Source: Armatimonas rosea
GTDB taxonomy: Bacteria; Armatimonadota; Armatimonadia; Armatimonadales; Armatimonadaceae
Length of the DNA stretch: 64,000 nucleotides
Direction of reading: 5' to 3'
Assembly (NCBI RefSeq): GCF_014202505.1
Contig: NZ_JACHGW010000007.1
Span: 124,001-188,000 of the forward strand
The notes beneath the pieces were generated by a model. That model ran no database searches, was not told the DNA's origin, and worked only from the letters and a program-made list of their open reading frames with translations. Both the position numbers and the translations under genes were made by a program. Of the stretch, positions 1 to 64,000 are shown piece after piece (position 1 is the first letter of the stretch; each line of letters starts with the position of its first letter).

Positions 1-108
1 TGCGCTGTAGTACCCCCAAGCGAGGCACACCACGAGCGCCACCAGACCCACCCCCGTCGCCAGGAGCTGCTTGCGTGTCAGAGGGGCGCTAGCGCCGGAA
101 CGGGACAT
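1..108 (-). CDS. Paralogue 1 of the membrane-anchored array (5' end only, continues off the window)
   Basis: Only the N-terminal 36 codons are visible. The ATG is at 108 and the translation begins MSRSGASAPLTRKQ, then a hydrophobic stretch ending in WGYY. This matches the layout of the six complete paralogues that follow: a short polar head, one membrane segment, then an aromatic-rich boundary. It overlaps the end of the preceding gene (stop 89-91) by 20 bp, so the two are probably translationally coupled. The function is unknown and most of the gene is missing. It is called a gene because of the family resemblance and conserved position. Confidence 0.7.
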   Translation of the reverse strand, partial: MSRSGASAPLTRKQLLATGVGLVALVVCLAWGYYSA

Positions 109-748
109 TCCCGGCTTTCCACGTCCGAATCACCTCCGCGAGCATCTGGCGGACGGCGAGGGTCTCCAGGGTCTTGTCCCCGGGCTTGAGGTGCTCGGTG
201 AGGTCGAAGTCGGGCTCCAGCGGAGCGGCCCCGCCGTTGAGGGAGAGTGTCCGCTGCTTCGCGCCATCGTCGGGGGTGAGCTTGAGCTCAAAGCGCACCA
301 TCGCCTTGAGGCGGTAGACCTTGGCCTTGTCGTCCCAGTCCCATCGAACCGAGCGCGGGGGAACACTCCAGCTCCCCGCCACCTTCACCGGGTAGGGCTT
401 GCCCTTGGTCGCCACCCCCGCCGACTCCAGCGTCGCGACCAGATCGTCGGTGACCTTGATCGTGGAGTCGAGCGGCGGGGCCATCACGGCGGGACCACGT
501 GCACTCACCGGCAGCCCGGGCACGGGAGTGGGCGGCGGCGCGGTCGGTTTCTCCGGCGCCGTTGGGAGAGTGTCCGGGCCGGTGACCTTGAACTCCGTGA
601 TCGCGGTCTCGTAGAGGGGCTCCTTGCTGAGGTCGGCTTCTGGGAAGGCAGGAGCGCTAAAGAAGCGCCATGCGGCGATTCCGCCTCCCCCGAGCACGAC
701 GAGGAGAATAATAAGTGCTTGCGCGGTTGTCAGTTTCTTGTTCTTCAT
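89..748 (-). CDS. Paralogue 2 of the tandem membrane-anchored family, unknown function
   Basis: 219 residues. The start is MKNKKLTTAQ, followed by one hydrophobic helix at about residues 9-27, RFFSAP at the membrane exit, a Pro-rich linker (about 65-85), then an alpha/beta-looking domain with a WDWDD motif and a C-terminal TWK. A single N-terminal helix with a positive head suggests an inner-membrane anchor with the bulk outside the cytoplasm. Together with paralogue 7 it forms a subgroup sharing an aromatic W-x-W motif in the second half. It lies in a same-strand array 30 bp after paralogue 3. I recognise no named family. Confidence 0.8.
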   Translation of the reverse strand: MKNKKLTTAQALIILLVVLGGGGIAAWRFFSAPAFPEADLSKEPLYETAITEFKVTGPDTLPTAPEKPTAPPPTPVPGLPVSARGPAVMAPPLDSTIKVTDDLVATLESAGVATKGKPYPVKVAGSWSVPPRSVRWDWDDKAKVYRLKAMVRFELKLTPDDGAKQRTLSLNGGAAPLEPDFDLTEHLKPGDKTLETLAVRQMLAEVIRTWKAGNVPFRR

Positions 749-778
749 GATTGTGGTCAGGGTACCTGAAAACGATGC

Positions 779-1468
779 CTAACGTGGCGTCTTTGGCGCG
801 GGATTGTCTCGCTTCCACGCCTCGGTCAGCGCCTCCAGTGCCTTCCCCAGAGCCTCGTCTTGTTTTTGCGCGAGTGTCTCGGGCGTGGCGATCCCGAGCT
901 CTCCGGAGGCAACCTCAAGGGTGACATGGGTGCTATCGTCGGAGTTTCGGGACAGATAGACCGTGCGCTGCGCCTCAACCTTGTACCCAAACGTGCCCCA
1001 GCTTGGCCGGCCCCCGATAGCCGTTCCCGTTCCCTTGAGCCAGATAAAGACCTCGATGGGGTTCTCGTCGGGCTTGGACAGGTGCAGGGGCTCATCGGCG
1101 GTAAGGGAAACACCTGCCTGCTTGAGGTAGGTGAGAGCATCGGCGTGTTGTTTCGAGGCATGGTCTCGCTTCTTCTGTTCCTCGGGAGTTACCATTCTGT
1201 CACCAACCCCGCCAACCATCTCTCCCGCTCGTTGCGGGGACGGCGTCGCGAGGAGGTCATTTGGGTTCTTGGCGACAAGCCGTGGCGGTGCGAGTGCGCC
1301 CCGGATGATGTTCAGCGACGCGACGGTGGTGCCTTGTAGTGGGCGTTCGGTAAGATCCGGTGAGCTCGGGACGGGCTCTTTAAAGTAGCGGTAGAGGGTA
1401 AGAGAGGCCAAGGCCAAGAGGACCAGAATGACGGCGATAACTTGCTTTTTGTTGAGTGACTGATTCAT
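779..1468 (-). CDS. Paralogue 3 of the tandem membrane-anchored family, unknown function
   Basis: 229 residues. The head MNQSLNKKQ precedes a membrane helix at about 10-26, then RYFKEP. The second half carries GTGTAIGGRPSWG and GYKVEAQRTVYL. The C-terminus has LAQKQDEALGKALEALTEAW ending in WKRDNP. These blocks recur nearly unchanged in paralogues 4 and 6, giving a shared core of membrane anchor, variable linker, beta-rich module and helical tail. Gaps to neighbours are about 30 bp on each side, so one transcript is likely. No catalytic motif is visible. Confidence 0.8.
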   Translation of the reverse strand: MNQSLNKKQVIAVILVLLALASLTLYRYFKEPVPSSPDLTERPLQGTTVASLNIIRGALAPPRLVAKNPNDLLATPSPQRAGEMVGGVGDRMVTPEEQKKRDHASKQHADALTYLKQAGVSLTADEPLHLSKPDENPIEVFIWLKGTGTAIGGRPSWGTFGYKVEAQRTVYLSRNSDDSTHVTLEVASGELGIATPETLAQKQDEALGKALEALTEAWKRDNPAPKTPR

Positions 1469-1496
1469 AGAGGAGGGAACCTACTTCGTATGGGAG

Positions 1497-2231
1497 CTAG
1501 TGGGGAGAAGCAGGATTATCCTGTTTCCATGCCTGTGCAAAGGCCTCAAGCGCCTTCCCGATTGCCTCTTCCTGGCGCCGTGGGAGAAGCTCTTGGCTGA
1601 CAACCCCGACACTTCCGGGGGAAATTCCTGTCTGGAGCTGGACTGTTGTGGGCGTGGTCGCTCGACGGGAGAGATAGGCAAGACGCTCTAGCTCGACCTG
1701 GTAGCCAAGCTTTCCCCAGGATGGCCTGCCGTCGATAACCGTCCCATTACCCTGGATGAGTAGCGTGAGGTGTACCGGGTTCTCACTCTCCTCAGGCACA
1801 TAGGCGTCCTTGTCCGCGGTGACCGTGATTCCGGCTCGACGCAGGTAGGCAATGGCGTCTGTGAAGAGCTTGTGCTTCCGTTGCGCGGCTCGCTTTTCTC
1901 GTGCCGTTTGCTCCTCCTGGCGCTTGCGTTGCTCGTCGGTCAGTGGGCTGGGAGCCATGCCGCCGCCACCAATCGCACCGCCAGATTGCTCTGGACCAGG
2001 CTCCGGGTGCGTGAGGAGCTCCTCGGGATTTTCGACCTTAAGGTGCGGCGGGGCAAGAGGCCCAAGGACGATCTTGAGCGAGGCGACACTGGCTCCTTGG
2101 AGCTCCCGCGTCGCCTCAGGTGCCGTGTTGTTTCCTGGCGCGGTGAAGTAGCGGTAGCCGACGAGCAACGCGAGGATCAACAAGACGGCGGCTACGAGAG
2201 CGACCTGTCGGGGTTTCAGCGCTTGGTTCAT
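1497..2231 (-). CDS. Paralogue 4 of the tandem membrane-anchored family, unknown function
   Basis: 244 residues. MNQALKPRQ leads into a membrane helix (about 9-26) and RYFTAPG. A Gly/Ser-rich linker at about 80-95 is followed by a charged helix (KRQEEQTAREKRAAQRKHK) that could be coiled coil. GNGTVIDGRPSWGKLGYQVE and the tail LPRRQEEAIGKALEAFAQAW then WKQDNP align with paralogue 3, its closest relative in the window. It is probably part of the same operon, 28 bp upstream of paralogue 3. Confidence 0.8.
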   Translation of the reverse strand: MNQALKPRQVALVAAVLLILALLVGYRYFTAPGNNTAPEATRELQGASVASLKIVLGPLAPPHLKVENPEELLTHPEPGPEQSGGAIGGGGMAPSPLTDEQRKRQEEQTAREKRAAQRKHKLFTDAIAYLRRAGITVTADKDAYVPEESENPVHLTLLIQGNGTVIDGRPSWGKLGYQVELERLAYLSRRATTPTTVQLQTGISPGSVGVVSQELLPRRQEEAIGKALEAFAQAWKQDNPASPH

Positions 2232-2269
2232 CGTACTTGCTCAGACTCCTACGAATCTACGTCCCTTCA

Positions 2270-2947
2270 CTATTGAGGTGTTGTGGGATTGTCTTCTTTC
2301 CACGCCGTGACAAACGCCTCCAACGTTCGTCCCAGGAGCTCTGCTTGTTTCTTTTCGAGGCTGTCGGTCGGTGAGATGGGGGTAGCGCAATCGGAGATAG
2401 GGGCGAGCCGGGGTAAGAGACCGACTCGCAGGACTTGCGTGCGCTGGACATCGACATAGAACTCCCGATCCATTCGGAGGTGAGAGATCAGAACACCGGA
2501 ATGTGGCTTTCGTGTGTCCACCTTGCCATCCCCGCTGATCTGGACGGTGAGGTAGAGCGGGCGATCGTCGGGGGTGAGGGGATGCGCAGGCTCCAGGCTC
2601 AGTGGCACCCCTGCCTGACGTAGGTAGGCAATGGCCTTCTCTTTAAATTGTGCGCTCCGTGCCGAGACAGCGTCGGCGTTGAGAAAAAAGGGGTCGATGA
2701 CTGCTTGGATCGCGTGCTCGGGTGGGATCGGGGCCGGGCTGGGGCGGAGCTCATAGGCGAGACAGGGGAACTCTCCCTGGAGATCGACCTTGATATCCGC
2801 GACTGTGACCTTGTAGAGCGTGCCATGGGTCTGGGAGTCAGGGGAAAAGGCGGGGGCCTGGAAGTAACGGAGGACGAGGAAGGTGACCACCCCCATCAAG
2901 GTAATGAGGGCGATCACAAGCTGTTTTCTACTGAGGGATTGTTTCAT
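2270..2947 (-). CDS. Paralogue 5 of the tandem membrane-anchored family, unknown function
   Basis: 225 residues from the ATG at 2947. The open frame extends 25 codons further upstream, but that part is Arg/Pro-rich and overlaps paralogue 6, while MKQSLSRKQ matches the N-termini of the other members. A membrane helix at about 9-27 is followed by RYFQAPAF. The C-terminus has SLEKKQAELLGRTLEAFVTA, then WKEDNP. The middle is more diverged: the usual RPSWG block reads RKPHSG. It lies 13 bp after the stop of paralogue 6. Confidence 0.8.
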   Translation of the reverse strand: MKQSLSRKQLVIALITLMGVVTFLVLRYFQAPAFSPDSQTHGTLYKVTVADIKVDLQGEFPCLAYELRPSPAPIPPEHAIQAVIDPFFLNADAVSARSAQFKEKAIAYLRQAGVPLSLEPAHPLTPDDRPLYLTVQISGDGKVDTRKPHSGVLISHLRMDREFYVDVQRTQVLRVGLLPRLAPISDCATPISPTDSLEKKQAELLGRTLEAFVTAWKEDNPTTPQ

Positions 2948-2960
2948 AGCGGGCTCTCGT

Positions 2961-3644
2961 CTAGGGTTTTGCCGCGGCGGGGTTGTCTTCCTTCCAGCGG
3001 GTGATGATCGCGGAGATCGCACGGGTCAGGGCCTCGTCTTGCTTCTGCGCGAGGGTCTCGGGAGAGGTCACGCCTACGCTGCCGGTCATGTTTCCCGCGA
3101 CATTGAGATGGACCGGGTTCGTGGCCGTGGTCGAGGTGAAAAGATCGCGCTTGAGCTCGACCTTGTAGCCGAGGACCCCCATGGTGGGCTGGTTCTCCAC
3201 GACGGTTCCCGTGCCTTCCAGGGTGACGGTGACCGAGAGGGGGACATGCCCGACCGCGGCCTTTTGGGCGATGTCGTCCTGCGCGACGGGGATTCCGGCC
3301 CCGCGCAGGCTGTCGATAATCTTCTGGACCTTGGGAGCCACTTCCTTGGCGAAGCGCGCCGCCTCGATCTTGGCCGCCTCGCCCTTGGGAGCGAGCATGC
3401 TCCCCCCGCCGCCCTCACCACCCCCGCCGCGCCGCGGTGCTGCATCGGCGGAGACATGGGCGGGCGCAAGCTCGCCCAGCACCACCGCAATCTCCGTGAC
3501 CGCGATATTGTGGAGCACCTTGTCCCGGGGATCGTCGGCGGTGAACGCGGGCGCGGTGAAGTAGCGGAAGAGCACAAAGCCCCCAACACCCAGAAGGAGA
3601 CCAAGGGTGACAAGGAGCTGCGGGAGAGAGAGCTTTTTATTCAT
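2961..3644 (-). CDS. Paralogue 6 of the tandem membrane-anchored family, unknown function
   Basis: 227 residues. MNKKLSLPQ precedes a membrane helix (about 9-27), then RYFTAPAF. A Gly-rich stretch (RRGGGGEGGGGS, about 72-83) links the anchor to the rest. The typical blocks GTGTVVENQP, GYKVELKRDLF and LAQKQDEALTRAISAIITRW then WKEDNP are present. It is 29 bp downstream of paralogue 7 in the array. Confidence 0.8.
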   Translation of the reverse strand: MNKKLSLPQLLVTLGLLLGVGGFVLFRYFTAPAFTADDPRDKVLHNIAVTEIAVVLGELAPAHVSADAAPRRGGGGEGGGGSMLAPKGEAAKIEAARFAKEVAPKVQKIIDSLRGAGIPVAQDDIAQKAAVGHVPLSVTVTLEGTGTVVENQPTMGVLGYKVELKRDLFTSTTATNPVHLNVAGNMTGSVGVTSPETLAQKQDEALTRAISAIITRWKEDNPAAAKP

Positions 3645-3673
3645 GGCAAGTTCCGTCCCTTATACCATAAAGC

Positions 3674-4432
3674 CTACCGTCCTTTGAGCTTACTACCGAG
3701 CAAGGGCGGCAGGGGAGTGGGAGGGGCGTTGTCCTTTTTCCAGCGTGCGATGATGCCTGAGACGATAAGCCGCTGCATCATGTCATGGACAGTATCGGGG
3801 TGGTCCTGCAGCAGGCGGTACGCATCAAGGGGGGCTCCCTCTACCAAGGAGTCTCGGACGCGGTTCAGGTCCGTGGGGAGCGTAAAGAAACCCAGCACGA
3901 CCGTATCGGTGCGCTCCTGCGTCTTCCAGGGAGCTGTGCGAACCTGCCGGGTAATGGCGACAGCGTACCGGAGCTGAGGCAGGAACTGATAGCGCTTTTC
4001 ACTCGGGTTCCAGTACCAGTGCGAGCTATCCTCAAGACGGTAGAGGCCGCGGAGCTTGATGGGAGCCCGGTTTGTACTCTCCGTTGTCGGGACTCCCGCT
4101 CGTTCTAGCTCTGCCATCAGCGACGGCTTGGGGCCAATGGTCTCTCGTGGAACGTCGTCTGGGGTGAAGCGGATCGCCGCTGCGAGCTTCCTGCCAGGCC
4201 GTGGGGCCGGACTGGGAGTGGGGGGAATATTGGGCGGGGGAGTGGGAGCTGCGTCCAGGCGCAAGCCCGGCTCGACCGTAAGCGCGGTGATCGCAGTATT
4301 TTGGAGAGGCGCAACAGTGAGCTGATCCTGTGGCTCGACCGGGGACATGAGCCAGAGGTACCCTCCCGCACTTGCACCAACGACGGCAACAAGGACGATC
4401 CACCCAAGCCACTTGCGAGAGAGTGTTTTCAT
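3674..4432 (-). CDS. Paralogue 7 of the tandem membrane-anchored family, probably first gene of the array
   Basis: 252 residues. MKTLSRKWLGW starts a membrane helix at about 10-28, then a Pro-rich linker (PTPPPNIPPTPSPAP, about 63-77). A WYWNPSEKRYQF motif parallels WDWDD in paralogue 2. The tail has IIARWKKDNAPP, the family's C-terminal signature. The likely promoter is a TAGCAT hexamer (complement of 4442-4447) 9 nt before the ATG, so the array is probably transcribed from here toward the left edge. The function is unknown. Confidence 0.8.
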   Translation of the reverse strand: MKTLSRKWLGWIVLVAVVGASAGGYLWLMSPVEPQDQLTVAPLQNTAITALTVEPGLRLDAAPTPPPNIPPTPSPAPRPGRKLAAAIRFTPDDVPRETIGPKPSLMAELERAGVPTTESTNRAPIKLRGLYRLEDSSHWYWNPSEKRYQFLPQLRYAVAITRQVRTAPWKTQERTDTVVLGFFTLPTDLNRVRDSLVEGAPLDAYRLLQDHPDTVHDMMQRLIVSGIIARWKKDNAPPTPLPPLLGSKLKGR

Positions 4433-4459
4433 AGGCGCACTATGCTATTCTTGGTTATT

Positions 4460-4996
4460 CTAGCCGAAAATCGCGCGCACGAGAATGACATCGTGGTAGG
4501 TGTGCTCAGCCAGCACAAAGGGGAGCCCGACTCCTGTCTCGGTGAAGCCTTGGCGGGCGTAGAAGCGCCCGGCGCGGAGGTTGCTGGGGTGGTGGCACAG
4601 CCAGAGGGTCGCGACCTCGTGGCGCAGGGCGTGGGCGATCACTGCTTCTAGGAGCTGCTGGGCCGCGCCGGTGCCGTGCCAGGAGGCGCGGAGGTAGAAG
4701 CGGTCGAGGAGGGCGGGCTGGGGAAGCGTGAGCGACGCCGGCGGCGCGGCACCGACCGAGAGGCGGGCGTAGCCGCCTAGCTCACCGGTCTCGCTCTCCA
4801 AGACGAGATAGGACACCGTGGGGCGCTCTAGATCGGCTTGGAGGGCTGTTGTGGTGAAGGTAGCGGCGGCGTAGGCGGCGCGGTCCGCATCGGGGACGAG
4901 CTCGCGCCAGGTGTGGAGAAAGGTCTCGGACGCCAGCGCGGCCAGTGCGCTGGCGTCGTTGCGTGTGGCGAGCCTACAGCTGGGCAAGGACCGCAT
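4460..4996 (-). CDS. GNAT-family N-acetyltransferase
   Basis: 178 residues from the ATG at 4996, which overlaps the leuB stop by 23 bp. An upstream extension of the frame lies inside leuB and is Arg/Pro-rich, so it is rejected. The sequence starts [20 protein letters not shown], a typical first GNAT strand and helix. The acetyl-CoA loop is seen as [20 protein letters not shown], followed by [17 protein letters not shown], the usual motif B region. The substrate cannot be predicted. Proximity to leuB suggests co-transcription rather than a shared pathway. Confidence 0.8.
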
Positions 4997-6026
4997 CGGC
5001 CATCGCGATCGTCCCGACGGTCGCCTCGCCGCTCTGGGCGATATCCGGGGTGCGCAGGCCCGCTCCCAGCACGGCCTCGACCGCGGTCTCGATGCGCTTG
5101 GCCTCGGTCTCACGCCCAAAGCTGTAGCGCAGGAGCATCGCCACGGAGAGAATGGTCGCCAGCGGGTTGGCGATCCCCTTGCCCGCGATATCCGGCGCGG
5201 AGCCGTGGCAGGGCTCGTAGAGGCCGAAGGTGCCAGTCCCCAGGCTCGCCGACGGTAGCATTCCCAGCGAACCCGTCAGCATCGCGGCCTGGTCGGAGAG
5301 GATATCGCCAAAGAGGTTCTCAGTGACAATCACATCGAACTGCTTGGGCCAGCGCACGAGCTGCATGGCCGCGTTGTCTACAAGAAGATGGGAGAGTTGG
5401 ACATCGGGGTACTCCTTTGCCACCTCCTCGACCGTCGCGCGCCACAGGACACTGGTCATCAGGACGTTCTGCTTATCGACCGAGCAAAGCTTCTTGCCGC
5501 GCTTCTGCGCCGCCTGGAAGCCCACGTGGGCGATCCGCACGATCTCGTCCTTGGTGTAGACACAGGTATCCACCGCGCGATTGCCGTCGTTCTCCTTGGG
5601 GAGCCCGAAGTACATCCCGCCGGTCAGCTCCCGCACCACCAGCACATCGAGGCCCCCTTCCAGCAGCTCGGGCTTGAGGCTGGAAGCGGCGGCGAGGGCG
5701 GGGTAGCAGATCGCGGGGCGCAGGTTGGCGTAGAGCCCCAGGTGCTTGCGTAGTGGCAGGAGGGCACCGCGCTCGGGGCGCAGGTTGGGGTCGGGGATGA
5801 CGTCCCACTTGGGGCCGCCCACGGCTCCCAGCAGCACGGCATCGCTCGCCTTGCAGAGCTCCAGGGTCTCCGGGGGCAGCGGATGGCCGGTCGCGTCGTA
5901 GGCCGCGCCTCCGACCAGCGCCTCGGTCAGCTCGATATCGGGGGCGACCACGCGGAGGACACGGACGGCCTCCGCCACAATCTCAGGCCCGATTCCATCA
6001 CCGGGCAGAACAGCAACTTTCGGCAT
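4974..6026 (-). CDS. leuB: 3-isopropylmalate dehydrogenase
   Basis: 350 residues, normal for LeuB. It catalyses the NAD-dependent oxidative decarboxylation of 3-isopropylmalate in leucine synthesis. [16 protein letters not shown] opens the protein; [19 protein letters not shown] carries the substrate-binding arginines; [15 protein letters not shown] holds metal ligands; and [18 protein letters not shown] is the NAD loop. The ATG at 6026 is chosen because the 48 upstream codons read through a GC-palindrome repeat and a TACCAT hexamer lies 9 nt upstream. No other leu genes are in view. Confidence 0.95.
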
Positions 6027-6054
6027 AACGCGCCTATGGTACCACGGCACACCG

Positions 6055-6150
6055 CCCCCCGACCCCCGTCCAACGGGGGAGATCAAAGGAATCCGATTCC
6101 TCTTATTTCCCCCGCTTGCGGGGGGCAGGGGGCAGGCGGGGGGCAGGGGG
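6055..6150. repeat. C/G-rich double-hairpin palindromic repeat (family C, full form)
   Basis: The element lies between leuB and the next gene. The 5' half is CCCCCCGACCCCCG, loop TCCAA, CGGGGGA. A spacer of about 30 bases is itself an imperfect palindrome around GGAATCCGATTCC. The 3' half is CCCCCGCTTGCGGGGGGCAG followed by more G-runs. Its closest relative is the copy at 10905-10983, which has the same order of arms. The extra G-runs at 6120-6150 could also form a G-quadruplex on the plus strand. Confidence 0.8.
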
Positions 6151-6153
6151 CCT

Positions 6154-6924
6154 CTACACTCCCAGCACACCCCGGGCGTAGTCGGCGCTGAGCTTGGCGG
6201 AGGCGGCGGGGCTGCCGCCCTCGGCGACCCGGTCTTGTTCGGTGGTGATCCAGGTGGGGGAGAGGGTCTGCACCACCCGGTGGGCCTCGACTAGCTTCAC
6301 TTGCCCGTTGCCGAGCTCGGTAAAGGTCAGGGGCTGGTGGGTCTCGGGGTCGAAGGTGCCGTCTTTGTAGTGCAGGTAGTCCGCGCGGTGGCCGTAGGTC
6401 TGGAGAAAGCTCACCAGGTCCTCGCCGCCGCAGGCGACCCAGAACAGATCAAAGCAGAAGTTGACGTAGCCGGGATCGGTCTGGTGCAGGAGAATCTCCA
6501 TCCCGGTGCCGCCCTCCGGCAGGGCAAAGAGCTCCCAGTTGTGGTTGTGGTAGCAGAGGCGAATCCCCTCGCTCTCCAAGACCTCGCCCGCCGCGTTGAG
6601 GGTGCGCGCCGCGTCTTCGTAGCCCGCCGCATCCGGCCACTTCCCACCCGCCATCAGGTGCCGTGCCCCGACAATATTCATGTGGGCCGCAGTCTCGCGG
6701 ACATGGTCGAGGTCGGTGAGGGCGCTGACTCCGGTGTGGTAGCCCGCACACGCCAAGCCCGCGTCGTCGAAAAGCTGCTTGTAATCGTAGGCCGCGATGC
6801 TCGTGGTGGGGTTGCCGACCTCTGCGCCGTCGTAGCCAGCCGCCTTGACATCGGCCAAGACACCGGGCAGGTCCTCGCCGCCGCGCTTGCCGAAGATAAT
6901 AAGTTGAATGCCGAGCTGTGTCAT
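6154..6924 (-). CDS. Sugar phosphate isomerase/epimerase-like TIM-barrel protein
   Basis: 256 residues with the xylose-isomerase-like TIM barrel pattern: [11 protein letters not shown] at strand 1, DGAEVGNP at strand 2, GYHTGVSAL at strand 3, [10 protein letters not shown] near the middle (a typical metal-site strand) and [16 protein letters not shown]. The HNHNWE motif and the following Asp/His positions suggest a divalent metal site. Such proteins act on many sugars and polyols, so the substrate is unknown. The stop lies only 3 bp from a GC-rich repeat. A second member is at 52349-53122 and a third starts at 63572. Confidence 0.8.
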
Positions 6925-7044
6925 AGCCCGGCATTTCGACGAGGGAAGTTAAGATTCCTTTATTTACCTCCCGGCTCGCACCGCTCGCCACCCTCCGGCT
7001 TCGCGAAGGGTTTAGGGCCAAAACGCGCCGCTGACCCCGTGACT

Positions 7045-7097
7045 CCTCCCCCTTCGCGGAGCCGGAGGGGGAAACGGCGCTGTCGCCGAGGGGGAGG
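7045..7097. repeat. Short C/G-rich palindrome with double hairpin
   Basis: Outer arms CCTCCCCC (7045-7052) and GGGGGAGG (7090-7097) enclose a GGAGGGGG-type hairpin and a second hairpin ACGGCG-CTGT-CGCCG. It lies between the stop codon of the exported protein at 7115 and the TIM-barrel gene. The design of two stems inside an outer stem is like the family C repeats, but the sequence differs. It has no U-tract, so it is not a good intrinsic terminator. The remaining intergenic bases, 6925-7044, show no gene. Confidence 0.55.
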
Positions 7098-7114
7098 CAG
7101 AGTATGGGGGGATC

Positions 7115-7642
7115 TTAGAACTTCACCCCAACCCGCAGGCCGGTGCCCTCAACCCCGTCGCCGGCGCGCAGGGAGCGGAAGTACGCCCCTTCGAGGATGA
7201 TGTTGCCCGTTACCCGCAAGCCCGCGGTCACCCGCGCGAGGGGGCCGTTCTTGCGACCCGGATCGAAGGTCTGGTTGCCATAGGTGCTGTACCAGCCGAT
7301 CCCGCCGCCGAGATTGAGGGTCGTGCCCTCGGTGCCGAGCTTGGCCTGCGACTGCACCCCGAGGCCGCCCGCCAGGAAGTTGCGCGACGACTGCCCGCCC
7401 GTGCTCGCCCAATCGACAAAGAGCGTCCGCCCCAGCCCGACACTCGGCGGCTCGGTGAGGCGGTGGGTCCAGGAGATACCACTGAGGGGGCCGTCGCCCA
7501 GGTAGCCCTTGATCTTGTCCGACGGATAGAACGCCTGGTAGGAGAGCTCCTCCCGGCCAAAGCCGCTGTTGAGCTGTGCCTGGGCCGCCGAGGCCGCGCC
7601 CAGAGCAAGAGTCGCTGTCAAGAAAATGCCTGTTCTGTTCAT
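7115..7642 (-). CDS. Exported beta-rich protein of unknown function
   Basis: 175 residues from the ATG at 7642. The frame is open further upstream but is low-complexity Ser/Ala/Arg there, and MNRTGIFLTATLALGAASA is a clear signal peptide with predicted cleavage after AQA near residue 22. The mature part alternates Gly and aromatic residues (FLAGGLGVQ, LNLGGGIGWYS, VTGNIILEGAYF) and ends VGVKF with a terminal Phe. This is typical of small outer-membrane beta-barrel or porin-like proteins. That assignment is an inference; no family was recognised. Confidence 0.7.
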   Translation of the reverse strand: MNRTGIFLTATLALGAASAAQAQLNSGFGREELSYQAFYPSDKIKGYLGDGPLSGISWTHRLTEPPSVGLGRTLFVDWASTGGQSSRNFLAGGLGVQSQAKLGTEGTTLNLGGGIGWYSTYGNQTFDPGRKNGPLARVTAGLRVTGNIILEGAYFRSLRAGDGVEGTGLRVGVKF

Positions 7643-7790
7643 GGGGGGAAGTAACGTCGCCGGGGGGGCATTTGTGACAGCATACACAGACATCTTTGCG
7701 GCAGAGACGGCACGGATTGGGTTTAATAGGGATGTCCCTTTCCGCGAAACAGACACGAAGAAAGGCGAGAGGACAAGGAACGAATCTACC

Positions 7791-8561
7791 ATGGACAAAG
7801 CTCTAGAATCGACAGACAAGGCATTAGCAGATAGAGACAAGGCTTTAGCAGACACGGACACAGCAGTCGCCGTGAAGGCAGCGCCCACGCGACGCAGTCC
7901 GGGGGCGACCAGTGCCCGCGTGGACCGCGAGCTAGCGCGCGCCGAGCAGGTGCTTGCCGCCGCGCAGCGCACGCCCTACAAGACCGCCCTTGCGGGGCAG
8001 GGAATCTCGGCGGCGTTTGTGGCGACCCTGGCCCAAGACACGGTGGCGTGTCGGGGCGATATCAGCGCCGCTGTGGACCATACCGCAGCCAAGAAGCAGG
8101 CCACCCAAGTCGAGGCCGCGGCAAAGACCGCCCTCCTGCGCCGGGTGCGCGGCCTGCAAGCCGCCGCACGGCAGAAGCTGGCCGTGACCAACCCGGCGGC
8201 GCTGGCGGTCTACGGGATCGGGGAGAAGCTGGAGCGCCTGCCCCGCGCGAGTCTGATCTCCCGTGTGGAGGCGATCCTGGCACGGCTCCCTGGCGATATC
8301 CTCCCTGGGGTCGATGATGGGGACATGGACGCGCTCCAGGAGGCTCTGGCAAGCTGGACCGCGGCCCATCAGGAGCAGAGTGTCCAGCAGAGCGGCTCGA
8401 CCAACCGGCGTGGCACCCGTGACGCGCACCTCAAGAGCATCACCGAGCGCCGCCGCCAGATTCAGTTCGCCGCCGATGCGCTCTACCCCTACGACGACCC
8501 CGAGCACCAAGGCACCCGCGGCGAGTTCGATCTGCCTCTGGATCGCCCCTACACCGGGTAA
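7791..8561 (+). CDS. Hypothetical protein headed by DKAL(A)-type repeats
   Basis: 256 residues from the ATG at 7791. The longer open frame upstream crosses the divergent gene's signal peptide and is rejected. AAGGA lies 10-15 nt upstream and may be the ribosome site. The N-terminus repeats a seven-residue unit: DKALEST, DKALADR, DKALADT, then DTAVAVK. The rest is Ala/Arg/Leu-rich and largely helical (residues 45-200), ending in a polar tail with YPYDDPEH. No signal peptide, membrane segment or catalytic motif is seen. It is probably cytoplasmic; the function is unknown. Confidence 0.75.
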   Translation: MDKALESTDKALADRDKALADTDTAVAVKAAPTRRSPGATSARVDRELARAEQVLAAAQRTPYKTALAGQGISAAFVATLAQDTVACRGDISAAVDHTAAKKQATQVEAAAKTALLRRVRGLQAAARQKLAVTNPAALAVYGIGEKLERLPRASLISRVEAILARLPGDILPGVDDGDMDALQEALASWTAAHQEQSVQQSGSTNRRGTRDAHLKSITERRRQIQFAADALYPYDDPEHQGTRGEFDLPLDRPYTG

Positions 8562-8576
8562 AATCGGTATAACGAA

Positions 8577-8708
8577 ATGCCCTTCGGACTCAAGGTTTTG
8601 CTGGACCGTTTCTCTTACCCGGAGGGTATTTTGCGGTTTTCCTGGATACCCCGACGCTTGGGGCTGCGAGTTGACATTCGCGAAAACAAAGCGCCAAATC
8701 AAGGATAA
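8577..8708 (+). CDS. Short native-looking ORF, possibly a gene cut by the AT-rich segment
   Basis: 43 codons, MPFGLKVLLDRFSYPEGILR to IRENKAPNQG, with normal local base composition. The ATG follows TATAAC by 4 nt, the close-spaced promoter pattern of real starts in this window. The frame stops at 8708, close to where composition falls to very AT-rich. A second open stretch of about 42 codons (roughly 9144-9269, with CRFCTDPRRK) lies after the AT-rich ORF. This could be one gene split by insertion, or a genuine micro-protein. No homology is recognised. Confidence 0.35.
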   Translation: MPFGLKVLLDRFSYPEGILRFSWIPRRLGLRVDIRENKAPNQG

Positions 8709-8716
8709 TCTTAGTT

Positions 8717-9142
8717 ATGGAAAATAATACTTTGCATGGATATATTGTTATTCTTTATAAAATTCGCATGAAGAAAACCATATTTGAAAATGAAATTGAT
8801 TTCAGAGAGAGGTCTGTTAATTACTTCAATAAAAAGATGCAATCAGGTATTGATAATGTGTATAGGTTTATTTTTGTAGATAATTTAGAAGATGTTTTTA
8901 TACTTCATGACGCATCTGATAATATTTTTAGGAATTTAAAAAATAAAGTTAAGATTTTTATGTCTGTGAAAAATAAACATAGAGTTTATGATGTAGAAAT
9001 CAAAAATAATGAACAATTAGTGAAAATAAGGAAGGAGGCATTGCACTATGTGGAGTGCGAGATTGTTGCAACGTTTGTACCTAAGTTGAGCTTTACTCGA
9101 AATGGATTGATAATTGAAATTAATGAATTCAGGAGTATGTAA
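8717..9142 (+). CDS. AT-rich orphan ORF of foreign composition
   Basis: 141 residues from the ATG at 8717, with AAGGA about 11 nt upstream; an alternative ATG is at 8768. GC content is about 30% by eye, against 60-65% around it, and codons are A/T-ending. The protein is rich in Lys, Asn, Ile and Phe with alternating strands (VYRFIFVDNLEDVFILHD, KVKIFMSVKNKHRVYDVEI). No signal peptide or membrane helix is evident. I recognise no domain. Composition points to recent acquisition from an AT-rich donor, but no transposase, integrase or repeat flanks it. Confidence 0.65.
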   Translation: MENNTLHGYIVILYKIRMKKTIFENEIDFRERSVNYFNKKMQSGIDNVYRFIFVDNLEDVFILHDASDNIFRNLKNKVKIFMSVKNKHRVYDVEIKNNEQLVKIRKEALHYVECEIVATFVPKLSFTRNGLIIEINEFRSM

Positions 9143-9256
9143 AGATAAAAGCCTCTTCTCCTGTCGCTTCTGTACAGACCCCAGACGAAAGTTTGTCCCT
9201 GAGTGCCCTTCTTCAGCGATCCTGACTATTGGCTGGAAACCCTTGGGGCAGCGTGC

Positions 9257-9272
9257 TATAATCGGGTAGAAC
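9257..9272 (+). promoter_or_regulatory. Promoter -10 region for the acyl-CoA synthetase operon
   Basis: A perfect TATAAT is at 9257-9262, and a second hexamer TAGAAC at 9267-9272 ends 7 nt before the ATG at 9280. CTGGAA at 9233-9238 could serve as a weak -35 for the first hexamer (18 bp spacer). Either would give a very short leader or none. Confidence 0.6.
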
Positions 9273-9279
9273 CTCGACA

Positions 9280-10896
9280 ATGACCGACGAGAACTTTAGC
9301 CCGGAGCTCGCTCCCCAGATTCAGCATGCCCGGAGCCTGGCGGCTCCCTATACCTACCGCTTCAAGAACCTCACCGATGTGGTCTTTGCCCGCGCCCTCA
9401 GCGACTCGCCGTTTCTGACGTACTTTGACGACGACGGCACGCGCCAGACCTGGAGCTACAAAGACCTCTGGTACAAGGCGGCGTTCTTGGCGGAGCACCT
9501 GGAAAAAGACACGGGCTTGCGGCCCGGCGACCGGGTGGCGACTCTCACGGGGAACTCGCCCGATACCGTGCTGCTGTATGTCGCCTGTTGGTTTCTGGGA
9601 GTGACCGTGGTGCCGATCAACCTGACCGAGGACGACGAGCGGATCGCCTATATTCTGGAGCACGCTCAGTGTGTTCTGGCCTTCGCTCCCCCCGAGCAGG
9701 CGCACCGGGTCCGGGGGTGCCGGGTCAAGACTGCCTGGGACGCGAGCCACTGCCACCGCGGTGTCATCAACCGCACCCTGCCCGCCGACACCGAGGCGCT
9801 GATTGTCTACACCTCGGGGACCACGGGGCCGCCCAAGGGAGTGGTTCTCGAGCACCAGAACCTGATCGCCGATGCGCAGGGAATCGCGGCGTGGCACGGC
9901 TTCACCGAGACCGACCGGGCGATGCTGGTCCTGCCGCTCCACCATGTCAATGGGATCGTCGTGACCCTGATGACCCCGCTTGTCACCGGGGGGAGCATCG
10001 TCCTCAATAAGAAGTTCTCCGCCAGCCGCTTTTGGAAGACAGTCGCCGACGAAACGTGCACCTGGAGCAGCGTGGTCCCGACCATCCTGGCGTTTCTCTG
10101 CGAGACCCACCCCGATGGTGTCCCGATCCCGCCGGACTTCCGCCACTTTATCTGCGGTGCCGGCCCGCTGACCACCGACCTCGCCAAGCGCTTCGACCGG
10201 GTCTTTGGGGCGCGCGTCGTGCACGGCTACGGCCTCTCGGAGACGACCTGCTACTCGTGCTTCCTGCCCACCGACCTCGACCAAGAAACCTACGCGCACT
10301 GGATGTGGGAGTGCGGGTTTCCGTCGATTGGCATCCCCCTGCCCGAGAACGAGATGGCGGTTCACGACGAGAGCGGCAACGCGCTGCCCGCCGACACGCG
10401 CGGGGAGATTGTCGCGCGTGGGGTCAATGTCATGCGCGCCTACTACCGCCGCCCCGAGGCCAACGCCGCCGCCTTCACCCACGGCTGGTTCCGCTCCGGC
10501 GACGAGGGCTTCTGGCGTCCTGGCCCCGATAGCCAGCCTTACTTCTTTATCACCGGGCGCCTGAAGGAGCTGATTATCCGGGGCGGGGTCAACTACTCGC
10601 CGCTGGAGATCGACGAAGTACTCAACGCGATTCCCGGAGTCAAGGCCGCGATGGCGGTTGGCTTTGAGAACAACTTCTACGGCGAGGAGATCGGTGCCTA
10701 TGTCCAGCGCGAGCCCGGTGCCGCCCTGGCCGAGGCCGAGATTCTCGCCGCGTGCTTGGAGACCCTTCCCTTCAACAAGGCCCCCAAGGTGGTTGTCTTT
10801 GGCGACGACTTCCCGGTCACGAGCACGGGCAAGTACCAGCGCGGCAAGCTCAAGCCGCTCTTCGCCGCCTGGCGCGATGCGGAGTTTCGCAAGTGA
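9280..10896 (+). CDS. Class I adenylate-forming enzyme, acyl-CoA synthetase (AMP ligase) type
   Basis: 538 residues. It activates a carboxylic acid to an acyl-AMP and then probably a CoA thioester. The P-loop VYTSGTTGPPKGVVLEH is at about residues 173-189, the A5 motif HGYGLSETTCYS at about 314-325, the A7 Asp in WFRSGDEGFW, the hinge GRLKELIIRGG, and the catalytic Lys of A10 in TSTGKYQRGKLK. The acid is not predictable; being first in an operon with ETF and acyl-CoA dehydrogenase, it plausibly supplies the acyl-CoA. The stop overlaps the next GTG by 4 bp. Confidence 0.88.
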   Translation: MTDENFSPELAPQIQHARSLAAPYTYRFKNLTDVVFARALSDSPFLTYFDDDGTRQTWSYKDLWYKAAFLAEHLEKDTGLRPGDRVATLTGNSPDTVLLYVACWFLGVTVVPINLTEDDERIAYILEHAQCVLAFAPPEQAHRVRGCRVKTAWDASHCHRGVINRTLPADTEALIVYTSGTTGPPKGVVLEHQNLIADAQGIAAWHGFTETDRAMLVLPLHHVNGIVVTLMTPLVTGGSIVLNKKFSASRFWKTVADETCTWSSVVPTILAFLCETHPDGVPIPPDFRHFICGAGPLTTDLAKRFDRVFGARVVHGYGLSETTCYSCFLPTDLDQETYAHWMWECGFPSIGIPLPENEMAVHDESGNALPADTRGEIVARGVNVMRAYYRRPEANAAAFTHGWFRSGDEGFWRPGPDSQPYFFITGRLKELIIRGGVNYSPLEIDEVLNAIPGVKAAMAVGFENNFYGEEIGAYVQREPGAALAEAEILAACLETLPFNKAPKVVVFGDDFPVTSTGKYQRGKLKPLFAAWRDAEFRK

Positions 10897-11876
10897 AAAA
10901 TGCTCCCCCCCTAACCCCCGCCCCGCGGGGGGACAAAATGGAAACTCCTTCTCTCCCCCCCGTCGGACGGGGGCAGGGGGGGGAAGGCCTCACCACGGGG
11001 GAGGCACCGTTTATCGAGCAGGCGCGGGAGGCGGGGCAGCGGTTTATCCAGCAGCCCTACGAGCTCTACAGTGAGAGTAACCACGAGGCCTGGCGGCGGC
11101 TCTATGCGCGCCAGGAGGACTCGTGGGCGCGCTTTGCCAACCGACACTTCCTCCGCGGCCTGGAGTCGCTGCACCTGGATCGGGGACAGGTGCCGGACCT
11201 CGATGACGTGAATAAGTTCCTCTCGCCGCGCACGGGGTTTGTGGCGCGGCCGGTCTCGGGGTATGTCCCGGCGTTTGCCTTCTTCGACTGCCTGCGCCAG
11301 CGCGCCTTCCCAACCACCATCACGATCCGCGATGCCAACCGCCTCGACTACCTCCCCGAGCCCGATATCTTCCACGACATCGCCGGTCATGTCCCCATGC
11401 ACACCGATCCCGCCTTCGCCGATGCCCTCGTGCGCTTTGGGGACTGCGCCCACACGGCGGCGGAGCTGGCGGCGGGAATCAAGGACAAAGACCAGCAGGT
11501 CCAGCAGCTCTCCAGCATCATCCGCGCGATGGCGCGCTTCTTCTGGTTCACGATTGAGTTTGGGCTCATGCGCGAGGGCGACGCGCTCAAGGTCTACGGC
11601 TCGGGGCTGCTCAGCTCTCGTGGCGAGATTGAGCACGCGATTGTCTCGCCGCACGTGCAGCGCTACCCACTCCAGCTCGAATGGGTAATTAACCAGGGGT
11701 TTGAGATTGATCACTATCAGCCGTTACTCTTTATTGTTGCTAGTTTTGATCATCTGTTTGAGCTAGTGGACACGCTCGAAAAGTGGATGCGCTTGGGTAA
11801 ACTAAGTAATGTCGCGCCCGGTGAGCCTGGTGTCTCCGAGGCGGACTTGAGGAGTTTTTTAGATGTCGGTAATTGA
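10893..11876 (+). CDS. phhA: Phenylalanine 4-monooxygenase (aromatic amino acid hydroxylase) with repeat-encoded N-terminus
   Basis: 327 residues from the GTG at 10893, which overlaps the upstream TGA. It is a pterin- and iron-dependent hydroxylase converting Phe to Tyr. The iron ligands are visible: H161 and H166 in FHDIAGHVP, and E222 in FTIEFG. The core begins around residue 32 (PFIEQAREAGQRF). Residues of roughly 5-31 are encoded by a C/G-rich palindrome (10905-10983), giving PPLTPAPRGDK and LPPVGRGQGG, which no hydroxylase needs. An alternative start inside the repeat (ATG 10938) would only shorten this. Tyr/Phe catabolism would fit the operon. Confidence 0.88.
   Translation: MKNAPPLTPAPRGDKMETPSLPPVGRGQGGEGLTTGEAPFIEQAREAGQRFIQQPYELYSESNHEAWRRLYARQEDSWARFANRHFLRGLESLHLDRGQVPDLDDVNKFLSPRTGFVARPVSGYVPAFAFFDCLRQRAFPTTITIRDANRLDYLPEPDIFHDIAGHVPMHTDPAFADALVRFGDCAHTAAELAAGIKDKDQQVQQLSSIIRAMARFFWFTIEFGLMREGDALKVYGSGLLSSRGEIEHAIVSPHVQRYPLQLEWVINQGFEIDHYQPLLFIVASFDHLFELVDTLEKWMRLGKLSNVAPGEPGVSEADLRSFLDVGN
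10905..10983. repeat. C/G-rich double-hairpin palindromic repeat (family C, full form) inside phhA
   Basis: CCCCCCCTAACCCCCG, loop CCC, CGGGGGGA, then a 20-base spacer (CAAAATGGAAACTCCTTCT), then CCCCCCCGTCGGACGGGGGC AGGGGGGG. The order of arms equals the copy at 6055-6150. It is in frame with phhA and contains no stop in that frame. Confidence 0.85.
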
Positions 11877-12966
11877 TGTCCTAGTCCCACAGATGGGCGA
11901 AGGCTTGCAGGAAGTGCTCCTGGTTGAGTTTTTCAAGAAGCCCGGCGAGCGGATCACGCGCGACGAGCCGTTCTACTCCATGGAGACAGACAAGGCGACG
12001 ATGGATGTCGAGTGCCCGCACGAGGGGGTGCTGGTGGAGTGGCTCGCCGCTGAGGGCGATACGCTGGCCATTGGCGCGCCTGTCTGCCGGATGGAGGTGT
12101 CGGTTGCCGCCCCAGAGCCCACGGCGGCTCCATCCCAGCCCTCCCTGGCCCCGGCAGAAGTTCCCGAGGAACGAGGCGGGTGGGTTCCCCCCCGCACCCG
12201 TGCCTACGCCAAGGAAAAAGGCATCGACGAGAGCGTGCTTGCCACCATCCCCGCCGCGAGCGGGAAGCTGATGCCCGCCGATATCGATGCGTATCTCAAG
12301 GCCGCCACGCCGACCGAGACAGCCTACACGGAGCGGCCGGTCTCACCGCAGGACAAGACCTTTATCTACCGGCTGAAGCGCAGCGCGGAGCAGGTGATCC
12401 CCGCCACTGCCAAGCGCCAGCTCGACTGGGGACCGGTGCGCGCCTACGCCGACAAGAAAAAAGCAGAGCTCTCTGAGAACCCGCCGTCGGCGTTTAACTG
12501 TGTCGCCTACGCCATCGCCAAGGCCACGGCGGAGCACCCGAAGTTCCGCTCTACCCTGCTCCGGGAGGAAGTGATCCGCGAGCACGCCCATGTCAACCTC
12601 GGAATCGCGGTCGCGCGTCCGAGCGGGGAGCTGGTAGTCGCCGTAGTCAGTGCGGCGGACTCCCTGAGCTTCGAGGACTTTGTCGCCGCTTCCAAGGGCA
12701 ATATCGCGCTGGCCCGTGACGGCCGCGACCAGGCGACCGAGGCGACCCAGCTCCTGCTGACCTACATGGGGCCGTATGAGATCATCGACGCGGTACCCGT
12801 TTTGGTCGCTCCGGCCGCCGCCGTGCTCTTTATCGGCTCGCCGTTTGAGCAAGGGGGCAAGCAAGTCGTCAACATCGTCCTGACCTTCGACCATCGCCTC
12901 GTGCACGGAGTCGAGGCGGCGGAGTTTCTGCGCACCATCGCCCGCAACGTGGAGAGCCTCGAATGA
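11863..12966 (+). CDS. Lipoyl-domain 2-oxoacid dehydrogenase E2-like acyltransferase
   Basis: 367 residues with a full E2 layout. A lipoyl domain spans 1-80 (lipoylation site K44 in METDKAT), then a Pro/Ala linker. A peripheral-subunit-binding domain lies at about 108-145 (WVPPRTRAYAKEKGI) and a catalytic chloramphenicol-acetyltransferase-like domain at 155-367. The active-site motif reads DHRLVHG with His344. The usual form is DHRxxDG, so the conserved Asp is His348 here. No E1 or E3 gene is nearby. It overlaps phhA by 14 bp and etfB by 4 bp. It could be an E2 borrowing E1/E3 from elsewhere, or an altered acyltransferase serving this operon. Confidence 0.85.
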   Translation: MSVIDVLVPQMGEGLQEVLLVEFFKKPGERITRDEPFYSMETDKATMDVECPHEGVLVEWLAAEGDTLAIGAPVCRMEVSVAAPEPTAAPSQPSLAPAEVPEERGGWVPPRTRAYAKEKGIDESVLATIPAASGKLMPADIDAYLKAATPTETAYTERPVSPQDKTFIYRLKRSAEQVIPATAKRQLDWGPVRAYADKKKAELSENPPSAFNCVAYAIAKATAEHPKFRSTLLREEVIREHAHVNLGIAVARPSGELVVAVVSAADSLSFEDFVAASKGNIALARDGRDQATEATQLLLTYMGPYEIIDAVPVLVAPAAAVLFIGSPFEQGGKQVVNIVLTFDHRLVHGVEAAEFLRTIARNVESLE

Positions 12967-13721
12967 TCGTCGTTGTGCCCGTCAAGCGTGTCCCCGACCC
13001 CTACGAGCGGATTCAAGTCAGCGGCGGAGCGGTCTGCCTAGACGATGTCAAGTGGGTGATCAACCCGTTTGATGAGATCGCGCTGGAGGAGGCGGTGCGG
13101 CTACGCGAGGGCGGTGCCGCGCTCGAGATTGTCGCCGTGAGTATCGGTGTGCCCGAGTGCGAGGCGACCCTGCGCGCGGCGCTGGCCATGGGAGCCGACC
13201 GCGCGATCTTGGTCGAGCACGACGGCCCGCTGGAGCCCCGGCAAGTGGCGTGTCTGCTCCAGCATGTCGCCGAGGGTGAGGGCGCTCGGCTGGTGCTGAT
13301 GGGCAAGCAGGCAATCGATGACGACTACGGCACGACGGGGCAGATGCTCGCGGCGAAGCTTCAGTGGCCCATCGCCTCGTTTGCCAGTGAGATTGTGCTG
13401 GAAGGGGAGTCTGCCGCGCGGGTGGTGCGTGAGGTGGATGCCGGACGCGAGACCGTGCGTGTCGCGCTCCCCGCTGTCATCACCGCCGATCTGCGCCTCA
13501 ACGAGCCACGCTATGTCGCGCTCCCGGCCATCCTCAAGGCACGCAGCAAGCCGCTCGTACGTACAGCTCCCGAGGAGCTCAGTGGCCCGTCGGGCTGGCC
13601 GAGCATGCCCGAGATTGAGCTTGTGGAGCTTGTGGCACCGCCGGCGCGCAAGCCGGGACGAAGGGTGGCGAGTGTCGATGCACTGGTCGCTGCCCTGAAA
13701 GACGAGGCTAAGGTTCTATGA
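12963..13721 (+). CDS. etfB: Electron transfer flavoprotein beta subunit
   Basis: 252 residues, the usual size. EtfB binds AMP and with EtfA forms the FAD carrier that takes electrons from acyl-CoA dehydrogenases. The start MIVVVPVKRVPDPYERIQV, NPFDEIALEEAVRL, GKQAIDDDYGTTGQMLA and the recognition-loop-like LPAVITADLRLNEPRYVALP are all typical. The start overlaps the E2 stop as ATGA, and the stop overlaps etfA in the same way, so all three are probably co-translated. Confidence 0.93.
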   Translation: MIVVVPVKRVPDPYERIQVSGGAVCLDDVKWVINPFDEIALEEAVRLREGGAALEIVAVSIGVPECEATLRAALAMGADRAILVEHDGPLEPRQVACLLQHVAEGEGARLVLMGKQAIDDDYGTTGQMLAAKLQWPIASFASEIVLEGESAARVVREVDAGRETVRVALPAVITADLRLNEPRYVALPAILKARSKPLVRTAPEELSGPSGWPSMPEIELVELVAPPARKPGRRVASVDALVAALKDEAKVL

Positions 13722-14548
13722 AACTACTTGTACTGGGGGAGGTGCCCCAGGCCGTGACCTTCGCCCAGCAGTGGGCCGCCGCGACCGGTGGGGACTATGT
13801 GACGGTCTCCGGCGACGGTGCCACGCCCTGGGACCTGGTCGCGACAATGCAAGCGCTTGGCTGTACGAGCCTCGCCGGCGCGGCAACGAGCTTCGGGCGC
13901 GATATCCTCGCCTACACCGCCGGGCTCCTGGACCTCCCCATGCTCTCCGACGTGCTAGCGGTAGAGAGCCACGACGGGCGACTGACCCTCACGCGCCCAC
14001 TGTACGCCGGCAATGTCCTAGCCCGAGTCCGAACGCGCGACGACCGCGCGGTCTACTCGGTCCGAACGGCGGCCTTTGGCCCGCCCGCCTCCGACAGCGC
14101 CCCAACCGTGGCGCTGGTAAAGGGGGACGCTCCTACCCTGCCAACCGTGCTCTCCCTGGATGCTCCTGCGCAGACGCGGCCCGAGCTGACACAGGCACGG
14201 GTTGTGGTCTCCGGCGGGCGGCCTACGCGCGACGCGGCGACCTTTGAGGCGCTGATTGGTGGTCTTGCGGACAAGCTGGGCGGGGCGGCGGGGGCGACCC
14301 GCGCCGCTGTGGATGCGGAGATCGCGCCCAATGAGCTGCAAGTCGGGCAGACCGGGAAGGTGGTCGCGCCGGAGCTCTATATCGCTGCCGGGATATCGGG
14401 GAGCATCCAGCACCTCGCGGGGATGAAGGACTCCAAGGTCATTGTCGCCATCAACACCGACCCCGATGCCCCGATCTTCGAGGTCGCCGACTACGGCCTG
14501 GTCGCCGACCTGCACCAGGCAATCCCCGAGCTGATCGCCAAGCTCTAG
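13718..14548 (+). CDS. etfA: Electron transfer flavoprotein alpha subunit
   Basis: 276 residues, somewhat short for EtfA because the N-terminal domain is compact. The C-terminal FAD domain is complete: [15 protein letters not shown], then [40 protein letters not shown] and [14 protein letters not shown]. It pairs with EtfB just upstream (4 bp overlap). Its electrons most likely pass to the membrane Fe-S protein encoded next. Confidence 0.93.
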
Positions 14549-14574
14549 AGAGACAATTAGAAGAGTCAGCGACG

Positions 14575-16659
14575 ATGCCGACACGAAAAATCCTCCTTCA
14601 TATCTCAACCAGCCAGCAGGTAGCGTTCTATCTGCTGGCACTGGTCGCACTGGCCGTCTGCACCTACGGAGTCTTCCGCCGCCTCAAGGTCTGGCGAGCG
14701 GGCAAGCCCCTGCCGCCGATCACCGACTGGCCCCAGCGGCTCCGGCACGTGCTTGATCAGACACTCGCCCAGCGGCGCGTGCGGCGGCGCAGGCTGGCAG
14801 GTGGGATGCACGCGGGGATCTTCTACGGCTTTTTGGTGCTCTTTATCGGGACCGTGATTGTCGCCATCGAGCACTACGGCGCGCTACTTTTTGGGGAGCA
14901 CTGGTTCTACAAAGGCACGTTCTATCTGCTTGTCAAGGCCGCGCTGGACCTCTTCGGCCTCGGCCTTGCTCTGGCCTTGTGTGTGGCGCTCTGGCGACGC
15001 CTCGTCACTAAGCCCGCGAGCCTGGGAAGCTCCCCCTACGATATCGGCTTTCTCACGCTTTGTCTTGCGGCGACCATCACGGGGTTTCTGCTGGAAGGCG
15101 CAGGGATCGCCGCCGACCCGGCTCGCCTGGGCTTTGCCGCGTTCACTCCTGTGGGGCTTGCCGTTGCCCAGGGCTTTGTTGGGCTCTCGGTGGGCACCTA
15201 CAGCCTGATCTGGTGGGGGCATATCGTGCTGGTGCTTGCGGTGATCGCCGCCCTGCCCTACGGCCGCCGCTACCATCTCTTTGTGATCCCGGCGACCGTC
15301 GCGCTCCAGCCCGAGCGTCCGATGGGGGTCCTTGCGCCGGTCTCTCTGGCGGAGGTGGAGGAGACAGGAACGCTCGGGCTTGCGACGCTCGGTGACCTAG
15401 ACTTCTGGCAGCGACTGAGCCTCGATGGCTGTATGGAGTGTGGGCGCTGCACCGATGTCTGCCCGGCCCATGCGGTGGGAAAAGAGCTCAACCCGAAGCT
15501 GATTGTTCTGGATATCCGTCGCCACGCCAATGGGGAGAAGAGTGTTCCGCTGGACTTCATCACCGACGAAGCGCTCTGGGCCTGTACGAACTGCCATGCC
15601 TGTGTCCAGGAGTGCCCCGCGCTGATCCGCCACGTAGACCTGATCGACGGTGTCCGGCGCTCTCGGGTGGCCGACGGCCGGCTGACGGGCTCGGGGGCGG
15701 GGATGCTCCGCCAGCTGGGGAGCCGTGAGAACCCGTGGGGCCTGCCCGCCTCTCAGCGGCTGGACTGGGCAAAGAATATCGAGCCTCCCATTGAGCGAGC
15801 CAGTAAAGACGATAACCGTGAGGTGCTGTTCTGGGTGGGCTGCTCGGGGGCGTTTGAGCCGCGCGCACAAAACACGGTCCAGGCCATTGCACAGCTTCTT
15901 CACGCGGCGGGCGTAAAGTTCACCGTGCTTGGTCCCAAGGAGCGCTGCACAGGAGATGCCGCACGCCGGCTGGGCGATGAGTTTCTCTTCCAGCAGCTCG
16001 CCGAGGCCAATATCGCGACGCTTGATGGGATCGGGGCCAAGCGCATTGTCACGCAGTGCCCGCACTGCCTGCACACGCTTAAAAACGAGTACGGGCAGCT
16101 CGGGGGCCACTACGAAGTGCTGCACCACACGCAGCTTCTTAGCGAGCTCATAGAGAGTGGGCGCCTTAAGCTTGATCCACAGGGCGAGGGCTCGGTGACC
16201 TACCACGATCCGTGTTTTCTCGCACGGGTCAATGGGGAGACCGAGGCACCACGAAAATCCCTAAAGGCTGCGCTTCCGCTTCCGATGCTGGAGCCGGAGC
16301 GCACGAAAGAGAAGACATTTTGTTGCGGGGCGGGTGGGGGGAGGATGTGGATGGAGGAGCCCCCGATCCAGCGTCCAGGCCGCAATCGCGCCGAGGAGCT
16401 GATCGCCACAGGAGCCACAACAGTCGCGGTGGGCTGTCCGTTCTGCAAGGTCATGGTCTCCGATTCCGTGGCTGCAGTGGGCGGTGAGAGCCCCCCTGAG
16501 GTCGTGGATGTGGCGGAGCTGATGGTACGGGGGCTGAGACCTCTCCCTCCCCCAGCCCCTCCCTCCCCCAGGCACTCGTCCCTCGTTGGGGAAGAGAGGG
16601 GAGCCGTACAGTCCGAATCCCCTTTCCCAGCGAAGAATGAGCGTCCGGGAGAGGGGTAG
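14575..16659 (+). CDS. Membrane Fe-S ETF:(mena)quinone oxidoreductase-type protein
   Basis: 694 residues. The N-terminal half has about five or six membrane helices (18-36, 82-104, 115-140, 155-175, 190-235), resembling the cytochrome-b-like NarI domain. Next come two 4Fe-4S motifs, CMECGRCTDVCP (about 285-296) and CTNCHACVQECP (about 339-350). Two CCG-type domains follow, with CPHCLHTLKNEYG (about 497) and CCGAGGGRMW (about 583). This is the architecture of EtfD/EMO-type proteins that oxidise ETF and reduce quinone, and the gene order etfB-etfA-this-acyl-CoA dehydrogenase supports it. Residues after about 654 come from a repeat that also supplies the stop codon. Confidence 0.88.
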   Translation: MPTRKILLHISTSQQVAFYLLALVALAVCTYGVFRRLKVWRAGKPLPPITDWPQRLRHVLDQTLAQRRVRRRRLAGGMHAGIFYGFLVLFIGTVIVAIEHYGALLFGEHWFYKGTFYLLVKAALDLFGLGLALALCVALWRRLVTKPASLGSSPYDIGFLTLCLAATITGFLLEGAGIAADPARLGFAAFTPVGLAVAQGFVGLSVGTYSLIWWGHIVLVLAVIAALPYGRRYHLFVIPATVALQPERPMGVLAPVSLAEVEETGTLGLATLGDLDFWQRLSLDGCMECGRCTDVCPAHAVGKELNPKLIVLDIRRHANGEKSVPLDFITDEALWACTNCHACVQECPALIRHVDLIDGVRRSRVADGRLTGSGAGMLRQLGSRENPWGLPASQRLDWAKNIEPPIERASKDDNREVLFWVGCSGAFEPRAQNTVQAIAQLLHAAGVKFTVLGPKERCTGDAARRLGDEFLFQQLAEANIATLDGIGAKRIVTQCPHCLHTLKNEYGQLGGHYEVLHHTQLLSELIESGRLKLDPQGEGSVTYHDPCFLARVNGETEAPRKSLKAALPLPMLEPERTKEKTFCCGAGGGRMWMEEPPIQRPGRNRAEELIATGATTVAVGCPFCKVMVSDSVAAVGGESPPEVVDVAELMVRGLRPLPPPAPPSPRHSSLVGEERGAVQSESPFPAKNERPGEG

Positions 16660-16668
16660 GGGAGAGGT
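16539..16668. repeat. CT/AG-rich long palindrome forming the 3' end of the ETF oxidoreductase gene
   Basis: The element begins ACCTCTCCCTCCCCCAGCCC and ends GGGAGAGGGGTAGGGGAGAG GT, so its ends are near-complementary. Inside are CTCGTCCCTCGTTGGGGAAG and a second stem AGAGGGGAGC. It codes for the last 40 or so residues (RPLPPPAPPSPRHSS to NERPGEG) and the TAG stop lies in its right arm. Pro/Ser/Glu-rich tails are not typical of this enzyme family. Confidence 0.75.
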
Positions 16669-16686
16669 TAGAAATAGGAGTAAGTA

Positions 16687-18357
16687 ATGCTCGGTGGAGA
16701 GTTTTTACAGCGCGATGAGAGCGCAAACGCGATTTTTACGCCCGAGGGCCTTAGCTCGGAGGCACGGCTCATGGGACGAACCGCGGAGGAGTTTCTCAAG
16801 AAGGCGGTCTTGCCGCATGTCGAGCGGATCGAGGCACACGATATCGAGCTCATGGCGGAGCTCATGCACCAAGCCGGCGACCTGGGACTGCTCGGTGCGG
16901 AGGTCCCTGTGGCCTACGGTGGCTTTGGGATCGACAACTGCACGGGTGCCCTGATCGCGGAGAAGCTCAACTGGCAGCAGTCGTTTGCCCTCTCGCACGA
17001 GGCGCACACCGTGATCGCGACCCTCCCGCTCCAGTACTTTGGGAGCCATGCCCTCAAGGCCAAGTACCTTCCCAAGCTCGCCAGCGGGGAGTGGATCGGC
17101 AGCTTTGGGCTGAGCGAGGCCGGCTCGGGCTCCGATGCACTGGGCGCACAGACCCGCGCGGAGCTCAGCCCCGACGGCCAGCACTGGGTGCTCAACGGCG
17201 GCAAGATGTGGATCACCAACACGGCCTTTGCGCAGCTCTTTACGGTCTTTGCGAAAGTGGACGGCGAGAAGTTCTCCTGCTTCATGGTGGAGGCGGGAAC
17301 CCCCGGGCTCTCCTACGGCAAGGAGGAGCACAAGCTCGGGATGAAGGGGACCTCCACCCGCCGCCTGATCTTGGAGAATGTTCAGATTCCCGTAGAGAAC
17401 CTCGTGGGCGAGGTGGGGAAGGGGCACTATGCCGCGTTCTGTGCGCTAAACATGGGCCGCTTCAAGCTCGAGGCAGGCGCGGTGGGCGGGATCAAGGAGA
17501 CCCTCGCCGTGTGCGCGACCTACGCCAACCAGCGCAAGCAGTTCAACCGCACCCTGGGGAGCTTTGGGATGATCCAGGCCAAGCTCGGCTCGATCTGTGC
17601 ACGGCTCTTTGCCCTGGAGTCGGCGGTCTATCGGCTTGCAGGGGCGCTGGACTCGGTGTTTGAGGGGATCGACCCTACCGCCGACGATGCTCCGCAGCGC
17701 TACCACCACGCCGCGGAGGAGTATGCGATTGAGTGCTCTATCGTGAAGGTAGTCGGCAGTGAGCTGTACTCGTGGGCCACCGACGAAGCCATCCAGATCC
17801 ATGGGGGCTACGGCTACACGGAGGAGTTCCCGGTCGCGCGGGCGTGGCGGGACCAGCGTCTCCTGCGGATCGGGGAGGGGGCCAATGAGATTGTCCGCCC
17901 GATCATTGTCAACACGCTCCTGCGCCGGGCCAAGCAGGGCCGACTCGACCTCTCCGCGCAGCTCTCGACCTGCGGCCTCAAGCGGGCGGGGCTCCAGCTC
18001 CTCCAGCTTCTTGTGGAGACATTCGGCGCGGCCCTGGCCGAGGAGCAAGAGGCACTGGGGGCGGTCTCGGATATCATCTCCGCTGCCTACTGCTACGAGA
18101 GCGCCGCGCTGCGCACGGAGAAACTCAAGGGGACGCCGCAAGAGAACGCGCGCCTCTGCACCGCGCTCTACCTCCATGAGTCCCAGACCGCCGCCCTCGC
18201 GCTAGCGTCGCTGGTCCTCACCCGCTGCCACGCTGATCCGGCCACAACCGCGAGCGTCTTAGCCGAGCTCCAGCCCGACTCGACAACCGATACGATTGCG
18301 CTACGGCGGCTTCTGGCAGGGACGGTTCTAAACGGGGAGCGGTATCCGTTCGGCTAG
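16687..18357 (+). CDS. Acyl-CoA dehydrogenase
   Basis: 556 residues, longer than the roughly 380 of short-chain enzymes and closer to the long-chain/VLCAD class, with an extra C-terminal helical region from about 420. It oxidises acyl-CoA to enoyl-CoA with FAD and passes electrons to ETF. Typical signatures are GSFGLSEAGSGSDALGAQT, WITNTAFAQLFTVFAK, GMKGTSTRRLILENVQIPVE and GGYGYTEEFPVARAWRDQ, then IGEGANEIVR containing the Glu expected at the active site. It is the last gene of the operon, 27 bp after the oxidoreductase stop. Its tail overlaps the convergent phosphoesterase gene by 30 bp. Confidence 0.92.
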   Translation: MLGGEFLQRDESANAIFTPEGLSSEARLMGRTAEEFLKKAVLPHVERIEAHDIELMAELMHQAGDLGLLGAEVPVAYGGFGIDNCTGALIAEKLNWQQSFALSHEAHTVIATLPLQYFGSHALKAKYLPKLASGEWIGSFGLSEAGSGSDALGAQTRAELSPDGQHWVLNGGKMWITNTAFAQLFTVFAKVDGEKFSCFMVEAGTPGLSYGKEEHKLGMKGTSTRRLILENVQIPVENLVGEVGKGHYAAFCALNMGRFKLEAGAVGGIKETLAVCATYANQRKQFNRTLGSFGMIQAKLGSICARLFALESAVYRLAGALDSVFEGIDPTADDAPQRYHHAAEEYAIECSIVKVVGSELYSWATDEAIQIHGGYGYTEEFPVARAWRDQRLLRIGEGANEIVRPIIVNTLLRRAKQGRLDLSAQLSTCGLKRAGLQLLQLLVETFGAALAEEQEALGAVSDIISAAYCYESAALRTEKLKGTPQENARLCTALYLHESQTAALALASLVLTRCHADPATTASVLAELQPDSTTDTIALRRLLAGTVLNGERYPFG

Positions 18358-19005
18358 GAGCTCGATGGGGGTGAAGTGGATGCGGTCACAGGCAACACAG
18401 AAGCACTGCACCCCCGCAAGCACCTCACCATGACAGACCAGGGCTTCGTCCTCGGGGAAGGAGCGCAGGTGGACATGGCCGTAGACACAGACAGTTACGT
18501 TGGCGGCGCTGAGGATATCCAGAAAGGGCTGGGGGGGGTAGTGGAGTAGCGCGATCTTGACCGGGGCATCGGCGATGGCGGCGAGGCTCTTCTCCAGGCG
18601 CTTGCGCTCTCGCCCTAGAATGCGCTCGTCGCTGAGGTCCCACCCGCGCGTGCCGGCGATCCCAAGGTCCCCAAAGCGCTGGGGTGGGTCGAGCAGGCCG
18701 GGGAAGTGCAGGCGCTTGTCGGACTCCCACCAGTAGTCATGGTTGCCCTTGATACAGACCTTGGTGCCGGGGAGCTTGGTCAGAAACTCCAGGTCGGGAG
18801 TCGCTTGACGCGGCTTGGTCGCCCAGGAGAGATCACCCGGCAGCAGCAGAATGTCGTCGTCGCTGAGGGTCTGCCAGGCGCGCTTGAGAATCTTCTCGGG
18901 GTGATGCCACCACTCACTGCCGAAGCGGTGCATGGTCTTATTCACCCCGAAACCGAGGTGGGTGTCTGCCAGCGCAAAGACCCGGGGCGCGGCGCTACTC
19001 GACAA
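18328..19005 (-). CDS. Calcineurin-like metallophosphoesterase
   Basis: 225 residues from a TTG at 19005. The open frame extends upstream but that part lies inside the preceding gene in another frame. The TTG start puts the first strand (RVFALADTHLGF) next to the N-terminus, as expected. All five phosphoesterase motifs are present: DTH, LPGDLSW, KGNHDYW, LLHYPP and YGHVHLR. It binds two metals and hydrolyses a phosphoester; the substrate is unknown. It overlaps the Dabb-like gene by 11 bp (likely coupling). Confidence 0.85.
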   Translation of the reverse strand: MSSSAAPRVFALADTHLGFGVNKTMHRFGSEWWHHPEKILKRAWQTLSDDDILLLPGDLSWATKPRQATPDLEFLTKLPGTKVCIKGNHDYWWESDKRLHFPGLLDPPQRFGDLGIAGTRGWDLSDERILGRERKRLEKSLAAIADAPVKIALLHYPPQPFLDILSAANVTVCVYGHVHLRSFPEDEALVCHGEVLAGVQCFCVACDRIHFTPIELLAERIPLPV

Positions 19006-19297
19006 TCGAGTCGTAGACCTGGACGCGGCTCCAGAGGTGCTTGTTGGCGGCGATAAACGCGAGGTGAACCGGGTGGTCCTGGTACACATCGTGTCCGGCG
19101 GTATCGGCAAAGGCGGTCAGCAACGCGACCGCGTAGCTATTGTCCACGACCTCGCGCGGCGTCCCCGCCGCATGCCCGACCGAGAAAAACGTCAGCCCCG
19201 GGATTGAAGCGAGCGTGCGGCAGCCTTCTGCCAGAGCCTCGGCATCGCCGGGCTGAGCATCCTCGCGGGGGTAGAAATAAACAGCGTGAAAGAACAT
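18995..19297 (-). CDS. Dabb-domain (stress-responsive A/B barrel) small protein
   Basis: 100 residues from the ATG at 19297, preceded by TAGAAT (complement of 19305-19310) with a 7 nt gap. This rules out the longer frame. MFFHAVYFYPREDAQPGDAE, LASIPGLTFFSVGHAAGTPR and HDVYQDHPVHLAFIA are typical of small dimeric Dabb proteins. The exact role is unknown. It probably shares a transcript with the phosphoesterase downstream. Confidence 0.75.
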   Translation of the reverse strand: MFFHAVYFYPREDAQPGDAEALAEGCRTLASIPGLTFFSVGHAAGTPREVVDNSYAVALLTAFADTAGHDVYQDHPVHLAFIAANKHLWSRVQVYDSIVE

Positions 19298-19307
19298 GAC
19301 TGCTATT

Positions 19308-21131
19308 CTACTCGATTCCCGCCGCTTTGAGCGCGTCTTCCAGGCGGTGGTCGCTTGGGCCGCCGTTTCCAACAATCACCGCGGCGATCTTGCCGTCTTT
19401 GCCGATCACAAACGTGGTCGGGATTCCCGTGACCCCAAACTGGTTGCGGGCGATACTCTTGGCGCTATCGCGGCCGGCGGGATCGAGGACGAGCGGGAAG
19501 GTGTACTTGGTCTCGGCGCGCCAGGTATCGTACTTGGCCTTCTCGTCAAAGACATTGGCAGCCAGCACCGTGACATCGCTGCGGCTCTTGAGCCCGCTCC
19601 AGACTTTCTCGAGGTGCGGGAACGATGCGAGACACGGGCCACACCAGGTCGCCCAGAAGTCCAAGACCACTACTTTCCCCTTGAGAGAGGCAAGGCTCAC
19701 GGTCGAGCCGTCGGGGGCTTGGAATTGGCTATTAGGGGCGGTGTCGCCGACCTTGAGGAGTGTGGGGGCTGCAGGCGCTTTGGCCGCCGGGGTGTCGTTG
19801 CTGGGTATGAGCGTGATGCGCGTGCCATCGGGCGTCGCGATAACCCGGTAGAGCTTGCCCTCGAGCTCCACGGGCTTGGAGATATCAAATGTCGGGCAGG
19901 AGAAGTCTAGCTTGCCCGTCCCCTTCAGATCGAGCACGAGGTAGACCGGTGAGGTGGGGGTGGGAGTGTAGACCCCATCGCCGTTGGTGTCGGCAAGCAG
20001 TGCCTTGACCTTCTTCTCACCAAGCGTCACCTCCCCGACCGTCGCCGCCACGCGTCCGACAAAGACCCGCTCCCCGCTTCCGTAGAGCATGACCGGATAG
20101 TTGCTGGTGGAGACCTCACGGGTTGCGGTCCCATAAGAGGCGCGGACACTACGCGTCCGCTCGCTCGGCCAGGTCGCGGGCGGGGCATCGTCGGTGAGGT
20201 CCCCGTTGTTGTTGTCATCGACATAGAGCTTGTCGCCGGCAACGACTAAGGCAATCTGCGACTTGGGGCCATTGCCCAGGGTAAAGGTGCCGTAACGGGG
20301 CGTTGCGCTGTAGGTTGGCTCTTTGACAAGACTTGCGGGCTTCTCGGCGCTCAGTGCCACGGGAGTCGGGGAGTACTTGATTCCCAGCTTGCCCTTGTAG
20401 GTCTCCGAGAACGCTACGGGATCGAGTGTCAGGTTGGCCGTGACCATTCCCGGCATGTTGATAGCACGCATCGGGACCGACGGCCGCTTGGGCGCGTTGG
20501 GATCGACGGGCCGCGGTGCCGCGGGCGGCGGTGCCTCCCCTCCGACATTTTCGATCTCAATCCCCGCTTTCTTGAGCGCGGCCTCCAGGCGGTGGTCGCC
20601 GGTGCTGTAGCCGACGATCGCATCCACTACCTTGCCGTCCTTCCCGATCACAAAGGTCGTGGGGATGCCCGTCACTCCAAAGAGATTGCGCGAGAGCTTG
20701 GTGGCGTTGTCGCGGCCCGCGGGATCGTAGCCGTAGGGGAAGGTGTACTTGTCCTTGTACTCGGTCACCCACTTCTCAAACTTCTCGCGCTCATCCGACG
20801 TGCACAGCGCCAGTACGGTGGCATCGTCGCGGGTCTTTAAGCGCTTCCAGACCTCCTCCAAGTGGGGAAACGATGCCTTGCAGGGGCCGCACCAGGTCGC
20901 CCAGAAGTCCAGCACCACGACTTTCCCCCGGAGCGCACTGAACGCGACTTTCTTCACGCCGCCCGGCGCATCGACCGTGAAGTCCGGGACCGAGTCGCCG
21001 GCCTTGAGCAGCGGCGGGGCAGCGGGAAGGTTACTGGCAACCGCCGCCTTGGGTGCGGGCTTGAGCGCGGTTGCCGGGACGGTCTGCGGCGGCGCTGTCA
21101 GTAGGGAGAGAAGGAGGACGGAAATATTCAT
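19308..21131 (-). CDS. Secreted protein with two TlpA-like thioredoxin domains
   Basis: 607 residues. MNISVLLLSLLTAPPQ suggests a signal peptide. Domain 1 (about 40-190) has WCGPC with C81/C84 and the cis-Pro loop GVTGIPTTFVIGKDG. A middle region (about 215-440) is beta-rich with Asp/Asn loops VDDNNNGDLTDD and ADTNGDGVYT that look like calcium-binding turns. Domain 2 (about 455-607) repeats the thioredoxin fold with C497/C500 and a nearly identical GVTGIPTTFVIGKDG. The two redox domains are clearly an internal duplication. The protein is likely an envelope disulfide reductant. TACACT precedes the ATG by 9 nt. Confidence 0.85.
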   Translation of the reverse strand: MNISVLLLSLLTAPPQTVPATALKPAPKAAVASNLPAAPPLLKAGDSVPDFTVDAPGGVKKVAFSALRGKVVVLDFWATWCGPCKASFPHLEEVWKRLKTRDDATVLALCTSDEREKFEKWVTEYKDKYTFPYGYDPAGRDNATKLSRNLFGVTGIPTTFVIGKDGKVVDAIVGYSTGDHRLEAALKKAGIEIENVGGEAPPPAAPRPVDPNAPKRPSVPMRAINMPGMVTANLTLDPVAFSETYKGKLGIKYSPTPVALSAEKPASLVKEPTYSATPRYGTFTLGNGPKSQIALVVAGDKLYVDDNNNGDLTDDAPPATWPSERTRSVRASYGTATREVSTSNYPVMLYGSGERVFVGRVAATVGEVTLGEKKVKALLADTNGDGVYTPTPTSPVYLVLDLKGTGKLDFSCPTFDISKPVELEGKLYRVIATPDGTRITLIPSNDTPAAKAPAAPTLLKVGDTAPNSQFQAPDGSTVSLASLKGKVVVLDFWATWCGPCLASFPHLEKVWSGLKSRSDVTVLAANVFDEKAKYDTWRAETKYTFPLVLDPAGRDSAKSIARNQFGVTGIPTTFVIGKDGKIAAVIVGNGGPSDHRLEDALKAAGIE

Positions 21132-21172
21132 GGTATGTCCAGTGTACCAAAAAGCTTTGGTATAGTGTCCGC

Positions 21173-22066
21173 ATGAAGCGTGTTATTTCCCTCTCCTTGG
21201 GCTCGTCCAAGCGCGATAAGACGGTCACGGCGGAGTTTTTCGGCGAGACCTTCGAGATTAGCCGCCAGGGTGTCGATGGCGACGAGAAAAAATTCGTGGA
21301 GCGCCTCGCGGAGCTGGATGGAACGGTCGATGCGATTGGCTACGGGGGGATGGACCGCTACCTCTGGAGCGAGGGCAAGCGCTATGAGTTCGCGGTCTCC
21401 CGAAAGCTGCTCGCAGGCGCAAAAAAGACCCCCGTTCTCGACGGCTCGGGGCTGAAGAACACGCTGGAGCGCGCCGCTGTGGAGTGGTTGCAAGCAAACA
21501 ATGTCGTGGACTTCAAGAATAAGAAAACTCTGATAGTCTCCGCCGTGGACCGCTTTGGCATGAGCGAGGCGCTGATCGCCTGCGGCGGGCAGATCTGCTT
21601 CGGGGATCTGATGTTCGGCCTCGATCTGCCAGTCGGTATCACCAATCCCAAGGTCTTTAAGGTCGTGGCCCGGACACTGCTGCCCATTGTCGTGCAGATG
21701 CCGCTCTCCATGCTCTACCCGACCGGCGACAAGCAGAACCATATCGTCCCCAAGTGGGGCAAGTGGTACGCCTGGGCCGACGTGATCGCGGGGGACTTCC
21801 TCTACATCCGCCGCCACATGCCCGACGATCTCAAGGGGAAGACCATCCTGACCAACACGACCACCGAGGAGAACCAGAAGGAGCTCAAGGAGCGCGGCGT
21901 CAAGCAGCTCATCACCACGACTCCGATCTTCGACGGCCGCTCGTTTGGCACCAACGTGATGGAGGCGATGCTGGTGGCGATCAATGGCGGCAAGGAGATG
22001 CAGTCCGAGGAGTACCTCGCGATGCTCCAAAAGCTTGACTGGAAACCCAACGTCATTACCCTGTAA
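21173..22066 (+). CDS. Quinate 5-dehydrogenase-like / acyl-ACP reductase-like protein
   Basis: 297 residues from the ATG at 21173; TATAGT lies 6 nt upstream, so the longer frame is rejected. MKRVISLSLGSSKRDKTV, DAIGYGGMDRYLW, LIVSAVDRFGMSEAL and ILTNTTTEENQKELKERGVK are familiar from proteins annotated quinate 5-dehydrogenase in Armatimonadota/Deinococcota-like genomes and distantly from COG5322 acyl-ACP reductases. A nucleotide-binding fold is likely in the second half. I am unsure of the true substrate. It is divergent from the tandem TlpA gene. Confidence 0.6.
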   Translation: MKRVISLSLGSSKRDKTVTAEFFGETFEISRQGVDGDEKKFVERLAELDGTVDAIGYGGMDRYLWSEGKRYEFAVSRKLLAGAKKTPVLDGSGLKNTLERAAVEWLQANNVVDFKNKKTLIVSAVDRFGMSEALIACGGQICFGDLMFGLDLPVGITNPKVFKVVARTLLPIVVQMPLSMLYPTGDKQNHIVPKWGKWYAWADVIAGDFLYIRRHMPDDLKGKTILTNTTTEENQKELKERGVKQLITTTPIFDGRSFGTNVMEAMLVAINGGKEMQSEEYLAMLQKLDWKPNVITL

Positions 22067-22068
22067 TC

Positions 22069-22203
22069 GCCGATTGGAAATTGGCGTCTGCAATGGCGTC
22101 GTTCCTCCGCCGCAAAGCCCGTGCCGGGCTACCGAGCGAATTTTCCAGCCCGGCACGGGCTTTGTGGCCGGAGGTCACTGCAGACGCCGGTTTCCAACCG
22201 GCG
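22069..22203. repeat. Long imperfect inverted repeat (family D hairpin)
   Basis: The left arm (22069-22130) and right arm (22147-22203) flank a 16-base loop. The inner 18 bp, AAAGCCCGTGCCGGGCT with its partner, pair perfectly. Further out, CCTCCGCCG pairs with TGGCCGGAGG, GGCGTCTGCA with TGCAGACGCC, and TTGGAAA with TTTCCAA, with small bulges. It fills nearly the whole gap between two same-strand genes and leaves no room for a normal promoter. It carries no long U-run. Confidence 0.75.
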
Positions 22204-22218
22204 GCAGGGAGTCGTTTT

Positions 22219-23208
22219 ATGAACCCGTTCCTGATTCTCTCACGCGGCGGTGATGCCGGACCGTACCAGGCGTTTCCCGATCTATGTCGCCTGCGAAACG
22301 GTGAGCTCTACTGCGTCTTCTATGCGGGCTATGGCCATGTCTCACTCCCGGACTCGGGCAAGGGGTGGCCGCAAGGAGGACGCATCTGTGCCGTTCGGAG
22401 CCGCGACGAGGGCAAGACCTGGAGCGCTCCGGTGACGATCTTCGACGATGCCCTCGACAACCGGGATCCGCATGTCGCGCAGCTCAAGGACGGCTCCCTG
22501 GTGTGCTCGTTCTTCTCGCTCAAGCCGGGGACGGGGGGGCGTCCCTACGATGGGGTCGGGACGCAGCTGATTCGCTCCACCGACGGCGGCAAGACCTGGG
22601 AGAAAGAGGCCAAGGTTGTCGCGCCGCCCGGCTGGTATGTCTCTGCGCCCGTGCGCCAGCTCCCCGACAAGACCTGCCTGCTGGGGCTCTACTTCTTCGG
22701 CGGCGCGGGCAACGAGTACGGCGGCGTGATCCGCTCCACCGACTCCGGGCGCACGTGGAGCGCACCGATCCCCATCGCCGAGAGCCAGAAACTCCCGCTG
22801 GACGCCGAGACCGACGTGATCCGTCTCCGTGACGGTGTCCTCCTCGCAGCCCTACGCTCTAGCAAGATCAACCTCCACTTCGCCACGAGCCACGATAGCG
22901 GCAAGAGCTGGGGCCCCGCCTGCGACAGCGGCTTCAAGGGCCACGCCCCGCACTTCACCCGGCTCAAAACGGGAGAGATTCTCCTCACCCACCGGCTCCC
23001 CAACACCGCGCTCCACGTCAGCCGCGACGATGCCCGCACCTGGGAAGGGCCCCTCGAGATCGACAATGTCATCGGTGCCTACCCGTCTACTGTGGAGCTC
23101 AACGACGGCAGCATCTTGGTCGTCTACTACACCGAGGGCGAGGGCAGCCACGTCCGCGCCAAGCGCTTCCGGCTTACTCCGAAAGGGCCAGAGTTTCTTT
23201 CTATCTAG
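22219..23208 (+). CDS. Sialidase/BNR-repeat family beta-propeller
   Basis: 329 residues from the ATG at 22219. The open frame upstream reads through the palindromic repeat and is rejected. Asp-box motifs recur around the propeller: SRDEGKTWS, STDGGKTWE, STDSGRTWS, SHDSGKSWG and SRDDARTWE. The FPDLCRLRNGELYCVFYAG start and the EIDNVIGAYPSTVELNDGS end are typical of exo-sialidase-like (F5/8- or GH33-related) proteins. There is no signal peptide, so it is probably cytoplasmic. Glycoside hydrolase activity is possible but not shown by the sequence alone. Confidence 0.8.
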   Translation: MNPFLILSRGGDAGPYQAFPDLCRLRNGELYCVFYAGYGHVSLPDSGKGWPQGGRICAVRSRDEGKTWSAPVTIFDDALDNRDPHVAQLKDGSLVCSFFSLKPGTGGRPYDGVGTQLIRSTDGGKTWEKEAKVVAPPGWYVSAPVRQLPDKTCLLGLYFFGGAGNEYGGVIRSTDSGRTWSAPIPIAESQKLPLDAETDVIRLRDGVLLAALRSSKINLHFATSHDSGKSWGPACDSGFKGHAPHFTRLKTGEILLTHRLPNTALHVSRDDARTWEGPLEIDNVIGAYPSTVELNDGSILVVYYTEGEGSHVRAKRFRLTPKGPEFLSI

Positions 23209-23680
23209 GGGCTTCTTCCCGCTCTGCCAATACGCTGAGGACCGCATGGGCGAGCTCAGAAACGTTTGGATGATTGCTGTTCTGGAGGTCTTGGATTCTT
23301 GGGATCGCGGATCTAAACTCGCTTGTGATAGCTGTCTCCAGCTCGACCTGTTGCCCAGTGGGCAAAGTGAGTATCTCCGTTTCGACAAAAAAGCAGGGTA
23401 AGTCCAAAAAAAGACCGAGGATGCATTTTTGCGTGAAGGGGTTCTCTGTTTGAATAAGAAGGCTTATAAGACACGTGATGGCCGGGAGGGCAATGGGAAA
23501 GACAGTGCCGCCATGATCATTACCAACCGCATTTCGAAACCGTTCGGGGAGTGACGCACTACTAAAGCTACCATTACCCTTTAGATCTCGAATCTCTTTC
23601 AGGAGCTGTGGGACAAGGCTTGGAGAGCTCCACTCAGGGGCTGGGTAAGCACTCCAGTCAGTCTGATCTTCAAGGAACAT
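23201..23680 (-). CDS. Hypothetical protein following recO
   Basis: 159 residues from the ATG at 23680 (MFLEDQTDWSAYPAPEWSSP); an upstream start at 23722 would overlap recO by 53 bp. The start chosen overlaps the recO stop by 11 bp. The middle (PIALPAITCLISLLIQTENP) is hydrophobic and helical, and the tail (SNHPNVSELAHAVLSVLAER) resembles one HEAT-type helix pair. No family is recognised. Base composition is lower in GC than its neighbours. It ends 8 bp inside the convergent sialidase gene. Confidence 0.6.
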   Translation of the reverse strand: MFLEDQTDWSAYPAPEWSSPSLVPQLLKEIRDLKGNGSFSSASLPERFRNAVGNDHGGTVFPIALPAITCLISLLIQTENPFTQKCILGLFLDLPCFFVETEILTLPTGQQVELETAITSEFRSAIPRIQDLQNSNHPNVSELAHAVLSVLAEREEAPR

Positions 23681-24464
23681 TCGCGACTTTCTCCGGTTGC
23701 GATTCTCCCAGTCGGTGGGCATCGAGCATTCCGAGGGACTTGATCTCCCGCTCGACCCGGTAGCGCAGGTGGGCGCGGAGGATGCGGTTGATCTCGGTGA
23801 GGGCCTCGGTGGGGAGCTCTAGGGCCGCGAGGGACTTGGCATCGGTGAGGAGGGTGAGGCGCTCCAAAAGCAATATAGTCGTGGCGTTGCAGGGCATGGC
23901 CTCGGCGTGCAGAAACTCGGTGCAGGGGATGCAGAGTGCTCCGCCGCGCGAGGGCGAGTAGCCGACCGGGGGGTAATCGGTGTCAAACGGGTTGTCACAG
24001 CGGATGCACGCCGAGAGCTGGGGCTCGTAGCCGATCTGGGCGAGGAGCTGGAGCTCGTAGGCGTGGAGCGCGGTGTCGGGCTGGGCGGCACGCTGGAGAA
24101 TGTAGAGAGTGGAGAGGAGCAGGTCGAAGCTCTCGGGGTGCGGGTCGCGCTCCTCCATCACTTTCTCCAGCAGCTCGCAGGCATACGACGCCCGCAAGAT
24201 TAGCCCGTAGTCCGCCTTGAGCTTGGGGAACGACTCTCGCACCTCCGCCTCGGAGAGCACATCTAGGCTGCTCCCTTCCGCAATGGAAGCCCGCAGGAGC
24301 ACCAGCGGCTCGGTAGCCCCGGCGAGCTTGGAGGTCGGCTTGCGCGCCCCCTTGGCAACCGCGCGTAGCTTCCCCTTGTCACGGGAGAACAGCGTGACGA
24401 TCTTATCCTTCTCCCCGAGGGGGATTCGGCGCAGGACAAGGGCGGCGGTCTTATAGGTCGGCAC
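23670..24464 (-). CDS. recO: DNA repair protein RecO
   Basis: 264 residues, normal length. RecO loads RecA with RecR in gap repair and anneals strands. An N-terminal OB fold (MPTYKTAALVLRRIPLGEKD, TLFSRDKGKLRAVAKGARKP) is followed by a helical domain with a zinc knot, C153-x2-C156 and C178-x2-C181. The start is GTG at 24464, 6 nt after a TACACT hexamer (complement of 24471-24476). Confidence 0.93.
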   Translation of the reverse strand: MPTYKTAALVLRRIPLGEKDKIVTLFSRDKGKLRAVAKGARKPTSKLAGATEPLVLLRASIAEGSSLDVLSEAEVRESFPKLKADYGLILRASYACELLEKVMEERDPHPESFDLLLSTLYILQRAAQPDTALHAYELQLLAQIGYEPQLSACIRCDNPFDTDYPPVGYSPSRGGALCIPCTEFLHAEAMPCNATTILLLERLTLLTDAKSLAALELPTEALTEINRILRAHLRYRVEREIKSLGMLDAHRLGESQPEKVANVP

Positions 24465-24500
24465 GGTCTGAGTGTACCGTGTTCGAGGAGTGAGGCGCTT

Positions 24501-25490
24501 TTAGGGAGCTATCCCAACCCGTGGGGTTAGGAGGAGCAGATGGGAGGGATAGGTTTTTCCTTGCTCATGACCGCGAACAAGAATCTCGCCACGGTCATTG
24601 ATTGCCAGGGCTGCATCAAGGACCCACTTGCCTTGTTGCTCGATACGCCCCTCCAGAAGCGTGGTTCGTCCCTGCTGCCAGACAAAAGGCGAGCTCCAAG
24701 GCGCAGTGCTTTGGTGCTTGGCGTCCGTTGGGGGAACGAGGCCCGCATTGCCGACGACGTCCGCACGTTCATTGAGCGCGACGGGGTTCAGGTACGCGAT
24801 TTCTCCTGAATAGAGGGGGGCAGTGAACTCCTTGACGGTGCCTTTTTGCCAAAAGTAGCCCGTTGCATGGCTTTCCCCGAGAGCTCCGATAATGTCGCCG
24901 CGGTCGTTGATCGCTGCGGCTGTCGAGGGGCGGTTGAGCAGTGGCTTTCCCGTTGTGCCACTCCAAAGATAGGCTTGTCGCGCGACAACGCCCACGGCCT
25001 GTCCCTGTGCGTTGAGGCCCGTGACGGTGCCTCGTTGATCGCCGGGGAGCAGGGGTGTCCACTTGCCCTCAAACCAGAGTAGCGGGCGCCCGAAAACGGT
25101 CAAGGCAAGCTGTCCTTTGGCATTGGCCACGGGATTGCGGAGGTCTTGTTGCCATCGGTTGCCCAGGTCGTAGGTCTTGCCGCGCCAGGTGACTTCCCAG
25201 CGCTCTGACTTCCCCTGACCGACTTCAACTAGAGTGGCACCTTCCTCGTGCCAGGCAAGGCGCCGAAAAGTCTTTGCGATGACCTTGCCCTGTGCATCGA
25301 GCCAGCCATCGTCGCCTTCCCCAGCATCCTTGAGGGAGTAGAGAGGTCTACCTTTTGGTGGCGGAATCGGAGGCAAGCGGTTATGCTTGACGACCACGGC
25401 ATCATAGTACTTTGGGAAGAGCAGGGCTCCGGAGAGGGAGATTATTCCCACGACGCAGCCGAGCTCAAGCCACCACCGCTTGCTCAACAT
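24501..25490 (-). CDS. Membrane-anchored HAF-repeat protein
   Basis: 329 residues. One N-terminal membrane helix (about 8-26, LELGCVVGIISLSGALL) anchors it. The rest contains repeats of the HAF type, where short beta units end in Asn-Asp-Arg-Gly: GLNAQGQAVGV, AINDRGDIIGA, ALNERADVVGN and AINDRGEILVR. Such repeats usually form an extracytoplasmic propeller of unknown function. The ATG lies 6 bp after the pckG stop, so it may ride on the pckG transcript. Confidence 0.7.
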   Translation of the reverse strand: MLSKRWWLELGCVVGIISLSGALLFPKYYDAVVVKHNRLPPIPPPKGRPLYSLKDAGEGDDGWLDAQGKVIAKTFRRLAWHEEGATLVEVGQGKSERWEVTWRGKTYDLGNRWQQDLRNPVANAKGQLALTVFGRPLLWFEGKWTPLLPGDQRGTVTGLNAQGQAVGVVARQAYLWSGTTGKPLLNRPSTAAAINDRGDIIGALGESHATGYFWQKGTVKEFTAPLYSGEIAYLNPVALNERADVVGNAGLVPPTDAKHQSTAPWSSPFVWQQGRTTLLEGRIEQQGKWVLDAALAINDRGEILVRGHEQGKTYPSHLLLLTPRVGIAP

Positions 25491-25496
25491 AACGCT

Positions 25497-27254
25497 CTAC
25501 CCGACGCGTTTTCGGAGCGCGGCGAGCTCGTCGCTGAGTGCAGTGGGGAGCTTGTCGCCGAATTTTTCGAAGTGCTCAGCGATAGCATCGCACTCCTGCG
25601 CCCAGCGGTCGTGGTTGACCTCCAAGAGGCGCTCCATGACACCGTCGGCCAGGGAGAGGCCGTCTAGGTTCAGGGCATCGGGCGTGGGGACAGTGCCGAT
25701 GGGAGTTTCGATGGCTTTGCCCTCGCCCAGAATCCGCTCGCGCATCCAGAGCAGGGGGCGCAGGTTCTCGCCGTAGCCGGGCCAGAGGAAGACACCGTCA
25801 TCGTCTTTCTGGAACCAGTTGACATGGAAGATCTTGGGCGGGTTCGGGATGCGCTTGCCCAGCTCCAGCCAGTGCGCGAAGTAGTCGCCCATGTGGTAGC
25901 CGCAGAAGGGGAGCATCGCCATCGGGTCGCGGCGTAGGACGCCTTGTGCGCCGCCCGCCGCCGCCGTGGTCTGGGACGCCATGGTCGCGCCTAGAAAGAC
26001 GCCGTGCTCCCAGGAGTTGGCCTCTAAAACCAATGGCATCGTGTCGTTGCGGCGGCCGCCGAAGAGAATCCCGCTGATCGGGACGCCCTGTGGGTCTTCC
26101 CAGTGCGGGGAGATGGTCGGGCACTGCTTGGCGGGAGCGGTGAAGCGCGAGTTGGGCTGGGCGAACTTGCCGCCTTCGAGGTCCTGGCCGGGGCGGTGGT
26201 TGCCGCGCCAGTCGGTCATCCACTTCGATGCGGGGCCCATTCCCTCCCACCACGGTCGGCCGCCGTCGGTGCGGGCGACATTGGTGAAGAGCGTGTTGGA
26301 GCGAATCGTCTCCATCGCCGACGGGTTGGTCTTCTCGCTCGTGCCGGGGGCGACTCCAAAGAAGCCCGCCTCCGGGTTCACCGCCCAGAGCCGGCCATCG
26401 TCGCCGATCCGTAGCCACGCGATATCATCACCGACCGTGCGAACCGTCCATCCAGGAAGAATCGACTCCAGCATTGCCAGGTTGGTCTTGCCACACGCCG
26501 ACGGAAACGCGCCGGTGAAGTAGAGCTTCTCGCCTTGCGGGTCTTCCAGCTCCAGGATCAGCATGTGCTCCGCCAGCCAGCCTTCGTCGCGGGCGATCGC
26601 GGAGGCGATACGGAGCGCGAAGCACTTCTTCCCGAGCAGCGCATTGCCACCGTAGCCCGAGTTGATCGAGAGAATCAGCCGCTCCTCGGGGAAGTGGCAG
26701 ATGTAGCGCTTCTCCGGGTCGAGCTCCGCGGTGGAGTGCAGGCCCGGGACAAAAGCGCCATCGGTGCCCAGTGTCTCCAGCGCCACCGTCCCCATGCGCG
26801 TCATGATCCGCATCGAGAGGGCCACATAGGCACTGTCGGTGATCTCGACGCCCACTTTCGAGAACGGCGAGCCCACCGGCCCCATCTGGTAGGGCACGAC
26901 ATACATCGTCCGGCCTTCCATGCAGCCCTCGAAGAGCCCATAGAGCAGCTTTTTGGCCTCGTCGGGGGCCATCCAGTTATTGGTCGGGCCGGCGTCCTCC
27001 TTGCTCTGCGAGCAGATAAAGGTCCGGTCTTCCACACGCGCCACATCGTTGGGATTCGAGCGGTGCAGGTAGCAGTTGGGCCAGTCGTCGTTATTGAAGG
27101 GGATTAAGTCCTTGGCGGCGACCATGGTCGCGATAAGCCACTGAGCTTCGTCGTCGGAGCCCGTGCACCAGTGAACCCGCTCCGGTTTGCAGAGGTGCGC
27201 GCTTTGCTCCACCCAGGCGAGAAGCCCGGCGTGGGAGGTGAGTGATTGATCCAT
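25497..27254 (-). CDS. pckG: Phosphoenolpyruvate carboxykinase (GTP)
   Basis: 585 residues, the size of the GTP-dependent enzyme. It converts oxaloacetate and GTP to PEP, GDP and CO2, the entry to gluconeogenesis from amino and fatty acids, which fits the acyl-CoA oxidation operon in the same window. The P-loop-like FPSACGKTN is at 250-258 with the reactive Cys254. GGNALLGKKCFALRIAS, NPEAGFFGVAPGTS and GVFLWPGYGENLRPL are also typical. A TACGAT hexamer lies 5 nt before the ATG. Confidence 0.95.
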   Translation of the reverse strand: MDQSLTSHAGLLAWVEQSAHLCKPERVHWCTGSDDEAQWLIATMVAAKDLIPFNNDDWPNCYLHRSNPNDVARVEDRTFICSQSKEDAGPTNNWMAPDEAKKLLYGLFEGCMEGRTMYVVPYQMGPVGSPFSKVGVEITDSAYVALSMRIMTRMGTVALETLGTDGAFVPGLHSTAELDPEKRYICHFPEERLILSINSGYGGNALLGKKCFALRIASAIARDEGWLAEHMLILELEDPQGEKLYFTGAFPSACGKTNLAMLESILPGWTVRTVGDDIAWLRIGDDGRLWAVNPEAGFFGVAPGTSEKTNPSAMETIRSNTLFTNVARTDGGRPWWEGMGPASKWMTDWRGNHRPGQDLEGGKFAQPNSRFTAPAKQCPTISPHWEDPQGVPISGILFGGRRNDTMPLVLEANSWEHGVFLGATMASQTTAAAGGAQGVLRRDPMAMLPFCGYHMGDYFAHWLELGKRIPNPPKIFHVNWFQKDDDGVFLWPGYGENLRPLLWMRERILGEGKAIETPIGTVPTPDALNLDGLSLADGVMERLLEVNHDRWAQECDAIAEHFEKFGDKLPTALSDELAALRKRVG

Positions 27255-27310
27255 ACCCTATCGTAGCATATTGGGACTGTCCTAATCAATAGGCACTATG
27301 ACAGATTCCA

Positions 27311-27409
27311 TCCCCGGATAATGTAGGCCCGGACAACGCAGAAGCCCGGCCAACGAGTGTCCGGGCTTGAGAGGGCGACGGCTACCTTCGTAGCCAACGG
27401 ATTGTGTGG
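27311..27409. repeat. Palindromic repeat family A, single copy
   Basis: The order is TCCCCGGATAATGTAGGCCC; hairpin GCCCGG-CCAACGAGTGT-CCGGGC (27344-27366); TTGAGAGGGCGAC; hairpin GGCTAC-CTTC-GTAGCC (27380-27395); AACGGATT. The same order, in reverse orientation, is at 28840-28916. It lies between pckG and the kdsA stop codon, 2 bp from the latter. Confidence 0.85.
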
Positions 27410-27411
27410 GG

Positions 27412-28239
27412 CTACTGCTTCACGGCGCGCTCGATTGCTTGGAGCGTCTCCAGTAGGCCTGCTAGGCTGGCGAGGGGGAGCATGGTCGCGGCATCGGAGA
27501 GGGCTTTCTCGGGCTCGGGGTGGACTTCGAGGAAGAAGGCATCGACCCCAACCGCAGCGGCGGCGCGGGCGAGGTGCGGCACGAACTCCCGCGTCCCCCC
27601 CGATGCGGTGCCAAGTCCGCCCGGCTGCTGCACCGAGTGGGTCGCATCGAAGACCACGGGGCAGTTTGTCGCGGTCGCCATCTGCGGCAGGCTGCGGAAG
27701 TCCACGATCAGGGTGTTGTAGCCAAAGCTAACCCCCCGCTCGCACACCAAGATGCGCTCGTTGCCCGTGGCCTCGATCTTCTTGACCGCATTGACAATGT
27801 CCAGCGGCGCCATGAACTGGCCCTTCTTGACATTGATCGCCTTGCCCGTCTCGCCCGCCGCCACCAACAGATCGGTCTGGCGCGAGAGAAACGCAGGAAT
27901 CTGAAGAATATCGACATACTCTGCCGCCAGCTTGCAGTGGTCGGGCTCATGGACATCGGTGAGGACGGGCATCCCAAAGTCCTGGCGAATCCCCGCGAGG
28001 ATCTCCAGCCCCTTCACCGGCCCCTGTCCACGAAACGCCGCCCCCGATGTCCGGTTGGCTTTATCGAAGCTCGCCTTGAAGACATAGGCGATTCCTAGGG
28101 CCTCGCAGGTGGCTTTGACGCTCTGGGCGATCTCACGGCAGAGGCTCTCGCTCTCGATCACACACGGCCCCGCGATCAGGGCAAAGGGCAGGCCGCCACC
28201 CACGGCGACGGCATCGGAAATAGCAACTTTTCGGGTCAT
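27412..28239 (-). CDS. kdsA: 3-deoxy-8-phosphooctulonate synthase (KDO-8-phosphate synthase)
   Basis: 275 residues. It condenses PEP with arabinose 5-phosphate to KDO-8-P, a precursor of lipopolysaccharide. Signatures are LIAGPCVIESESLC, FKASFDKANRTSG, RGQGPVKGLEILAGIRQDFG, PVLTDVHEPDHC, LQIPAFLSRQTDLLVAAG and VFDATHSVQQPGG. FDATHSVQ is followed by a region without the Cys of metal-dependent forms being obvious, so the metal class is open. TAGACT (complement of 28249-28254) lies 9 nt upstream of the ATG. With kdsB at 29642 it implies a KDO-containing outer membrane. Confidence 0.95.
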   Translation of the reverse strand: MTRKVAISDAVAVGGGLPFALIAGPCVIESESLCREIAQSVKATCEALGIAYVFKASFDKANRTSGAAFRGQGPVKGLEILAGIRQDFGMPVLTDVHEPDHCKLAAEYVDILQIPAFLSRQTDLLVAAGETGKAINVKKGQFMAPLDIVNAVKKIEATGNERILVCERGVSFGYNTLIVDFRSLPQMATATNCPVVFDATHSVQQPGGLGTASGGTREFVPHLARAAAAVGVDAFFLEVHPEPEKALSDAATMLPLASLAGLLETLQAIERAVKQ

Positions 28240-28258
28240 AGCGGTGTCAGTCTACCCG

Positions 28259-28720
28259 ATGCAACAAACACAACAGCCTCTTGAGCAGGTCTATGTCGTG
28301 CGGCTGAACCCTCAGCAGCGGAAACAAACGCGCTTTGTTCTCTGGGCAAACTTCTTTGCTCTGCTCCTCAACGCGACCCTGGCCGTCCTGTTCTGGAAGC
28401 TCGATACAGGTAAGCCCATGGCCTCGTTGCTGAGTGTCTTCAGTAGCTGTTTGGCGATTGTCTGTGTCGGGCTCTACCGCAAGGGCACCCAGTACCTTAC
28501 GCTCACCGAGAATGGCTTGGCCTACCAAAACGCGTTTGGAACCCGCACGGTCAACCTGGCCTGGGACGAGATCAAGCGGGTCCGGATCGAGCGGAACTAC
28601 ACCTACACCTGGCTCCGGGTGACCCGCAAAAAAGGCTTCCTCCGCCTGGCGCTCGTCGTCCCCCCCGACCAAGCCGAAGAGATTCTTGCCGAGTGCCAGA
28701 AACGGATAGGCCAGAGCTAG
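28259..28720 (+). CDS. Two-helix membrane protein with a PH-like C-terminal domain
   Basis: 153 residues from the ATG at 28259; the longer frame lies inside kdsA in antisense and is rejected. It has two membrane helices at about 26-46 and 54-72, then a beta-rich tail (YLTLTENGLAYQNAFGTRTV, then AWDEIKRVRIERN) that resembles bacterial PH-type or DUF304-like modules. The start is divergent from kdsA, 19 bp away. The function is unknown. Confidence 0.65.
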   Translation: MQQTQQPLEQVYVVRLNPQQRKQTRFVLWANFFALLLNATLAVLFWKLDTGKPMASLLSVFSSCLAIVCVGLYRKGTQYLTLTENGLAYQNAFGTRTVNLAWDEIKRVRIERNYTYTWLRVTRKKGFLRLALVVPPDQAEEILAECQKRIGQS

Positions 28721-28737
28721 AGCTATTTTTCCCGAGG

Positions 28738-28916
28738 AACGAGTCTGGCCGGAACCACAAGGGTTCCGGCTTAAGAGGGCTACGGGCACCTCCGTGCCCA
28801 ACAGATTTTGGTGGCTGCGTCTGGTACTCGGTTGGCTGCGAAGGCAGCCGTCGCCCTCTTAAGCCCGGACACTCGTTGGCCGGGCAAATCTGTCCGGGCC
28901 TACGTTATCCGGGGAT
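28738..28916. repeat. Palindromic repeat family A, two inverted copies head to head
   Basis: The right part (28840-28916) is the reverse complement of the copy at 27311-27409: GGCTGCGAAGGCAGCC, CGCCCTCTTAAG, GCCCGGACACTCGTTGGCCG GGC, then CGTTATCCGGGGA. The left part (28738-28805) is a more diverged copy in the opposite sense: GGCCGGAACC/GGTTCCGGC stem, TTAAGAGGGC, GGGCACCTCCGTGCCC stem, AACAGATTTT. It fills the gap between two convergent genes. Confidence 0.85.
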
Positions 28917-28921
28917 GGCTT

Positions 28922-29626
28922 CTACCGCGTCTGGTAGGCCACAAACTCGGCCCAGAGGTCGTCGAGCTTCTTGCCGGTGGAGGTCTCGAAGAGGCTGTCG
29001 CTGTAGGCGCGGGTCTTCATGGCCTTGTCGAGCTTCTGCACGAGGCCGTGGTCGTACTTGTGGGTGAGGTAGGCGAGGAAGTAGGCCGTCACCCGGTAGG
29101 CATCGGTGTACTTGTTCTTCTCCGTGATCTTGGGACGCGGTGCCTCGGGCTCGTAGCGCCACCAGCGGATGTAGTCGGCGATCCCCTCAACCAGCCAGCC
29201 GGGGGTGTTGCGGCTACCGGGGTAGGCTTGCACCAGGTGGGTCATCTCGTGGATCATCATCCCAAAGTCGTCGGGGTGGGCGCGCACCCAAGGCACACTC
29301 ACAAAGATCCCGCCGCCCGTGGCGTAGGCGGGGGCGTCTTGCTTGAGCTGGAAGGTCACCTTGATCGCGCTCATCGGCTTGGCGTCCTGTGTTCCCAGCA
29401 GGTTCCAGACAACCGGGTACCACTGCTCCATCAGCTCGCCCGCATGCTTGCCCCACTCGGCAAGATCGGGCGCGACTGTCGTGTCCACGGTTACCTTTGG
29501 CGTTGGGACGGACTTGGCAGAGGCCAGGTGGTAGGCCTGCTTGGTGAGTGCATCGCCGGTAGGGTAGGGCGTGACGGGTGGTTGCGCAGTCAAGAGAAGA
29601 AGCGTGACGGTGAGGGTGGTGATCAT
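28922..29626 (-). CDS. Secreted basic secretory protein (BSP)-like metallopeptidase
   Basis: 234 residues. MITTLTVTLLLLTAQ is a short signal peptide. The zinc motif HEMTH (H126, E127, H130) lies in DDFGMMIHEMTHLVQAYPG, followed by TPGWLVEGIADYIRWWRYEP, where EGIADYIR is the downstream signature of plant BSP-like proteins found also in bacteria. It is expected to be an extracytoplasmic zinc protease. It lies 15 bp after the kdsB stop and so may be in one transcript with it. Confidence 0.8.
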   Translation of the reverse strand: MITTLTVTLLLLTAQPPVTPYPTGDALTKQAYHLASAKSVPTPKVTVDTTVAPDLAEWGKHAGELMEQWYPVVWNLLGTQDAKPMSAIKVTFQLKQDAPAYATGGGIFVSVPWVRAHPDDFGMMIHEMTHLVQAYPGSRNTPGWLVEGIADYIRWWRYEPEAPRPKITEKNKYTDAYRVTAYFLAYLTHKYDHGLVQKLDKAMKTRAYSDSLFETSTGKKLDDLWAEFVAYQTR

Positions 29627-29641
29627 GGTGTTGGGGATTCC

Positions 29642-30373
29642 TTAGTTTGCAAATAGCGCGCGGACGCGCTCCAGGTCGTCGGGGGTATCCACCGACTCAG
29701 GGACACGGTCGGTGAAGACCATCTTGATACGGTAGCCGTGCTCCAGTGCGCGGAGCTGCTCCAGGGACTCGATCTGCTCCAGCGGCGTCCGAGGCAGGGT
29801 GGGGAAGGTCTCTAGAAAGTCCCGCCGGTAGGCATAGAGCCCGATGTGCTGGAGCGGCTGGTAGCCCGGCGCATCGGCATTGCGGCGATACGGCAGCGGC
29901 GAGCGGGAGAAGTAGAGCGCGTAGCCCGCCTGCGTCAGCACCACTTTCACCACATTGGGATCGTCCTCCCGGCCCGTCGGCAGCGGGCAGCAGAGGCTCG
30001 ACATCGTGAGGCCGTCGTCGGCAAGAAGCGGCTCCGCGGCGGCATCGATGATCTCCGGGTCGATCAGGGGCTCGTCGCCCTGCACATTGACAATCACCTT
30101 GACATCGGGCGCGAGCTGCTGCGCCGCCTCCGCGAGCCGGTCCGTGCCGGTCTGGTGGTCGGCGCGGGTCATGAGGACACTGCCGCCAAAGGCGCGGACG
30201 GCATCGGCGATGGCCTGGTCCGGGGTCGCGATAAAGACCTCGTCGATCTTCGACGCGCTCCGGGCGCGCTCCCAGACATGCTGGATCATCGGCTTCCCCG
30301 CGATCAGAGCGAGCGGCTTATCGGGGAGGCGCGTCGCCGCCAGACGCGCGGGAATCAGGGCTACAGCTTTCAC
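29642..30373 (-). CDS. kdsB: 3-deoxy-manno-octulosonate cytidylyltransferase (CMP-KDO synthetase)
   Basis: 243 residues. It activates KDO with CTP before transfer to lipid A. ALIPARLAATRLPDKPLALI is the nucleotide loop. IATPDQAIADAVRAFGGSVL, TGTDRLAEAA, VNVQGDEPLIDPEIID and GLYAYRRDFL are all typical. The start is GTG at 30373, with TAAACT (complement of 30381-30386) 7 nt upstream. kdsA is 1.4 kb away on the same strand. Confidence 0.95.
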   Translation of the reverse strand: MKAVALIPARLAATRLPDKPLALIAGKPMIQHVWERARSASKIDEVFIATPDQAIADAVRAFGGSVLMTRADHQTGTDRLAEAAQQLAPDVKVIVNVQGDEPLIDPEIIDAAAEPLLADDGLTMSSLCCPLPTGREDDPNVVKVVLTQAGYALYFSRSPLPYRRNADAPGYQPLQHIGLYAYRRDFLETFPTLPRTPLEQIESLEQLRALEHGYRIKMVFTDRVPESVDTPDDLERVRALFAN

Positions 30374-30383
30374 GGCAGTCAGT

Positions 30384-32834
30384 TTACCCGATTGGCCCGG
30401 CGAAGCGCTCCGCCCAGGTGAGCATCTCCCAGAGGGTGTGCAGGACGCTCTCGCGGGCGCGGTAGCCGTGGCTCTCGTGGGGGAGCAGCACGAGGCGCGC
30501 GGTCGCGCCGTGGGCTTGGAGCGCCTGGTAGAACCGCTCGGACTGCACCGTGTGGGTCCCGGGGTTGTTGTCGGCTTGGCCGTGGATCAAGAGAAGGGGG
30601 TCCTTGAGCTTATCCGCGTGCGTAAACGGCGAGAGGCGGTGGTAGGTCTCGGCGGCCTCCCAGTACGAGCGGCGCTCGCTCTGGAACCCAAAGGGCGTGA
30701 GGGTGCGGTTGTAGGCTCCGGAGCGGGCGATCCCGGCACGAAACAGTCCCGGTGCATGGGCGAGCAGGTTGGCGGTCATGAAGGCACCGTAGCTGTGCCC
30801 CCCGACCACGACCCTGCCCGGATCGGCGATCCCACGCTCAGCGAGGGTGTCGATGGCAGCCTTCGCCGCTCCGACAATCTGCTCCGCAAACGTATCGTTC
30901 ATGGTCTCGGGGTCGCCGACAATGGGCATCGATGCATCCATCAAGACTGCCCAGCCGCGCAGCAGGAACCAGAGTGGGCTCGTTCCCATGAGCCGTGTGA
31001 AGGTCTTGTCCGAGCCGCGCACCTGCCCCGCCGTGGCCGCATCGCTGTACTCCTCCGGGTAGGCCCAGAGCAAGAGCGGCAGGTTGGGGCGCGAGTCGGG
31101 CGCGATATTCGGCGGTAGGTAGAGCGTCCCCGAGAGCGGCACACCATCGGGGCGCTGGTAGCGCACAAGCTCTTTGTGCAGGCCCGTGACTGCGGGGTGA
31201 GGATCGGTAAAGTGGGTCAGCGCGACCCCGTCCACAAAGAAGTTCGTCGGCTCCGTGCGGCTCTGGCGGCTGGTGAGCAGCTTGTCTCCGATAAAGGCGA
31301 GGAAGCTCTCAAAGCCCGTGTCCCCGCACTGGAAGAGCCGCTCTTTCTCCCCAGTCTCGAGGTCGAACGAATCCAAGAACGGCCGGTCACCGTCGGGGGT
31401 AGCGCCGCGCCCCGCCAGAAAGACCTTGCCGTTGCGGGTATCGAGGACACGCTCTCCGGTGGGCTTCTGGGTCGTGATAAAGCTTCCGGGGTCGCCGTAG
31501 GCATCGTTGACCGAGAGATCAAAGAGGGTGGTGCGCTCCTCCCAGGCTCCCCACGTGAAGTAGTAGGTCGTGCGCCAGCGCCGGTCGCGGTCGTACTCGG
31601 TCACGATGGCTTTGGCGGGATCGTCGGGCCACTCCCACCCCGCAAACCGATGCGTCAGGCGGAACGACTCACTCCCATTTAGCTCGCTCTCATGAACGGG
31701 AGCGTCTTGCTGTCGCTGCGCGACATGAAGGCCTTCGGCCATATTTGGGATGGCCGAAGGCCTTTGTGTCGGAGCCTGCGACGACAGCAAGACGCCCCCC
31801 TCCAACGGGGGCGATGCCTTCGGGGGCAGTATAGTGGCGGTCATTACGCGGTCACGGTGTTCGACTTTGGCGAGCGGGTTGCCGCCATCGAGCGCCTCCA
31901 CCCAGCGCAGGGTCGCCGGGAGGTTGGGCTGCCAGCCGATCCCACGGGGGCCGGTGGGGACGCCCTGCTGTGGCACCTCGTCGGAGATCGGTAGGTCGGC
32001 GATTGTGTGCAGGATCGCTCCTGTTGTGGCGTCCCAGACCTCCACGCGGCGGGCGAAGAGATTGTAGGGGACGCGGTAGGAGAACGGCGGCACGAGGCGT
32101 GTGACCAGAAGGAAGCGGCCATCGGGCGAGGGCCGGGCGCTGGTGGCGAGCACCGGCTCCCCAACCAGCTCCACGTTGGCGGTGCTAAGCGAGTAGGTTG
32201 CGAGCTGAACCGTCGTGAGGTAGGTGAACAGCGCCTCGTCGTGGGGGCTGGTGAGCAGGTCCTGGTAGGTGGCGGCGCGGGTCTGCTTGCCGCTCGCCTC
32301 CTGGACAATCGGCCCCTCGGGTGCGGCCAATGGCTGAGGCATCTCGCCCAAGTCCGCTACAAGCGTGAGCAGAAGCGTGTCGTTATCGATCCACTGGATC
32401 GGCGCGGAGAGCATGTCCGTCAGCGCGAGTTCAGGGACGACCGTTACCGTCGCGGTCGAGACTGTCCCGATTCCCAGCCCAAGTCCGCCGCCCTCACGCT
32501 CCAGAAACAGCGCAAAGCGGCTGCCGTCGTCGCTCCAGACCGGGCTCCCCGGAATTGTCCCCGCGGGCACTCCCGTCACCGTGCGCTCGCTACCATCTGC
32601 CGTGCTCAGGAGAGTCAGGGTGGAGTAGCGTGTGTGCCGCTGCGTCCCCGGGCGAGTCGGGTCAAAGCGCACCCCCGCCAGCTTCTCGTAGGGACGAGCC
32701 AGATCGGCGATGGGCGGATAGGCCTCGTAGCCAATGAGGAGCAGGTGCGAGCGGTCCGGTGAGAGCGTTGAGAGAGGGGTGAGCGGTGCATCGAGCAGGG
32801 CGACGAGCTCGTCACCGGGAGTTTGGTACTGCAT
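30384..32834 (-). CDS. Prolyl oligopeptidase (S9) family protein with an in-frame repeat insertion
   Basis: 816 residues from the ATG at 32834; TACAAT is 9 nt upstream, which argues against the 21-codon longer frame. An N-terminal beta-propeller with PSPDGRFLLVTR-type blades is followed by an alpha/beta hydrolase domain from about 560. The catalytic triad is visible: S681 in GGHSYGAF, D755 in HGQADNNPGT and H789 in HESHGY. It probably cleaves peptides. There is no signal peptide. Residues of about 336-379 (SPPLEGGVLLSSQAPTQRPS and on) are encoded by a palindromic repeat and interrupt the propeller. Confidence 0.9.
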   Translation of the reverse strand: MQYQTPGDELVALLDAPLTPLSTLSPDRSHLLLIGYEAYPPIADLARPYEKLAGVRFDPTRPGTQRHTRYSTLTLLSTADGSERTVTGVPAGTIPGSPVWSDDGSRFALFLEREGGGLGLGIGTVSTATVTVVPELALTDMLSAPIQWIDNDTLLLTLVADLGEMPQPLAAPEGPIVQEASGKQTRAATYQDLLTSPHDEALFTYLTTVQLATYSLSTANVELVGEPVLATSARPSPDGRFLLVTRLVPPFSYRVPYNLFARRVEVWDATTGAILHTIADLPISDEVPQQGVPTGPRGIGWQPNLPATLRWVEALDGGNPLAKVEHRDRVMTATILPPKASPPLEGGVLLSSQAPTQRPSAIPNMAEGLHVAQRQQDAPVHESELNGSESFRLTHRFAGWEWPDDPAKAIVTEYDRDRRWRTTYYFTWGAWEERTTLFDLSVNDAYGDPGSFITTQKPTGERVLDTRNGKVFLAGRGATPDGDRPFLDSFDLETGEKERLFQCGDTGFESFLAFIGDKLLTSRQSRTEPTNFFVDGVALTHFTDPHPAVTGLHKELVRYQRPDGVPLSGTLYLPPNIAPDSRPNLPLLLWAYPEEYSDAATAGQVRGSDKTFTRLMGTSPLWFLLRGWAVLMDASMPIVGDPETMNDTFAEQIVGAAKAAIDTLAERGIADPGRVVVGGHSYGAFMTANLLAHAPGLFRAGIARSGAYNRTLTPFGFQSERRSYWEAAETYHRLSPFTHADKLKDPLLLIHGQADNNPGTHTVQSERFYQALQAHGATARLVLLPHESHGYRARESVLHTLWEMLTWAERFAGPIG
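31698..31828. repeat. Palindromic repeat family B inside the S9 peptidase gene
   Basis: Outer arms GCGTCTTGCTGTCG (31702-31715) and CGACAGCAAGACGC (31782-31795) enclose an inner pair, AAGGCCTTCGGCCA and TGGCCGAAGGCCTT (31751-31764). On the right follow CCCCCCTCCAACGGGGGCG and ATGCCTTCGGGGGC. It shares GTCGCAGGCTCCG-like and ATGGCCGAAGGCCTTTG blocks with 53117-53305. It is open in the peptidase frame. Confidence 0.8.
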
Positions 32835-32874
32835 TAGAAAGGGATTGTACCTACCAATCACGAACAAAGCCTGC

Positions 32875-33432
32875 ATGACCCCGCGCCAGGTAAGCAAATT
32901 CGTTCTCGCCTATGTCGTTACCGTGGGCTATACCATCGTGATGTTTTTGTTTGGCTTCCAGCCGGGAGTTGTTCTTCAGCTCTGGCTCATGCTGCTCTTT
33001 CCCGCGCTGGTGTGCTACTTTCTGTTCGCGGTGGTCTCTCTTGTCCGTCGCTGGAAACGAAGAGAAATTTCCCCTGCGCTCCTCGCCCCGCTGGCGATTG
33101 GGCTCTTTGGACTCGTCTTTGCAGGGCGCTTGGGCCACGACCAGCGCGAGCGCTACTTTCTTTCGATCCTACCGCAGTGTCAAAACGTGGTGGACGCGGT
33201 TCGGAAGAAACAGCCCTATGATCTGTCGTTCTGGCGCGGCTCGGGGATTCGGGTGGACGAAGACCAGCCAGGCAAGGTTGAGATTCTTTTCTTGTGGGGC
33301 GGAGGCTTTCCCGTAAAGCACGATGTCCTGGTCTACCTAGAAGATGCGGAAGAATGGAAAACGGGGCAGTTTCGCCGCTCGTGGCCGTCGGGGTATAAGC
33401 TAGTAGACCACTGGTACGTGGTCTGGGACTAG
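32875..33432 (+). CDS. Small membrane protein, unknown
   Basis: 185 residues from the ATG at 32875 (MTPRQVSKFVLAYVVTVGYT). It has three likely membrane helices at about 9-28, 32-55 and 66-83. A polar C-terminal half of about 100 residues (YDLSFWRGSGIRVDED, LFLWGGGFPVKHDVLVYLED) looks like a small beta domain on one face of the membrane. No family is recognised. Upstream ORF codons lie inside the divergent peptidase gene. It is followed within 10 bp by another membrane protein, so an operon is likely. Confidence 0.65.
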   Translation: MTPRQVSKFVLAYVVTVGYTIVMFLFGFQPGVVLQLWLMLLFPALVCYFLFAVVSLVRRWKRREISPALLAPLAIGLFGLVFAGRLGHDQRERYFLSILPQCQNVVDAVRKKQPYDLSFWRGSGIRVDEDQPGKVEILFLWGGGFPVKHDVLVYLEDAEEWKTGQFRRSWPSGYKLVDHWYVVWD

Positions 33433-33441
33433 GGGGAGAGT

Positions 33442-33924
33442 TTGTCTAATAAAGCAATTCTAGCCACGGTCACGCGTGTGGTCTGTGGCGTCTTTGCCGG
33501 TGGGATGCTGCTGATTGGTGTCGGGGCTGCCTTTTGCGCGGCCTTCACCCAGACCCAGCTCTTGCTTGGGCTCCTGCTCACCTTCTGCGTGGGGTGGGTG
33601 GCCTTTCGCCAGCGTGCCTTGATCGCCTTCAACGCCCTCTTCTGGCTCTGCACGCTTCTCATCACCCGCGTCTCGGCACCGTGGCTTCCCTTGGTGACCG
33701 CTGTGGAGAGCCTCAAGCCTGGCACGCCACGCGCTGAAGTCGTGGCTCGCCTGAAGCCTTGGGTGCACGAGAGCCAGGTTCCGCTTGGGCCAGACGGGAG
33801 TGGCTGTGCCCAGCTTCACCAGCGGGTGGAGGAGGGCTTTCAGTCCCTCATCTGTCCCCCTGAGGCAGTCATCGTCTCGTTTCGTGCGAATCGCCTGGAG
33901 GCAATCCAGCTCTACTGCGATTGA
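33442..33924 (+). CDS. Small membrane protein, unknown
   Basis: 160 residues from a TTG at 33442; GGGGAGAG is about 6 nt upstream and serves as ribosome site. Two or three membrane helices (about 8-30, 36-56, 60-78) precede a soluble tail with LKPGTPRAEVVARLKPWV, a pattern seen in small beta-barrel assembly-type (SmpA/BamE-like) repeats, and CAQLHQRVEEGFQSLIC with paired cysteines. The BamE likeness is a guess. The function is unknown. Confidence 0.6.
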   Translation: MSNKAILATVTRVVCGVFAGGMLLIGVGAAFCAAFTQTQLLLGLLLTFCVGWVAFRQRALIAFNALFWLCTLLITRVSAPWLPLVTAVESLKPGTPRAEVVARLKPWVHESQVPLGPDGSGCAQLHQRVEEGFQSLICPPEAVIVSFRANRLEAIQLYCD

Positions 33925-33948
33925 GAGTGCCTGCGGTAGAATAGGCTG

Positions 33949-34890
33949 ATGGCGGGACAAAAAGATCAGGTTTTTAAAGAGCTTTTGAAGGAGTTCTTCC
34001 CTGACTTTATCGAGCTGTTTTATCCACAGATTGCGGCACAGCTTGACTGGAGCACCCTACGATTTCTCGACAAGGAGACCTTCACCGACTTCCCACGTGG
34101 CGAGCAACACGAAGCCGATATTGTTACCGAGGTAAAGACCCACGAGGGGACACCGGAGCTCATCCTAGTACACGTTGAGATCGAGAGCCGCCGCCGCCCC
34201 GTTAGCTTTCCAGAGCGAATGCGCGACTATTATTTTCTTCTGCGCCGCCGCTATTCGCTACCGATCCTGCCCATCGTGCTGTATCTTTCTCCTGGAGCGG
34301 GTGGATTGGTGGTGGAGACAGTTCGGGAATCGCTCTTTGGCCTGGATATACTTACCTTTCACTACCTTGCCGTGGGGCTCCCCGACTTGGAAGCACAGGA
34401 CTACGAGGCCAAGCCCAATCCTTTGGGGGCCGTGCTCTCGGCTTGGATGCGCTCAACCGAGACGCGCAAGGTCGTGCGCTGGCTTCGGGTACTACGACGG
34501 TTAGTGGCGTTGCCACTGAATCCCGCCCAGCAGGCGCTCGCCGCGAGTGTGGTGGAGCTTGGACTTCCTCTCACAAAAGAGGAGCAGATGGAACTACAAC
34601 AACAAACAGATCAAGAACCAGAGGTATCAGAAATGACAACGATCTTTGAACGCTGGGGTTTGGAAAAGGGACTTGAACAAGGGCTTGAGCAAGGACTTGT
34701 GCAGGGACGGGAGCAGGGGGTACAGGAAGGCTTGAAGGCCGCTGTGCTGCGGCTCGCCACGCTGCGTTTTGGGAGCCTCTCGGAGCCTATCCAGCAGCGG
34801 ATTCTTGGCATGACGAGCGACACGGAGCTAAACGGGGTGCTGGAGCGGGTTCTTACAGCGCCTACACCAGAAGGGTTATTTACCAACTAA
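33949..34890 (+). CDS. Rpn-like (PD-(D/E)XK) nuclease family protein
   Basis: 313 residues. MAGQKDQVFKELLKEFFPDF and DFPRGEQHEADIVTEVKTHE then LILVHVEIESR carry the likely nuclease core (D57, E77, E79), as in the Rpn/YhgA recombination-promoting nuclease group. PERMRDYYFLLRRRYSLPIL and LPIVLYLSPG are typical too. The C-terminal third has tandem Glu-Gln-Gly-Leu units (GLEQGLEQGLVQGREQGVQE) forming a charged helix. TAGAAT lies 6 nt before the ATG. The stop overlaps the prmA start by one base (TAATG). Confidence 0.75.
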   Translation: MAGQKDQVFKELLKEFFPDFIELFYPQIAAQLDWSTLRFLDKETFTDFPRGEQHEADIVTEVKTHEGTPELILVHVEIESRRRPVSFPERMRDYYFLLRRRYSLPILPIVLYLSPGAGGLVVETVRESLFGLDILTFHYLAVGLPDLEAQDYEAKPNPLGAVLSAWMRSTETRKVVRWLRVLRRLVALPLNPAQQALAASVVELGLPLTKEEQMELQQQTDQEPEVSEMTTIFERWGLEKGLEQGLEQGLVQGREQGVQEGLKAAVLRLATLRFGSLSEPIQQRILGMTSDTELNGVLERVLTAPTPEGLFTN

Positions 34891-35717
34891 TGCGCTGGGC
34901 AGAGATTGAGATTGCGGTGGTGGGCGATGAGCAGGAGCACTATGCGGCGCTGCTCACCGAGATTGCGGGCTGTCAGGGCTGGAGCGGCGACTCCAGCGCG
35001 GTGCGGGGCTACCTGCCCGTGGACGAGCGCTTGGAGGGCTCGCTCTTGGCGCTACGCGAGGCGGCGGGGCGCGAGGTGACGATCCGCTTTGTGCAGGAAG
35101 AGGACTGGGCCAACGCCTGGAAGCAGTACTTCAAGCCCCAGCGGATTGGGGAGCACATTATCATCAAGCCCAGCTGGGAGGAGTTCGCTCCCGAGCCAGG
35201 CGATTTGGTGGTGGAGATGGACCCCGGCATGGCGTTTGGAACCGGTCTGCACGCGACGACTCGGCTCTGCCTGCGGGCGCTGGAGAGCCATGTCACGGGC
35301 GGCGAGACGGTCGCGGATGTAGGGACGGGCTCGGGGATTCTGGGGATCGCGGCGGTGCTGCTGGGAGCACAGAAGGCGATCTGTACCGATATCGACCCGC
35401 TGGCTGTGCGAATTGCGCGGGAGAATATCGAGCGTAACCAGATGGAGGGAAGAGTGGAGGCTGTGGAGGCGACCCTGCCACCTCCCGGCGAGTTTGAGAT
35501 TGTCGTGGCCAATATCCTCCCCGATGTGATCCTCGGCATGGCCGAGGAGCTGGTCGCGGCCACGAAACCCGGTGGCCTGCTCATTGTCTCCGGCATCATC
35601 GAGAGCCGCACCGACGATGTGAAAGCGGGGCTGAGCGCGCTCGGGTTGACGGTCTTGTCGGTGGCGACGGAGGGAGAGTGGGTCGCGATCCTTGCGCGAC
35701 GTCAGGGCGGGCTATGA
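34890..35717 (+). CDS. prmA: Ribosomal protein L11 methyltransferase
   Basis: 275 residues. It trimethylates ribosomal protein L11 using S-adenosylmethionine. The N-terminal recognition domain (about 1-95) leads into the catalytic domain: DPGMAFGTGLHATTRLCLRA, the SAM motif VADVGTGSGILGIAA, CTDIDPLAVRIARENIERN and the NILPDVI catalytic-loop region (usual NILA). It starts inside the preceding stop (TAATG) and ends overlapping the next start (ATGA), so it is the middle gene of a tight operon. Confidence 0.93.
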   Translation: MRWAEIEIAVVGDEQEHYAALLTEIAGCQGWSGDSSAVRGYLPVDERLEGSLLALREAAGREVTIRFVQEEDWANAWKQYFKPQRIGEHIIIKPSWEEFAPEPGDLVVEMDPGMAFGTGLHATTRLCLRALESHVTGGETVADVGTGSGILGIAAVLLGAQKAICTDIDPLAVRIARENIERNQMEGRVEAVEATLPPPGEFEIVVANILPDVILGMAEELVAATKPGGLLIVSGIIESRTDDVKAGLSALGLTVLSVATEGEWVAILARRQGGL

Positions 35718-36829
35718 GCAAGACTGTCGTCCTGGTGATGCCGCTGGGCAATGCACGCGGTGGCGGCGAGCAGATGCTCCTGCACCTGGTGCGCGAGGGA
35801 CGTGGCCTCGGCATTCGCTGGCATGTCGTCTTCCTCGAAGAGGGCGAGATGCCGGAGATGATCCGTGCCCTAGGTGTCGGAGTCGATGTCTTCGAGGCGG
35901 GGCGCATGCGCGAGGTGCACAAGCTCCTCCTCACCGCTCAGAAGATCGCCCGGGTCGCCCGCCGCGAGAAGGCCGACCTGATCCTGGGCTGGATGGGGAC
36001 AGCCCATCTCTACGGGGGGCCGGCCGCACGGCTCGCCGGTATCCCCGCGGCGTGGTACCAGCTCGATGTCCCGCGCAACCCCGGCGGGATCGATAAGGTC
36101 GCGGCCCGCATTCCCGCCCGCTTTATCCTCACGCTCTGCAAAGATGGCTTCGAGGCACAGAAGAAGCTCGCAGGTTCGGCCACGGTGCACCTTGTCTATC
36201 CCGGTGCGGAGCTCAATCGCTTCGACACCACGGCTCTCCCGACGGTCGCGGAGGCACGTACCCAGCTTGGCCTGCCACTGGACCGCCCGGTGATTGGGAT
36301 TGTGGGGCGGCTCCAGCACTGGAAGGGAATGCACACGCTCATTGGAGCCATGCCGAAGATTCTGGAGCGCCATCCCAACGCCCTCGCGGTGATTGTCGGA
36401 GGCCAGCACGCCTTTGAGCCGGAGTACGAGGGCCAGCTCAAGCACCAGATCCAGCAGCTGGGGCTGGAAAACTCTGTGCAGATGGCCGGCTTCCAGCGCG
36501 AGGTTCCGCTCTGGATGCAGGCCTTTGATATCTTTGTCCACGCGTCGCAGCGTGAGCCCTTTGGGATCGTCATCGTGGAGGCGATGGCCCTGGGAAAGCC
36601 GGTGATCGCCGCCAACGAGGGCGGGCCGACCGAGATCATCACCCCCGGTGTTCATGGGCTCCTCACGCCCTTCGACGATGCCCCGGCCCTCGCAAGCGCG
36701 GCGGTCTCGCTCCTTGATGATCCCGTAATGGCTCGGGAGCTTGGCGAGGCGGCCCAGCGTCGCGCCCAGGACTTTTCCACCCAGCGCTATGCCCAGAACT
36801 TAGTGAAAACAGTGCTCGGAATTATTTAG
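35714..36829 (+). CDS. Glycosyltransferase family 4 protein
   Basis: 371 residues from the ATG at 35714, overlapping the prmA stop. The GT-B fold starts with LVMPLGNARGGGEQMLLHL (the Gly-rich loop of GT4). The C-terminal nucleotide-sugar domain has GIVGRLQHWKGMHTLIGAMP, VHASQREPFGIVIVEAMALG with the EX7E-like acidic pair, and KPVIAANEGGPTEIITPGVH. The sugar donor and acceptor cannot be told. A role in envelope polysaccharide or LPS is possible but not shown by the context. Confidence 0.88.
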   Translation: MSKTVVLVMPLGNARGGGEQMLLHLVREGRGLGIRWHVVFLEEGEMPEMIRALGVGVDVFEAGRMREVHKLLLTAQKIARVARREKADLILGWMGTAHLYGGPAARLAGIPAAWYQLDVPRNPGGIDKVAARIPARFILTLCKDGFEAQKKLAGSATVHLVYPGAELNRFDTTALPTVAEARTQLGLPLDRPVIGIVGRLQHWKGMHTLIGAMPKILERHPNALAVIVGGQHAFEPEYEGQLKHQIQQLGLENSVQMAGFQREVPLWMQAFDIFVHASQREPFGIVIVEAMALGKPVIAANEGGPTEIITPGVHGLLTPFDDAPALASAAVSLLDDPVMARELGEAAQRRAQDFSTQRYAQNLVKTVLGII

Positions 36830-36873
36830 AATCCTACGCATCCGTCGCAATAAATCCATGTAATAATGCCGGC

Positions 36874-37851
36874 ATGAAGACTCTGAGACCTATTGTTTCG
36901 CTTGCAGGCATTGTTGCACTTTGCTCACTCTCCACACCAAGCCACGCACTGACGATCAACTTCACCTACGATGCCTCGGTCGCCGCGAACTTTAATGGGT
37001 CTGTGGCTCGTCCCAACAACACCTTCGCGAACTTCCAGTCCGCGGCCAACAAAGCCGCACTCGCCTTTACAAGTGTCTTCAACGACCCGATCAATGTCAA
37101 TATCACGATGTCCGCCGCTGCGGGGACCTCTATCCTAGGGCAGAGCGAGACCTCTATCTTCCAGGTGAGCTACACAGACCTACGAAACGCTGTCGTGGCA
37201 GATGCAACGTCTGCGGACGACTCTCTTGCGATTGGGGCGACGGGCTCTCTAGTGGCGGCGGATCCCAATGTCGGCGGTGCCTGGTGGGTAACCAAGGCGC
37301 AGCGTAAGGCCCTTGGGCTGGCTGTCGATGACACGAACAACGATGGAATCTGCACGTTTGGGGAGGGCTTCACCTACGACTTCGATCCCAGTAATGGAAT
37401 TACGGCGGGGCAGTATGACCTTGTCGGGGTGATGATGCACGAGATCTCCGAGGTCATGGGGCGTATTGGAATCTCCCTCGGGGCGGTTGGTGCTGCTACG
37501 AACTCCGTGACCTTGCTGGATAACTTTAGCTACTCGTCGGCGGGTGTTAAGGCACTGGGTAACCCTGCGGGCAACTACTTCTCGATCGATCGGGGAACCA
37601 CAAACCTCAAGGAGTTCAATAGTGTCCCCGGCGGCGATACCCGCGACTGGGCCAGTGGCTCCAACGATGCCTTCAATGCCTTCAGTAGCTCTGGGGTGGT
37701 CAATCCCTTGACCGCCGTGGGGATTCAGTCCATGGATGTGATCGGCTACACGCTCATTCCCACCGCGACTCCTGAGCCTGGGACTCTTGCCCTCGTGGCG
37801 CTGGGGGGATTTGCCGGATTGCTGCTCACGCGGCGAAACAGAACTGCCTGA
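36874..37851 (+). CDS. PEP-CTERM-sorted NF038122-type metalloprotease-like protein
   Basis: 325 residues. A signal peptide covers residues 1-25 (LAGIVALCSLSTPSHA). The last 30 residues are a PEP-CTERM anchor: TPEPGTLALVALGGFAGLLL followed by TRRNRTA, so an exosortase should process it. The putative zinc site reads MMHEISEVMGR with H189 and E190; the usual second His of HExxH is E193, as I recall for this NF038122-like group. A DTNNDGICTFGEG loop may bind calcium. It is monocistronic between the glycosyltransferase and pafA. Confidence 0.75.
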   Translation: MKTLRPIVSLAGIVALCSLSTPSHALTINFTYDASVAANFNGSVARPNNTFANFQSAANKAALAFTSVFNDPINVNITMSAAAGTSILGQSETSIFQVSYTDLRNAVVADATSADDSLAIGATGSLVAADPNVGGAWWVTKAQRKALGLAVDDTNNDGICTFGEGFTYDFDPSNGITAGQYDLVGVMMHEISEVMGRIGISLGAVGAATNSVTLLDNFSYSSAGVKALGNPAGNYFSIDRGTTNLKEFNSVPGGDTRDWASGSNDAFNAFSSSGVVNPLTAVGIQSMDVIGYTLIPTATPEPGTLALVALGGFAGLLLTRRNRTA

Positions 37852-37859
37852 AAATCGGA

Positions 37860-37865
37860 TACAAT
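37860..37865 (+). promoter_or_regulatory. -10 hexamer TACAAT for pafA
   Basis: TACAAT ends 7 nt before the ATG at 37873, which leaves practically no leader. It is the clearest example of the close-spaced start pattern seen across the window. Confidence 0.6.
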
Positions 37866-37872
37866 CTAGGGC

Positions 37873-39348
37873 ATGGAGCGACGTATCTTTGGGATCGAGA
37901 CCGAGTTTGGGTGCATGGTGCGCGACGATGCAGCCGGAACCCCGGAGCAGGTTGTAGAAGCGGTTAAGAACCACTGTTTTTACCAGAAACGCTGGGGGCT
38001 CATCGACCTCCATGCCCGTGACTACTCTTTTGAACCCGCCCGAAGCGGCGGGTTTCTTCTTAACGGGGGGCGGCTCTATATCGACGCGGTCGGGGACCAC
38101 GAGGAGTACGCGACCCCCGAGTGCACCGATATCTTCGATGTCTGCCGCTACAACAAGGCAGGGCAGTGGATTGTCCAGAGCCTGCTCAACGACCTCGGCC
38201 TCTCGGAGATCGCCTCGTTTCACAACAACTCCGTGGATCACTTCGGCGGCCATACGTTTGGTTGCCACGAGAACTACCTGGTGGAGATGCACGATGAAGA
38301 CTTCTTCCGTGCGAGCTTCAACTACCTCCTGCCGTTTCTGGTGACCCGCCAGATCTTCGCGGGAGTCGGGCGCGTGGGCGGCCACCGGCTGAATTTTTCG
38401 TCGATGAAAAACTCCGTGATGACCATCTCGGACTACGATGTGGACTACCAGTGGGTGAGCAACTTCTACGGAGTCGAGATCGACCCGACAGTCGACTTCC
38501 AGCTCTCCCAGCGCGCCGACCACATTGTCAAGACCATCTCCAGCCGCGTGCGCTTCAACCGCGCGATCATCAACCCCAAGTGGGACAGCTACTACAACTT
38601 CTCCAACCTCCACCGCCTGCACATTCTCTACGGCGAGGGCAATATGTCCGACTACGCCACGGCGCTGAAAGTGGGCACCACGTGTGTCGTGCTCTCGCTG
38701 GTCGAGGACGGCCTACTGGGCACCGAGGTCGAGATCCGCGACCCGCTGGAGACCCTGCGCTCGGTGAGCCGGGACCCGAGCTGGAAGTGGCTGGTCAAGC
38801 GCAAGAGCGGCGGGACGATCAAGGCGGTCGACCTGCAGCGCATCTATCTGGAGGCGGCCAAGAAGCGCCTCGCCGGTGTCGATACCCAGACCGACTGGGT
38901 GCTCCGCGAGTGGGAGGCCACCCTCGATGCCCTGGAGACCAACCCGCTCACCCTTGCCAACAAGCTGGACTGGGTCGCCAAGCACAAGATCTACACCGAG
39001 TTCATGAAGGAAGAGGGGGTCGGCTGGCACGACGATGTGATGCAGAGCCTGGATATCGAGTACCACAACGCCAACCGCAGCCAGAGCCTCTTCTACGGCC
39101 TAGAGGAGCTCGGGGAGATGGAGCGCCTGGTCACCGATGCCGAGATCGCCGAAGCGACGGTCGCCGCGCCACAGAACACCCGCGCCGCCGCCCGCGCCGA
39201 TATCATCAAGAAGCTCCTCGATAAAAAGTCCAAGGACTACGTCATCGACTGGGACCTCGTCTACCTGGCGAAAAACCGCCACCTCGACCTCAAGAACCCC
39301 TTCGATACCTACCTAAAAGAGGCGGAAACCTTCACCAAGGGAATGTAA
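37873..39348 (+). CDS. pafA: Pup ligase-type protein PafA
   Basis: 491 residues. PafA ligates prokaryotic ubiquitin-like protein (Pup or the related UBact) to lysines using ATP. The N-terminus MERRIFGIETEFG has the nucleotide/metal-binding Glu pair. NGGRLYIDAVGDHEEYATPE carries the catalytic-site Asp and the PafA-type loop rather than the Dop form. GGHRLNFSSMKNS and INPKWDSYYNFSNLHRLHI continue the family pattern. No Pup/UBact gene, dop, ARC ATPase or proteasome gene adjoins it. The promoter is TACAAT at 37860. Confidence 0.88.
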   Translation: MERRIFGIETEFGCMVRDDAAGTPEQVVEAVKNHCFYQKRWGLIDLHARDYSFEPARSGGFLLNGGRLYIDAVGDHEEYATPECTDIFDVCRYNKAGQWIVQSLLNDLGLSEIASFHNNSVDHFGGHTFGCHENYLVEMHDEDFFRASFNYLLPFLVTRQIFAGVGRVGGHRLNFSSMKNSVMTISDYDVDYQWVSNFYGVEIDPTVDFQLSQRADHIVKTISSRVRFNRAIINPKWDSYYNFSNLHRLHILYGEGNMSDYATALKVGTTCVVLSLVEDGLLGTEVEIRDPLETLRSVSRDPSWKWLVKRKSGGTIKAVDLQRIYLEAAKKRLAGVDTQTDWVLREWEATLDALETNPLTLANKLDWVAKHKIYTEFMKEEGVGWHDDVMQSLDIEYHNANRSQSLFYGLEELGEMERLVTDAEIAEATVAAPQNTRAAARADIIKKLLDKKSKDYVIDWDLVYLAKNRHLDLKNPFDTYLKEAETFTKGM

Positions 39349-39354
39349 GGGCGC

Positions 39355-39645
39355 TTGAAAAAGGCAATTCCAGCAGTACTACGACTGATGCTTCTCTTTT
39401 GCATCGGAGTGGTCTGTACCTGGATTGCCTGGTTTCCCGTGGGAATGGGAACGGGGGGAGCACCCGGTCTGATGCGCCCTCTTTATTGGCAAGCCCTCGG
39501 TACGAACTTCGCGCCCTTGATCATTCTCTCAGTGGCGAACTGGTTTCTCGCCGAGAACCGTAAAGCCAACCTGGTCGCATTGCTTGCCTTTCCTGTACTC
39601 TACAATTTCCTCATTGCCTATTCCGTTTGGGGATTTCAACCGTGA
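39355..39645 (+). CDS. Small membrane protein
   Basis: 96 residues from a TTG at 39355, six bases after the pafA stop. Three hydrophobic helices lie at about 8-27, 46-62 and 70-88 (MLLFCIGVVCTWIAW, FAPLIILSVANWFLA, ANLVALLAFPVLYNFLIAYS). It probably sits in the inner membrane and is co-transcribed with pafA. Its position may be accidental. It is too hydrophobic and lacks the C-terminal Gly-Glu/Gln to be a Pup. Confidence 0.6.
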   Translation: MKKAIPAVLRLMLLFCIGVVCTWIAWFPVGMGTGGAPGLMRPLYWQALGTNFAPLIILSVANWFLAENRKANLVALLAFPVLYNFLIAYSVWGFQP

Positions 39646-39667
39646 GCTGCGTACTGAGGTCGACAGG

Positions 39668-39733
39668 ATGAAAATCTATCTGGTAGCAGTGGAGGTGCCA
39701 CTGTATGAGATATTTTATGCCCATTCTCATTGA
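39668..39733 (+). pseudogene. 5' fragment duplicate of the downstream macro-domain gene
   Basis: ATG AAA ATC TAT CTG starts a 21-codon frame (MKIYLVAVEVPLYEIFYAHS H, stop 39731-39733). Its first 14 codons match the start of the macro-domain gene at 40259 (MKIYLVAVEAPLYEAF) with about 7 differences in 42 bases. It is therefore a truncated copy. Its GGAGG at 39691-39695 now lies at a good distance from the ATG of the next ORF (39705). Confidence 0.8.
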
Positions 39734-40262
39734 ATCTTTGCTCCCGCCGTGGAAACTTGTCCAAACTTGGGGCGTCGGTGGGCTACTCGGGGTGGGCTAC
39801 GCGCCGGGAACGGACTTACTTTTGGTAGGCTCTCACGATGGGCTTGGGGTTTTTGACGTCCTCAAAGGTGAGCGAATCGCTCGGGAGCGTGAGGCAGAGG
39901 GCTATCCGGACGAGAGCACTTTACTTCTGGAGGGAATTGGGCTGCTGGCGGGACAGAGGATTCGAACGGCCGGGCTTCATGGTGGCGGTCTTCCACTCGG
40001 GGCGGGCGATGGAATCTGGCATCTAGAGCTGGAACCCGCGATCTATTCTGGGGACTATGCGCCGTATCGCGGAAAGGCCTGCTGGCAGATTCGGCTGATT
40101 GACGGGCGCTCCTGGGTTGGCCGCGAAGGACGCCATCTGAAAACCTGCCTGCTCTACCAGTCTTTTGATTTCCGAGCGACAGGCTTCTCTGAGACGGGCA
40201 AGAGCTTTATTATCGCGACAAGTAGCGATCTCTGGATGTTTTCGCGAGAAGAGGCAGTATGA
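39705..40262 (+). CDS. Hypothetical protein between two copies of a macro-gene start
   Basis: 185 residues from the ATG at 39705, supported by GGAGG nine bases upstream (inside the fragment copy); MPILIES at 39717 is an alternative. The protein is beta-rich with propeller-like units (GYAPGTDLLLVGSHDGLGVF, GLGVFDVLKGERIAR, GKSFIIATSSDLWMF). No family, signal peptide or membrane helix is recognised. Its stop overlaps the macro-gene start (ATGA), so the two are probably co-expressed. Confidence 0.6.
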   Translation: MRYFMPILIESLLPPWKLVQTWGVGGLLGVGYAPGTDLLLVGSHDGLGVFDVLKGERIAREREAEGYPDESTLLLEGIGLLAGQRIRTAGLHGGGLPLGAGDGIWHLELEPAIYSGDYAPYRGKACWQIRLIDGRSWVGREGRHLKTCLLYQSFDFRATGFSETGKSFIIATSSDLWMFSREEAV

Positions 40263-40858
40263 AAATCTATCTGGTGGCGGTGGAAGCACCGCTGTACGAG
40301 GCGTTTCTGTCCCACTGTGGGGATCTAGAGTTCGTTTCCGTAAAGTTTGGCTCTATCCTGGACCTCGCCGTGGACGCCGTGGTCTCGCCGGCCAATAGCT
40401 ACGGGTTCATGGACGGTGGCATCGACTTTCTCTACTCGCAGTTCTTTGGCTGGGAGGTGGAGGCGCGGCTGCAAAAGGCGATTCGGGAGAAGCACCACGG
40501 CGAGCTCCTGGTGGGGCAGGCAGAGCTGGTGGCGACCGAGCACGCGCAGATTCCCTGGCTGATCGCCGCCCCGACCATGCGTGTCCCCATGATCCTCACC
40601 GACTCCGTGAACCCGTTTCTGGCGGCGCGGGCGGCGTTAAGAGTGGCGCTTGAGGCGGGGCTGGAGAGTGTGGCGTTTCCGGGGCTGGGGACGGGAGTCG
40701 GGCGGGTGGGCGCGGCGACCTGTGCCCACCAAATGCGCCAGGCGCTTGGGGAGGTGCTGCTCGGGGAGGGGCACTTTCCGCGCACCTGGGCGGAGGCATC
40801 CGACCGGCACCAGGGGCTCTACACCGCGCGGCGGCGCAATCTGCAGAAGGAGAGCTAG
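40259..40858 (+). CDS. Macro-domain protein
   Basis: 199 residues. Macro domains bind or hydrolyse ADP-ribose and its derivatives. The ribose/phosphate loops are clear: VDAVVSPANSYGFMDGGID and SVAFPGLGTGVGRVGAATCA. Strand 1 is MKIYLVAVEAPLYEAF. Single-domain proteins of this size often reverse ADP-ribosylation; the target is unknown. The start overlaps the previous stop. A truncated duplicate of its 5' end lies at 39668. Confidence 0.85.
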   Translation: MKIYLVAVEAPLYEAFLSHCGDLEFVSVKFGSILDLAVDAVVSPANSYGFMDGGIDFLYSQFFGWEVEARLQKAIREKHHGELLVGQAELVATEHAQIPWLIAAPTMRVPMILTDSVNPFLAARAALRVALEAGLESVAFPGLGTGVGRVGAATCAHQMRQALGEVLLGEGHFPRTWAEASDRHQGLYTARRRNLQKES

Positions 40859-40860
40859 GC

Positions 40861-43131
40861 ATGGCGGAGTTTTTTGTGGCACCGGGTGGCGTCGATAGTA
40901 ATGCAGGGACCAAGGCGCGCCCGTTTGCAACCCTCGCACGGGCGCAGGAGGCGGCGCGCAAGGCGGGCGGCGGGACAGTGACGTTGCGTGCGGGAACGTA
41001 CTACCTGCCCGAGACCCTTGTGCTTACGGAGCGGGACTCGGGGACGACCTGGCGGGCGGCGAGGGGCGAGGAGGCGGTGGTGAGCGGCGGGACGAAGCTA
41101 GACCTCGCCTGGGAGCCGTCTCGGGGAGGGATCTGGAAGGCGGCAACCCCCGCGGGGCTGACGCTCGACCAGCTCTTTGTCAATGGCGAGCGCCAGCACA
41201 TGGCCCGCTACCCGAACTTTGACCCCAGTGTGCGCCACTTCAACGGCTACGCCGCCGATGCCTTCTCCAAAGAGCGCGCCAGCCGCTGGGCCAACCCGAC
41301 CGGCGCATTTCTCCATGCCATGCACCGCCATGAGTGGGGCGATTTTCACTACCGGGTCACGGGGAAGAACGCCGATGGCACCCTAGCCTACGAGGGCGGC
41401 TGGCAGAACAACCGTCGCCTTGGGATGCACGAGACCTTTCGGATGGTGGAGAATGTCTTCGAGGAGCTGGACGCGCCCGGCGAGTGGTTCCACGACGAAA
41501 AAGCAAATCTGCTCTACTTCTACCCGCCTGAGGGGCTGGCGCTGAAAACCGCAGTGGTGGAGGCCGTGCGCCTGCGCCACTTGGTGGAGCTGCGGGGAAC
41601 CTCCCGCGTTGCGCTTCGTGGCCTGACCTTTCGTCATGCGGCGCGGACCTTTATGGACAACAAGGAGCCGCTCCAGCGGAGCGACTGGACCTGCTACCGC
41701 GGCGGCGCGCTCTATCTCACCGGCACCGAGAGCTGCACGATCGAGGACTGCCTGCTCGACCAGCTCGGGGGCAATGCGATCTTTGTCAGTGGGAAGAACC
41801 GCAGGGTCACGGTCCGTGGTTGCCATATTGTCAAGGCAGGTGCCAACGGGGTCGCGTTTATCGGCGAGGCGGCGGCTGTCCGCAGCCCGCTCTTTGAGTA
41901 CGGCGAGCGCCAGACCCTCGCGGCGCTCGACCGCACCCCCGGCCCCAAGACCGACGATTTCCCCACCGACTGCTTGGTGGAGGACTGCCTGATCCACGAG
42001 ACGGGCCGGGTGGAGAAGCAGACCGCGCCTGTACAGATCGAGATCGCCCGCCGGATCACGGTTCGTCACTGCTCCCTCTACGATGTGCCGCGCGCCGGGC
42101 TCAATATCGGCGATGGCTGCTTTGGCGGCCACGTGGTCGAGCACTGCGATATCTTCAACACCGTCCTGGAGACCGGCGACCACGGCTCGTTCAACTCCTG
42201 GGGGCGGGACCGCTACTGGGGCCTCAAGGATGTCGACCTCAATACCGTCACCCTGGGCGAGAACCGAAACCTGCCCCTGCTCGATGTGGTCGAGCCCAAT
42301 ATCCTGCGCAACAACCGCTGGCGCTGCGACCACGGCTGGGACATCGACCTCGATGATGGCTCGTCCCACTACGAGCTCCGCAACAACCTCTGTCTCCACG
42401 GGGGAATCAAGCTGCGCGAGGGCTTCTACCGGGTCTGCGAGAACAATGTGATGGTGAACAACTCGTTCCATCCGCATGTGTGGTACGGCAACAGCCAGGA
42501 TGTCTTTCGGCGCAATATTGTCTTTTCCAGCTACAAGCCCATTGGGATGAAGGCGCCCTGGGGCAAGGAGTGCGACACCAACCTCTGGCACGTGCCGGGG
42601 CAAAAGACGCCGCTCCCCGCCACCGAGCTCCAGAAACAAAATGGCGCGGAGGCGCACTCTATCCAAGCGGATGCCCAGTTCGTCAACCCCACCCGCGGCG
42701 ACTACCGGGTCAAGCCTGGCTCGCCGGCCTTGGCGCTAGGGTTTGTCAACTTCCCAATGGACGCGTTTGGTGTCCGCAAGCCCGCCCTCAAGGCGCTTGC
42801 CAAGACCCCTGAGCTTCCCGTCAATGGTGCGACGGAGGCGAACACGCTCCGCACCGCCGCACCGCGGACCTGGCTCGGGGCGCGGGTGAAGAACATTGTC
42901 GGCTTGGGAGAGGTCTCTGCCTATGGCCTGCCTGGTGAGTCGGGCGTGCTCGTGCTCGCCGTGCCCGTGACGAGCCCCTTGGCACGGGCGGGGGTGAAAA
43001 ACAACGACGTGATTGTTGCGCTTGGAGACAAGCGCATCGCGACCACGGCGGACCTCCCTACAACTCTAAGTGCCACAAAGGTGACTTTCTACCGAGATCA
43101 GCAGCGGCTTGTCCGTGAGCTGGTGCTGTGA
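40861..43131 (+). CDS. Right-handed beta-helix protein with a C-terminal PDZ domain
   Basis: 756 residues, 2 bp after the macro gene, with AAGGAGAG upstream of the ATG. The N-terminus FFVAPGGVDSNAGTKARPFA is typical of pectate-lyase-like beta-helix proteins acting on polysaccharides. Helical coils run through about 230-600 (IEDCLLDQLGGNAIFVSG, VRGCHIVKAGANGVAFIG, VEDCLIHETGRVE). A PDZ-like module occupies about 670-756 (GLPGESGVLVLAVPVTSPLA, AGVKNNDVIVALGDKRI). No signal peptide is visible despite the extracellular look of the fold. The substrate is unknown. Confidence 0.8.
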   Translation: MAEFFVAPGGVDSNAGTKARPFATLARAQEAARKAGGGTVTLRAGTYYLPETLVLTERDSGTTWRAARGEEAVVSGGTKLDLAWEPSRGGIWKAATPAGLTLDQLFVNGERQHMARYPNFDPSVRHFNGYAADAFSKERASRWANPTGAFLHAMHRHEWGDFHYRVTGKNADGTLAYEGGWQNNRRLGMHETFRMVENVFEELDAPGEWFHDEKANLLYFYPPEGLALKTAVVEAVRLRHLVELRGTSRVALRGLTFRHAARTFMDNKEPLQRSDWTCYRGGALYLTGTESCTIEDCLLDQLGGNAIFVSGKNRRVTVRGCHIVKAGANGVAFIGEAAAVRSPLFEYGERQTLAALDRTPGPKTDDFPTDCLVEDCLIHETGRVEKQTAPVQIEIARRITVRHCSLYDVPRAGLNIGDGCFGGHVVEHCDIFNTVLETGDHGSFNSWGRDRYWGLKDVDLNTVTLGENRNLPLLDVVEPNILRNNRWRCDHGWDIDLDDGSSHYELRNNLCLHGGIKLREGFYRVCENNVMVNNSFHPHVWYGNSQDVFRRNIVFSSYKPIGMKAPWGKECDTNLWHVPGQKTPLPATELQKQNGAEAHSIQADAQFVNPTRGDYRVKPGSPALALGFVNFPMDAFGVRKPALKALAKTPELPVNGATEANTLRTAAPRTWLGARVKNIVGLGEVSAYGLPGESGVLVLAVPVTSPLARAGVKNNDVIVALGDKRIATTADLPTTLSATKVTFYRDQQRLVRELVL

Positions 43132-43144
43132 CGAGGAAACAAGC

Positions 43145-44182
43145 ATGATCAAGACCGTTTCTCTGGGGCGCTCCGGGCTGAAGGTGAGCAACCTCTGCTT
43201 GGGCTGTATGAACTTTGGCGAGTCCACGAGCGAGGAGGACTCACTGACGATCCTACGCACGGCGGTCGAGGCGGGCGTGACTTTCTGGGATACTGCCGAT
43301 GTCTACGGCGCGGGCCGGAGCGAGGAGATCCTGGGAAAAGCCTTCCAAGCCTACGGGGTTCGGGAGCAGGTGGTCTTGGCGACCAAGGTGAATGGGGCGA
43401 TGGGACCCGGTGCCAACGACAAGGGGCTCTCCCGGTGCCACCTGCGCCTTGGGGTCGAGGCGAGCCTGCGCCGCCTCCAGACCGACTGGATCGATCTCTA
43501 CCAGCTCCACCGCTACGACCCCACCGTCCCCCTCGATGAGACAATCGAGACGCTGGACACGCTGGTCAAAGAGGGAAAGATTCGCTACTGGGGCACGAGC
43601 ACGTTTGCAAGCTGGCAGCTGGCCGAGGCCCAGTGGCGCGCCGACTTCCATCACCGGATCGCCCCGGTCTGTGAGCAGGCCCCCTACAATATCCTGGACC
43701 GTCGCCTGGAGAACGACCGGGCGGGCTATCTCCAGCACGCCGGCTGGGGGCTGATTGTCTGGTCGCCGCTGGCGGGCGGACAGCTCACGGGGAAGTACGG
43801 AGCGATCTCTCCAACCACGCTTCCCACAGGCTCGCGCATCGCCCGCAATGCCATGTGGCGCCAGCGCACGAATCGCAGTGCGTCCGAGGTCGCTATGGCC
43901 TTTGTCGAACTGGCCCGTGAGCACGGCCACGATCCGGCGGTCGCCGCGGTCGCTTGGACCCTGGTAAACCCGCTGGTCACCGCCCCGATTGTCGGGCCAC
44001 GTACCCTGGAGCAGCTCACGAGTCTCCTGCCCGCCGCGTCTCTGGCTCTCGACGAGACCTTTCTCTCTGCTGTTGATGCACTCGTCCCACCAGGAACCGC
44101 GGTCGCCGACTTCCTCAACAACGCGGGCTGGCAGGTGGGGCGTCTGCCAGGCCTCGACAACGACCGCACTGGGACCGCGTAA
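43145..44182 (+). CDS. Aldo/keto reductase
   Basis: 345 residues from the ATG at 43145. It is a NADPH-dependent oxidoreductase with a TIM barrel. The catalytic tetrad is visible: Asp in FWDTADVYG with its Tyr, Lys in VLATKVNGA, and His in LYQLHRYD. The cofactor site EQAPYNILDRR and IVGPRTLEQL are present. MNFGESTSEEDS puts it in the YajO/Gpr-like group. The substrate cannot be predicted. Upstream codons of the longer frame overlap the beta-helix gene. Confidence 0.9.
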   Translation: MIKTVSLGRSGLKVSNLCLGCMNFGESTSEEDSLTILRTAVEAGVTFWDTADVYGAGRSEEILGKAFQAYGVREQVVLATKVNGAMGPGANDKGLSRCHLRLGVEASLRRLQTDWIDLYQLHRYDPTVPLDETIETLDTLVKEGKIRYWGTSTFASWQLAEAQWRADFHHRIAPVCEQAPYNILDRRLENDRAGYLQHAGWGLIVWSPLAGGQLTGKYGAISPTTLPTGSRIARNAMWRQRTNRSASEVAMAFVELAREHGHDPAVAAVAWTLVNPLVTAPIVGPRTLEQLTSLLPAASLALDETFLSAVDALVPPGTAVADFLNNAGWQVGRLPGLDNDRTGTA

Positions 44183-44202
44183 CAAACGGAAACGAGAAAC
44201 AG

Positions 44203-44275
44203 TGGGCGCGGCGGGATTCGAACCCGCTGCCTGACGCTTAAAAGGCGCCTGCTCATCCGCTTAAGCTTCACACCC
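44203..44275 (-). tRNA. tRNA-Lys (anticodon TTT)
   Basis: The cloverleaf folds with acceptor GGGTGTG/CGCGCCC (two G-U pairs), D stem GCTT/GAGC, anticodon stem GGCGC/GCGTC with loop CTTTTAA, and T arm GCGGG TTCGAAT CCCGC. The discriminator is A and the CCA end is not encoded. It lies 16 bp after tRNA-Thr on the same strand, probably in one transcript. Confidence 0.9.
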
Positions 44276-44291
44276 AAACTCTAAAAACACA

Positions 44292-44366
44292 AGCCCTGGG
44301 TCGGATTCGAACCGACGAACCTTTCGCTTACAAGGCGACCGCTCTGACCAGCTGAGCTACCAGGGC
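44292..44366 (-). tRNA. tRNA-Thr (anticodon TGT)
   Basis: Acceptor GCCCTGG/CCAGGGC is perfect. D stem GCTC/GAGC, anticodon loop CTTGTAA in a stem with one G-A mismatch at its top, and T arm GTCGG TTCGAAT CCGAC complete the fold. CCA is not encoded. Confidence 0.88.
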
Positions 44367-44406
44367 AAAAAAACAGCGGCTCTCCCGAACCTGTCGAGAG
44401 AGCCGC
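44367..44406 (-). terminator. Intrinsic terminator downstream of the 24-residue ORF
   Basis: On the minus strand a 9 bp stem GCGGCTCTC/GAGAGCCGC (44376-44384 and 44398-44406) is followed, two bases later, by seven T (complement of 44367-44373). It ends the transcript of the small ORF at 44433-44507 just before the 5' end of tRNA-Thr. Confidence 0.75.
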
Positions 44407-44432
44407 CGCGAGCAGCGAAACAGACAAAGCTG

Positions 44433-44507
44433 TTAGACGCGAAGCGGAGCCTTCCCTCGGCGCGTGGTGCGCCGGGTTTTTCGGGTGGTTGTCCGTTTCA
44501 CGATCAT
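44433..44507 (-). CDS. 24-residue very basic peptide
   Basis: ATG at 44507, TAA at 44433. The peptide starts MIVKRTTTRKTRRTTRRGKA and ends PLRV: 11 of 24 residues are Lys or Arg and 7 Thr. AGAAGG directly precedes the ATG. It has its own strong terminator 27 bp beyond the stop, which supports transcription. It resembles tiny basic ribosome- or RNA-associated proteins in composition only. It is divergent from tsaE, 54 bp away. Confidence 0.5.
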   Translation of the reverse strand: MIVKRTTTRKTRRTTRRGKAPLRV

Positions 44508-44561
44508 GCCTTCTCTATCGCAGGGCGGCGATTCTTTGCTAAAGAGGCTACAATAGCCCCC

Positions 44562-45014
44562 GTGGAACGTGCGGAATTTTTGGTGGACTCCCTGGAGGGC
44601 ACCGACACGGCGGCGCGCTGGTTGGCGGCGCGCCTGGAGGCCGGTGCGCTGGTCTGCCTCTCGGGCGACTTGGGCGCGGGTAAGACCACCTTTACGCGCG
44701 CGCTCGTGGCGGCCCTGGGCTCCCCGGCGCGGGTGTCGTCGCCGACCTTTACGCTGGTGCATGAGTACGATGGGGGGCGCTACCCCGTGGTCCACATGGA
44801 TGCCTACCGGCTGAGTAGTGGTGCCGAGTGGGAGGCAGCGGGGCTGGCGGAGTACCTGGAGGGCAAGAATGTCGTCCTGGTGGAGTGGCCGGAGCAGATC
44901 GCCGATGCCCTCCCGGAGCCCGCCTGGCGCGTAACGCTCACAGAGACGGGACCAGAGTCTCGCACCATCCTAATTTCTCCCCCAAACATGGGGGCTGGGG
45001 GGCTTAATTCGTGA
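44562..45014 (+). CDS. tsaE: tRNA threonylcarbamoyladenosine biosynthesis ATPase TsaE
   Basis: 150 residues from a GTG at 44562, seven bases after TACAAT (44549-44554). TsaE supports the TsaBD complex in making t6A37 of ANN-decoding tRNAs. The Walker A loop is GDLGAGKTTFTRAL, then SSPTFTLVHEYDGG and VHMDAYRL. The last dozen residues (ISPPNMGAGGLNS) are encoded by a half repeat of family C. The stop overlaps the tsaB GTG. Confidence 0.92.
   Translation: MERAEFLVDSLEGTDTAARWLAARLEAGALVCLSGDLGAGKTTFTRALVAALGSPARVSSPTFTLVHEYDGGRYPVVHMDAYRLSSGAEWEAAGLAEYLEGKNVVLVEWPEQIADALPEPAWRVTLTETGPESRTILISPPNMGAGGLNS
44977..45002. repeat. Family C half repeat at the 3' end of tsaE
   Basis: CTCCCCC, loop AAACAT, GGGGG, then CTGGGGGG. 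It matches the right half of the fuller copies and codes for the C-terminus of TsaE. Confidence 0.65.
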
Positions 45015-45688
45015 AGATGCTTGCGCTGGACACGTCCGGCGATACCTGCTCGGTGGCGGTGGTGGAGGGGCAAGAGCTCCTCGTGGAGATCAACTTTCGG
45101 CACAATCGTCAGCTCACCGAGCGCCTGCCGGGGATTGTCACATTCGCACTGGAGCAGGCGGGGACGACCCTGGAGGAGCTGGATGCTTTTGCGGTCGGGC
45201 TGGGGCCGGGGAGCTTCACGGGTGTTCGGGTCGGGGTGACCATGGCCAAGACCTGGGCCGAGGTGCTCGGCAAGCGCGTCATTGGGGTCAGTAGCCTCGA
45301 TGCCCTGGCCCGCACGGTCTCGGGGGCGGGGATAGCGGTTGTTGCTGTGGTGCCGTCGCGCAAGGACGAAGTGATCGCGGCGTTCTACAAGCCCGACCGG
45401 CCCAATCCCATCGCCGAGCCGGATGTGATGCCGACAAGCGAGGTTATCGCCAAGGCGGTCGAGGCTCTGGGCGAGCCGCGCTTGCTGGTCTTGGGCGAGT
45501 GCGCCCACTGGATCAGCCCCAGCCCGCTGGCCGTGATCCGCGCCGCCTCGCCGCGTGCCTTTCAGGTCGCACGCCTGGGGCAGGCACGCCTGCGTGTCCA
45601 CGGCCCCGACGATCCCGCGACCCTGGCACCGCTCTATATCGCGCCCCCGCCGATTCGCACTAAGCCCGGCGCGGAGGCCCCTGCGTGA
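45011..45688 (+). CDS. tsaB: tRNA threonylcarbamoyladenosine biosynthesis protein TsaB
   Basis: 225 residues from a GTG at 45011 that overlaps the tsaE stop as GTGA. TsaB is the inactive partner that scaffolds TsaD. MLALDTSGDTCSVAVV, FGVGLGPGSF-like AVGLGPGSFTGVRVGVTMAK and VIGVSSLDALA are typical. The C-terminal third is diverged, as is common. tsaD is not in this window. Confidence 0.92.
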   Translation: MKMLALDTSGDTCSVAVVEGQELLVEINFRHNRQLTERLPGIVTFALEQAGTTLEELDAFAVGLGPGSFTGVRVGVTMAKTWAEVLGKRVIGVSSLDALARTVSGAGIAVVAVVPSRKDEVIAAFYKPDRPNPIAEPDVMPTSEVIAKAVEALGEPRLLVLGECAHWISPSPLAVIRAASPRAFQVARLGQARLRVHGPDDPATLAPLYIAPPPIRTKPGAEAPA

Positions 45689-47034
45689 CCGACGAGCAGC
45701 GCCAGCAGCTCCGTGCTCTGCCCCAAGTGGAGCGTGTGAGCGCCGAACCCGAGCTCGCGCAGGTGCCGGTCGCGCTACGGCTGGCCTGCATCCGCCAAGC
45801 CCTCCACGAGATTCGGGAGGAGATCTTGCTGGGGAGGCCCGCCACGAGCGTGATGGAGCGAACGCTGGCGCTGGCCTCTCGCGCTCCCAAGGTGCGTGGC
45901 GCGGTGAATGCCACCGGAATTCTCCTGCACACCAACCTGGGCCGTGCGACCCTGGCACCTGCCGCAGTCGCGGCGGTCGCGGCGGTTGCTCAGCAACACG
46001 CAACTCTGGAAGTGGACGACGAGAGCGGGGGGCGGGGAGACCGACAGGCGGGCTGTGCGGCGCTCTTGCGGGAGCTGACCGGCGCGGACGATGCCATCGT
46101 GGTCAATAACAACGCCGCCGCGACCGTGCTCGCCCTCACCGCGCTGGCATCCGGAAAGGACGTGATCCTCTCCCGCAGCGAGCTGGTGGAGATTGGGGGG
46201 CACTTTCGCCTTCCCGACGTCATTGTCCAGTCCGGGGCGCGGCTGGTCGAGGTCGGGACCACTAACCGTACCCGAGTCGGCGACTACACCCGCGCCCTCA
46301 CCGAGAACACGGGGATGCTCCTACGCTGCCACCCCAGCAACTTTCGTGTCGTCGGCTTCACGGAGTCGGCGAGCCTGGAGGAGCTGGTCGCTCTGAGCCG
46401 CCAGGCCGCCGTCCCCTTCGGCGACGATATCGGCTCCGGTGCGCTCGTGGACTTCGCCCCGTTTGGCCTCACCGACGAGCCCCAGGTGCAGAAGAGTATC
46501 GCGGCGGGGGCGGATCTGGTCTGGTTCTCGGGCGATAAGCTCCTGGGCGGGCCGCAAGCGGGGATTCTGGTAGGGCGCGCGGACCTGATCGCGGTCTGCA
46601 AGAAACACCCACTCATGCGTGCCCTGCGCCCCGATAAATTAACGCTCGCCGCGCTGGAGGCTACCCTGCGGATCTACCGCGACGGTACGCATTGGGAGGA
46701 GATTCCCATCCTGCGCCGCATCCAGCGCGATCCCGGCGAGATCTCCCGCCGCTGCCGTACTGTCGCCCGCAAGCTCAAGCGGCTCGGCTACGATACCACG
46801 ACCGAGGCGACTTTCTCGCAAGTCGGTGGGGGCTCGCTCCCGGACCGCCAGCTTCCCTCGCACGCGGTCGCGGTTCGTGCCGCCAACCTGCCCGCCCTCG
46901 CCCGCCAGCTCCGCCACGCTGCCACTCCCGTCTATGGCCGCATCGAGCGCGACCGGCTCCTGCTCGACCTACGCGCCGTGGACCCCGACGAAGAAGCCGC
47001 GCTGGTACGGGCCTTTGAGGGACAGAGTACATGA
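45685..47034 (+). CDS. selA: L-seryl-tRNA(Sec) selenium transferase
   Basis: 449 residues from a GTG at 45685, overlapping the tsaB stop as GTGA. SelA converts Ser-tRNA(Sec) to Sec-tRNA(Sec) with selenophosphate. It is a PLP enzyme: VNATGILLHTNLGRA, VVNNNAAATVLALTALA, GTTNRTRVGDY, FGDDIGSGAL, and the PLP lysine K285 in WFSGDKLLGGPQAG. It is full length. selB, selC, selD and selenoprotein genes are not seen nearby. It overlaps the next gene by 4 bp. Confidence 0.93.
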   Translation: MTDEQRQQLRALPQVERVSAEPELAQVPVALRLACIRQALHEIREEILLGRPATSVMERTLALASRAPKVRGAVNATGILLHTNLGRATLAPAAVAAVAAVAQQHATLEVDDESGGRGDRQAGCAALLRELTGADDAIVVNNNAAATVLALTALASGKDVILSRSELVEIGGHFRLPDVIVQSGARLVEVGTTNRTRVGDYTRALTENTGMLLRCHPSNFRVVGFTESASLEELVALSRQAAVPFGDDIGSGALVDFAPFGLTDEPQVQKSIAAGADLVWFSGDKLLGGPQAGILVGRADLIAVCKKHPLMRALRPDKLTLAALEATLRIYRDGTHWEEIPILRRIQRDPGEISRRCRTVARKLKRLGYDTTTEATFSQVGGGSLPDRQLPSHAVAVRAANLPALARQLRHAATPVYGRIERDRLLLDLRAVDPDEEAALVRAFEGQST

Positions 47035-47819
47035 GGCCGGGGGAGATGGTCGTCACTTTTTTGGGCACGGGGACGTCCACAGGCGTTCCCTTGCTTGCCT
47101 GCGACTGCCCGGTCTGCCTCTCCACCGACCCGCGCGACAAGCGCACGCGCCCCGCGCTCACCGTGCAGGGGCCGGAGGGGACGATCCTGGTCGATGCGGG
47201 GCCGGACCTGCGTACCCAGTGCCTCGCCCAGCGCGTCCGGCGGGTCGATGCCTGCCTCCTCACGCACCCCCACGCCGACCATCTCTTCGGCCTCGATGAC
47301 CTGCGGCAGTTCAACTTCCAGTACGGCATTCGCATCCCGATCTACAGCACCCCCGAGACCCTTGCCCATGTCCGCCGGGTCTACGACTACTGCTTCACTA
47401 CGACCCAAGAGGGCGGCGGCAAGCCACAGCTGGATTTAGTGGAGTGGGAGCCGTTCACCCCCGTGACGATCTGTGGGGTCGAGGTGCTCCCGCTCTGGCA
47501 CTGGCACGGAAACCTGCGGGTCACGAGCCTGGTCTTCAATGGGGTCTTCGCCTATGTCACCGATGTCTCGGCCATCCCCGACGAGACCCGGCCGTACTTG
47601 CAGGACCGAGAGACGCTGGTGCTGGGAACGGTCCGCTACGAGCCGCACCCGACCCACTTTCACTTCGCGCAAGCCCTCGACGAAGCCAAGGCGCTGGGGG
47701 CGCGGCAGACCTACCTGACGCACCTGTCGCACTACTTCGGCCACGAGAGCGTGTCCCAAGAGCTCCCCGAGAATATCGCACTTGCCTACGATGGGCTCCG
47801 CTTGACGTTTTCCCCGTGA
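47031..47819 (+). CDS. PhnP-like metallo-beta-lactamase phosphodiesterase
   Basis: 262 residues. VTFLGTGTSTGVPLLACDCP VC has the PhnP-type extra zinc-binding cysteines (C24, C26, C29), followed by the metal motif THPHADHLFG (H79, H81, D83, H84). LPLWHWHG, FAYVTDVS and YLTHLSHYFGH supply later ligands. PhnP hydrolyses cyclic phosphoribose in phosphonate breakdown, but related proteins act on other cyclic nucleotides, and no phn genes are near. It overlaps selA by ATGA and is the last of the operon. Confidence 0.85.
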   Translation: MRPGEMVVTFLGTGTSTGVPLLACDCPVCLSTDPRDKRTRPALTVQGPEGTILVDAGPDLRTQCLAQRVRRVDACLLTHPHADHLFGLDDLRQFNFQYGIRIPIYSTPETLAHVRRVYDYCFTTTQEGGGKPQLDLVEWEPFTPVTICGVEVLPLWHWHGNLRVTSLVFNGVFAYVTDVSAIPDETRPYLQDRETLVLGTVRYEPHPTHFHFAQALDEAKALGARQTYLTHLSHYFGHESVSQELPENIALAYDGLRLTFSP

Positions 47820-47851
47820 CGTAACGGGCACGGTACCTTTAGTGATTAAGG

Positions 47852-47857
47852 TACAAT
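47852..47857 (+). promoter_or_regulatory. -10 hexamer TACAAT deciding the start of the tricorn-like gene
   Basis: TACAAT ends 7 nt before the ATG at 47865. The earlier in-frame ATG at 47856 overlaps this hexamer and would not be transcribed as part of the mRNA. Confidence 0.6.
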
Positions 47858-47864
47858 GCCTCTC

Positions 47865-50800
47865 ATGAAACGTATCCCCTTTGTCGCGCTGGCGGCACTG
47901 GCGCTCGCTCCCGCGAGCCTTGCGCAGTCCAGCGTCTCCTTTCCCCGCTACCCGGCCCTCTCCCCCGACGGCAAGACACTGGTGTTTTCCTACCAAGGCG
48001 ACCTCTGGAGCGCCCCGACCGAGGGTGGTGCCCCCGCGCGACGCCTGACCAGCCACCCGGCCTACGACGGGCGGCCTCAGTTCTCGCCCGATGGGAAAGA
48101 AATTGCGTTTCAGTCGCTCCGCTACGGCCGCAACGAGGTCTTCACCATGCCCGCAACCGGCGGACCCGCACGGCGCCTGACCAACTACGCCGGCGGCGAC
48201 ACCCTCCAGGGCTGGGCGGCAGGCGGCAAGAAGGTGCTGGTCGGCTCGGTGCGGGAGCTGAACCGACGTGGGGTCTCGCTCTACCTGGTCAACGACTCCG
48301 ACAAGCCAGGGCGGCCCAAGCCACTCTTGGGGCTGACGAGTGTGATCGGTGGCCAGCTCTCGCCCGATGGCACGAAGCTGGTCTTCGCCCGTGGTGCCAC
48401 CGACTGGCCGCGCATTGGCTACCGAGGGAGCGCCAACGCGGATATCTGGACCTACGACCTCGCGACCAAGGAGTTCAAGCAGCTCACGGAGTTCGACGGA
48501 CAAGACCTCTGGCCGCTCTGGCTCCCCGATAGCAAGGGCGTTGTCTTTGTCTCGGAGCGGGACGGCACCTACAACCTCTACAAGATGAGCGCCTCGGGGG
48601 GCAAGTCTACCCAGCTCACGAAGTATGTTGGGGATGGTGTCCGCTTCCCCAGTGTCTCCGCCGACGGAACCCGAGTCGCCTTTGAGGTGGGGGACCGGAT
48701 CGAGACCGTGAGCCTGACCGGAGGCACTGCGCCAAAGGCCGTGCCCCTCGCGGTGGGGGCCGATGACAAGAGCAACCCGATTGAGAGCCTGACCCTGAGC
48801 AGCGGGGCCAGCGAGGTCGCGCCCAGCAGCGATGGGGAGCAGGTGGCCTTTGCGGTGCGCGGCGATGTCTTTGCCGCTCCGGCTACCGGAGGCAAGGCGA
48901 TCCGCCTGACCGATGCCCCCCAGCGTGAGGGCGATGTCGCCTGGTCCCCCGATGGCAAGACCTTGGTCTACGCGAAGGACGGGGACTTCTACGCCATCAC
49001 GAGCACGGACCCCGATGAGCCCAAGCTAAGCAAGTCGCTCAAGCGGACGAGCACCCGGCTCACCACCGGGGGGCAGCCCAAGAGCAGCCCGCACTTCTCG
49101 CCCGATGGTAAGAAGCTGGCCTATATCCACGGTAAAGGCGAGCTGGTGGTCGCCGATGCCGATGGCAAGAACGCCAAGGTGGTGGCCAAGGCGCTCAATC
49201 TCCAGGAGCTAAACTGGTCGCCGGATAGCAAGTGGCTGACCTACTCCGCTGAGGACGAAGAGTTCAACAACGAGGTCTTTGTTATCGCGCTGGCCGGGGG
49301 CAAGCCGATCAATGTCAGCCGACACCCCCGCAATGACTATGCACCGTCGTTCTCCCCAGATGGCAGCAAGCTGGTCTGGATGAGCGAGCGCTCCGAGCGG
49401 CAGTTTGATATCTTCTGGGTCTACCTGAAGAAAGAGGACGACGAGCGCACGGGAGAGGGCTGGCAACGGCTAAAGGAGAAGAAAAAGCCCGCCGCCCCCG
49501 CAGTTGGGGGAGCTTCCCCCACGAGTGGGGGCCAGGGGGCGACAGTCACGGTGGACGCCGACGGGATCCATGAGCGGGTGCGCCGGCTGACCAACACCCC
49601 CATCAATGAGACCGGCCCAGTCGTCACCTCTGGCGGCGAGGGCGTGACTCTGGTCGCCTTCTCCGCTGGCCCCGAGCTCCAGCTCGCGACAATCGCTGAT
49701 GGTGCGCCCGCCTCGGCTCCGCCCCGCCGCCTGGCCGCGGGGGGGAGCGCCCTGACCTGGGCAAAGGGGACACTATTCTACCTGGCGCAGGGGGGGACGA
49801 TCGCCGCCGCCTCGCCGGCAGGGCCTGGAGAGGCACGCCCGGTACCGTTCCGCGCCAAGCTCACCTACGACAAGCGCGAGCTCCAGAAAGCGGTCTTTGA
49901 AGAGGCATGGGAGGTGCTCCACCAGGTCTTCTACGATCCCAACTTCCATGGTGCGGACTGGAACGCCCTGCGTGAGAAGTACCGCCCGATCGCCGCTGCG
50001 GCGTCGGACCCCATGGACTTCTACGACGTGATCCGCCTGCTCATGGGGCACCTGAACGCGTCGCACATTGGGATCACGCCGGGGATTATCTCCGACGGCG
50101 GCGCGACCCCGATTCCGACTGGACTGCTGGGAGTGATCTGGGACGAGAGCTACACCGGCCCGGGCCTCAAGATCGCACGGACTCTGAAGGGTAGCCCCGC
50201 CGAGCGTGCGGAGTCGCGGCTGGTCGCCGGTGAGATTGTCACCGCAATTGGTGGTGTCACGCTGGATGCCGACAGTAACCCCGATGAGCTCCTCGCCGAC
50301 ACCGTGGGGGAGAAACTCCCGCTGACCGTCAAGGGAGCCGATGGTAAGGATCGCGAGGTGCTGATCGTCCCGACATCGACACAGGCGCTGAGTGCGATTC
50401 TCTACGACGAGTGGACCGCGAGCCGCCAGGAGCTGACGCACAAGCTCAGCGACGGCAAGCTGGCCTACCTACATATCCAGGGGATGGACAAGCTCAGCCA
50501 GGACAAGTTCGAGGGCGGGCTCTTTGCGGAGGGCTACGGCCGCGATGCGCTCCTGATCGATGTGCGCGACAACGGCGGCGGCTCGACCGCGGACTACCTG
50601 CTGACGATGCTGACCCAGCCACGGCATGCCTTCACGATCGGCCGCGACGGTGCCCCGGGCTACCCGACCGACCGCTTGCCCTACTATCCCTGGCGCAAGC
50701 CGGCGGGCCTGCTGATCAATGAGAACAGCTACTCCAACGCCGAGATCTTTGCCCATGCCTTCAAGCAGCTCGACCGCGGCCCGATCTTCGGGGTTCCCAC

Positions 50801-51068
50801 CTTCGGGGCCGTGATCTCCACAGGCGCTGCCTCGCTACAAGACGGCTCCACGATCCGCACCCCCGGCCGGGGCTGGTGGCGCATCACCGATGGAGTCAAC
50901 GAGGAGCACACCGCCGCGGAGCCCGATGTGCGTGTGACGATCAGCCCCGCCGATGAGCTCGCGGGCCGCGATCCACAGCTAGAGGCCGCCGTGAAGGCGA
51001 TGCTGGGCAAGGCAAAGCCGGTCAAGCTCCCCGAGCCCAAGCCGGCACGACTGAGCACCAAGAAGTAG
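47865..51068 (+). CDS. Tricorn protease-like S41 peptidase
   Basis: 1067 residues from the ATG at 47865. A signal peptide (KRIPFVALAALALAPASLA) sends it out of the cytoplasm. Two sets of WD40-like PD40 blades occupy about 20-630 (YPALSPDGKTLVFSYQGDLW, HFSPDGKKLAYIHGKGELVV). A C1-type helical bundle (about 660-740) and a PDZ-like part (about 745-840) follow. The S41 catalytic core is at about 850-1010, with LLIDVRDNGGGSTADYLLT and NENSYSNAEIFAHAFK containing the Ser. It degrades peptides. Residues of about 544-559 (PAVGGASPTSGGQG) come from an inserted repeat between propeller and core. It is followed by a strong terminator. Confidence 0.9.
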   Translation: MKRIPFVALAALALAPASLAQSSVSFPRYPALSPDGKTLVFSYQGDLWSAPTEGGAPARRLTSHPAYDGRPQFSPDGKEIAFQSLRYGRNEVFTMPATGGPARRLTNYAGGDTLQGWAAGGKKVLVGSVRELNRRGVSLYLVNDSDKPGRPKPLLGLTSVIGGQLSPDGTKLVFARGATDWPRIGYRGSANADIWTYDLATKEFKQLTEFDGQDLWPLWLPDSKGVVFVSERDGTYNLYKMSASGGKSTQLTKYVGDGVRFPSVSADGTRVAFEVGDRIETVSLTGGTAPKAVPLAVGADDKSNPIESLTLSSGASEVAPSSDGEQVAFAVRGDVFAAPATGGKAIRLTDAPQREGDVAWSPDGKTLVYAKDGDFYAITSTDPDEPKLSKSLKRTSTRLTTGGQPKSSPHFSPDGKKLAYIHGKGELVVADADGKNAKVVAKALNLQELNWSPDSKWLTYSAEDEEFNNEVFVIALAGGKPINVSRHPRNDYAPSFSPDGSKLVWMSERSERQFDIFWVYLKKEDDERTGEGWQRLKEKKKPAAPAVGGASPTSGGQGATVTVDADGIHERVRRLTNTPINETGPVVTSGGEGVTLVAFSAGPELQLATIADGAPASAPPRRLAAGGSALTWAKGTLFYLAQGGTIAAASPAGPGEARPVPFRAKLTYDKRELQKAVFEEAWEVLHQVFYDPNFHGADWNALREKYRPIAAAASDPMDFYDVIRLLMGHLNASHIGITPGIISDGGATPIPTGLLGVIWDESYTGPGLKIARTLKGSPAERAESRLVAGEIVTAIGGVTLDADSNPDELLADTVGEKLPLTVKGADGKDREVLIVPTSTQALSAILYDEWTASRQELTHKLSDGKLAYLHIQGMDKLSQDKFEGGLFAEGYGRDALLIDVRDNGGGSTADYLLTMLTQPRHAFTIGRDGAPGYPTDRLPYYPWRKPAGLLINENSYSNAEIFAHAFKQLDRGPIFGVPTFGAVISTGAASLQDGSTIRTPGRGWWRITDGVNEEHTAAEPDVRVTISPADELAGRDPQLEAAVKAMLGKAKPVKLPEPKPARLSTKK
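49495..49540. repeat. Family C repeat inside the tricorn-like gene
   Basis: CCCCC-GCAGTT-GGGGG, AGCTT, CCCCC-ACGAGT-GGGGG, then CCAGGGGGC. It has two small hairpins in the order of the full family C copies but with a short spacer. It is in frame without a stop, in the linker between propeller and core domain. Confidence 0.75.
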
Positions 51069-51103
51069 AAAAAAGTCCCTCTCCGCCGAAGCGGAGGGGG
51101 ACT
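51069..51103. terminator. Bidirectional intrinsic terminator (tricorn gene and RNase P RNA)
   Basis: The stem AGTCCCTCTCCGC/GCGGAGGGGGACT (51074-51086 and 51091-51103, one mismatch) has loop CGAA. On the minus strand six T follow (complement of 51069-51074), ending RNase P RNA transcription. On the plus strand the stem is followed by TCTCTTT. Confidence 0.8.
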
Positions 51104-51111
51104 TCTCTTTG

Positions 51112-51479
51112 AGAGTGGGCCTATAAGCCGGGTTCTGTGTTTGTGTGGTCATCTCTCTGGGACGCCCGTTACCGTGCGCCTCATGCGGTCTACCGGGAGG
51201 CTCGGCGAGCCGCGTCAGCACCTCCCTTGACCTTGCTTCGAGTGGGGTTTGCCGGGCCGGTACGTCACCGCACCGCCGGTGCGCTCTTACCACACCATTT
51301 CACCCTTGCCGCCCCCTCCCAAACTCCCCCGCGAGCGGGGGCTGGGGGGGGGCAGGCGGTATCTTTCTGTTGCACTTTCCGTCGGGTCACCCCGCCAGGC
51401 CGTTAGCCTGCACCCTGCCCTATGAAGCCCGGACTTTCCTCAGGAAGCTCACGCCCCCTGCGACCACCCGTCCCACTCC
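51112..51479 (-). ncRNA. rnpB: RNase P RNA (bacterial class A)
   Basis: About 368 nt. It processes the 5' ends of tRNA precursors. From the 5' side: P1 strand GAGTGGGAC, then GAGGAAAGTCCGGGCTTCAT AGGGCAGGGTGC (CR I), GACGGAAAGTGCAACAGAAA GATACCGCC (P10/P11 region), AAGGGTGAAA, GGTAAGAGCGCACC, GCAAACCCCACTCG, then GGTAGACCGCATGAGGC, AGAGAGATGACC, and CAGAACCCGGCTTATAGGCC with the P1 3' strand CCCACTC. All conserved cores are present. The P12 region is occupied by a C/G-rich palindromic repeat. The promoter is TAGAAT at 51487-51492. Confidence 0.95.
51312..51352. repeat. Family C repeat serving as P12 of RNase P RNA
   Basis: In RNA sense: CCCCCCCCAGCCCCC, GCTCGC, GGGGGAGTTTGGGAGGGGGC. The arms match the left half of the family C copies (CCCCCCTAACCCCC type). 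It lies exactly between GATACCGCC and AAGGGTGAAA, where P12 is normally found. Confidence 0.75.
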
Positions 51480-51486
51480 AGCGGCT

Positions 51487-51492
51487 ATTCTA
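51487..51492 (-). promoter_or_regulatory. -10 hexamer TAGAAT for RNase P RNA
   Basis: TAGAAT lies 7-8 nt before the predicted RNA 5' end (about 51479). The position for a -35 box (around 51510) falls inside a family C repeat and shows no TTGACA-like match. Confidence 0.6.
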
Positions 51493-51500
51493 TCACCTTG

Positions 51501-51532
51501 CCCCCTAGCCCCCACTTGTGGGGGTCAGGGGG
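51501..51532. repeat. Family C repeat (simple hairpin) between rnpB and the MBL gene
   Basis: CCCCCTAGCCCCC, loop ACTTGT, GGGGGTCAGGGGG: 13-base arms with one or two mismatches. The TCA at 51525-51527 is the stop codon (TGA) of the metallo-beta-lactamase gene on the minus strand, so the repeat ends that gene. Confidence 0.85.
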
Positions 51533-52352
51533 CCGCAAAGCTCTCGCGCTCACCGGCCCTAAGCACCGTGTAGGGCTGGCCGATTGCCTCACTGGTCTGG
51601 ATGAACCGCTCGGGTGACTCGGTGTTGAAGGCGAAGAGCTCGTAGTGGCCGGGGATCGCGCACTTGGCCCCGATTGCCTTAGCGAGCCGCGCCGCCTCGT
51701 CGCCCCAGAGGTTGCCGGAGACGCGGCGCTCGGGGAGGCGGCCATTGATCGGGAGAAAAGCAATATCGACCTTGTAGGGCCGCAGAAGCGCCTCCATGCC
51801 ATCGTAGGGAATCGTGTCGCCGCTGTGGTAGAGAGTCCAGGGACCAAGCTGGACGATAAAGCCCGCATAGCAGGGGAGGAGCTCTTCGTGTGCGGCAGGG
51901 ACGGCGGTGAGGCGGATATCGCCGACGGTCGTGCTCGTACCAATCGCCAGCCCGACCACGGGAGCGCTCTCGCCGAGGCGATTCGTGGCAAACGGGAGAT
52001 TCTCGGCGGGGACAACGAGCCGCGTGCTCGGGTTGCTGGCAAAGAGCGGCAGGAGAGTCTGCGCATCCAAGTGGTCGGTGTGGTTGTGGCTACTGGTAAC
52101 GGCGGTGATTCCCGTCAGGCGCTCTGGCGCGACCACGCGCTCTGTCATGCGCGTGTGGGGCTTGTCCGTCGCGGCGTACTTCTCGGTGAGAGAGTCCGAG
52201 AGGTAGGGATCGAGCAGGAGGCGCGTGCCGTTGTAGGCGACCAGGTAGCCGCTCTGCCCAAGCCACCAGACATGGAGAGTGTCTGGCTGGCTCTTGGTTG
52301 CCGCCTCGACATCCGCGAGAAAGGCATCGTCTTGCAGGACGGGCTTAATCAT
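51525..52352 (-). CDS. UlaG-like metallo-beta-lactamase-fold hydrolase
   Basis: 275 residues from the ATG at 52352, which overlaps the upstream stop (ATGA). VWWLGQSGYLVAYNGTRLLL is the first beta hairpin of UlaG-like enzymes. The zinc motif is SSHNHTDHLDA, then VPAAHEE, YHSGDTIPYDGM and IPGHYELFAF. UlaG opens ascorbate-6-phosphate lactone; here the neighbour is a sugar isomerase-like protein, so a sugar lactone is plausible but unproven. The stop codon is contributed by a family C repeat. Confidence 0.82.
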   Translation of the reverse strand: MIKPVLQDDAFLADVEAATKSQPDTLHVWWLGQSGYLVAYNGTRLLLDPYLSDSLTEKYAATDKPHTRMTERVVAPERLTGITAVTSSHNHTDHLDAQTLLPLFASNPSTRLVVPAENLPFATNRLGESAPVVGLAIGTSTTVGDIRLTAVPAAHEELLPCYAGFIVQLGPWTLYHSGDTIPYDGMEALLRPYKVDIAFLPINGRLPERRVSGNLWGDEAARLAKAIGAKCAIPGHYELFAFNTESPERFIQTSEAIGQPYTVLRAGERESFAAP

Positions 52353-53122
52353 CGGGCGGCCAGCCACTCACGGACGCCTTTGGAGTACTGCGGAAACGCA
52401 ATCTCCGGGTCCGCGATCTCCGGGTGCCAGCGCTTCTCCCACTCCAGCGAGATCGCCCCGGTGTAGCCCGCGTCCAGCGCCAGCTCTAGCATCGGGAAGA
52501 CCGGTACGTCACCGTCGCCTAGGAGCGTGTAGCCCTGGCCCGCGATGCCGTCTTTGATGTGGATATGCCGCAGGGTCGGGGCCAGCAGGCGGTGGGTCTC
52601 GCTGGCGGGCTCGCCCTGCCGGAACGGGTGGTGCAGGTCCCAGAGGGAGAAGACCGCCGGGTGCGCCGCCTCAGAAAGAAGCGCGGCCACGGTCTCTCCC
52701 GTGGAGAAGTCGTCGTGGGTCTCCAGCACCAGCGCCACACCGGCGTCTTGGGCGGCGTCGCCGAACGCACGCAGGTTGGTAATTGCCAGCTCGCGGCTCT
52801 CCGGGCGGCCCCCAAAGATGCGCACCAGTGGGCTCCCCAGCGCCTGCGCCAGCTCGCAGTGGCTCTTGACATGATCGAGGTTCCCCTGCGCCACGACCCC
52901 CGACGACGACACGCAGCAGACACTCAGGCCGGCCTCGGTGAAGCGGCGCGCGGTCTCGTGGCGGTTTTCGGGCAGAAAGGGAGCGGCAGTGGGCAGGTCC
53001 ATGCTGTCCAGATAGCCCCGGAGCTCGATGGCATCGTAGCCGAATGCGACAGCGTTGTGGAGGAGTGTCTCCAGGTCCCAGGCTGGGCAGCCCAGGGTGG
53101 AGAACGCAAGCGGATTGTTCAT
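52349..53122 (-). CDS. Sugar phosphate isomerase/epimerase-like TIM-barrel protein
   Basis: 257 residues. FSTLGCPAWDLETLLHNAV, YDAIELRGY, LVRIFGGRPESREL, VALVLETHDDF (metal-ligand Glu), SLWDLHHPF, LRHIHIKDG and AISLEWEKRWHPEI give the full pattern of the xylose-isomerase-like barrel with its metal ligands. The UlaG-like gene follows with a 4 bp overlap, so they form a small sugar operon. TAAAAT lies 6 nt before the ATG. The promoter and start are the mirror image of those of the divergent gene at 53300. Confidence 0.85.
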   Translation of the reverse strand: MNNPLAFSTLGCPAWDLETLLHNAVAFGYDAIELRGYLDSMDLPTAAPFLPENRHETARRFTEAGLSVCCVSSSGVVAQGNLDHVKSHCELAQALGSPLVRIFGGRPESRELAITNLRAFGDAAQDAGVALVLETHDDFSTGETVAALLSEAAHPAVFSLWDLHHPFRQGEPASETHRLLAPTLRHIHIKDGIAGQGYTLLGDGDVPVFPMLELALDAGYTGAISLEWEKRWHPEIADPEIAFPQYSKGVREWLAAR

Positions 53123-53305
53123 GGGAGCATTTTACCCGTTAAGATCGCCTCCGTTGGAGGGAGGCGTCAACGAGCGTCGCAGGCTCCGCTGGGAAGGGCT
53201 TCGCCCATTCGAGAGTCTATGGCCGAAGGCCTTTGCAGCGCGAAGCGCTCGTTGACGCCCCGCTCCAACCGGGGCGATCTTAACGGGTAAAATACTCCCA
53301 TGAAC
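53117..53305. repeat. 189 bp inverted-repeat element (family B) containing two divergent promoters and start codons
   Basis: The outer 33 bp arms (53117-53149 and 53273-53305) are identical except for one base and include TAAAAT, CTCCC and the ATGAAC start of each flanking gene. The next 27 bp (53150-53176 and 53246-53272) match imperfectly (GGCGTCAACGAGCG perfect). The centre has GTCGCAGGCTCCG, GGGCTTCGCCC and ATGGCCGAAGGCCTTTG, also found in the repeat at 31698-31828. Confidence 0.85.
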
Positions 53306-54058
53306 GAGCAAGAGAAGTATTTCTTCGATCTATGGGGATTTATTGTCGTCAAACAGGCACTGACGCCCGAGCACGTCGCAGCCCTCAATGCCCTGGTGGA
53401 CACCAAGCTGGTCGAGGAGAGCGCTACCGAGAAGACAAGCCATCGGTTTGGTCGGGTGCTGGAGTGGGGGACGGAGACACGCGAGACCATCGCCAACCCG
53501 CGCATCGTGCCCTATCTCCATGATCTCATCGGCCCTCGTCCGCGCCTGGACCACGACTATCTCGATGTGATCCTCAAGCCCGGCCTTGGCCCAATTGGCG
53601 CGACCCTCCACGGCGGCGGAACCCCCTTCGATGCCGGCCAGTTCTATCGGTTCTCGGAGGGGCGGATGCACAATGGCCTGACCGTGGTCGCCTACGCGCT
53701 CAAGGACTGCCGGCCTGGCGACGGTGGCTTTGCGTGCATTCCGGGGAGCCACAAGTCCAACTACAGGACGCCGCAGGAGTGGGTCAACATGGCAGACGGT
53801 CTCGCGGAGGTGGTCCGCCCCGTGCCCTGTGAGGCGGGCGATGCCGTGATCTTCACCGAGGCACTGACCCACGGGACACTTCCCTGGAACAGCGATAACC
53901 AGCGCCGGACCCTCTTTCTCAAGTACACCGCCCCGCAGCTCGCCTGGGGTGTCCCCAGCTACGACCCCCATGCCCACCCCGACCTCCCCGACGACGCCCG
54001 CCGGATGCTCGAAGGCCCCAACGCCCGCTACCGTGGCCGCAAGGGTGGGGTAGAGTAG
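53300..54058 (+). CDS. Phytanoyl-CoA dioxygenase family protein
   Basis: 252 residues. It belongs to the Fe(II)/2-oxoglutarate oxygenases. MNEQEKYFFDLWGFIVVKQA is the typical N-terminus. GATLHGGGTPFDAGQFYRF probably carries the first iron ligands; FACIPGSHKSNY, then AVIFTEALTHGTLPWNS with the distal His, and QRRTLFLKY with the 2-oxoglutarate-binding Arg follow. The substrate is unknown. TAAAAT (53288-53293) is 6 nt before the ATG. It is divergent from the sugar isomerase gene through a mirror promoter. Confidence 0.88.
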   Translation: MNEQEKYFFDLWGFIVVKQALTPEHVAALNALVDTKLVEESATEKTSHRFGRVLEWGTETRETIANPRIVPYLHDLIGPRPRLDHDYLDVILKPGLGPIGATLHGGGTPFDAGQFYRFSEGRMHNGLTVVAYALKDCRPGDGGFACIPGSHKSNYRTPQEWVNMADGLAEVVRPVPCEAGDAVIFTEALTHGTLPWNSDNQRRTLFLKYTAPQLAWGVPSYDPHAHPDLPDDARRMLEGPNARYRGRKGGVE

Positions 54059-54063
54059 GGCCA

Positions 54064-54573
54064 ATGAGCTTTCCCACCGTTTCCTGGCGCCACGAGCGCG
54101 CGACCTTTGTCCCCCGGCCGTCGCAGGGGGCACCGGCCCACGCGGCGCTAGTCTTTCCGTTCTACGGCGACAAGCTGGTGCTGGCGGAGATTCCCGGGCG
54201 CGGCTGGTGCATCCCCAGCGGACGGCTAGAGCCCGGCGAGACCCCGGAGCAGGCGGCGGAGCGTGAGGCGTTTGAGGAGGCCGGGGTCACGGTCGGGCGG
54301 CTGGTCTGCCTGGGACACTTTGTCCTCACCGACACGGAGACCGGCTCCATCCGCCACGCCCCGACCTTTATCGCCGATGTGCAGGGCCTCGCCGACCTCC
54401 CCGACGGCAGCGAGTCCACGGGGCGGCTCCTGGCGAACCTGGAGGACATCTCGGGCCTCTACTACGCCTGGGACGAGCTCCTCGCCGCGGTCTTTGAAGA
54501 GGCCGCGGAGGCGCGGGAGAGCCTGCTCTCGCCGGGGCTGACCCTGGCAGAGTTCACTCGCACCGACGACTAA
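54064..54573 (+). CDS. Nudix hydrolase
   Basis: 169 residues. The Nudix box is complete, G-x5-E-x7-R-E-U-x-E-E-x-G-U: GRLEPGETPEQAAEREAFEE AGV at about residues 55-77. It binds magnesium and cleaves a nucleoside diphosphate linked to another group. VFPFYGDKLVLAEIPGRGW leads into it. The target is unknown. It begins 5 bp after the dioxygenase stop and is likely co-transcribed. Confidence 0.88.
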   Translation: MSFPTVSWRHERATFVPRPSQGAPAHAALVFPFYGDKLVLAEIPGRGWCIPSGRLEPGETPEQAAEREAFEEAGVTVGRLVCLGHFVLTDTETGSIRHAPTFIADVQGLADLPDGSESTGRLLANLEDISGLYYAWDELLAAVFEEAAEARESLLSPGLTLAEFTRTDD

Positions 54574-54994
54574 GCTGGCGTGCGGCGCACACATGCTTGC
54601 AGACTCCCGCGCTCTGGTAGCGGGGGCACTGGCAGTGAAAGCGCTCGCCGCCGTCGTGGGTGACCAGGTAGGCGCGGCCACTCTTGGGGTTGTAGCAGGC
54701 GCGGACACTCGGTCCAAACACGGTCGCGGACCAGATAAACGCCGCTCCCTCGGTGTGTGCCTTCTTCTCCTCGTTCTTCTGAAGCGCCTGCTCCATCGCT
54801 GCCTGAGCGCGGGCGCTGCTGGGTAGCCAGCACACCAGCTTGCGGCGGCTCCGGGGCACGGCCTGCACCCAGGCCTCTAAAATAGTTGGCAAGCGGTTCA
54901 TCGCCTGTGCCATCTTCTCGGCGTCCTCGGGCTCCAAGAGCTCTGGGCGACGGCGGGCGAGCAGGCCATCGCGAAACACGGCGACCGTGGGCAT
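54554..54994 (-). CDS. SWIM zinc-finger protein
   Basis: 146 residues. The C-terminus has CxCx8CxH, the SWIM signature: C121, C123, C132, H134 in FHCQCPRYQSAGVCKHV. Before it, FGPSVRACYNPKSGRAYLVT is the usual beta strand pair. The N-terminal half is helical and basic. SWIM domains bind DNA or proteins; the role is unknown. The gene converges on the Nudix gene and overlaps it by 20 bp. Confidence 0.8.
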   Translation of the reverse strand: MPTVAVFRDGLLARRRPELLEPEDAEKMAQAMNRLPTILEAWVQAVPRSRRKLVCWLPSSARAQAAMEQALQKNEEKKAHTEGAAFIWSATVFGPSVRACYNPKSGRAYLVTHDGGERFHCQCPRYQSAGVCKHVCAARQLSRRCE

Positions 54995-55059
54995 TTTGTG
55001 TGATCTCCTTCTCTCAAACTCTGCCCAGACACTCCGCCGCGCGTTGCGAATCCGGAACG

Positions 55060-56754
55060 CTAGCGCCGCCGTGTCAGGCCCATAAACAGCCCAACCGCGA
55101 GCCCCAAAAAGACTGGGCTGAGGAGCCCAGTCCAGTGTGTCTGGTGCGAGAAGACGATGGATTGGTCGGGGTGTCGCGCGATCTCCGCCTTCAGGTTCAG
55201 GAGTTTGAGCGCAGGGGAGTTCACGATATTCTGCATCCAGCGTTCCGTCAGCGTGATGGCGGCGCGCCTCTCCTTCGCCTGCGTCAGAATTTGTAAGTAA
55301 TTCCCACTGACGCTAATAAGATTGCTTGAAGTCGTCGTGTACACAAGCTCGCGTGGCAAGGCTGCATTGGCTAGCGTTTGCACCGTTTCCTTACTCAAGT
55401 GTGAGCCGGGGATACCCATTGTTCCCAAGACGGTAGCATGGGGCTCTTGTGCCTTTGTGACGCCGACAGCAACTAACCCGACCATTCCCCCCGCCACGAT
55501 ACAACCCACCAAGCCGCCGGGGATCATGCCTCCAAGCCACATCAGCGCGACCAGAATCCCACCAATCGCGAGGCCGTAGAGCGAAAAGCTCAGGTACTGC
55601 GGGATGCGCCGGGTTATGTCGGTGGGAGGAGAATACCTGGAAGTGTGGATGAATCCATGAACTACTTTTGCGTGTGGAAACGCCTTTGAAATCGCCTCCT
55701 GCCAGGCACGGAGCGACACACTCGCGCTCTCTGAGGTCAAGTAGCCGTTGTTATTAAGAACTGCATCAAACTGATTCTTCGAATCCGTAAATTTTTGGTC
55801 CTCAATCCCATGGAAACTGTTTATATGAACCATATAAAGCATTTCTTTAGGTCGAAGTGCATTGAGAGTTTCGGAGAGCACCGATTGATCTTTGCGACTC
55901 AATCGCTGTGGTTCGCTCAACGTAAGCTGAAGGTGAGCACTTGCCCCAATGGTCTGCGTATGGACTTGGGGACGGTTTTGTGCGTCGGAGTAGCCCCCGA
56001 TAAGTCCCCCCACAAGCGCACCGATCACCGGGAGAACATAGGCCACGGGGACAGTGCGTGCCAGCCAGATGCAACCGGCAAGGGCCGCGCCACTGAGCAA
56101 GCCGACCAGCATGCCAAGGCCGAGCAAGTAAAAGAGACTCTGCTGGGCAAACGATGGCACCACTTTCGGGGGGGTCAGCGGCCAGACAAGGCACTGCTTC
56201 TCCTTGAGGGCCTTTGACTCCAGAATGCGCTCCCGCCACTCGCCGAGCTCTTTTTCAGCAAGCTGGGGATCGCCCTCTTGGACAACCAGTTCGACAGGGT
56301 TGCAGGCTTCCTGTCCGATGGACGCGCGGTCCAGGTTTCCGTGCCCACCACCCGGTCCAAGGTCCCTCATTTCGTGGATCTCCGTGGTGCTCATGCTGGG
56401 GGAGGGCAGCTTATAGGCGAGGTACTGGCTGGCGGTGGAGGTCTGGCCAAAAGTATGGAGGCCAAGCGCCAAGACCGTGCCAAGCGCCATCCCGACCACG
56501 GGCAGGGCTCGGAGCGCCCGGTTTATCGTGGTGTTCTGCGGGACGAGGCGCGGCGTGGGAATCTGTTGCGTGAGCGCGAGACCGGGAGTTTCGGTTGTCA
56601 GCGACAGCAGGCTTTGGCTGAGGGTCTTCAGCTCTTTGACACTCGCCTGGCAGGTGGTGCAGGTCTTGACATGCCGCTCGGTACGCCAGCGGGCGAGGCC
56701 GTCTAGGCGGCCGTTTACCAGCAACACGAGGCGGTCTTCGGGGCAGTTTTTCAT
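55060..56754 (-). CDS. Large membrane anti-sigma factor-like protein
   Basis: 564 residues. The N-terminal zinc-binding anti-sigma motif H28-x3-C32-x2-C35 (RHVKTCTTC) with C4 nearby marks a ZAS-type domain that would hold the ECF sigma factor encoded just upstream. A membrane helix at about 83-102 follows. Unusually, two further hydrophobic blocks (about 210-262 and 395-440, each with Gly-rich helices such as LVGLLSGAALAGCIW) and a C-terminal helix (about 535-560) surround two polar extracytoplasmic stretches. These polar parts may sense a signal. The start overlaps the sigma stop (ATGA). Confidence 0.8.
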   Translation of the reverse strand: MKNCPEDRLVLLVNGRLDGLARWRTERHVKTCTTCQASVKELKTLSQSLLSLTTETPGLALTQQIPTPRLVPQNTTINRALRALPVVGMALGTVLALGLHTFGQTSTASQYLAYKLPSPSMSTTEIHEMRDLGPGGGHGNLDRASIGQEACNPVELVVQEGDPQLAEKELGEWRERILESKALKEKQCLVWPLTPPKVVPSFAQQSLFYLLGLGMLVGLLSGAALAGCIWLARTVPVAYVLPVIGALVGGLIGGYSDAQNRPQVHTQTIGASAHLQLTLSEPQRLSRKDQSVLSETLNALRPKEMLYMVHINSFHGIEDQKFTDSKNQFDAVLNNNGYLTSESASVSLRAWQEAISKAFPHAKVVHGFIHTSRYSPPTDITRRIPQYLSFSLYGLAIGGILVALMWLGGMIPGGLVGCIVAGGMVGLVAVGVTKAQEPHATVLGTMGIPGSHLSKETVQTLANAALPRELVYTTTSSNLISVSGNYLQILTQAKERRAAITLTERWMQNIVNSPALKLLNLKAEIARHPDQSIVFSHQTHWTGLLSPVFLGLAVGLFMGLTRRR

Positions 56755-57266
56755 GGTTTCTCCTCTATATCAAACTCGGTTAGGATCGTGCGGAGCCGCT
56801 TACTCGCCTCGGAGACGCGCCACTTGATGGTCCCCTCGGGCTCCCCCAGCGCGTCGGCGGCCTCACGGTAGGTCAGGCCACGGACCAGCACCAGCAAGAT
56901 CGCCGCCTGCTGGGAGTCCGAGAGCTGGGCGAGCGCCTGCTCCAGAACGACGCGCTGGGTGACACTCTGGTCCGTGCGCTCCTCCGACGGTGGGTCGAGG
57001 GCGAGCGGGACAGACTTGGGCCGGGGCCGGCGCTGACGGTCTCGCCAGCGGCGTACCGCGATCCCAGCAAGCCAGGCGCGTACGGGAACCCGCCCGGAGA
57101 ACTTCGCTTGACCCTGGAAGGCGGCGACAAAGGTCTCCTGGGTCAGGTCCTCGGCCTCGGAGCGGTCGCCGTGGGTGAGGCGGATCAGCAGGCCAAGAAT
57201 CTCGCCGCCAAAGCGCTCGAAGAGGCAGGCGAGGGGATCGGGGGGCGGCGGGCCGGGTTTTCGCAT
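56751..57266 (-). CDS. ECF RNA polymerase sigma factor
   Basis: 171 residues. Region 2 is seen as LACLFERFGGEILGLLIRLT, then EAEDLTQETFVAAF and RAWLAGIAVRRWRDRQRR. Region 4 is QLSDSQQAAILLVLVRGLTY REAADALGEPEGTIKWRVSE. A Pro-rich loop joins them (about 80-105). It directs RNA polymerase to its own regulon. The anti-sigma gene follows with a 4 bp overlap, a standard regulated pair. Confidence 0.9.
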   Translation of the reverse strand: MRKPGPPPPDPLACLFERFGGEILGLLIRLTHGDRSEAEDLTQETFVAAFQGQAKFSGRVPVRAWLAGIAVRRWRDRQRRPRPKSVPLALDPPSEERTDQSVTQRVVLEQALAQLSDSQQAAILLVLVRGLTYREAADALGEPEGTIKWRVSEASKRLRTILTEFDIEEKP

Positions 57267-57327
57267 CTTGCCTATTATGTAGCGCGCTTCTCCCGAATCG
57301 TTGGGTGGGGAGGTACAATAGCCCCAG

Positions 57328-58593
57328 ATGAAGGAAGCAGATGTTGAAAAAGGGCTGCTAAGCTGCGTCCACTGTGGGTTCTGCCTGGACGCCTGCCCGA
57401 CCTATCGTGAGACTGGCGACGAGGCCGATAGCCCGCGCGGGCGGCTCGTTCTGATGCGCAATGTGCTGGAGGGGAAGCTCCCCATGGTCGGTGAAGAGGC
57501 CACCCAGCCGGGCGGTGTGGGCTACCACCTCGACCGCTGCCTGGGCTGCCGTGGCTGCGAGACCGCGTGCCCGTCGGCAGTGCCCTACGGCCACCTCCTA
57601 GAGCACTTCCGGGACCTGCAAGAGCACACGGTCTCCCGCTCCACCGGCGAGCGGGTCTTGCGCGAGGGGCTCCTGATGCTCCTGACCGACCCCAAGAAGA
57701 TGAAGCTCGCGCTCAAAGCGGGGCGGCTGACAGGTGGCAAGATCCCCGCCTTCGCGTCGAAGTTTGTGGGCCTCCCCGCCGACACCCAGCTCCCGCTCCC
57801 CGACGATCTGGAGAAGGCATCGGCGGCGCTCCCGGCGCTCATCCGGGCTAAGGGCGAGAAGCGGGGAAAAGTAGCACTGCTCACCGGCTGCGTGATGAGC
57901 GTACTCTACAGCCCGGTCCATAGAGCCACCGCGAACCTGCTGGCGGCCAATGGCCTCGATGTCCATGTCCCCCAGAACCAGAGCTGCTGTGGTGCGCTCC
58001 ACGGCCACCAGGGCAAGCTGGAAGGGGCCAAAGAGCTGGCCAAGAAGATGGTCGCCGCCTTTGAGAACACCGACTACGATGCCATTATCCTCAACTCTGC
58101 GGGCTGTGGCTCGTTTCTCAAGGACTACGGGCACCTGCTCAAAGACGATTCCCAGTGGGCGGATCGGGCGGCGGCGTTCGCGGCGAAGATAAAAGATGTC
58201 ACCGAGTACCTGGTGGAGATCGGCCCCCGGGAGATGACCCGCTGGATCACGCTCAAGATCACCTACCACGATGCCTGCCACCTCAAGCACGGGCAGAAGA
58301 TCGGCGAGGCACCGCGCACGCTCCTCAAGAGCATTCCGGGGATTGAGTACGTGGAGTGCCGCGATGCCGACCAGTGCTGCGGGAGCGCGGGGGTCTACAA
58401 CTACCTACAGCCTGCGCTGGCGGCGGAGTTTCAGAAGAAGAAGGTGGAGAATCTGCTCGCAACAGGGGCGGAGCTCATCCTCACCGGCAACCCGGGCTGC
58501 CTCGCCTGGATCGAACAAGGGCTCCCCGACGGTGCCCAAGCGCCTAAGATTCAGCATCCCGTTGAGCTCCTTGCCCGTGCCTACGGCGACTAG
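57328..58593 (+). CDS. glcF: GlcF-like glycolate oxidase Fe-S subunit
   Basis: 421 residues. Two 4Fe-4S motifs are near the N-terminus: CVHCGFCLDACP (C13-C23) and CLGCRGCETACP (about 72-82). Two CCG domains follow with SCCGALHGHQGKLEGAKELA and QCCGSAGVYNYLQPALA. ITYHDACHLKHGQKIGEAPR is typical of GlcF. It would pass electrons from a GlcD-type flavoprotein oxidising glycolate or a similar 2-hydroxyacid; glcD/glcE are not in this window. TACAAT (57314-57319) is 8 nt before the ATG. Confidence 0.88.
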   Translation: MKEADVEKGLLSCVHCGFCLDACPTYRETGDEADSPRGRLVLMRNVLEGKLPMVGEEATQPGGVGYHLDRCLGCRGCETACPSAVPYGHLLEHFRDLQEHTVSRSTGERVLREGLLMLLTDPKKMKLALKAGRLTGGKIPAFASKFVGLPADTQLPLPDDLEKASAALPALIRAKGEKRGKVALLTGCVMSVLYSPVHRATANLLAANGLDVHVPQNQSCCGALHGHQGKLEGAKELAKKMVAAFENTDYDAIILNSAGCGSFLKDYGHLLKDDSQWADRAAAFAAKIKDVTEYLVEIGPREMTRWITLKITYHDACHLKHGQKIGEAPRTLLKSIPGIEYVECRDADQCCGSAGVYNYLQPALAAEFQKKKVENLLATGAELILTGNPGCLAWIEQGLPDGAQAPKIQHPVELLARAYGD

Positions 58594-58880
58594 AACGGCC
58601 CATGGTAGGGGGTCTGGAGCTCCTCGGCGGCGAGCAGCAGCGCGGTCGCACAGAGGATGATCAGGCCGAAGGTAAAGACCCAGGTCAAGGGCTGCCGGTT
58701 CAGCCCCACCGGGGGATAGACCCACCAGAGCCAGAAGCCCACGCTTAGTACGGCACAGACAATAGTCACCCAGGGGCCGAGCATCACGAAGGAGATCCAC
58801 GGAAGGAGCACGGCAAAGGTGAAGATGAACCAGCGCATCGCCTCACCGGTTCGTGCACTAAATTCTCGAGCATCACGCAT
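58590..58880 (-). CDS. Small membrane protein
   Basis: 96 residues (ATG at 58880; MRWFIFTF at 58838 is an alternative start). Three hydrophobic helices lie at about 16-33, 36-53 and 68-85 (FIFTFAVLLPWISFVMLG, VTIVCAVLSVGFWLWWV, TWVFTFGLIILCATALLLA). It converges with glcF and overlaps its end by 4 bp. The function is unknown. Confidence 0.6.
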   Translation of the reverse strand: MRDAREFSARTGEAMRWFIFTFAVLLPWISFVMLGPWVTIVCAVLSVGFWLWWVYPPVGLNRQPLTWVFTFGLIILCATALLLAAEELQTPYHGPF

Positions 58881-58944
58881 AACATTAGCGCTTTAGGCAA
58901 TACCCATGCCAGAGGCAATACTATGGGAAATTCCACTCTCCGTC

Positions 58945-58973
58945 TTGCCAGCCTGCGCTTGGCATGGTAGACT
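58945..58973 (+). promoter_or_regulatory. Promoter of tRNA-Cys
   Basis: TTGCCA at 58945-58950, a 17 bp spacer, and TAGACT at 58968-58973. The mature tRNA begins 12 bases beyond the -10. This is the best two-box promoter in the window and shows that TANNNT is the -10 form used here. Confidence 0.75.
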
Positions 58974-58984
58974 TCCCTGCACAT

Positions 58985-59056
58985 GGCGCCGTGCCCAAGT
59001 GGTAAGGGAGAGGTCTGCAAAACCTTTATGCATCAGTTCGATTCTGATCGGCGCCT
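58985..59056 (+). tRNA. tRNA-Cys (anticodon GCA)
   Basis: Acceptor GGCGCCG/CGGCGCC is perfect. The D arm is CCC/GGG with loop AAGTGGTAA. The anticodon stem GAGGT/ACCTT has loop CTGCAAA. T arm ATCAG TTCGATT CTGAT completes it. Discriminator U, as usual for Cys. CCA is not encoded. It stands alone between two minus-strand membrane-protein genes. Confidence 0.92.
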
Positions 59057-59093
59057 TTAAAATCCCCCTCATCCGATAATCGCTACGATGCTG

Positions 59094-59540
59094 TCAACGG
59101 TCTGAGTCCTCCTGCCATCGGAGCCAGCGGCCCAAAATCAAGAAGACGGTTGCGAAAAGTAGGGAAAGCCCGGCATTTAACCAAGCTGCAAAATAAGGGT
59201 GCCCTGCCCACACGGGATTGGCAACCGCAAGTATCCCTGTAACAATCTGGAGTAGAGCGGCAAGCGTCAGCATCCAAGCCGCTACTTGCCTCTGGCGCAA
59301 GAGAGTCAGCAGGCCCGCAAGAAAGATAACAAAGCCACCGGTCGCTGAGATGAGGGAGGAGGCCAGGATGTAAGGCGTCAGGGCACCGTGATCTTTTGTA
59401 AGACGCAGACCTGCAATATGGAAAAAGCACCAGATCCCTCCTAGTTGCAAGAGAGTGAAGGCGACAATGGACTTGTGGTCGACTTTTTGGGTCTCTGGGG
59501 TGGTATCGGTAGCTGAGATTCGCTTTTGTTGGACAGGCAT
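59094..59540 (-). CDS. Four-helix membrane protein, unknown
   Basis: 148 residues. After a polar head of about 20, four hydrophobic helices lie at about 25-45, 53-75, 82-105 and 115-138 (FTLLQLGGIWCFFHIAGL, ILASSLISATGGFVIFLAGL, WMLTLAALLQIVTGILAVA, WLNAGLSLLFATVFLILGRW). It is probably an inner-membrane protein. No family is recognised. GC is lower than average. Confidence 0.65.
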   Translation of the reverse strand: MPVQQKRISATDTTPETQKVDHKSIVAFTLLQLGGIWCFFHIAGLRLTKDHGALTPYILASSLISATGGFVIFLAGLLTLLRQRQVAAWMLTLAALLQIVTGILAVANPVWAGHPYFAAWLNAGLSLLFATVFLILGRWLRWQEDSDR

Positions 59541-59621
59541 AGATCACGTTTGGGGATAGTGCAGAATCGCCCTCGCTCTATGGTTTCGAGCGAGGGCGAT
59601 CTTGGGTGTCAGGGAGGACCG

Positions 59622-60107
59622 CTAGGCGGGGAAGCCGGGGGCGCACTTGATCTGGTAGGCCTGGCCGTGGTGGTAGCCGGGGTGGAAGGCGAAGCGTGCC
59701 AGGGCACCGCGGCCTGTGATGATCGGGCCAAGGGCGCTCTTGATCTCTTTCTGGAGGAGCTCGTCGGAGGGCGCGTAGATCACGTCCTTGACCATCGCGG
59801 CGGCGGTGGAGAGTGCCTCGCTGACCGTGGCGGGGGTGAGCTCTTCGGGGGCGAACGGGAAGGGGTTGTCGTTGACGACACCCTCCGTGGCGGACTGCGC
59901 GATGCGTGTGAGTGCGTCGGGGACCGGCGTCCCATGGAGCTGGCTGAGGAACCAGATCTCGACACCCGCGACATGGATCGCCATCTCGCCGATGGTCAGC
60001 GCGCCCGGGTAGAGGCGAAAGTTGAGCTGCTCCTGAGTCAGGCTCAGCACTTCTTGGTCGAATCGTCCACGGGAGAGCTCCCAGGACACGGAAAAATCAC
60101 TGTTCAT
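59622..60107 (-). CDS. DinB/YfiT-like four-helix bundle protein
   Basis: 161 residues from the ATG at 60107, because the earlier ATG (60116) overlaps the TAGAAT hexamer 7 nt upstream. Helix 2 carries LTIGEMAIHVAGVEIWFLSQ with a candidate metal His, and the end has RFAFHPGYHHGQAYQIK with the two other His of the DinB triad. Such proteins are metal-dependent thiol or transferase enzymes of mostly unknown substrate. It is monocistronic. Confidence 0.82.
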   Translation of the reverse strand: MNSDFSVSWELSRGRFDQEVLSLTQEQLNFRLYPGALTIGEMAIHVAGVEIWFLSQLHGTPVPDALTRIAQSATEGVVNDNPFPFAPEELTPATVSEALSTAAAMVKDVIYAPSDELLQKEIKSALGPIITGRGALARFAFHPGYHHGQAYQIKCAPGFPA

Positions 60108-60128
60108 TGCTGTCATTCTACCGTGATC

Positions 60129-61049
60129 TTAGTTCCCGGAGATACTGTCCAGACCCGCAAAGACGTGCTGGAGCCGCTCGCGCAGCTCGGAGGGAATGGG
60201 TGGCCCGAGGAGCGCGCGGGCGTTGGCTTCGAGGTGCGCGGGGTTGCCCGTCCCTGAGAGTACGACATCGATCCCCGGCTCGTCGCGGCAGAACTGGTAG
60301 GCAAGCTCTGTCACATCGCCTGGGGGGAGGATTGTCAAGGCCTCGCTGGGAAGCTGGCCGCTGGCGACGAGCTCTCCGAGGAGGGAGTGAAGGGCCTCGG
60401 GGTTGCTCAGGACACGGCGCACCGCGAACATGCAGAGGGTTCCGATCTGCTTTGCCTGTGTCGCGGTGAGGACTCGCTCCCGCGCGGATTGGTTGAGAAT
60501 ATTGAAGCCCACCATCACGACCTCCCAGCAGTTGTCGGCGTTGACAGCGGGGCCGAGCATGGCGTGCTGTGGATCGGGGCCAAACGCCTCCGTGATCCCG
60601 AGAAAGCGAATCTTGCCTTCGTCGCGCAGCTCCAAGAGCGCCGGGACCAGCTCACTCTGGCAGTAGGCGTACTCGTCGGCCTTGACCCCATGGAGGTGGA
60701 GAATATCCAGGTAGTCGGTCTGGAGGCGCTCTAGACAGCCCTCGGCGCGGGCCTTGAGCTCGGCAGGCGTGGTGAAGTGGTCGTCGGTGCGGGCGGAGAG
60801 CTTGGTCGAGAGCACGACACTCTCCCGTGGGGTCTTTGCCAGTGCTAGCGCCTTCCCCACGGCGGTCTCGGTCTTGTAGCTCTCCGCGGTGTCGATAAAG
60901 TTGATCCCCAGCTCTAGCGCCTTGTGCACCACCGAGATCGCATTGGCTTCGTCCTTGCCCGTCGCCAGCCCCAGCCGGCTGTGCCCCCCGCAGCCGAGTC
61001 CCATACGGCTCACGGTGAGGCCGGTCTTGCCTAGTGTGGTTGTGTTCAT
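60129..61049 (-). CDS. Aldo/keto reductase
   Basis: 306 residues from the ATG at 61049; TAGACT (complement of 61057-61062) is 7 nt upstream and the longer frame is rejected. MNTTTLGKTGLTVSRMGLGC, FIDTAESYKTETAVGKAL with the Asp/Tyr pair, VVLSTKLSA with the Lys and DILHLHGV with the His form the active site. It is in a different branch from the reductase at 43145, lacking its longer C-terminus. The substrate is unknown. Confidence 0.87.
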   Translation of the reverse strand: MNTTTLGKTGLTVSRMGLGCGGHSRLGLATGKDEANAISVVHKALELGINFIDTAESYKTETAVGKALALAKTPRESVVLSTKLSARTDDHFTTPAELKARAEGCLERLQTDYLDILHLHGVKADEYAYCQSELVPALLELRDEGKIRFLGITEAFGPDPQHAMLGPAVNADNCWEVVMVGFNILNQSARERVLTATQAKQIGTLCMFAVRRVLSNPEALHSLLGELVASGQLPSEALTILPPGDVTELAYQFCRDEPGIDVVLSGTGNPAHLEANARALLGPPIPSELRERLQHVFAGLDSISGN

Positions 61050-61059
61050 CCCGGTTAGT

Positions 61060-61611
61060 CTACCCGTTTGTGGGACGTTGGCGACCCAGGAGCGTGCTCT
61101 CCAAGAGGCCCCCTGCGCCATCGAGGTCGTGCTGGTGCCAGGTGCTCTCGCGCTGGAAGCCGAGGCGCTCGAGCATCTGGATCGAGCGGACATTGGCGGT
61201 CCGTGTCGTGGCGTAGACCCAGTGAAGTGCCAGAGAGTCAAACCCATACTCCACCACAGCCCCAACCGCCTCCTGCCCGAGCCCCTGGCCCCAGTGCTCC
61301 TTTGCCAGCCCGTAGCCCAGCTCTGCCTGACGCTTGGCTCTATCCCAGTCCCAGAGCGCCACCACGCCGATCACCTGGTTGCTCGCGCGCAGCGCAACGC
61401 CCCAGCCCAAGAAGGTCTGTGTGGGGCGAATCGCCCGTATGTCGTCGATAAAGGCCAGTGCTTCGTCGCGCGAGGTCATCGGGGATTCGTCGTACTGTTG
61501 CACCACTGGGTCGCTCCGAAAGGCGAAGACATCGTCGGCATCCGCGCGGGTGAGCTCCCGGAGGACGAGGCGCTTGGTGGTCAGGGTGGGAAAGGGAGGG
61601 AGATCGCTCAT
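61060..61611 (-). CDS. RimJ/RimL-like GNAT acetyltransferase
   Basis: 183 residues from the ATG at 61611 (a GTG at 61614 is one codon earlier). TLTTKRLVLRELTRADADDV is the standard start of the RimJ/RimL group. WDWDRAKRQAELGYGLAKEH WGQGLGQEAVGAVV is the acetyl-CoA site, and TANVRSIQMLERLGFQRES follows. It acetylates a protein N-terminus or small amine. It lies 10 bp upstream of the aldo/keto reductase gene, same strand. Confidence 0.88.
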   Translation of the reverse strand: MSDLPPFPTLTTKRLVLRELTRADADDVFAFRSDPVVQQYDESPMTSRDEALAFIDDIRAIRPTQTFLGWGVALRASNQVIGVVALWDWDRAKRQAELGYGLAKEHWGQGLGQEAVGAVVEYGFDSLALHWVYATTRTANVRSIQMLERLGFQRESTWHQHDLDGAGGLLESTLLGRQRPTNG

Positions 61612-61644
61612 CACCCTTGGTATCGGTTAAAATAGCCTCGAACC

Positions 61645-62133
61645 ATGAAAAAAATACTCGGTCTCGTCCTGGCACTCGTGGGGCTCGCGGGCTGTCGCTC
61701 CAAAACCGCGCCGCCCGCGTCGCTTGTCCTGCCTGCCCCCGATTCCCAGGGCGTCTACCACCTGACCGCCGAGGCGCTCTTTGGCCTGTACGAGACCGAT
61801 GGCAAGGAGGCGGATCGGCTGCTACGTGGCAAGCCTGCTGTCGTGACGGGCTGGGTCGAGCGGGAGCACTCCGCTGTTGAGATCGACAAGGAGGCTGCCA
61901 AGAGAGGGGAGCGACCTAGGCCCGATCTGTTTCTGCATGTCCCGCACACATCGAACGGGTTCTATATCCCGGTGGGGGGCGTGATCTGCACCTTCCCAGA
62001 GAGCGCCCGCGACACCCTTCGAGCCACGCTGAAGAAGCTCGACCGCTACGCAACCGTCCAGGTACGAGGGATCGTCGATGGCAAGCTGGGCTCGGTCTTT
62101 CTCAAGGACTGCACGCTAGAGCGAGGTGCCTGA
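61645..62133 (+). CDS. Lipoprotein with an OB-fold (tRNA_anti-like) domain
   Basis: 162 residues. The lipobox is LVGLAGC with Cys17 in a typical lipoprotein signal (KKILGLVLALVGLAGC). The mature part has LTAEALFGLYETDGKEADRL LRGKPAVVTGWVERE, the pattern of tRNA_anti-like OB-fold proteins, ending VQVRGIVDGKLGSVFLKDCT. The lipid anchor puts it in the envelope. The role is unknown. TAAAAT (61628-61633) lies 11 nt before the ATG. It converges with the next gene, 18 bp overlap. Confidence 0.8.
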   Translation: MKKILGLVLALVGLAGCRSKTAPPASLVLPAPDSQGVYHLTAEALFGLYETDGKEADRLLRGKPAVVTGWVEREHSAVEIDKEAAKRGERPRPDLFLHVPHTSNGFYIPVGGVICTFPESARDTLRATLKKLDRYATVQVRGIVDGKLGSVFLKDCTLERGA

Positions 62134-62601
62134 TTTCGTCTGCTGCTCGTTGCCGGTGCGACGATCGATGGTGACCTGGCTGATCTCCTCGTGGGGCGTG
62201 GGATCGGGATAGGGGAAGCGGCGCTCTAAGACGACGGTGGTCTTGGTGACCTGTTTCAGCTCTCCGACCACATCCCACAGACGCTTTCCCGTGGCGCTAT
62301 CGACGGCATTGGTACGGCAGTGAAGGTAGGCGCCACTCGCCCAGAAACAAACAAAGGCGAGCTCTCCCGAGAGAACTGCCTGCTTACTAGGCGAGTGTCT
62401 GTCGGGGAGCCGGAAGCGCCAGAGCTGTCTTCCGTGCTTCGCATCCAGGCAGATGAGCCCGTCGCTGACTGTCACAAACACGCGGTCGCTGGCTAGCTCC
62501 GCTCCGATCACGGTCGCCGGTAGAAACGACTTTTTCCAGCCCGCTCTCCCCGCCGCGTTGCTTAGCTGAATACCTTCTTTTCGAACCTGAAGCTTTTGCA
62601 T
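62116..62601 (-). CDS. PQQ/quinoprotein-repeat-like small protein
   Basis: 161 residues from the ATG at 62601. Repeat-like strands ASDRVFVTVSDGLICLDAKH then GRQLWRF and VDSATGKRLWDV match the PQQ/beta-propeller blade consensus (W after a Gly-x-x-x-Leu). Only two blades are seen, so it cannot form a full propeller alone. It may be a fragment or a component of an assembly. No signal peptide is seen. Confidence 0.6.
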   Translation of the reverse strand: MQKLQVRKEGIQLSNAAGRAGWKKSFLPATVIGAELASDRVFVTVSDGLICLDAKHGRQLWRFRLPDRHSPSKQAVLSGELAFVCFWASGAYLHCRTNAVDSATGKRLWDVVGELKQVTKTTVVLERRFPYPDPTPHEEISQVTIDRRTGNEQQTKSGTSL

Positions 62602-62671
62602 CTCTCTGTGCCTTCCTCCTAGCACTTACGGCAACGGAGCGGGGCGGGGTTCCCAACCGGTAAAATGGGCC

Positions 62672-63532
62672 ATGCAACGAACGCTCCCGACGCGGCTGGT
62701 CGCGACCTGCCAGCACAACCCCGCTTGGATCGCGTGGCTTGATGCGCTCCCCGAAGTTTTGAGTGCGCTAGAGGCTCGCTGGGAAGTGAGCCTAGGAGAG
62801 CCCTTCGACGGCCCGAACGTGAGCTGCTCTTGGGTGGCGCCGGCGATGCGCGCCGATGGCTCCACGGCGATCTTCAAGCTGGGGATACCGGCGATGGAGG
62901 GCCGCGATGAGCTAGCCGGACTGCGATTCTGGGCGGGTGAGCCGACCGTGCGGATTCTGGACGGCGACGATGCCTCGGGGGCATTTCTGATGGAGCGCTG
63001 TGAGCCGGGGACGCTCCTCAAGACCCTCCCCGAGCCCGAGCAAGATGTGATTTTGACCGGGATGCTCCAGCGGCTCTGGCGCAAACCAGACGCGTCACAC
63101 CCCTTCCGCCCGCTCTCGGAAATGCTGGCGTTCTGGGGCGATGAGACCCGCGCCGACGAGGCACGCTGGCCCGACCCTGGCTTGGTACGCGCGGGCTTGG
63201 CGCTCTTTGAGGAGCTCACGCTTCCGAGCGCCGACGATGTCTTGCTCGCCACCGACCTGCACGCCAGCAATATTCTTGCGGCCCAGCGCGAGCCGTGGCT
63301 GGTGATCGACCCCAAGCCGTTTGTGGGAGACCGCACCTACGATGCCACCCAGCACCTCCTGCATAACTGCACCGAGCGGCTGCGTGCCCACCCGGATGCG
63401 ACCATCAAGCGCCTCGCCGAGCTCGCCGACCTCGATCCTGCACGCCTTCAACTCTGGCTCTTTGCCCGCGCCGCCGCCGAGTCCCGCGACGATTGGAGCG
63501 ATCTCTCCCTCGCCCAACTGCTCGCTCCCTAA
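62672..63532 (+). CDS. APH(6)/streptomycin 6-kinase-like phosphotransferase
   Basis: 286 residues. The kinase fold is of the aminoglycoside/hydroxyurea phosphotransferase type. DGSTAIFKLGIP carries the ATP-site Lys; the catalytic loop is VLLATDLHASNILA with the Asp and Asn; PWLVIDPKPFVGDRTYD has the metal-binding Asp. Many chromosomal members have no role in antibiotic resistance, so the substrate is open. TAAAAT (62661-62666) lies 5 nt before the ATG. Confidence 0.82.
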   Translation: MQRTLPTRLVATCQHNPAWIAWLDALPEVLSALEARWEVSLGEPFDGPNVSCSWVAPAMRADGSTAIFKLGIPAMEGRDELAGLRFWAGEPTVRILDGDDASGAFLMERCEPGTLLKTLPEPEQDVILTGMLQRLWRKPDASHPFRPLSEMLAFWGDETRADEARWPDPGLVRAGLALFEELTLPSADDVLLATDLHASNILAAQREPWLVIDPKPFVGDRTYDATQHLLHNCTERLRAHPDATIKRLAELADLDPARLQLWLFARAAAESRDDWSDLSLAQLLAP

Positions 63533-63558
63533 AGGGCGGCGAAGGCGTGGAAATGCTC

Positions 63559-63564
63559 TATAAT
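63559..63564 (+). promoter_or_regulatory. -10 hexamer TATAAT of the last gene
   Basis: A perfect TATAAT ends 7 nt before the ATG at 63572. Confidence 0.6.
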
Positions 63565-63571
63565 GCGAGGC

Positions 63572-64000
63572 ATGGAAATGACAAAACAGACACGGCGGTC
63601 GTTTTTGGGTCTCTCAGCGGCGACCGCCCTCTCGCTGGTCGCGCCGCCCGCTCAGGCGAAGAAGAAGCTCCCTGTCGGGCTGGAGCTCTACTCGGTGCGC
63701 GATCTGCTCGCCAAGGACCTGATGGGCACGGTGCGCGCGGTCGCGGCGCAGGGCTACGAGGTCGTGGAGTTCTACTCGCCCTACCAGAGCTGGACCCCGG
63801 AGTACGCCAAGGACGTCCGCAAGCTTTTGGATGAGCTCAAGATCAAGTGCCTCTCGACCCACAACAGCCGCTCCGCGCTCACGGGCGACGGCCTGAAAAA
63901 GGCGATCGAGCTCAACCAGATTATCGGCTCCAAGACCATTGTCACGGCGAGCCCCGGACGCGTCCAGACCCAGGACGACTGGAAGAAGCTCGCCGATGAG
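63572..64000 (+). CDS. Secreted sugar phosphate isomerase/epimerase-like TIM-barrel protein (3' end beyond the window)
   Basis: 143 codons are visible. The N-terminus has a twin-arginine-like signal: TRRSFLGLSAATALSLV then APPAQA at about residue 28-30. The mature part starts KLPVGLELYSVRDLLAKDLM, then YEVVEFYSPYQSWTP, LKIKCLSTHNSRSAL and IIGSKTIVTASPGR, the first four strands of the xylose-isomerase-like barrel. Tat export would fit a metal cofactor loaded in the cytoplasm. A TATAAT is 7 nt upstream. A second ATG two codons on is possible. Confidence 0.85.
   Translation, partial: MEMTKQTRRSFLGLSAATALSLVAPPAQAKKKLPVGLELYSVRDLLAKDLMGTVRAVAAQGYEVVEFYSPYQSWTPEYAKDVRKLLDELKIKCLSTHNSRSALTGDGLKKAIELNQIIGSKTIVTASPGRVQTQDDWKKLADE

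Follow-up and report, generated by a model that had tools for sequence, protein, structure and literature searches.

What does a bacterium gain from encoding a run of diverged, membrane-anchored paralogues side by side, and do their products form one envelope assembly or act as separate modules? The question is raised by a locus in Armatimonas rosea that lies at one end of the stretch of DNA analysed here, a window of 64,000 nucleotides (G000:C7:124001-188000) from a genome of 6.3 Mb in 19 contigs.

A complete array of seven paralogues beside cimA

A preliminary description of the window counted at least seven tandem paralogues, spaced by 13-38 bp with one 20-bp overlap, and both observations were borne out. 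The window and its left-neighbour sequence together contain exactly seven consecutive minus-strand ORFs of 219-258 aa, with intergenic distances from gene 1 to gene 7 of 29, 13, 38, 28 and 30 bp and finally -20 bp, where genes 6 and 7 overlap (Table 1). The seventh gene exists as described, but only 108 bp of it fall inside the window. Leftward of gene 7 comes cimA, which closes the array at seven genes, and the order across the locus is leuB, GNAT, genes 1 to 7, a leader and cimA. Because gene 1 lies 27 bp past the GNAT stop codon and GNAT overlaps leuB by 23 bp, leuB, GNAT and the array look like one operon in their sequence layout. A promoter proposed earlier near position 4442 finds no support in this arrangement, given the GNAT stop 27 bp upstream of gene 1, and a promoter scan returned a single site in 9 kb, no more than shuffled sequence does. 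That the array sits among genes of leucine/isoleucine biosynthesis is probably coincidental; the site may do no more than give it steady expression.

Table 1 Features of the array locus and of related loci. Coordinates are window positions unless a contig or locus is named.
Feature	Location	Strand	Remarks
Gene 1, subfamily A, 252 aa	3674..4432	-	N-terminal membrane helix, Pro-rich linker, predicted β-α-(β hairpin)-β-β-α periplasmic domain
Gene 2, subfamily B, 227 aa	2961..3644	-	
Gene 3, subfamily B, 225 aa	2270..2947	-	Start is ATG 2947, not the upstream GTG
Gene 4, subfamily B, 244 aa	1497..2231	-	
Gene 5, subfamily B, 229 aa	779..1468	-	Structure predicted
Gene 5 model	helix 7-30, strand 48-56, helix 95-117, strands 137-151/154-171/179-194, helix 199-221		Moderate model (residue numbers)
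Gene 6, subfamily A, 219 aa	89..748	-	
Gene 7, subfamily A, 258 aa	1..108	-	N-terminal part only; full span L009 7332-8108 = window -668 to 108 = G000:C7:123332-124108, mostly left of the window
GNAT acetyltransferase	4460..4996	-	
leuB (3-isopropylmalate dehydrogenase)	4974..6026	-	Conserved 5′ flank of the locus; ~93% identical in the congener
cimA leader, window genome	L009 7147-7334 (window about -853 to -666)	-	
cimA leader, congener	L025 9603-9790	+	
GNAT genes in three MAGs	L035 9438-9995; L036 4000-4554; L085 8438-8995		

Two subfamilies with a common anchor

Genes 2-5 form one subfamily, B, and genes 1, 6 and 7 another, A. In the tree, a supported branch (99/98) divides subfamily A from a group made up of the four B genes and two genes from a congener (G001), the MAG 'Armatimonadetes bacterium LacPavin_0818_WC50_MAG_59_12' from Lake Pavin, whose identity rests on a 100% cimA match. 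The single design first attributed to all seven proteins describes genes 2-5 but not genes 1, 6 and 7. Its GTGT block is exact in genes 2 and 5 only and its RPSWG block in genes 4 and 5 only, all of them in subfamily B; subfamily A is without both and has a common WxW...Y block instead, with a C-terminal end of the form W-K/R-x-x-N-x-P. A W-[KR]-x-x-N end is kept in both subfamilies, and conserved residues are otherwise few (G, P, W-K and N).

Beyond residue 38, pairwise shuffle tests gave z values of 4.7-68 within B and 11-41 within A, and of -0.5 to 3.8 for A-B pairs, which is not significant. A and B have the anchor and the first strand in common; identity between them averages 29% within the anchor and 21% past residue 60. 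Similarity is far above chance within the subfamilies, and in the anchor between them, which upholds the description of a tandem paralogous family. The subfamily profiles, unlike A-B pairs compared one by one, show likeness past the first residues: hhalign linked them at 98.7% probability over 161 aligned columns.

An N-terminal membrane anchor in every member

As the preliminary description had it, the proteins are membrane-anchored: all nine (the seven and the congener's two) have one hydrophobic helix near residues 7-33, preceded in every member by a segment with 2-3 positive and no acidic residues. With this short, positive head before the helix, the anchor is predicted under the positive-inside rule to be N-in and the domain to be extracytoplasmic. 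A Pro/Gly-rich linker lies between the anchor and the predicted domain. There is no lipobox in the nine sequences, five of which are without any Cys. We decided against signal-peptide cleavage at A-P-A, since conservation of A-x-A fails in genes 1, 5 and 7 and in the congener's first gene.

The predicted domain may resemble LptE in fold

AlphaFold2 gave models of moderate quality, from disjoint alignments: one of gene 5, built with six B sequences (mean pLDDT 73), the other of gene 1, built with two A sequences (mean pLDDT 59). Both show the same order of elements: the membrane helix, a strand, a disordered linker, a helix, three long strands and a helix, to which the A model adds a hairpin. 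The predicted fold order is thus β-α-β-β-β-α in both subfamilies. Foldseek searches of the PDB ranked LptE first for the B model (E 1.2e-3, probability 0.97) and for the A model (E 6e-4, probability 0.98), with low TM-scores (0.2-0.4) that are partly due to the helix and linker in the query. Lower in the lists were weak matches to CsgG and TraT (B model) and PelC (A model).

LptE (PF04390) is an outer-membrane lipoprotein of the LPS translocon LptDE. Its own element order, β-α-β-β-β-α, is consistent with that of the array proteins, for which it is the top fold match in both subfamilies. In hhalign comparisons with 11 LptE proteins, the B profile scored 13.4, a value equalled or exceeded by 2 of 60 column shuffles and not significant, while the A profile scored 23.9 against a shuffle maximum of 15.8 (E 0.005), which is marginal. 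PF04390 found no match in the window genome, and hmmscan of Pfam returned nothing. Since the sequence profiles are not significant or marginal and the lipobox is missing, membership of the LptE family is not supported. Where LptE is lipid-anchored, the array proteins have a membrane helix without a lipobox Cys; they also differ from it in their long disordered linker and in occurring as seven copies instead of one. We call the array domain, as modelled, an LptE-like fold and not an LptE, so that the resemblance to a described family is one of fold and not of sequence. CsgG, PelC and TraT are outer-membrane lipoproteins that form homo-oligomeric rings, unlike the array proteins, and their lower-ranked, weakly scored fold matches come with no sequence link.

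In G000 and 18 relatives, LpxC is present in 19 of 19 genomes, and LptD (PF04453) and LptE exceed the Pfam cut-off in none. The LPS export barrel of this group would appear, from these profile searches, to be either very diverged or replaced; its LptD may lie beyond the PF04453 model.

An undescribed family restricted to one genus

The statement that no described family could be recognised held up in profile searches: the array proteins matched no family in Pfam, NCBIfam, PHROGs or PADLOC. Chance-level matches to Host_attach (E 0.04), EspB (E 0.009) and ThsC (E 0.007) fell below any existing curated cut-off and were set aside. By sequence, the PDB held no match under E 0.2. Subfamily B found no viral relative in IMG/VR and no relative in a scan of genome contigs, and viral structure models gave no significant fold match.

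Searches with B, A and anchor-only profiles recovered the seven genes and the two in G001, the genus's one other genome searched, and nothing else convincing; among 291 genomes of the phylum, none outside the genus yielded a member. With the anchor-only profile, the nine members scored at E < 1e-20 and everything else no better than 4e-4. At that level, weak matches in G038 and G005 are located in or beside unrelated genes, and an anchor-profile match in G014 (G014:C1:5306257-5306373; L155) was rejected as a family member. The G014 match reads as a short membrane protein of another family of the order, in which a helix is followed by YRYFAP, and it adjoins a gene that reads as prepilin-like; its likeness to the anchor is possibly convergent. 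The array proteins are an undescribed family in all libraries tried, restricted to one genus among the genomes searched. A limited literature search on Armatimonadota tandem membrane paralogues and LPS transport returned nothing on point.

Conserved flanks enclose non-conserved genes

At the same locus, the congener has leuB, two B-type genes, then the leader and cimA: two members where the window genome has seven, no A-type member, and neither gene an obvious orthologue by sequence. Between the two genomes leuB is 92.9% and cimA 91.7% identical, while the best full-length family pair reaches about 33%. Most other syntenic pairs of the same contigs are about 65-95% identical, and most low values in that list are explained by the shadow frames and non-syntenic pairs that it also contains. 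The borders are sharp, with conserved leuB on one side and the conserved cimA leader on the other, and the content between them differs in number and sequence. All nine family ORFs are intact (219-258 aa), and the congener's 554-bp gap holds no remnants of further copies. GC3 in the congener is 0.44-0.55 for the array genes against 0.69-0.74 for the flanks; in the window genome it is 0.67-0.70 for four of the seven array genes (1, 3, 4 and 5) against 0.85-0.87 for the flanks.

The expansion was initially taken to be old. However, because the flanks are 92-93% identical across the two genus genomes and the family at most about 33%, low identity among the paralogues is no proof of an old expansion; judged from these sequence comparisons, their divergence is a matter of rate or turnover and not of age. 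The two genomes are compatible with rapid divergence in place, with birth-and-death accompanied by differential loss, and with replacement through recombination.

GNAT and cimA are linked in this family of Armatimonadota. The array separates the two in the window genome, and GNAT is missing from the congener locus. Three more distant MAGs of Armatimonadota, with cimA 62-63% identical, have GNAT directly before cimA and no array between the two, which makes insertion of the array at this point in the present genus probable.

A conserved leader precedes cimA

Upstream of cimA, the window genome and the congener have in common a conserved noncoding leader of 187 bp (82% identical). Its conservation begins at the gene 7 stop codon in the window genome; in the congener it begins 3 bp past the stop codon of the second array gene. 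The leader contains a short ORF, MNFFHRSGGIAQITPRP(HR/QQ), with two Ile codons, then a GC hairpin and a second hairpin, after which comes a T-rich run. The second hairpin is closed by GGG[C/T]TTAG...CTAA[G/A]CCC, a compensatory pair change. In its sequence, the element resembles a leader that would control citramalate synthase, an enzyme of the isoleucine pathway, by transcription attenuation. No Rfam family matched it, and the leader-peptide pattern occurs in 2 of 61 genomes, those of the window and the congener.

Discussion

Shared anchor, diversified ectodomains, variable copy number and sharp borders together fit best with a set of inner-membrane-tethered periplasmic binding modules, parallel and diversifying, encoded by a genus-restricted cassette with fast turnover, and we tentatively prefer this reading, while holding it somewhat short of probable. 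The anchor would remain uncleaved and hold the proteins in the inner membrane, and the linker would let the LptE-like domain reach across the periplasm. Each domain would bind a partner that itself differs between strains; envelope proteins, lipids, polysaccharides and agents that invade or compete are the candidates. The copies would act as separate binding modules in parallel, not as obligatory subunits of one complex, and would turn over by duplication, divergence and loss.

The preliminary description suggested instead that the seven anchors belong to a hetero-oligomeric surface or envelope assembly. In such an assembly the paralogues would make up a single mixed complex, like a ring or a fibre, held in the inner membrane by its anchors. 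The genes are co-directional and tightly spaced, the anchor is common to both subfamilies, and the ring-formers CsgG, PelC and TraT stand lower in the fold lists, all as such an assembly would have it. Seven specialised subunits should nevertheless retain orthologues in a relative whose leuB is 93% identical, and a congener with two members, no obvious orthologue by sequence and no A-type protein speaks for a subunit set that is not conserved. This weakens the proposal. A mixed envelope assembly seems to us improbable, and a fixed seven-subunit hetero-oligomer is unlikely because the conserved orthologues that it predicts are absent. Relaxed constraint, by contrast, would make the array an old, genus-specific orphan family in quick drift, its ectodomain serving just as a spacer or as an envelope accessory under weak constraint. 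Low identity, low GC3 and the small number of conserved residues suit that account, which we consider quite improbable, since nine intact ORFs and an end motif and secondary-structure order kept in both subfamilies argue for a selected fold and against drift.

Recognition could also take a more specific form, an orphan immunity or exclusion array in which each protein gives protection from a single variant, either of a phage or of a periplasm-acting toxin made by a competitor. Tandem non-identical copies, seven against two at the same locus in close relatives, sharp borders, rapid divergence and lowered GC3 all agree with this, and the weak fold matches include TraT, which is a surface-exclusion lipoprotein. 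For type VII secretion in Firmicutes, immunity paralogues that differ from one another are described as occurring in strings (EsaG/TsaI; PMC9484751); like the array, they are tandem, non-identical and variable in number at one locus. The array, however, consists of different, membrane-anchored proteins without nearby toxin or secretion genes, so that the likeness is one of genomic behaviour only. The neighbours are just leuB, GNAT and cimA, with no toxin, secretion or mobile gene among them; neither PADLOC nor PHROGs gave a match, and no viral relative was found. An immunity function is, on this account, doubtful, if still worth considering.

For the preferred reading of parallel binding modules, turnover and differential loss of an older, larger array both fit the two-genome comparison and cannot be separated by it. 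A bolder version, which we regard as rather unlikely, would make this a new hypervariable periplasmic recognition locus, with LptE-like domains on inner-membrane tethers in a swappable leuB/cimA cassette serving self/non-self or phage/competitor discrimination.

What is new here is a known type of envelope domain joined to an unusual anchor and array behaviour; its function we infer. Low identity among paralogues should not be taken as a sign of old age. Hypervariable tandem arrays of envelope proteins often signal contact with phages, competitors or hosts, and our limited literature search found none described in this phylum. Because conserved flanks enclose non-conserved content, the locus can easily be followed across strains, which makes its turnover and its role directly testable.

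Follow-up and report, generated by a model that had tools for sequence, protein, structure and literature searches.

REPINs, as described in passages of PMC3116915, are doublets of REP sequences that form hairpins and are associated with RAYT transposases; the REP unit is 20-40 bp long and carries a GTAG-type tag. The TIRtron and TIRYT groups have a Y1 transposase set between long terminal inverted repeats that are partly self-complementary, and these repeats also occur as dimers with no transposase between them (passages of PMC3733652 and PMC6006769). A third class, the CGTC REPs, is defined in passages of PMC3733652 by an unpaired CGTC, a stem of 8-9 bp, a loop of 4-5 nt and a CCA-like tail. 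Two other phenomena bear on the locus described here. In quasipalindrome template switching, the imperfect arms of an inverted repeat are made alike by one copying event (passages of PMC8604942), and in the leaderless promoters of Deinococcus-Thermus a -10 motif precedes the start codon by a short, constant distance (passages of PMC12340547).

The window, that is, the whole stretch of 64,000 nucleotides of the Armatimonas rosea genome that was analyzed, contains a 189-bp palindrome between two divergent genes. The features of the locus are these:

52349-53122, minus strand: xylose-isomerase-like TIM-barrel gene (PF01261), 257 aa (ORF and Pfam)
53117-53305, no strand: whole mirror-symmetric region, with 60-nt arms and a 69-nt center (arm alignment and fold)
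53117-53145, minus strand: left mirrored flank, outer module plus the isomerase gene's promoter and first two codons (28/29 identical to the right flank)
53129-53134, minus strand: TAAAAT, a -10 box of leaderless type 6 nt upstream of the isomerase ATG (sequence and class statistics)
53146-53276, no strand: core of the putatively mobile palindromic element, a head-to-head doublet of two family arms (family matches and arm-model matches)
53146-53208, plus strand: left arm, with H1 at 53146-53166, CGTC, H2 and H3 (model R1, 83.7 bits)
53219-53276, minus strand: right arm, with H1 at 53256-53276, CGTC, H2 and H3 (model R1, 75.3 bits)
53277-53305, plus strand: right mirrored flank, outer module plus the PhyH gene's promoter and first two codons (28/29 identical to the left flank)
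53288-53293, plus strand: TAAAAT, a -10 box of leaderless type 6 nt upstream of the PhyH ATG (sequence and class statistics)
53300-54058, plus strand: PhyH gene (phytanoyl-CoA dioxygenase family, PF05721), 252 aa (ORF and Pfam)

The 60-nt arms of the palindrome (53117-53176 and 53246-53305) are 92% complementary, with 5 mismatches. The first-pass annotation of this DNA had described its 33-bp ends as inverted copies with a single difference, and alignment places that one mismatch at position 12; the mirror symmetry continues well inward of these ends. Folded as single-stranded DNA, the 189-nt sequence reaches -84.9 kcal/mol, against a mean of -32.35 for 200 shuffled sequences (z -16.4), none of which folds as well. 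Each TAAAAT box is followed by six bases, (A/G)CTCCC, and then by ATGAAC, an arrangement that had also been reported and is seen on the plus strand from 53288-53293 and on the minus strand from 53134-53129. The start codons of both genes fall within the arms of the palindrome. That both genes begin inside the terminal repeats, as had been claimed, is backed by congener proteins of the same length, with 81% identity over residues 1-257 for the isomerase and 86% identity over residues 1-252 for PhyH. Palindromes are hard to assemble and this locus is known from one assembly only, so an assembly artefact has to be considered; its probability is put at next to nothing, given that the arms disagree at 5 of their 60 positions, that their H2 and H3 alleles differ, and that both ORFs continue intact and have congener orthologues of equal length. 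An Rfam scan of the window gave no match at the palindrome locus. The same scan located a class A bacterial RNase P RNA at 51108-51479 of the minus strand (272 bits), and a further, less regular inverted pair, 71% complementary and with several nested hairpins, lies at 28748-28885.

The inner part of the palindrome belongs to a dispersed repeat family. The 189-bp query gave 83 matches in its own genome, from which 40 distinct places were inspected. The unit common to the copies corresponds to positions 53146-53276 of the window, and some copies add an outer module close to ATC-N-N-AACGGGGGCGAT; the promoter-bearing ends of the window copy lie outside the repeated unit. A strict H1 pattern gave no doublet at 13 of the 40 loci and 27 doublets at the others, with 54 arms, of which 52 were aligned. 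Model R1 was built from these 52 arms, including both window arms, whose own scores therefore follow by construction. With a single-arm covariance model, at least 150 arms were found in the A. rosea genome and 36 in the one congener examined, and none at E 0.001 in 10 further genomes from the family and order. Among the 148 arms listed, 98 form 49 head-to-head doublets, and no other arm orientation occurs within 300 bp. A second doublet of the family lies in the window itself, at 31685-31813, with arms of 81.6 and 45.8 bits. The window also holds a palindromic pair at 22068-22203, with CGTC after the hairpin and a weak arm-model match (25.7 bits); it ends about 15 bp before an ATGAAC and resembles the hairpin beside a congener transposase gene (L073, 819-837).

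Each arm is about 56-64 nt long and consists of three hairpins: H1, which is followed by CGTC, a variable H2, and H3, which has a short loop. The H1 stem is 7 bp and its loop 7 nt, the CG of CGTC is paired, and the H2 stem is 4-5 bp. In the aligned arms, 94.8% of cells are paired as the structure predicts, compared to 81.9% after shuffling, and 95 cells are altered on both sides of a pair in a compensatory manner, compared to 33.0; none of 500 shuffles reaches either value. Pairing falls to 43-50% when partner positions are slid. Further pair types, one of five covariation measures, were not above the shuffles (10 versus 11.1). Within an element, the H1 alleles of the two arms agree in 7 of 27 cases, where the shuffled mean is 5.4 (P 0.27); a concordance test of H3 covered 6 of the 27 elements. 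Because the hairpins covary and the H1 alleles agree no more than by chance, it is the local hairpins that are conserved, rather than arm-to-arm identity. Arm-to-arm copying is thus not routine in the family, and regular homogenization of the arms was rejected on the same count.

The arms also accompany transposase genes. The A. rosea genome has seven matches to Y1_Tnp and the congener four. Two of the seven (loci L075 and L082, both confirmed by Pfam) sit between inverted arms of the family, and a third (L081) is bordered by an arm on one side; the arm model finds nothing at the remaining four. By eye, the transposase translations contain an HUH-like DHVH stretch. Since family arms flank Y1_Tnp genes, the short elements look like non-autonomous versions of a transposase-bearing unit. 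Other hairpin families flank the Y1_Tnp genes at L074, L076 and L077, which belong to A. rosea and its congener, and this suggests one repeat family per transposase. For one copy, at C4:407091-407239, the congener seems to have the corresponding site without the element; the alignment there is loose in the gap, so the comparison supports insertion, short of proof. Y1 transposases are not known to make a target-site duplication. The initial suggestion of a MITE-like element is supported to the extent that there are many dispersed copies and that the same arms flank IS200-like transposase genes. With two IS200-like tyrosine transposase (RAYT) genes flanked by matching arms, the classification of the window element as a non-autonomous, REPIN/TIRtron-type member of a genus-restricted, RAYT-associated palindromic family is well supported.

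The same suggestion had the element carry outward promoters, and this part was not upheld. An outward ATG that opens an ORF of at least 90 codons does lie within 120 bp of 44 of the 98 doublet ends, and the flank of one copy, L002, resembles that of the window copy. The sequences before the ATG vary among copies, however, and 48 of the 49 doublets have no mirrored TAAAAT...ATGAAC end, on which grounds a fixed outward-promoter carrier was rejected and is largely refuted. The search for other copies with such ends, proposed in the first-pass annotation, found mirrored ends in none of the other 48 doublets and a similar end on one side only, at L002. That likeness (score 12) is within the range of unrelated promoters, being equalled by 1 of 70 other leaderless promoters and reached by 0.3% of 2,415 pairs, and a shared origin of the L002 flank was rejected. 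Promoters as a family trait are accordingly given very little credence.

The two predicted promoters of the window copy fit a class found elsewhere in the genome. The promoter sample comprised 464 kb (the window and 20 sampled stretches) and 208 qualifying ORFs, which were taken by a greedy ORF picker and counted only where the first start is ATG. TANNNT with a 6-nt spacer before the ATG precedes 22 of the 208 ORFs, against a mean of 2.1 per spacer, a 10-fold enrichment; among those 22 promoters, G is at -14 in 15, G is at -13 in 13 and C is at -1 in 15. A spacing scan of the sampled promoters gave no clear signal for a -35 box, and a search for a Shine-Dalgarno sequence found no GGAG, GAGG or AGGA upstream of either gene. 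The isomerase and PhyH promoters are both of the TAAAAT-6-ATG leaderless type, and the congener genes have the boxes TATTAT-6-ATG (isomerase) and TACAAT-6-ATG (PhyH). Because the class is enriched in the genome, both promoters fit it and the congener genes do likewise, both messages are probably leaderless. Judging from the sequence, transcription from the two promoters would leave out the hairpin. Promoters of this kind (GG-TAAAAT-6 nt-ATG) seem to serve genes often in A. rosea, and because their recognizable signal is confined to the 15 bp or so nearest the start, an element could sit just upstream without breaking it.

The likeness of the two promoters exceeds what the class explains. They are identical at 26 of 27 positions (-21 to +6), and the 406 pairs among 29 leaderless promoters, a list that includes the isomerase's own promoter and from which the ORF picker left out the PhyH ORF, reach at most 19. 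In a gapped test the two promoters score 20 and the next distinct pair 16; a pair that scores 19 arose because one gene was entered twice, with start codons 3 nt from each other. The identity is therefore not due to chance. Selection for co-regulation could in principle have made two independent promoters alike, and both do fit the leaderless consensus, but such convergence is highly improbable because 26/27 is far above the 19/27 maximum of the 406 pairs and the identity extends to non-consensus positions. Beyond H1, the flanks are mirrored at 28 of 29 positions in the window copy, and the next best of the 49 doublets reaches 22/29, with a runner-up flank that is a repeated family module lacking a start codon. 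The mirrored flank thus has 1 mismatch in 29, compared to 4 in 21 in the adjoining H1, and the symmetry stops exactly after codon 2. From the promoter identity, the uniqueness of the flank among the 49 doublets and the poorer match of H1, we infer that the promoter tract reached the other side in a copying event of its own, distinct from the spread of the family. An inverted duplication of one promoter, which had been put forward alongside the MITE, is by the same reasoning the best reading of the outer 29 bp. Neither upstream region in the congener is close enough to the mirrored sequence to name the donor.

The genes on either side have been rearranged. Comparison with relatives, advised in the first-pass annotation, yielded a congener that lacks the element at both genes, but one in which the isomerase and PhyH genes stand apart, each with its own -10. 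The congener order is pnp, isomerase, esterase, and an outer-membrane-barrel-like gene lies head to head with PhyH. In A. rosea it is the isomerase that faces PhyH head to head, and pnp is followed by the barrel gene and, at a distance of about 17 kb, by the esterase. The isomerase and the barrel gene, which is single copy in A. rosea and in the congener, have swapped places (behind pnp or opposite PhyH) between the two congeners (loci L122 and L048). A single inversion as the model for the swap is weakened by the esterase, the isomerase's neighbor in the congener, which remained on the pnp contig about 17 kb away. A search of 61 genomes at E 1e-30 gave isomerase matches in 22 and PhyH matches in 14, and among the matches listed, judged from their coordinates, the two genes are adjacent only in A. 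rosea. No ancestor with the isomerase-PhyH order and an unmirrored promoter was found among the genomes searched.

This history would also allow capture at the rearrangement junction. A palindrome with an inverted copy of the PhyH promoter and ATGAAC would have existed first, and the relocated isomerase would afterwards have given up its own start through an in-frame fusion to this palindrome at codon 3. Such a capture would account for the isomerase lying elsewhere, behind pnp, in the congener, for the end of the symmetry exactly after codon 2, and for codon 2 of the isomerase being Thr in the congener and Asn in A. rosea. It demands an exact in-frame join, however, and Asn is also present at codon 2 in isomerase homologues of other genera, so that ATGAAC may be native. 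Capture is considered unlikely, although it keeps more weight than selection or an artefact.

The explanation that is favored, with fair rather than high confidence, is that an element copy came to lie between the rearranged genes and that one template switch then copied one leaderless promoter and its ATGAAC across. The RAYT-associated palindromic element would probably be moved in trans by an IS200-like Y1 transposase that acts on single-stranded hairpins. Rearrangement would have brought the isomerase and PhyH genes head to head with a copy between them. DNA synthesis would then have switched template once across the palindrome: the strand would have folded back on its arm, and the polymerase would have used the flank of one arm as the template for that of the other. 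The tract carried from gene to gene would comprise the outer module, -10 box, spacer, ATG and second codon, and the outcome would be two divergent genes with nearly identical core promoters. Since H1, though inside the palindrome, escaped copying (4/21 mismatches), the switch cannot have extended beyond the flank. This requirement speaks against the reading, as do the finding that the family's arms are not routinely copied from each other, the failure to find an ancestor with an unmirrored promoter among the genomes searched, and congener upstream regions that point to no donor. A template switch in a palindrome seems the simplest known mechanism for such a copied tract.

Because a leaderless promoter and its start codon fit in less than 30 bp, one foldback switch could move a complete expression signal. 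More generally, and quite tentatively, a mobile palindrome may serve as a promoter copier, in which one foldback switch transplants an expression signal and start codon onto a newly arrived gene to give a symmetric bidirectional promoter. If the template-switch reading is true, mobile hairpins can copy entire leaderless promoters and so change how genes are wired, and paired regulation has a simple route. The titles and abstract openings of the literature searched mention no element with a promoter and start codon mirrored in its arms. Likewise, no description of REPIN or TIRtron elements in Armatimonadota was found in the literature searched, from which PMC10558695, a paper that contains both "RAYT" and "Armatimonadota", was left aside.

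In comparison with known systems, the element works like a REPIN or a TIRtron: it is a doublet, it forms hairpins and its arms accompany a transposase gene, and it lacks a GTAG tag, GGGGWSAS and the strict form of a CGTC REP. Like the REPINs in the passages of PMC3116915, it consists of two palindromic units in inverted orientation, separated by a short spacer; its copies are numerous and scattered, the units also neighbor a transposase gene, and compensatory changes occur. It differs in having arms of about 60 nt with three hairpins and no GTAG, and in that excision was not seen. Like TIRtrons and TIRYT elements, it has long, partly self-complementary inverted repeats that flank a Y1 transposase and that occur as dimers without one. 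GGGGWSAS, which passages of PMC3733652 report for part of the TIRtron group, is absent on comparison by eye, the arm end in the copies inspected being GGGGCGAT; the sequence is family-specific, and the passages searched in PMC3733652 and PMC6006769 do not mention Armatimonadota. The quasipalindrome switches in the passages of PMC8604942 have in common with this locus that imperfect inverted-repeat arms are made alike by one copying event, although here the tract would include a promoter and start codon. The fixed short spacing of a -10 motif before the start codon recalls the leaderless promoters in the passages of PMC12340547, though here the class is in Armatimonadota and is recognized from sequence statistics. 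With the CGTC-tagged REPs in the passages of PMC3733652, the family shares CGTC beside a small palindrome and head-to-head dimers, but its stem, loop and tail differ, and the CG of the tag is paired in H1. The survey in PMC3733652 did not find transposase genes flanked by CGTC-tagged REPs, whereas here such genes are flanked. The family therefore ties a hairpin-plus-CGTC unit to a tyrosine transposase, although it falls outside the strict CGTC-REP definition given there.
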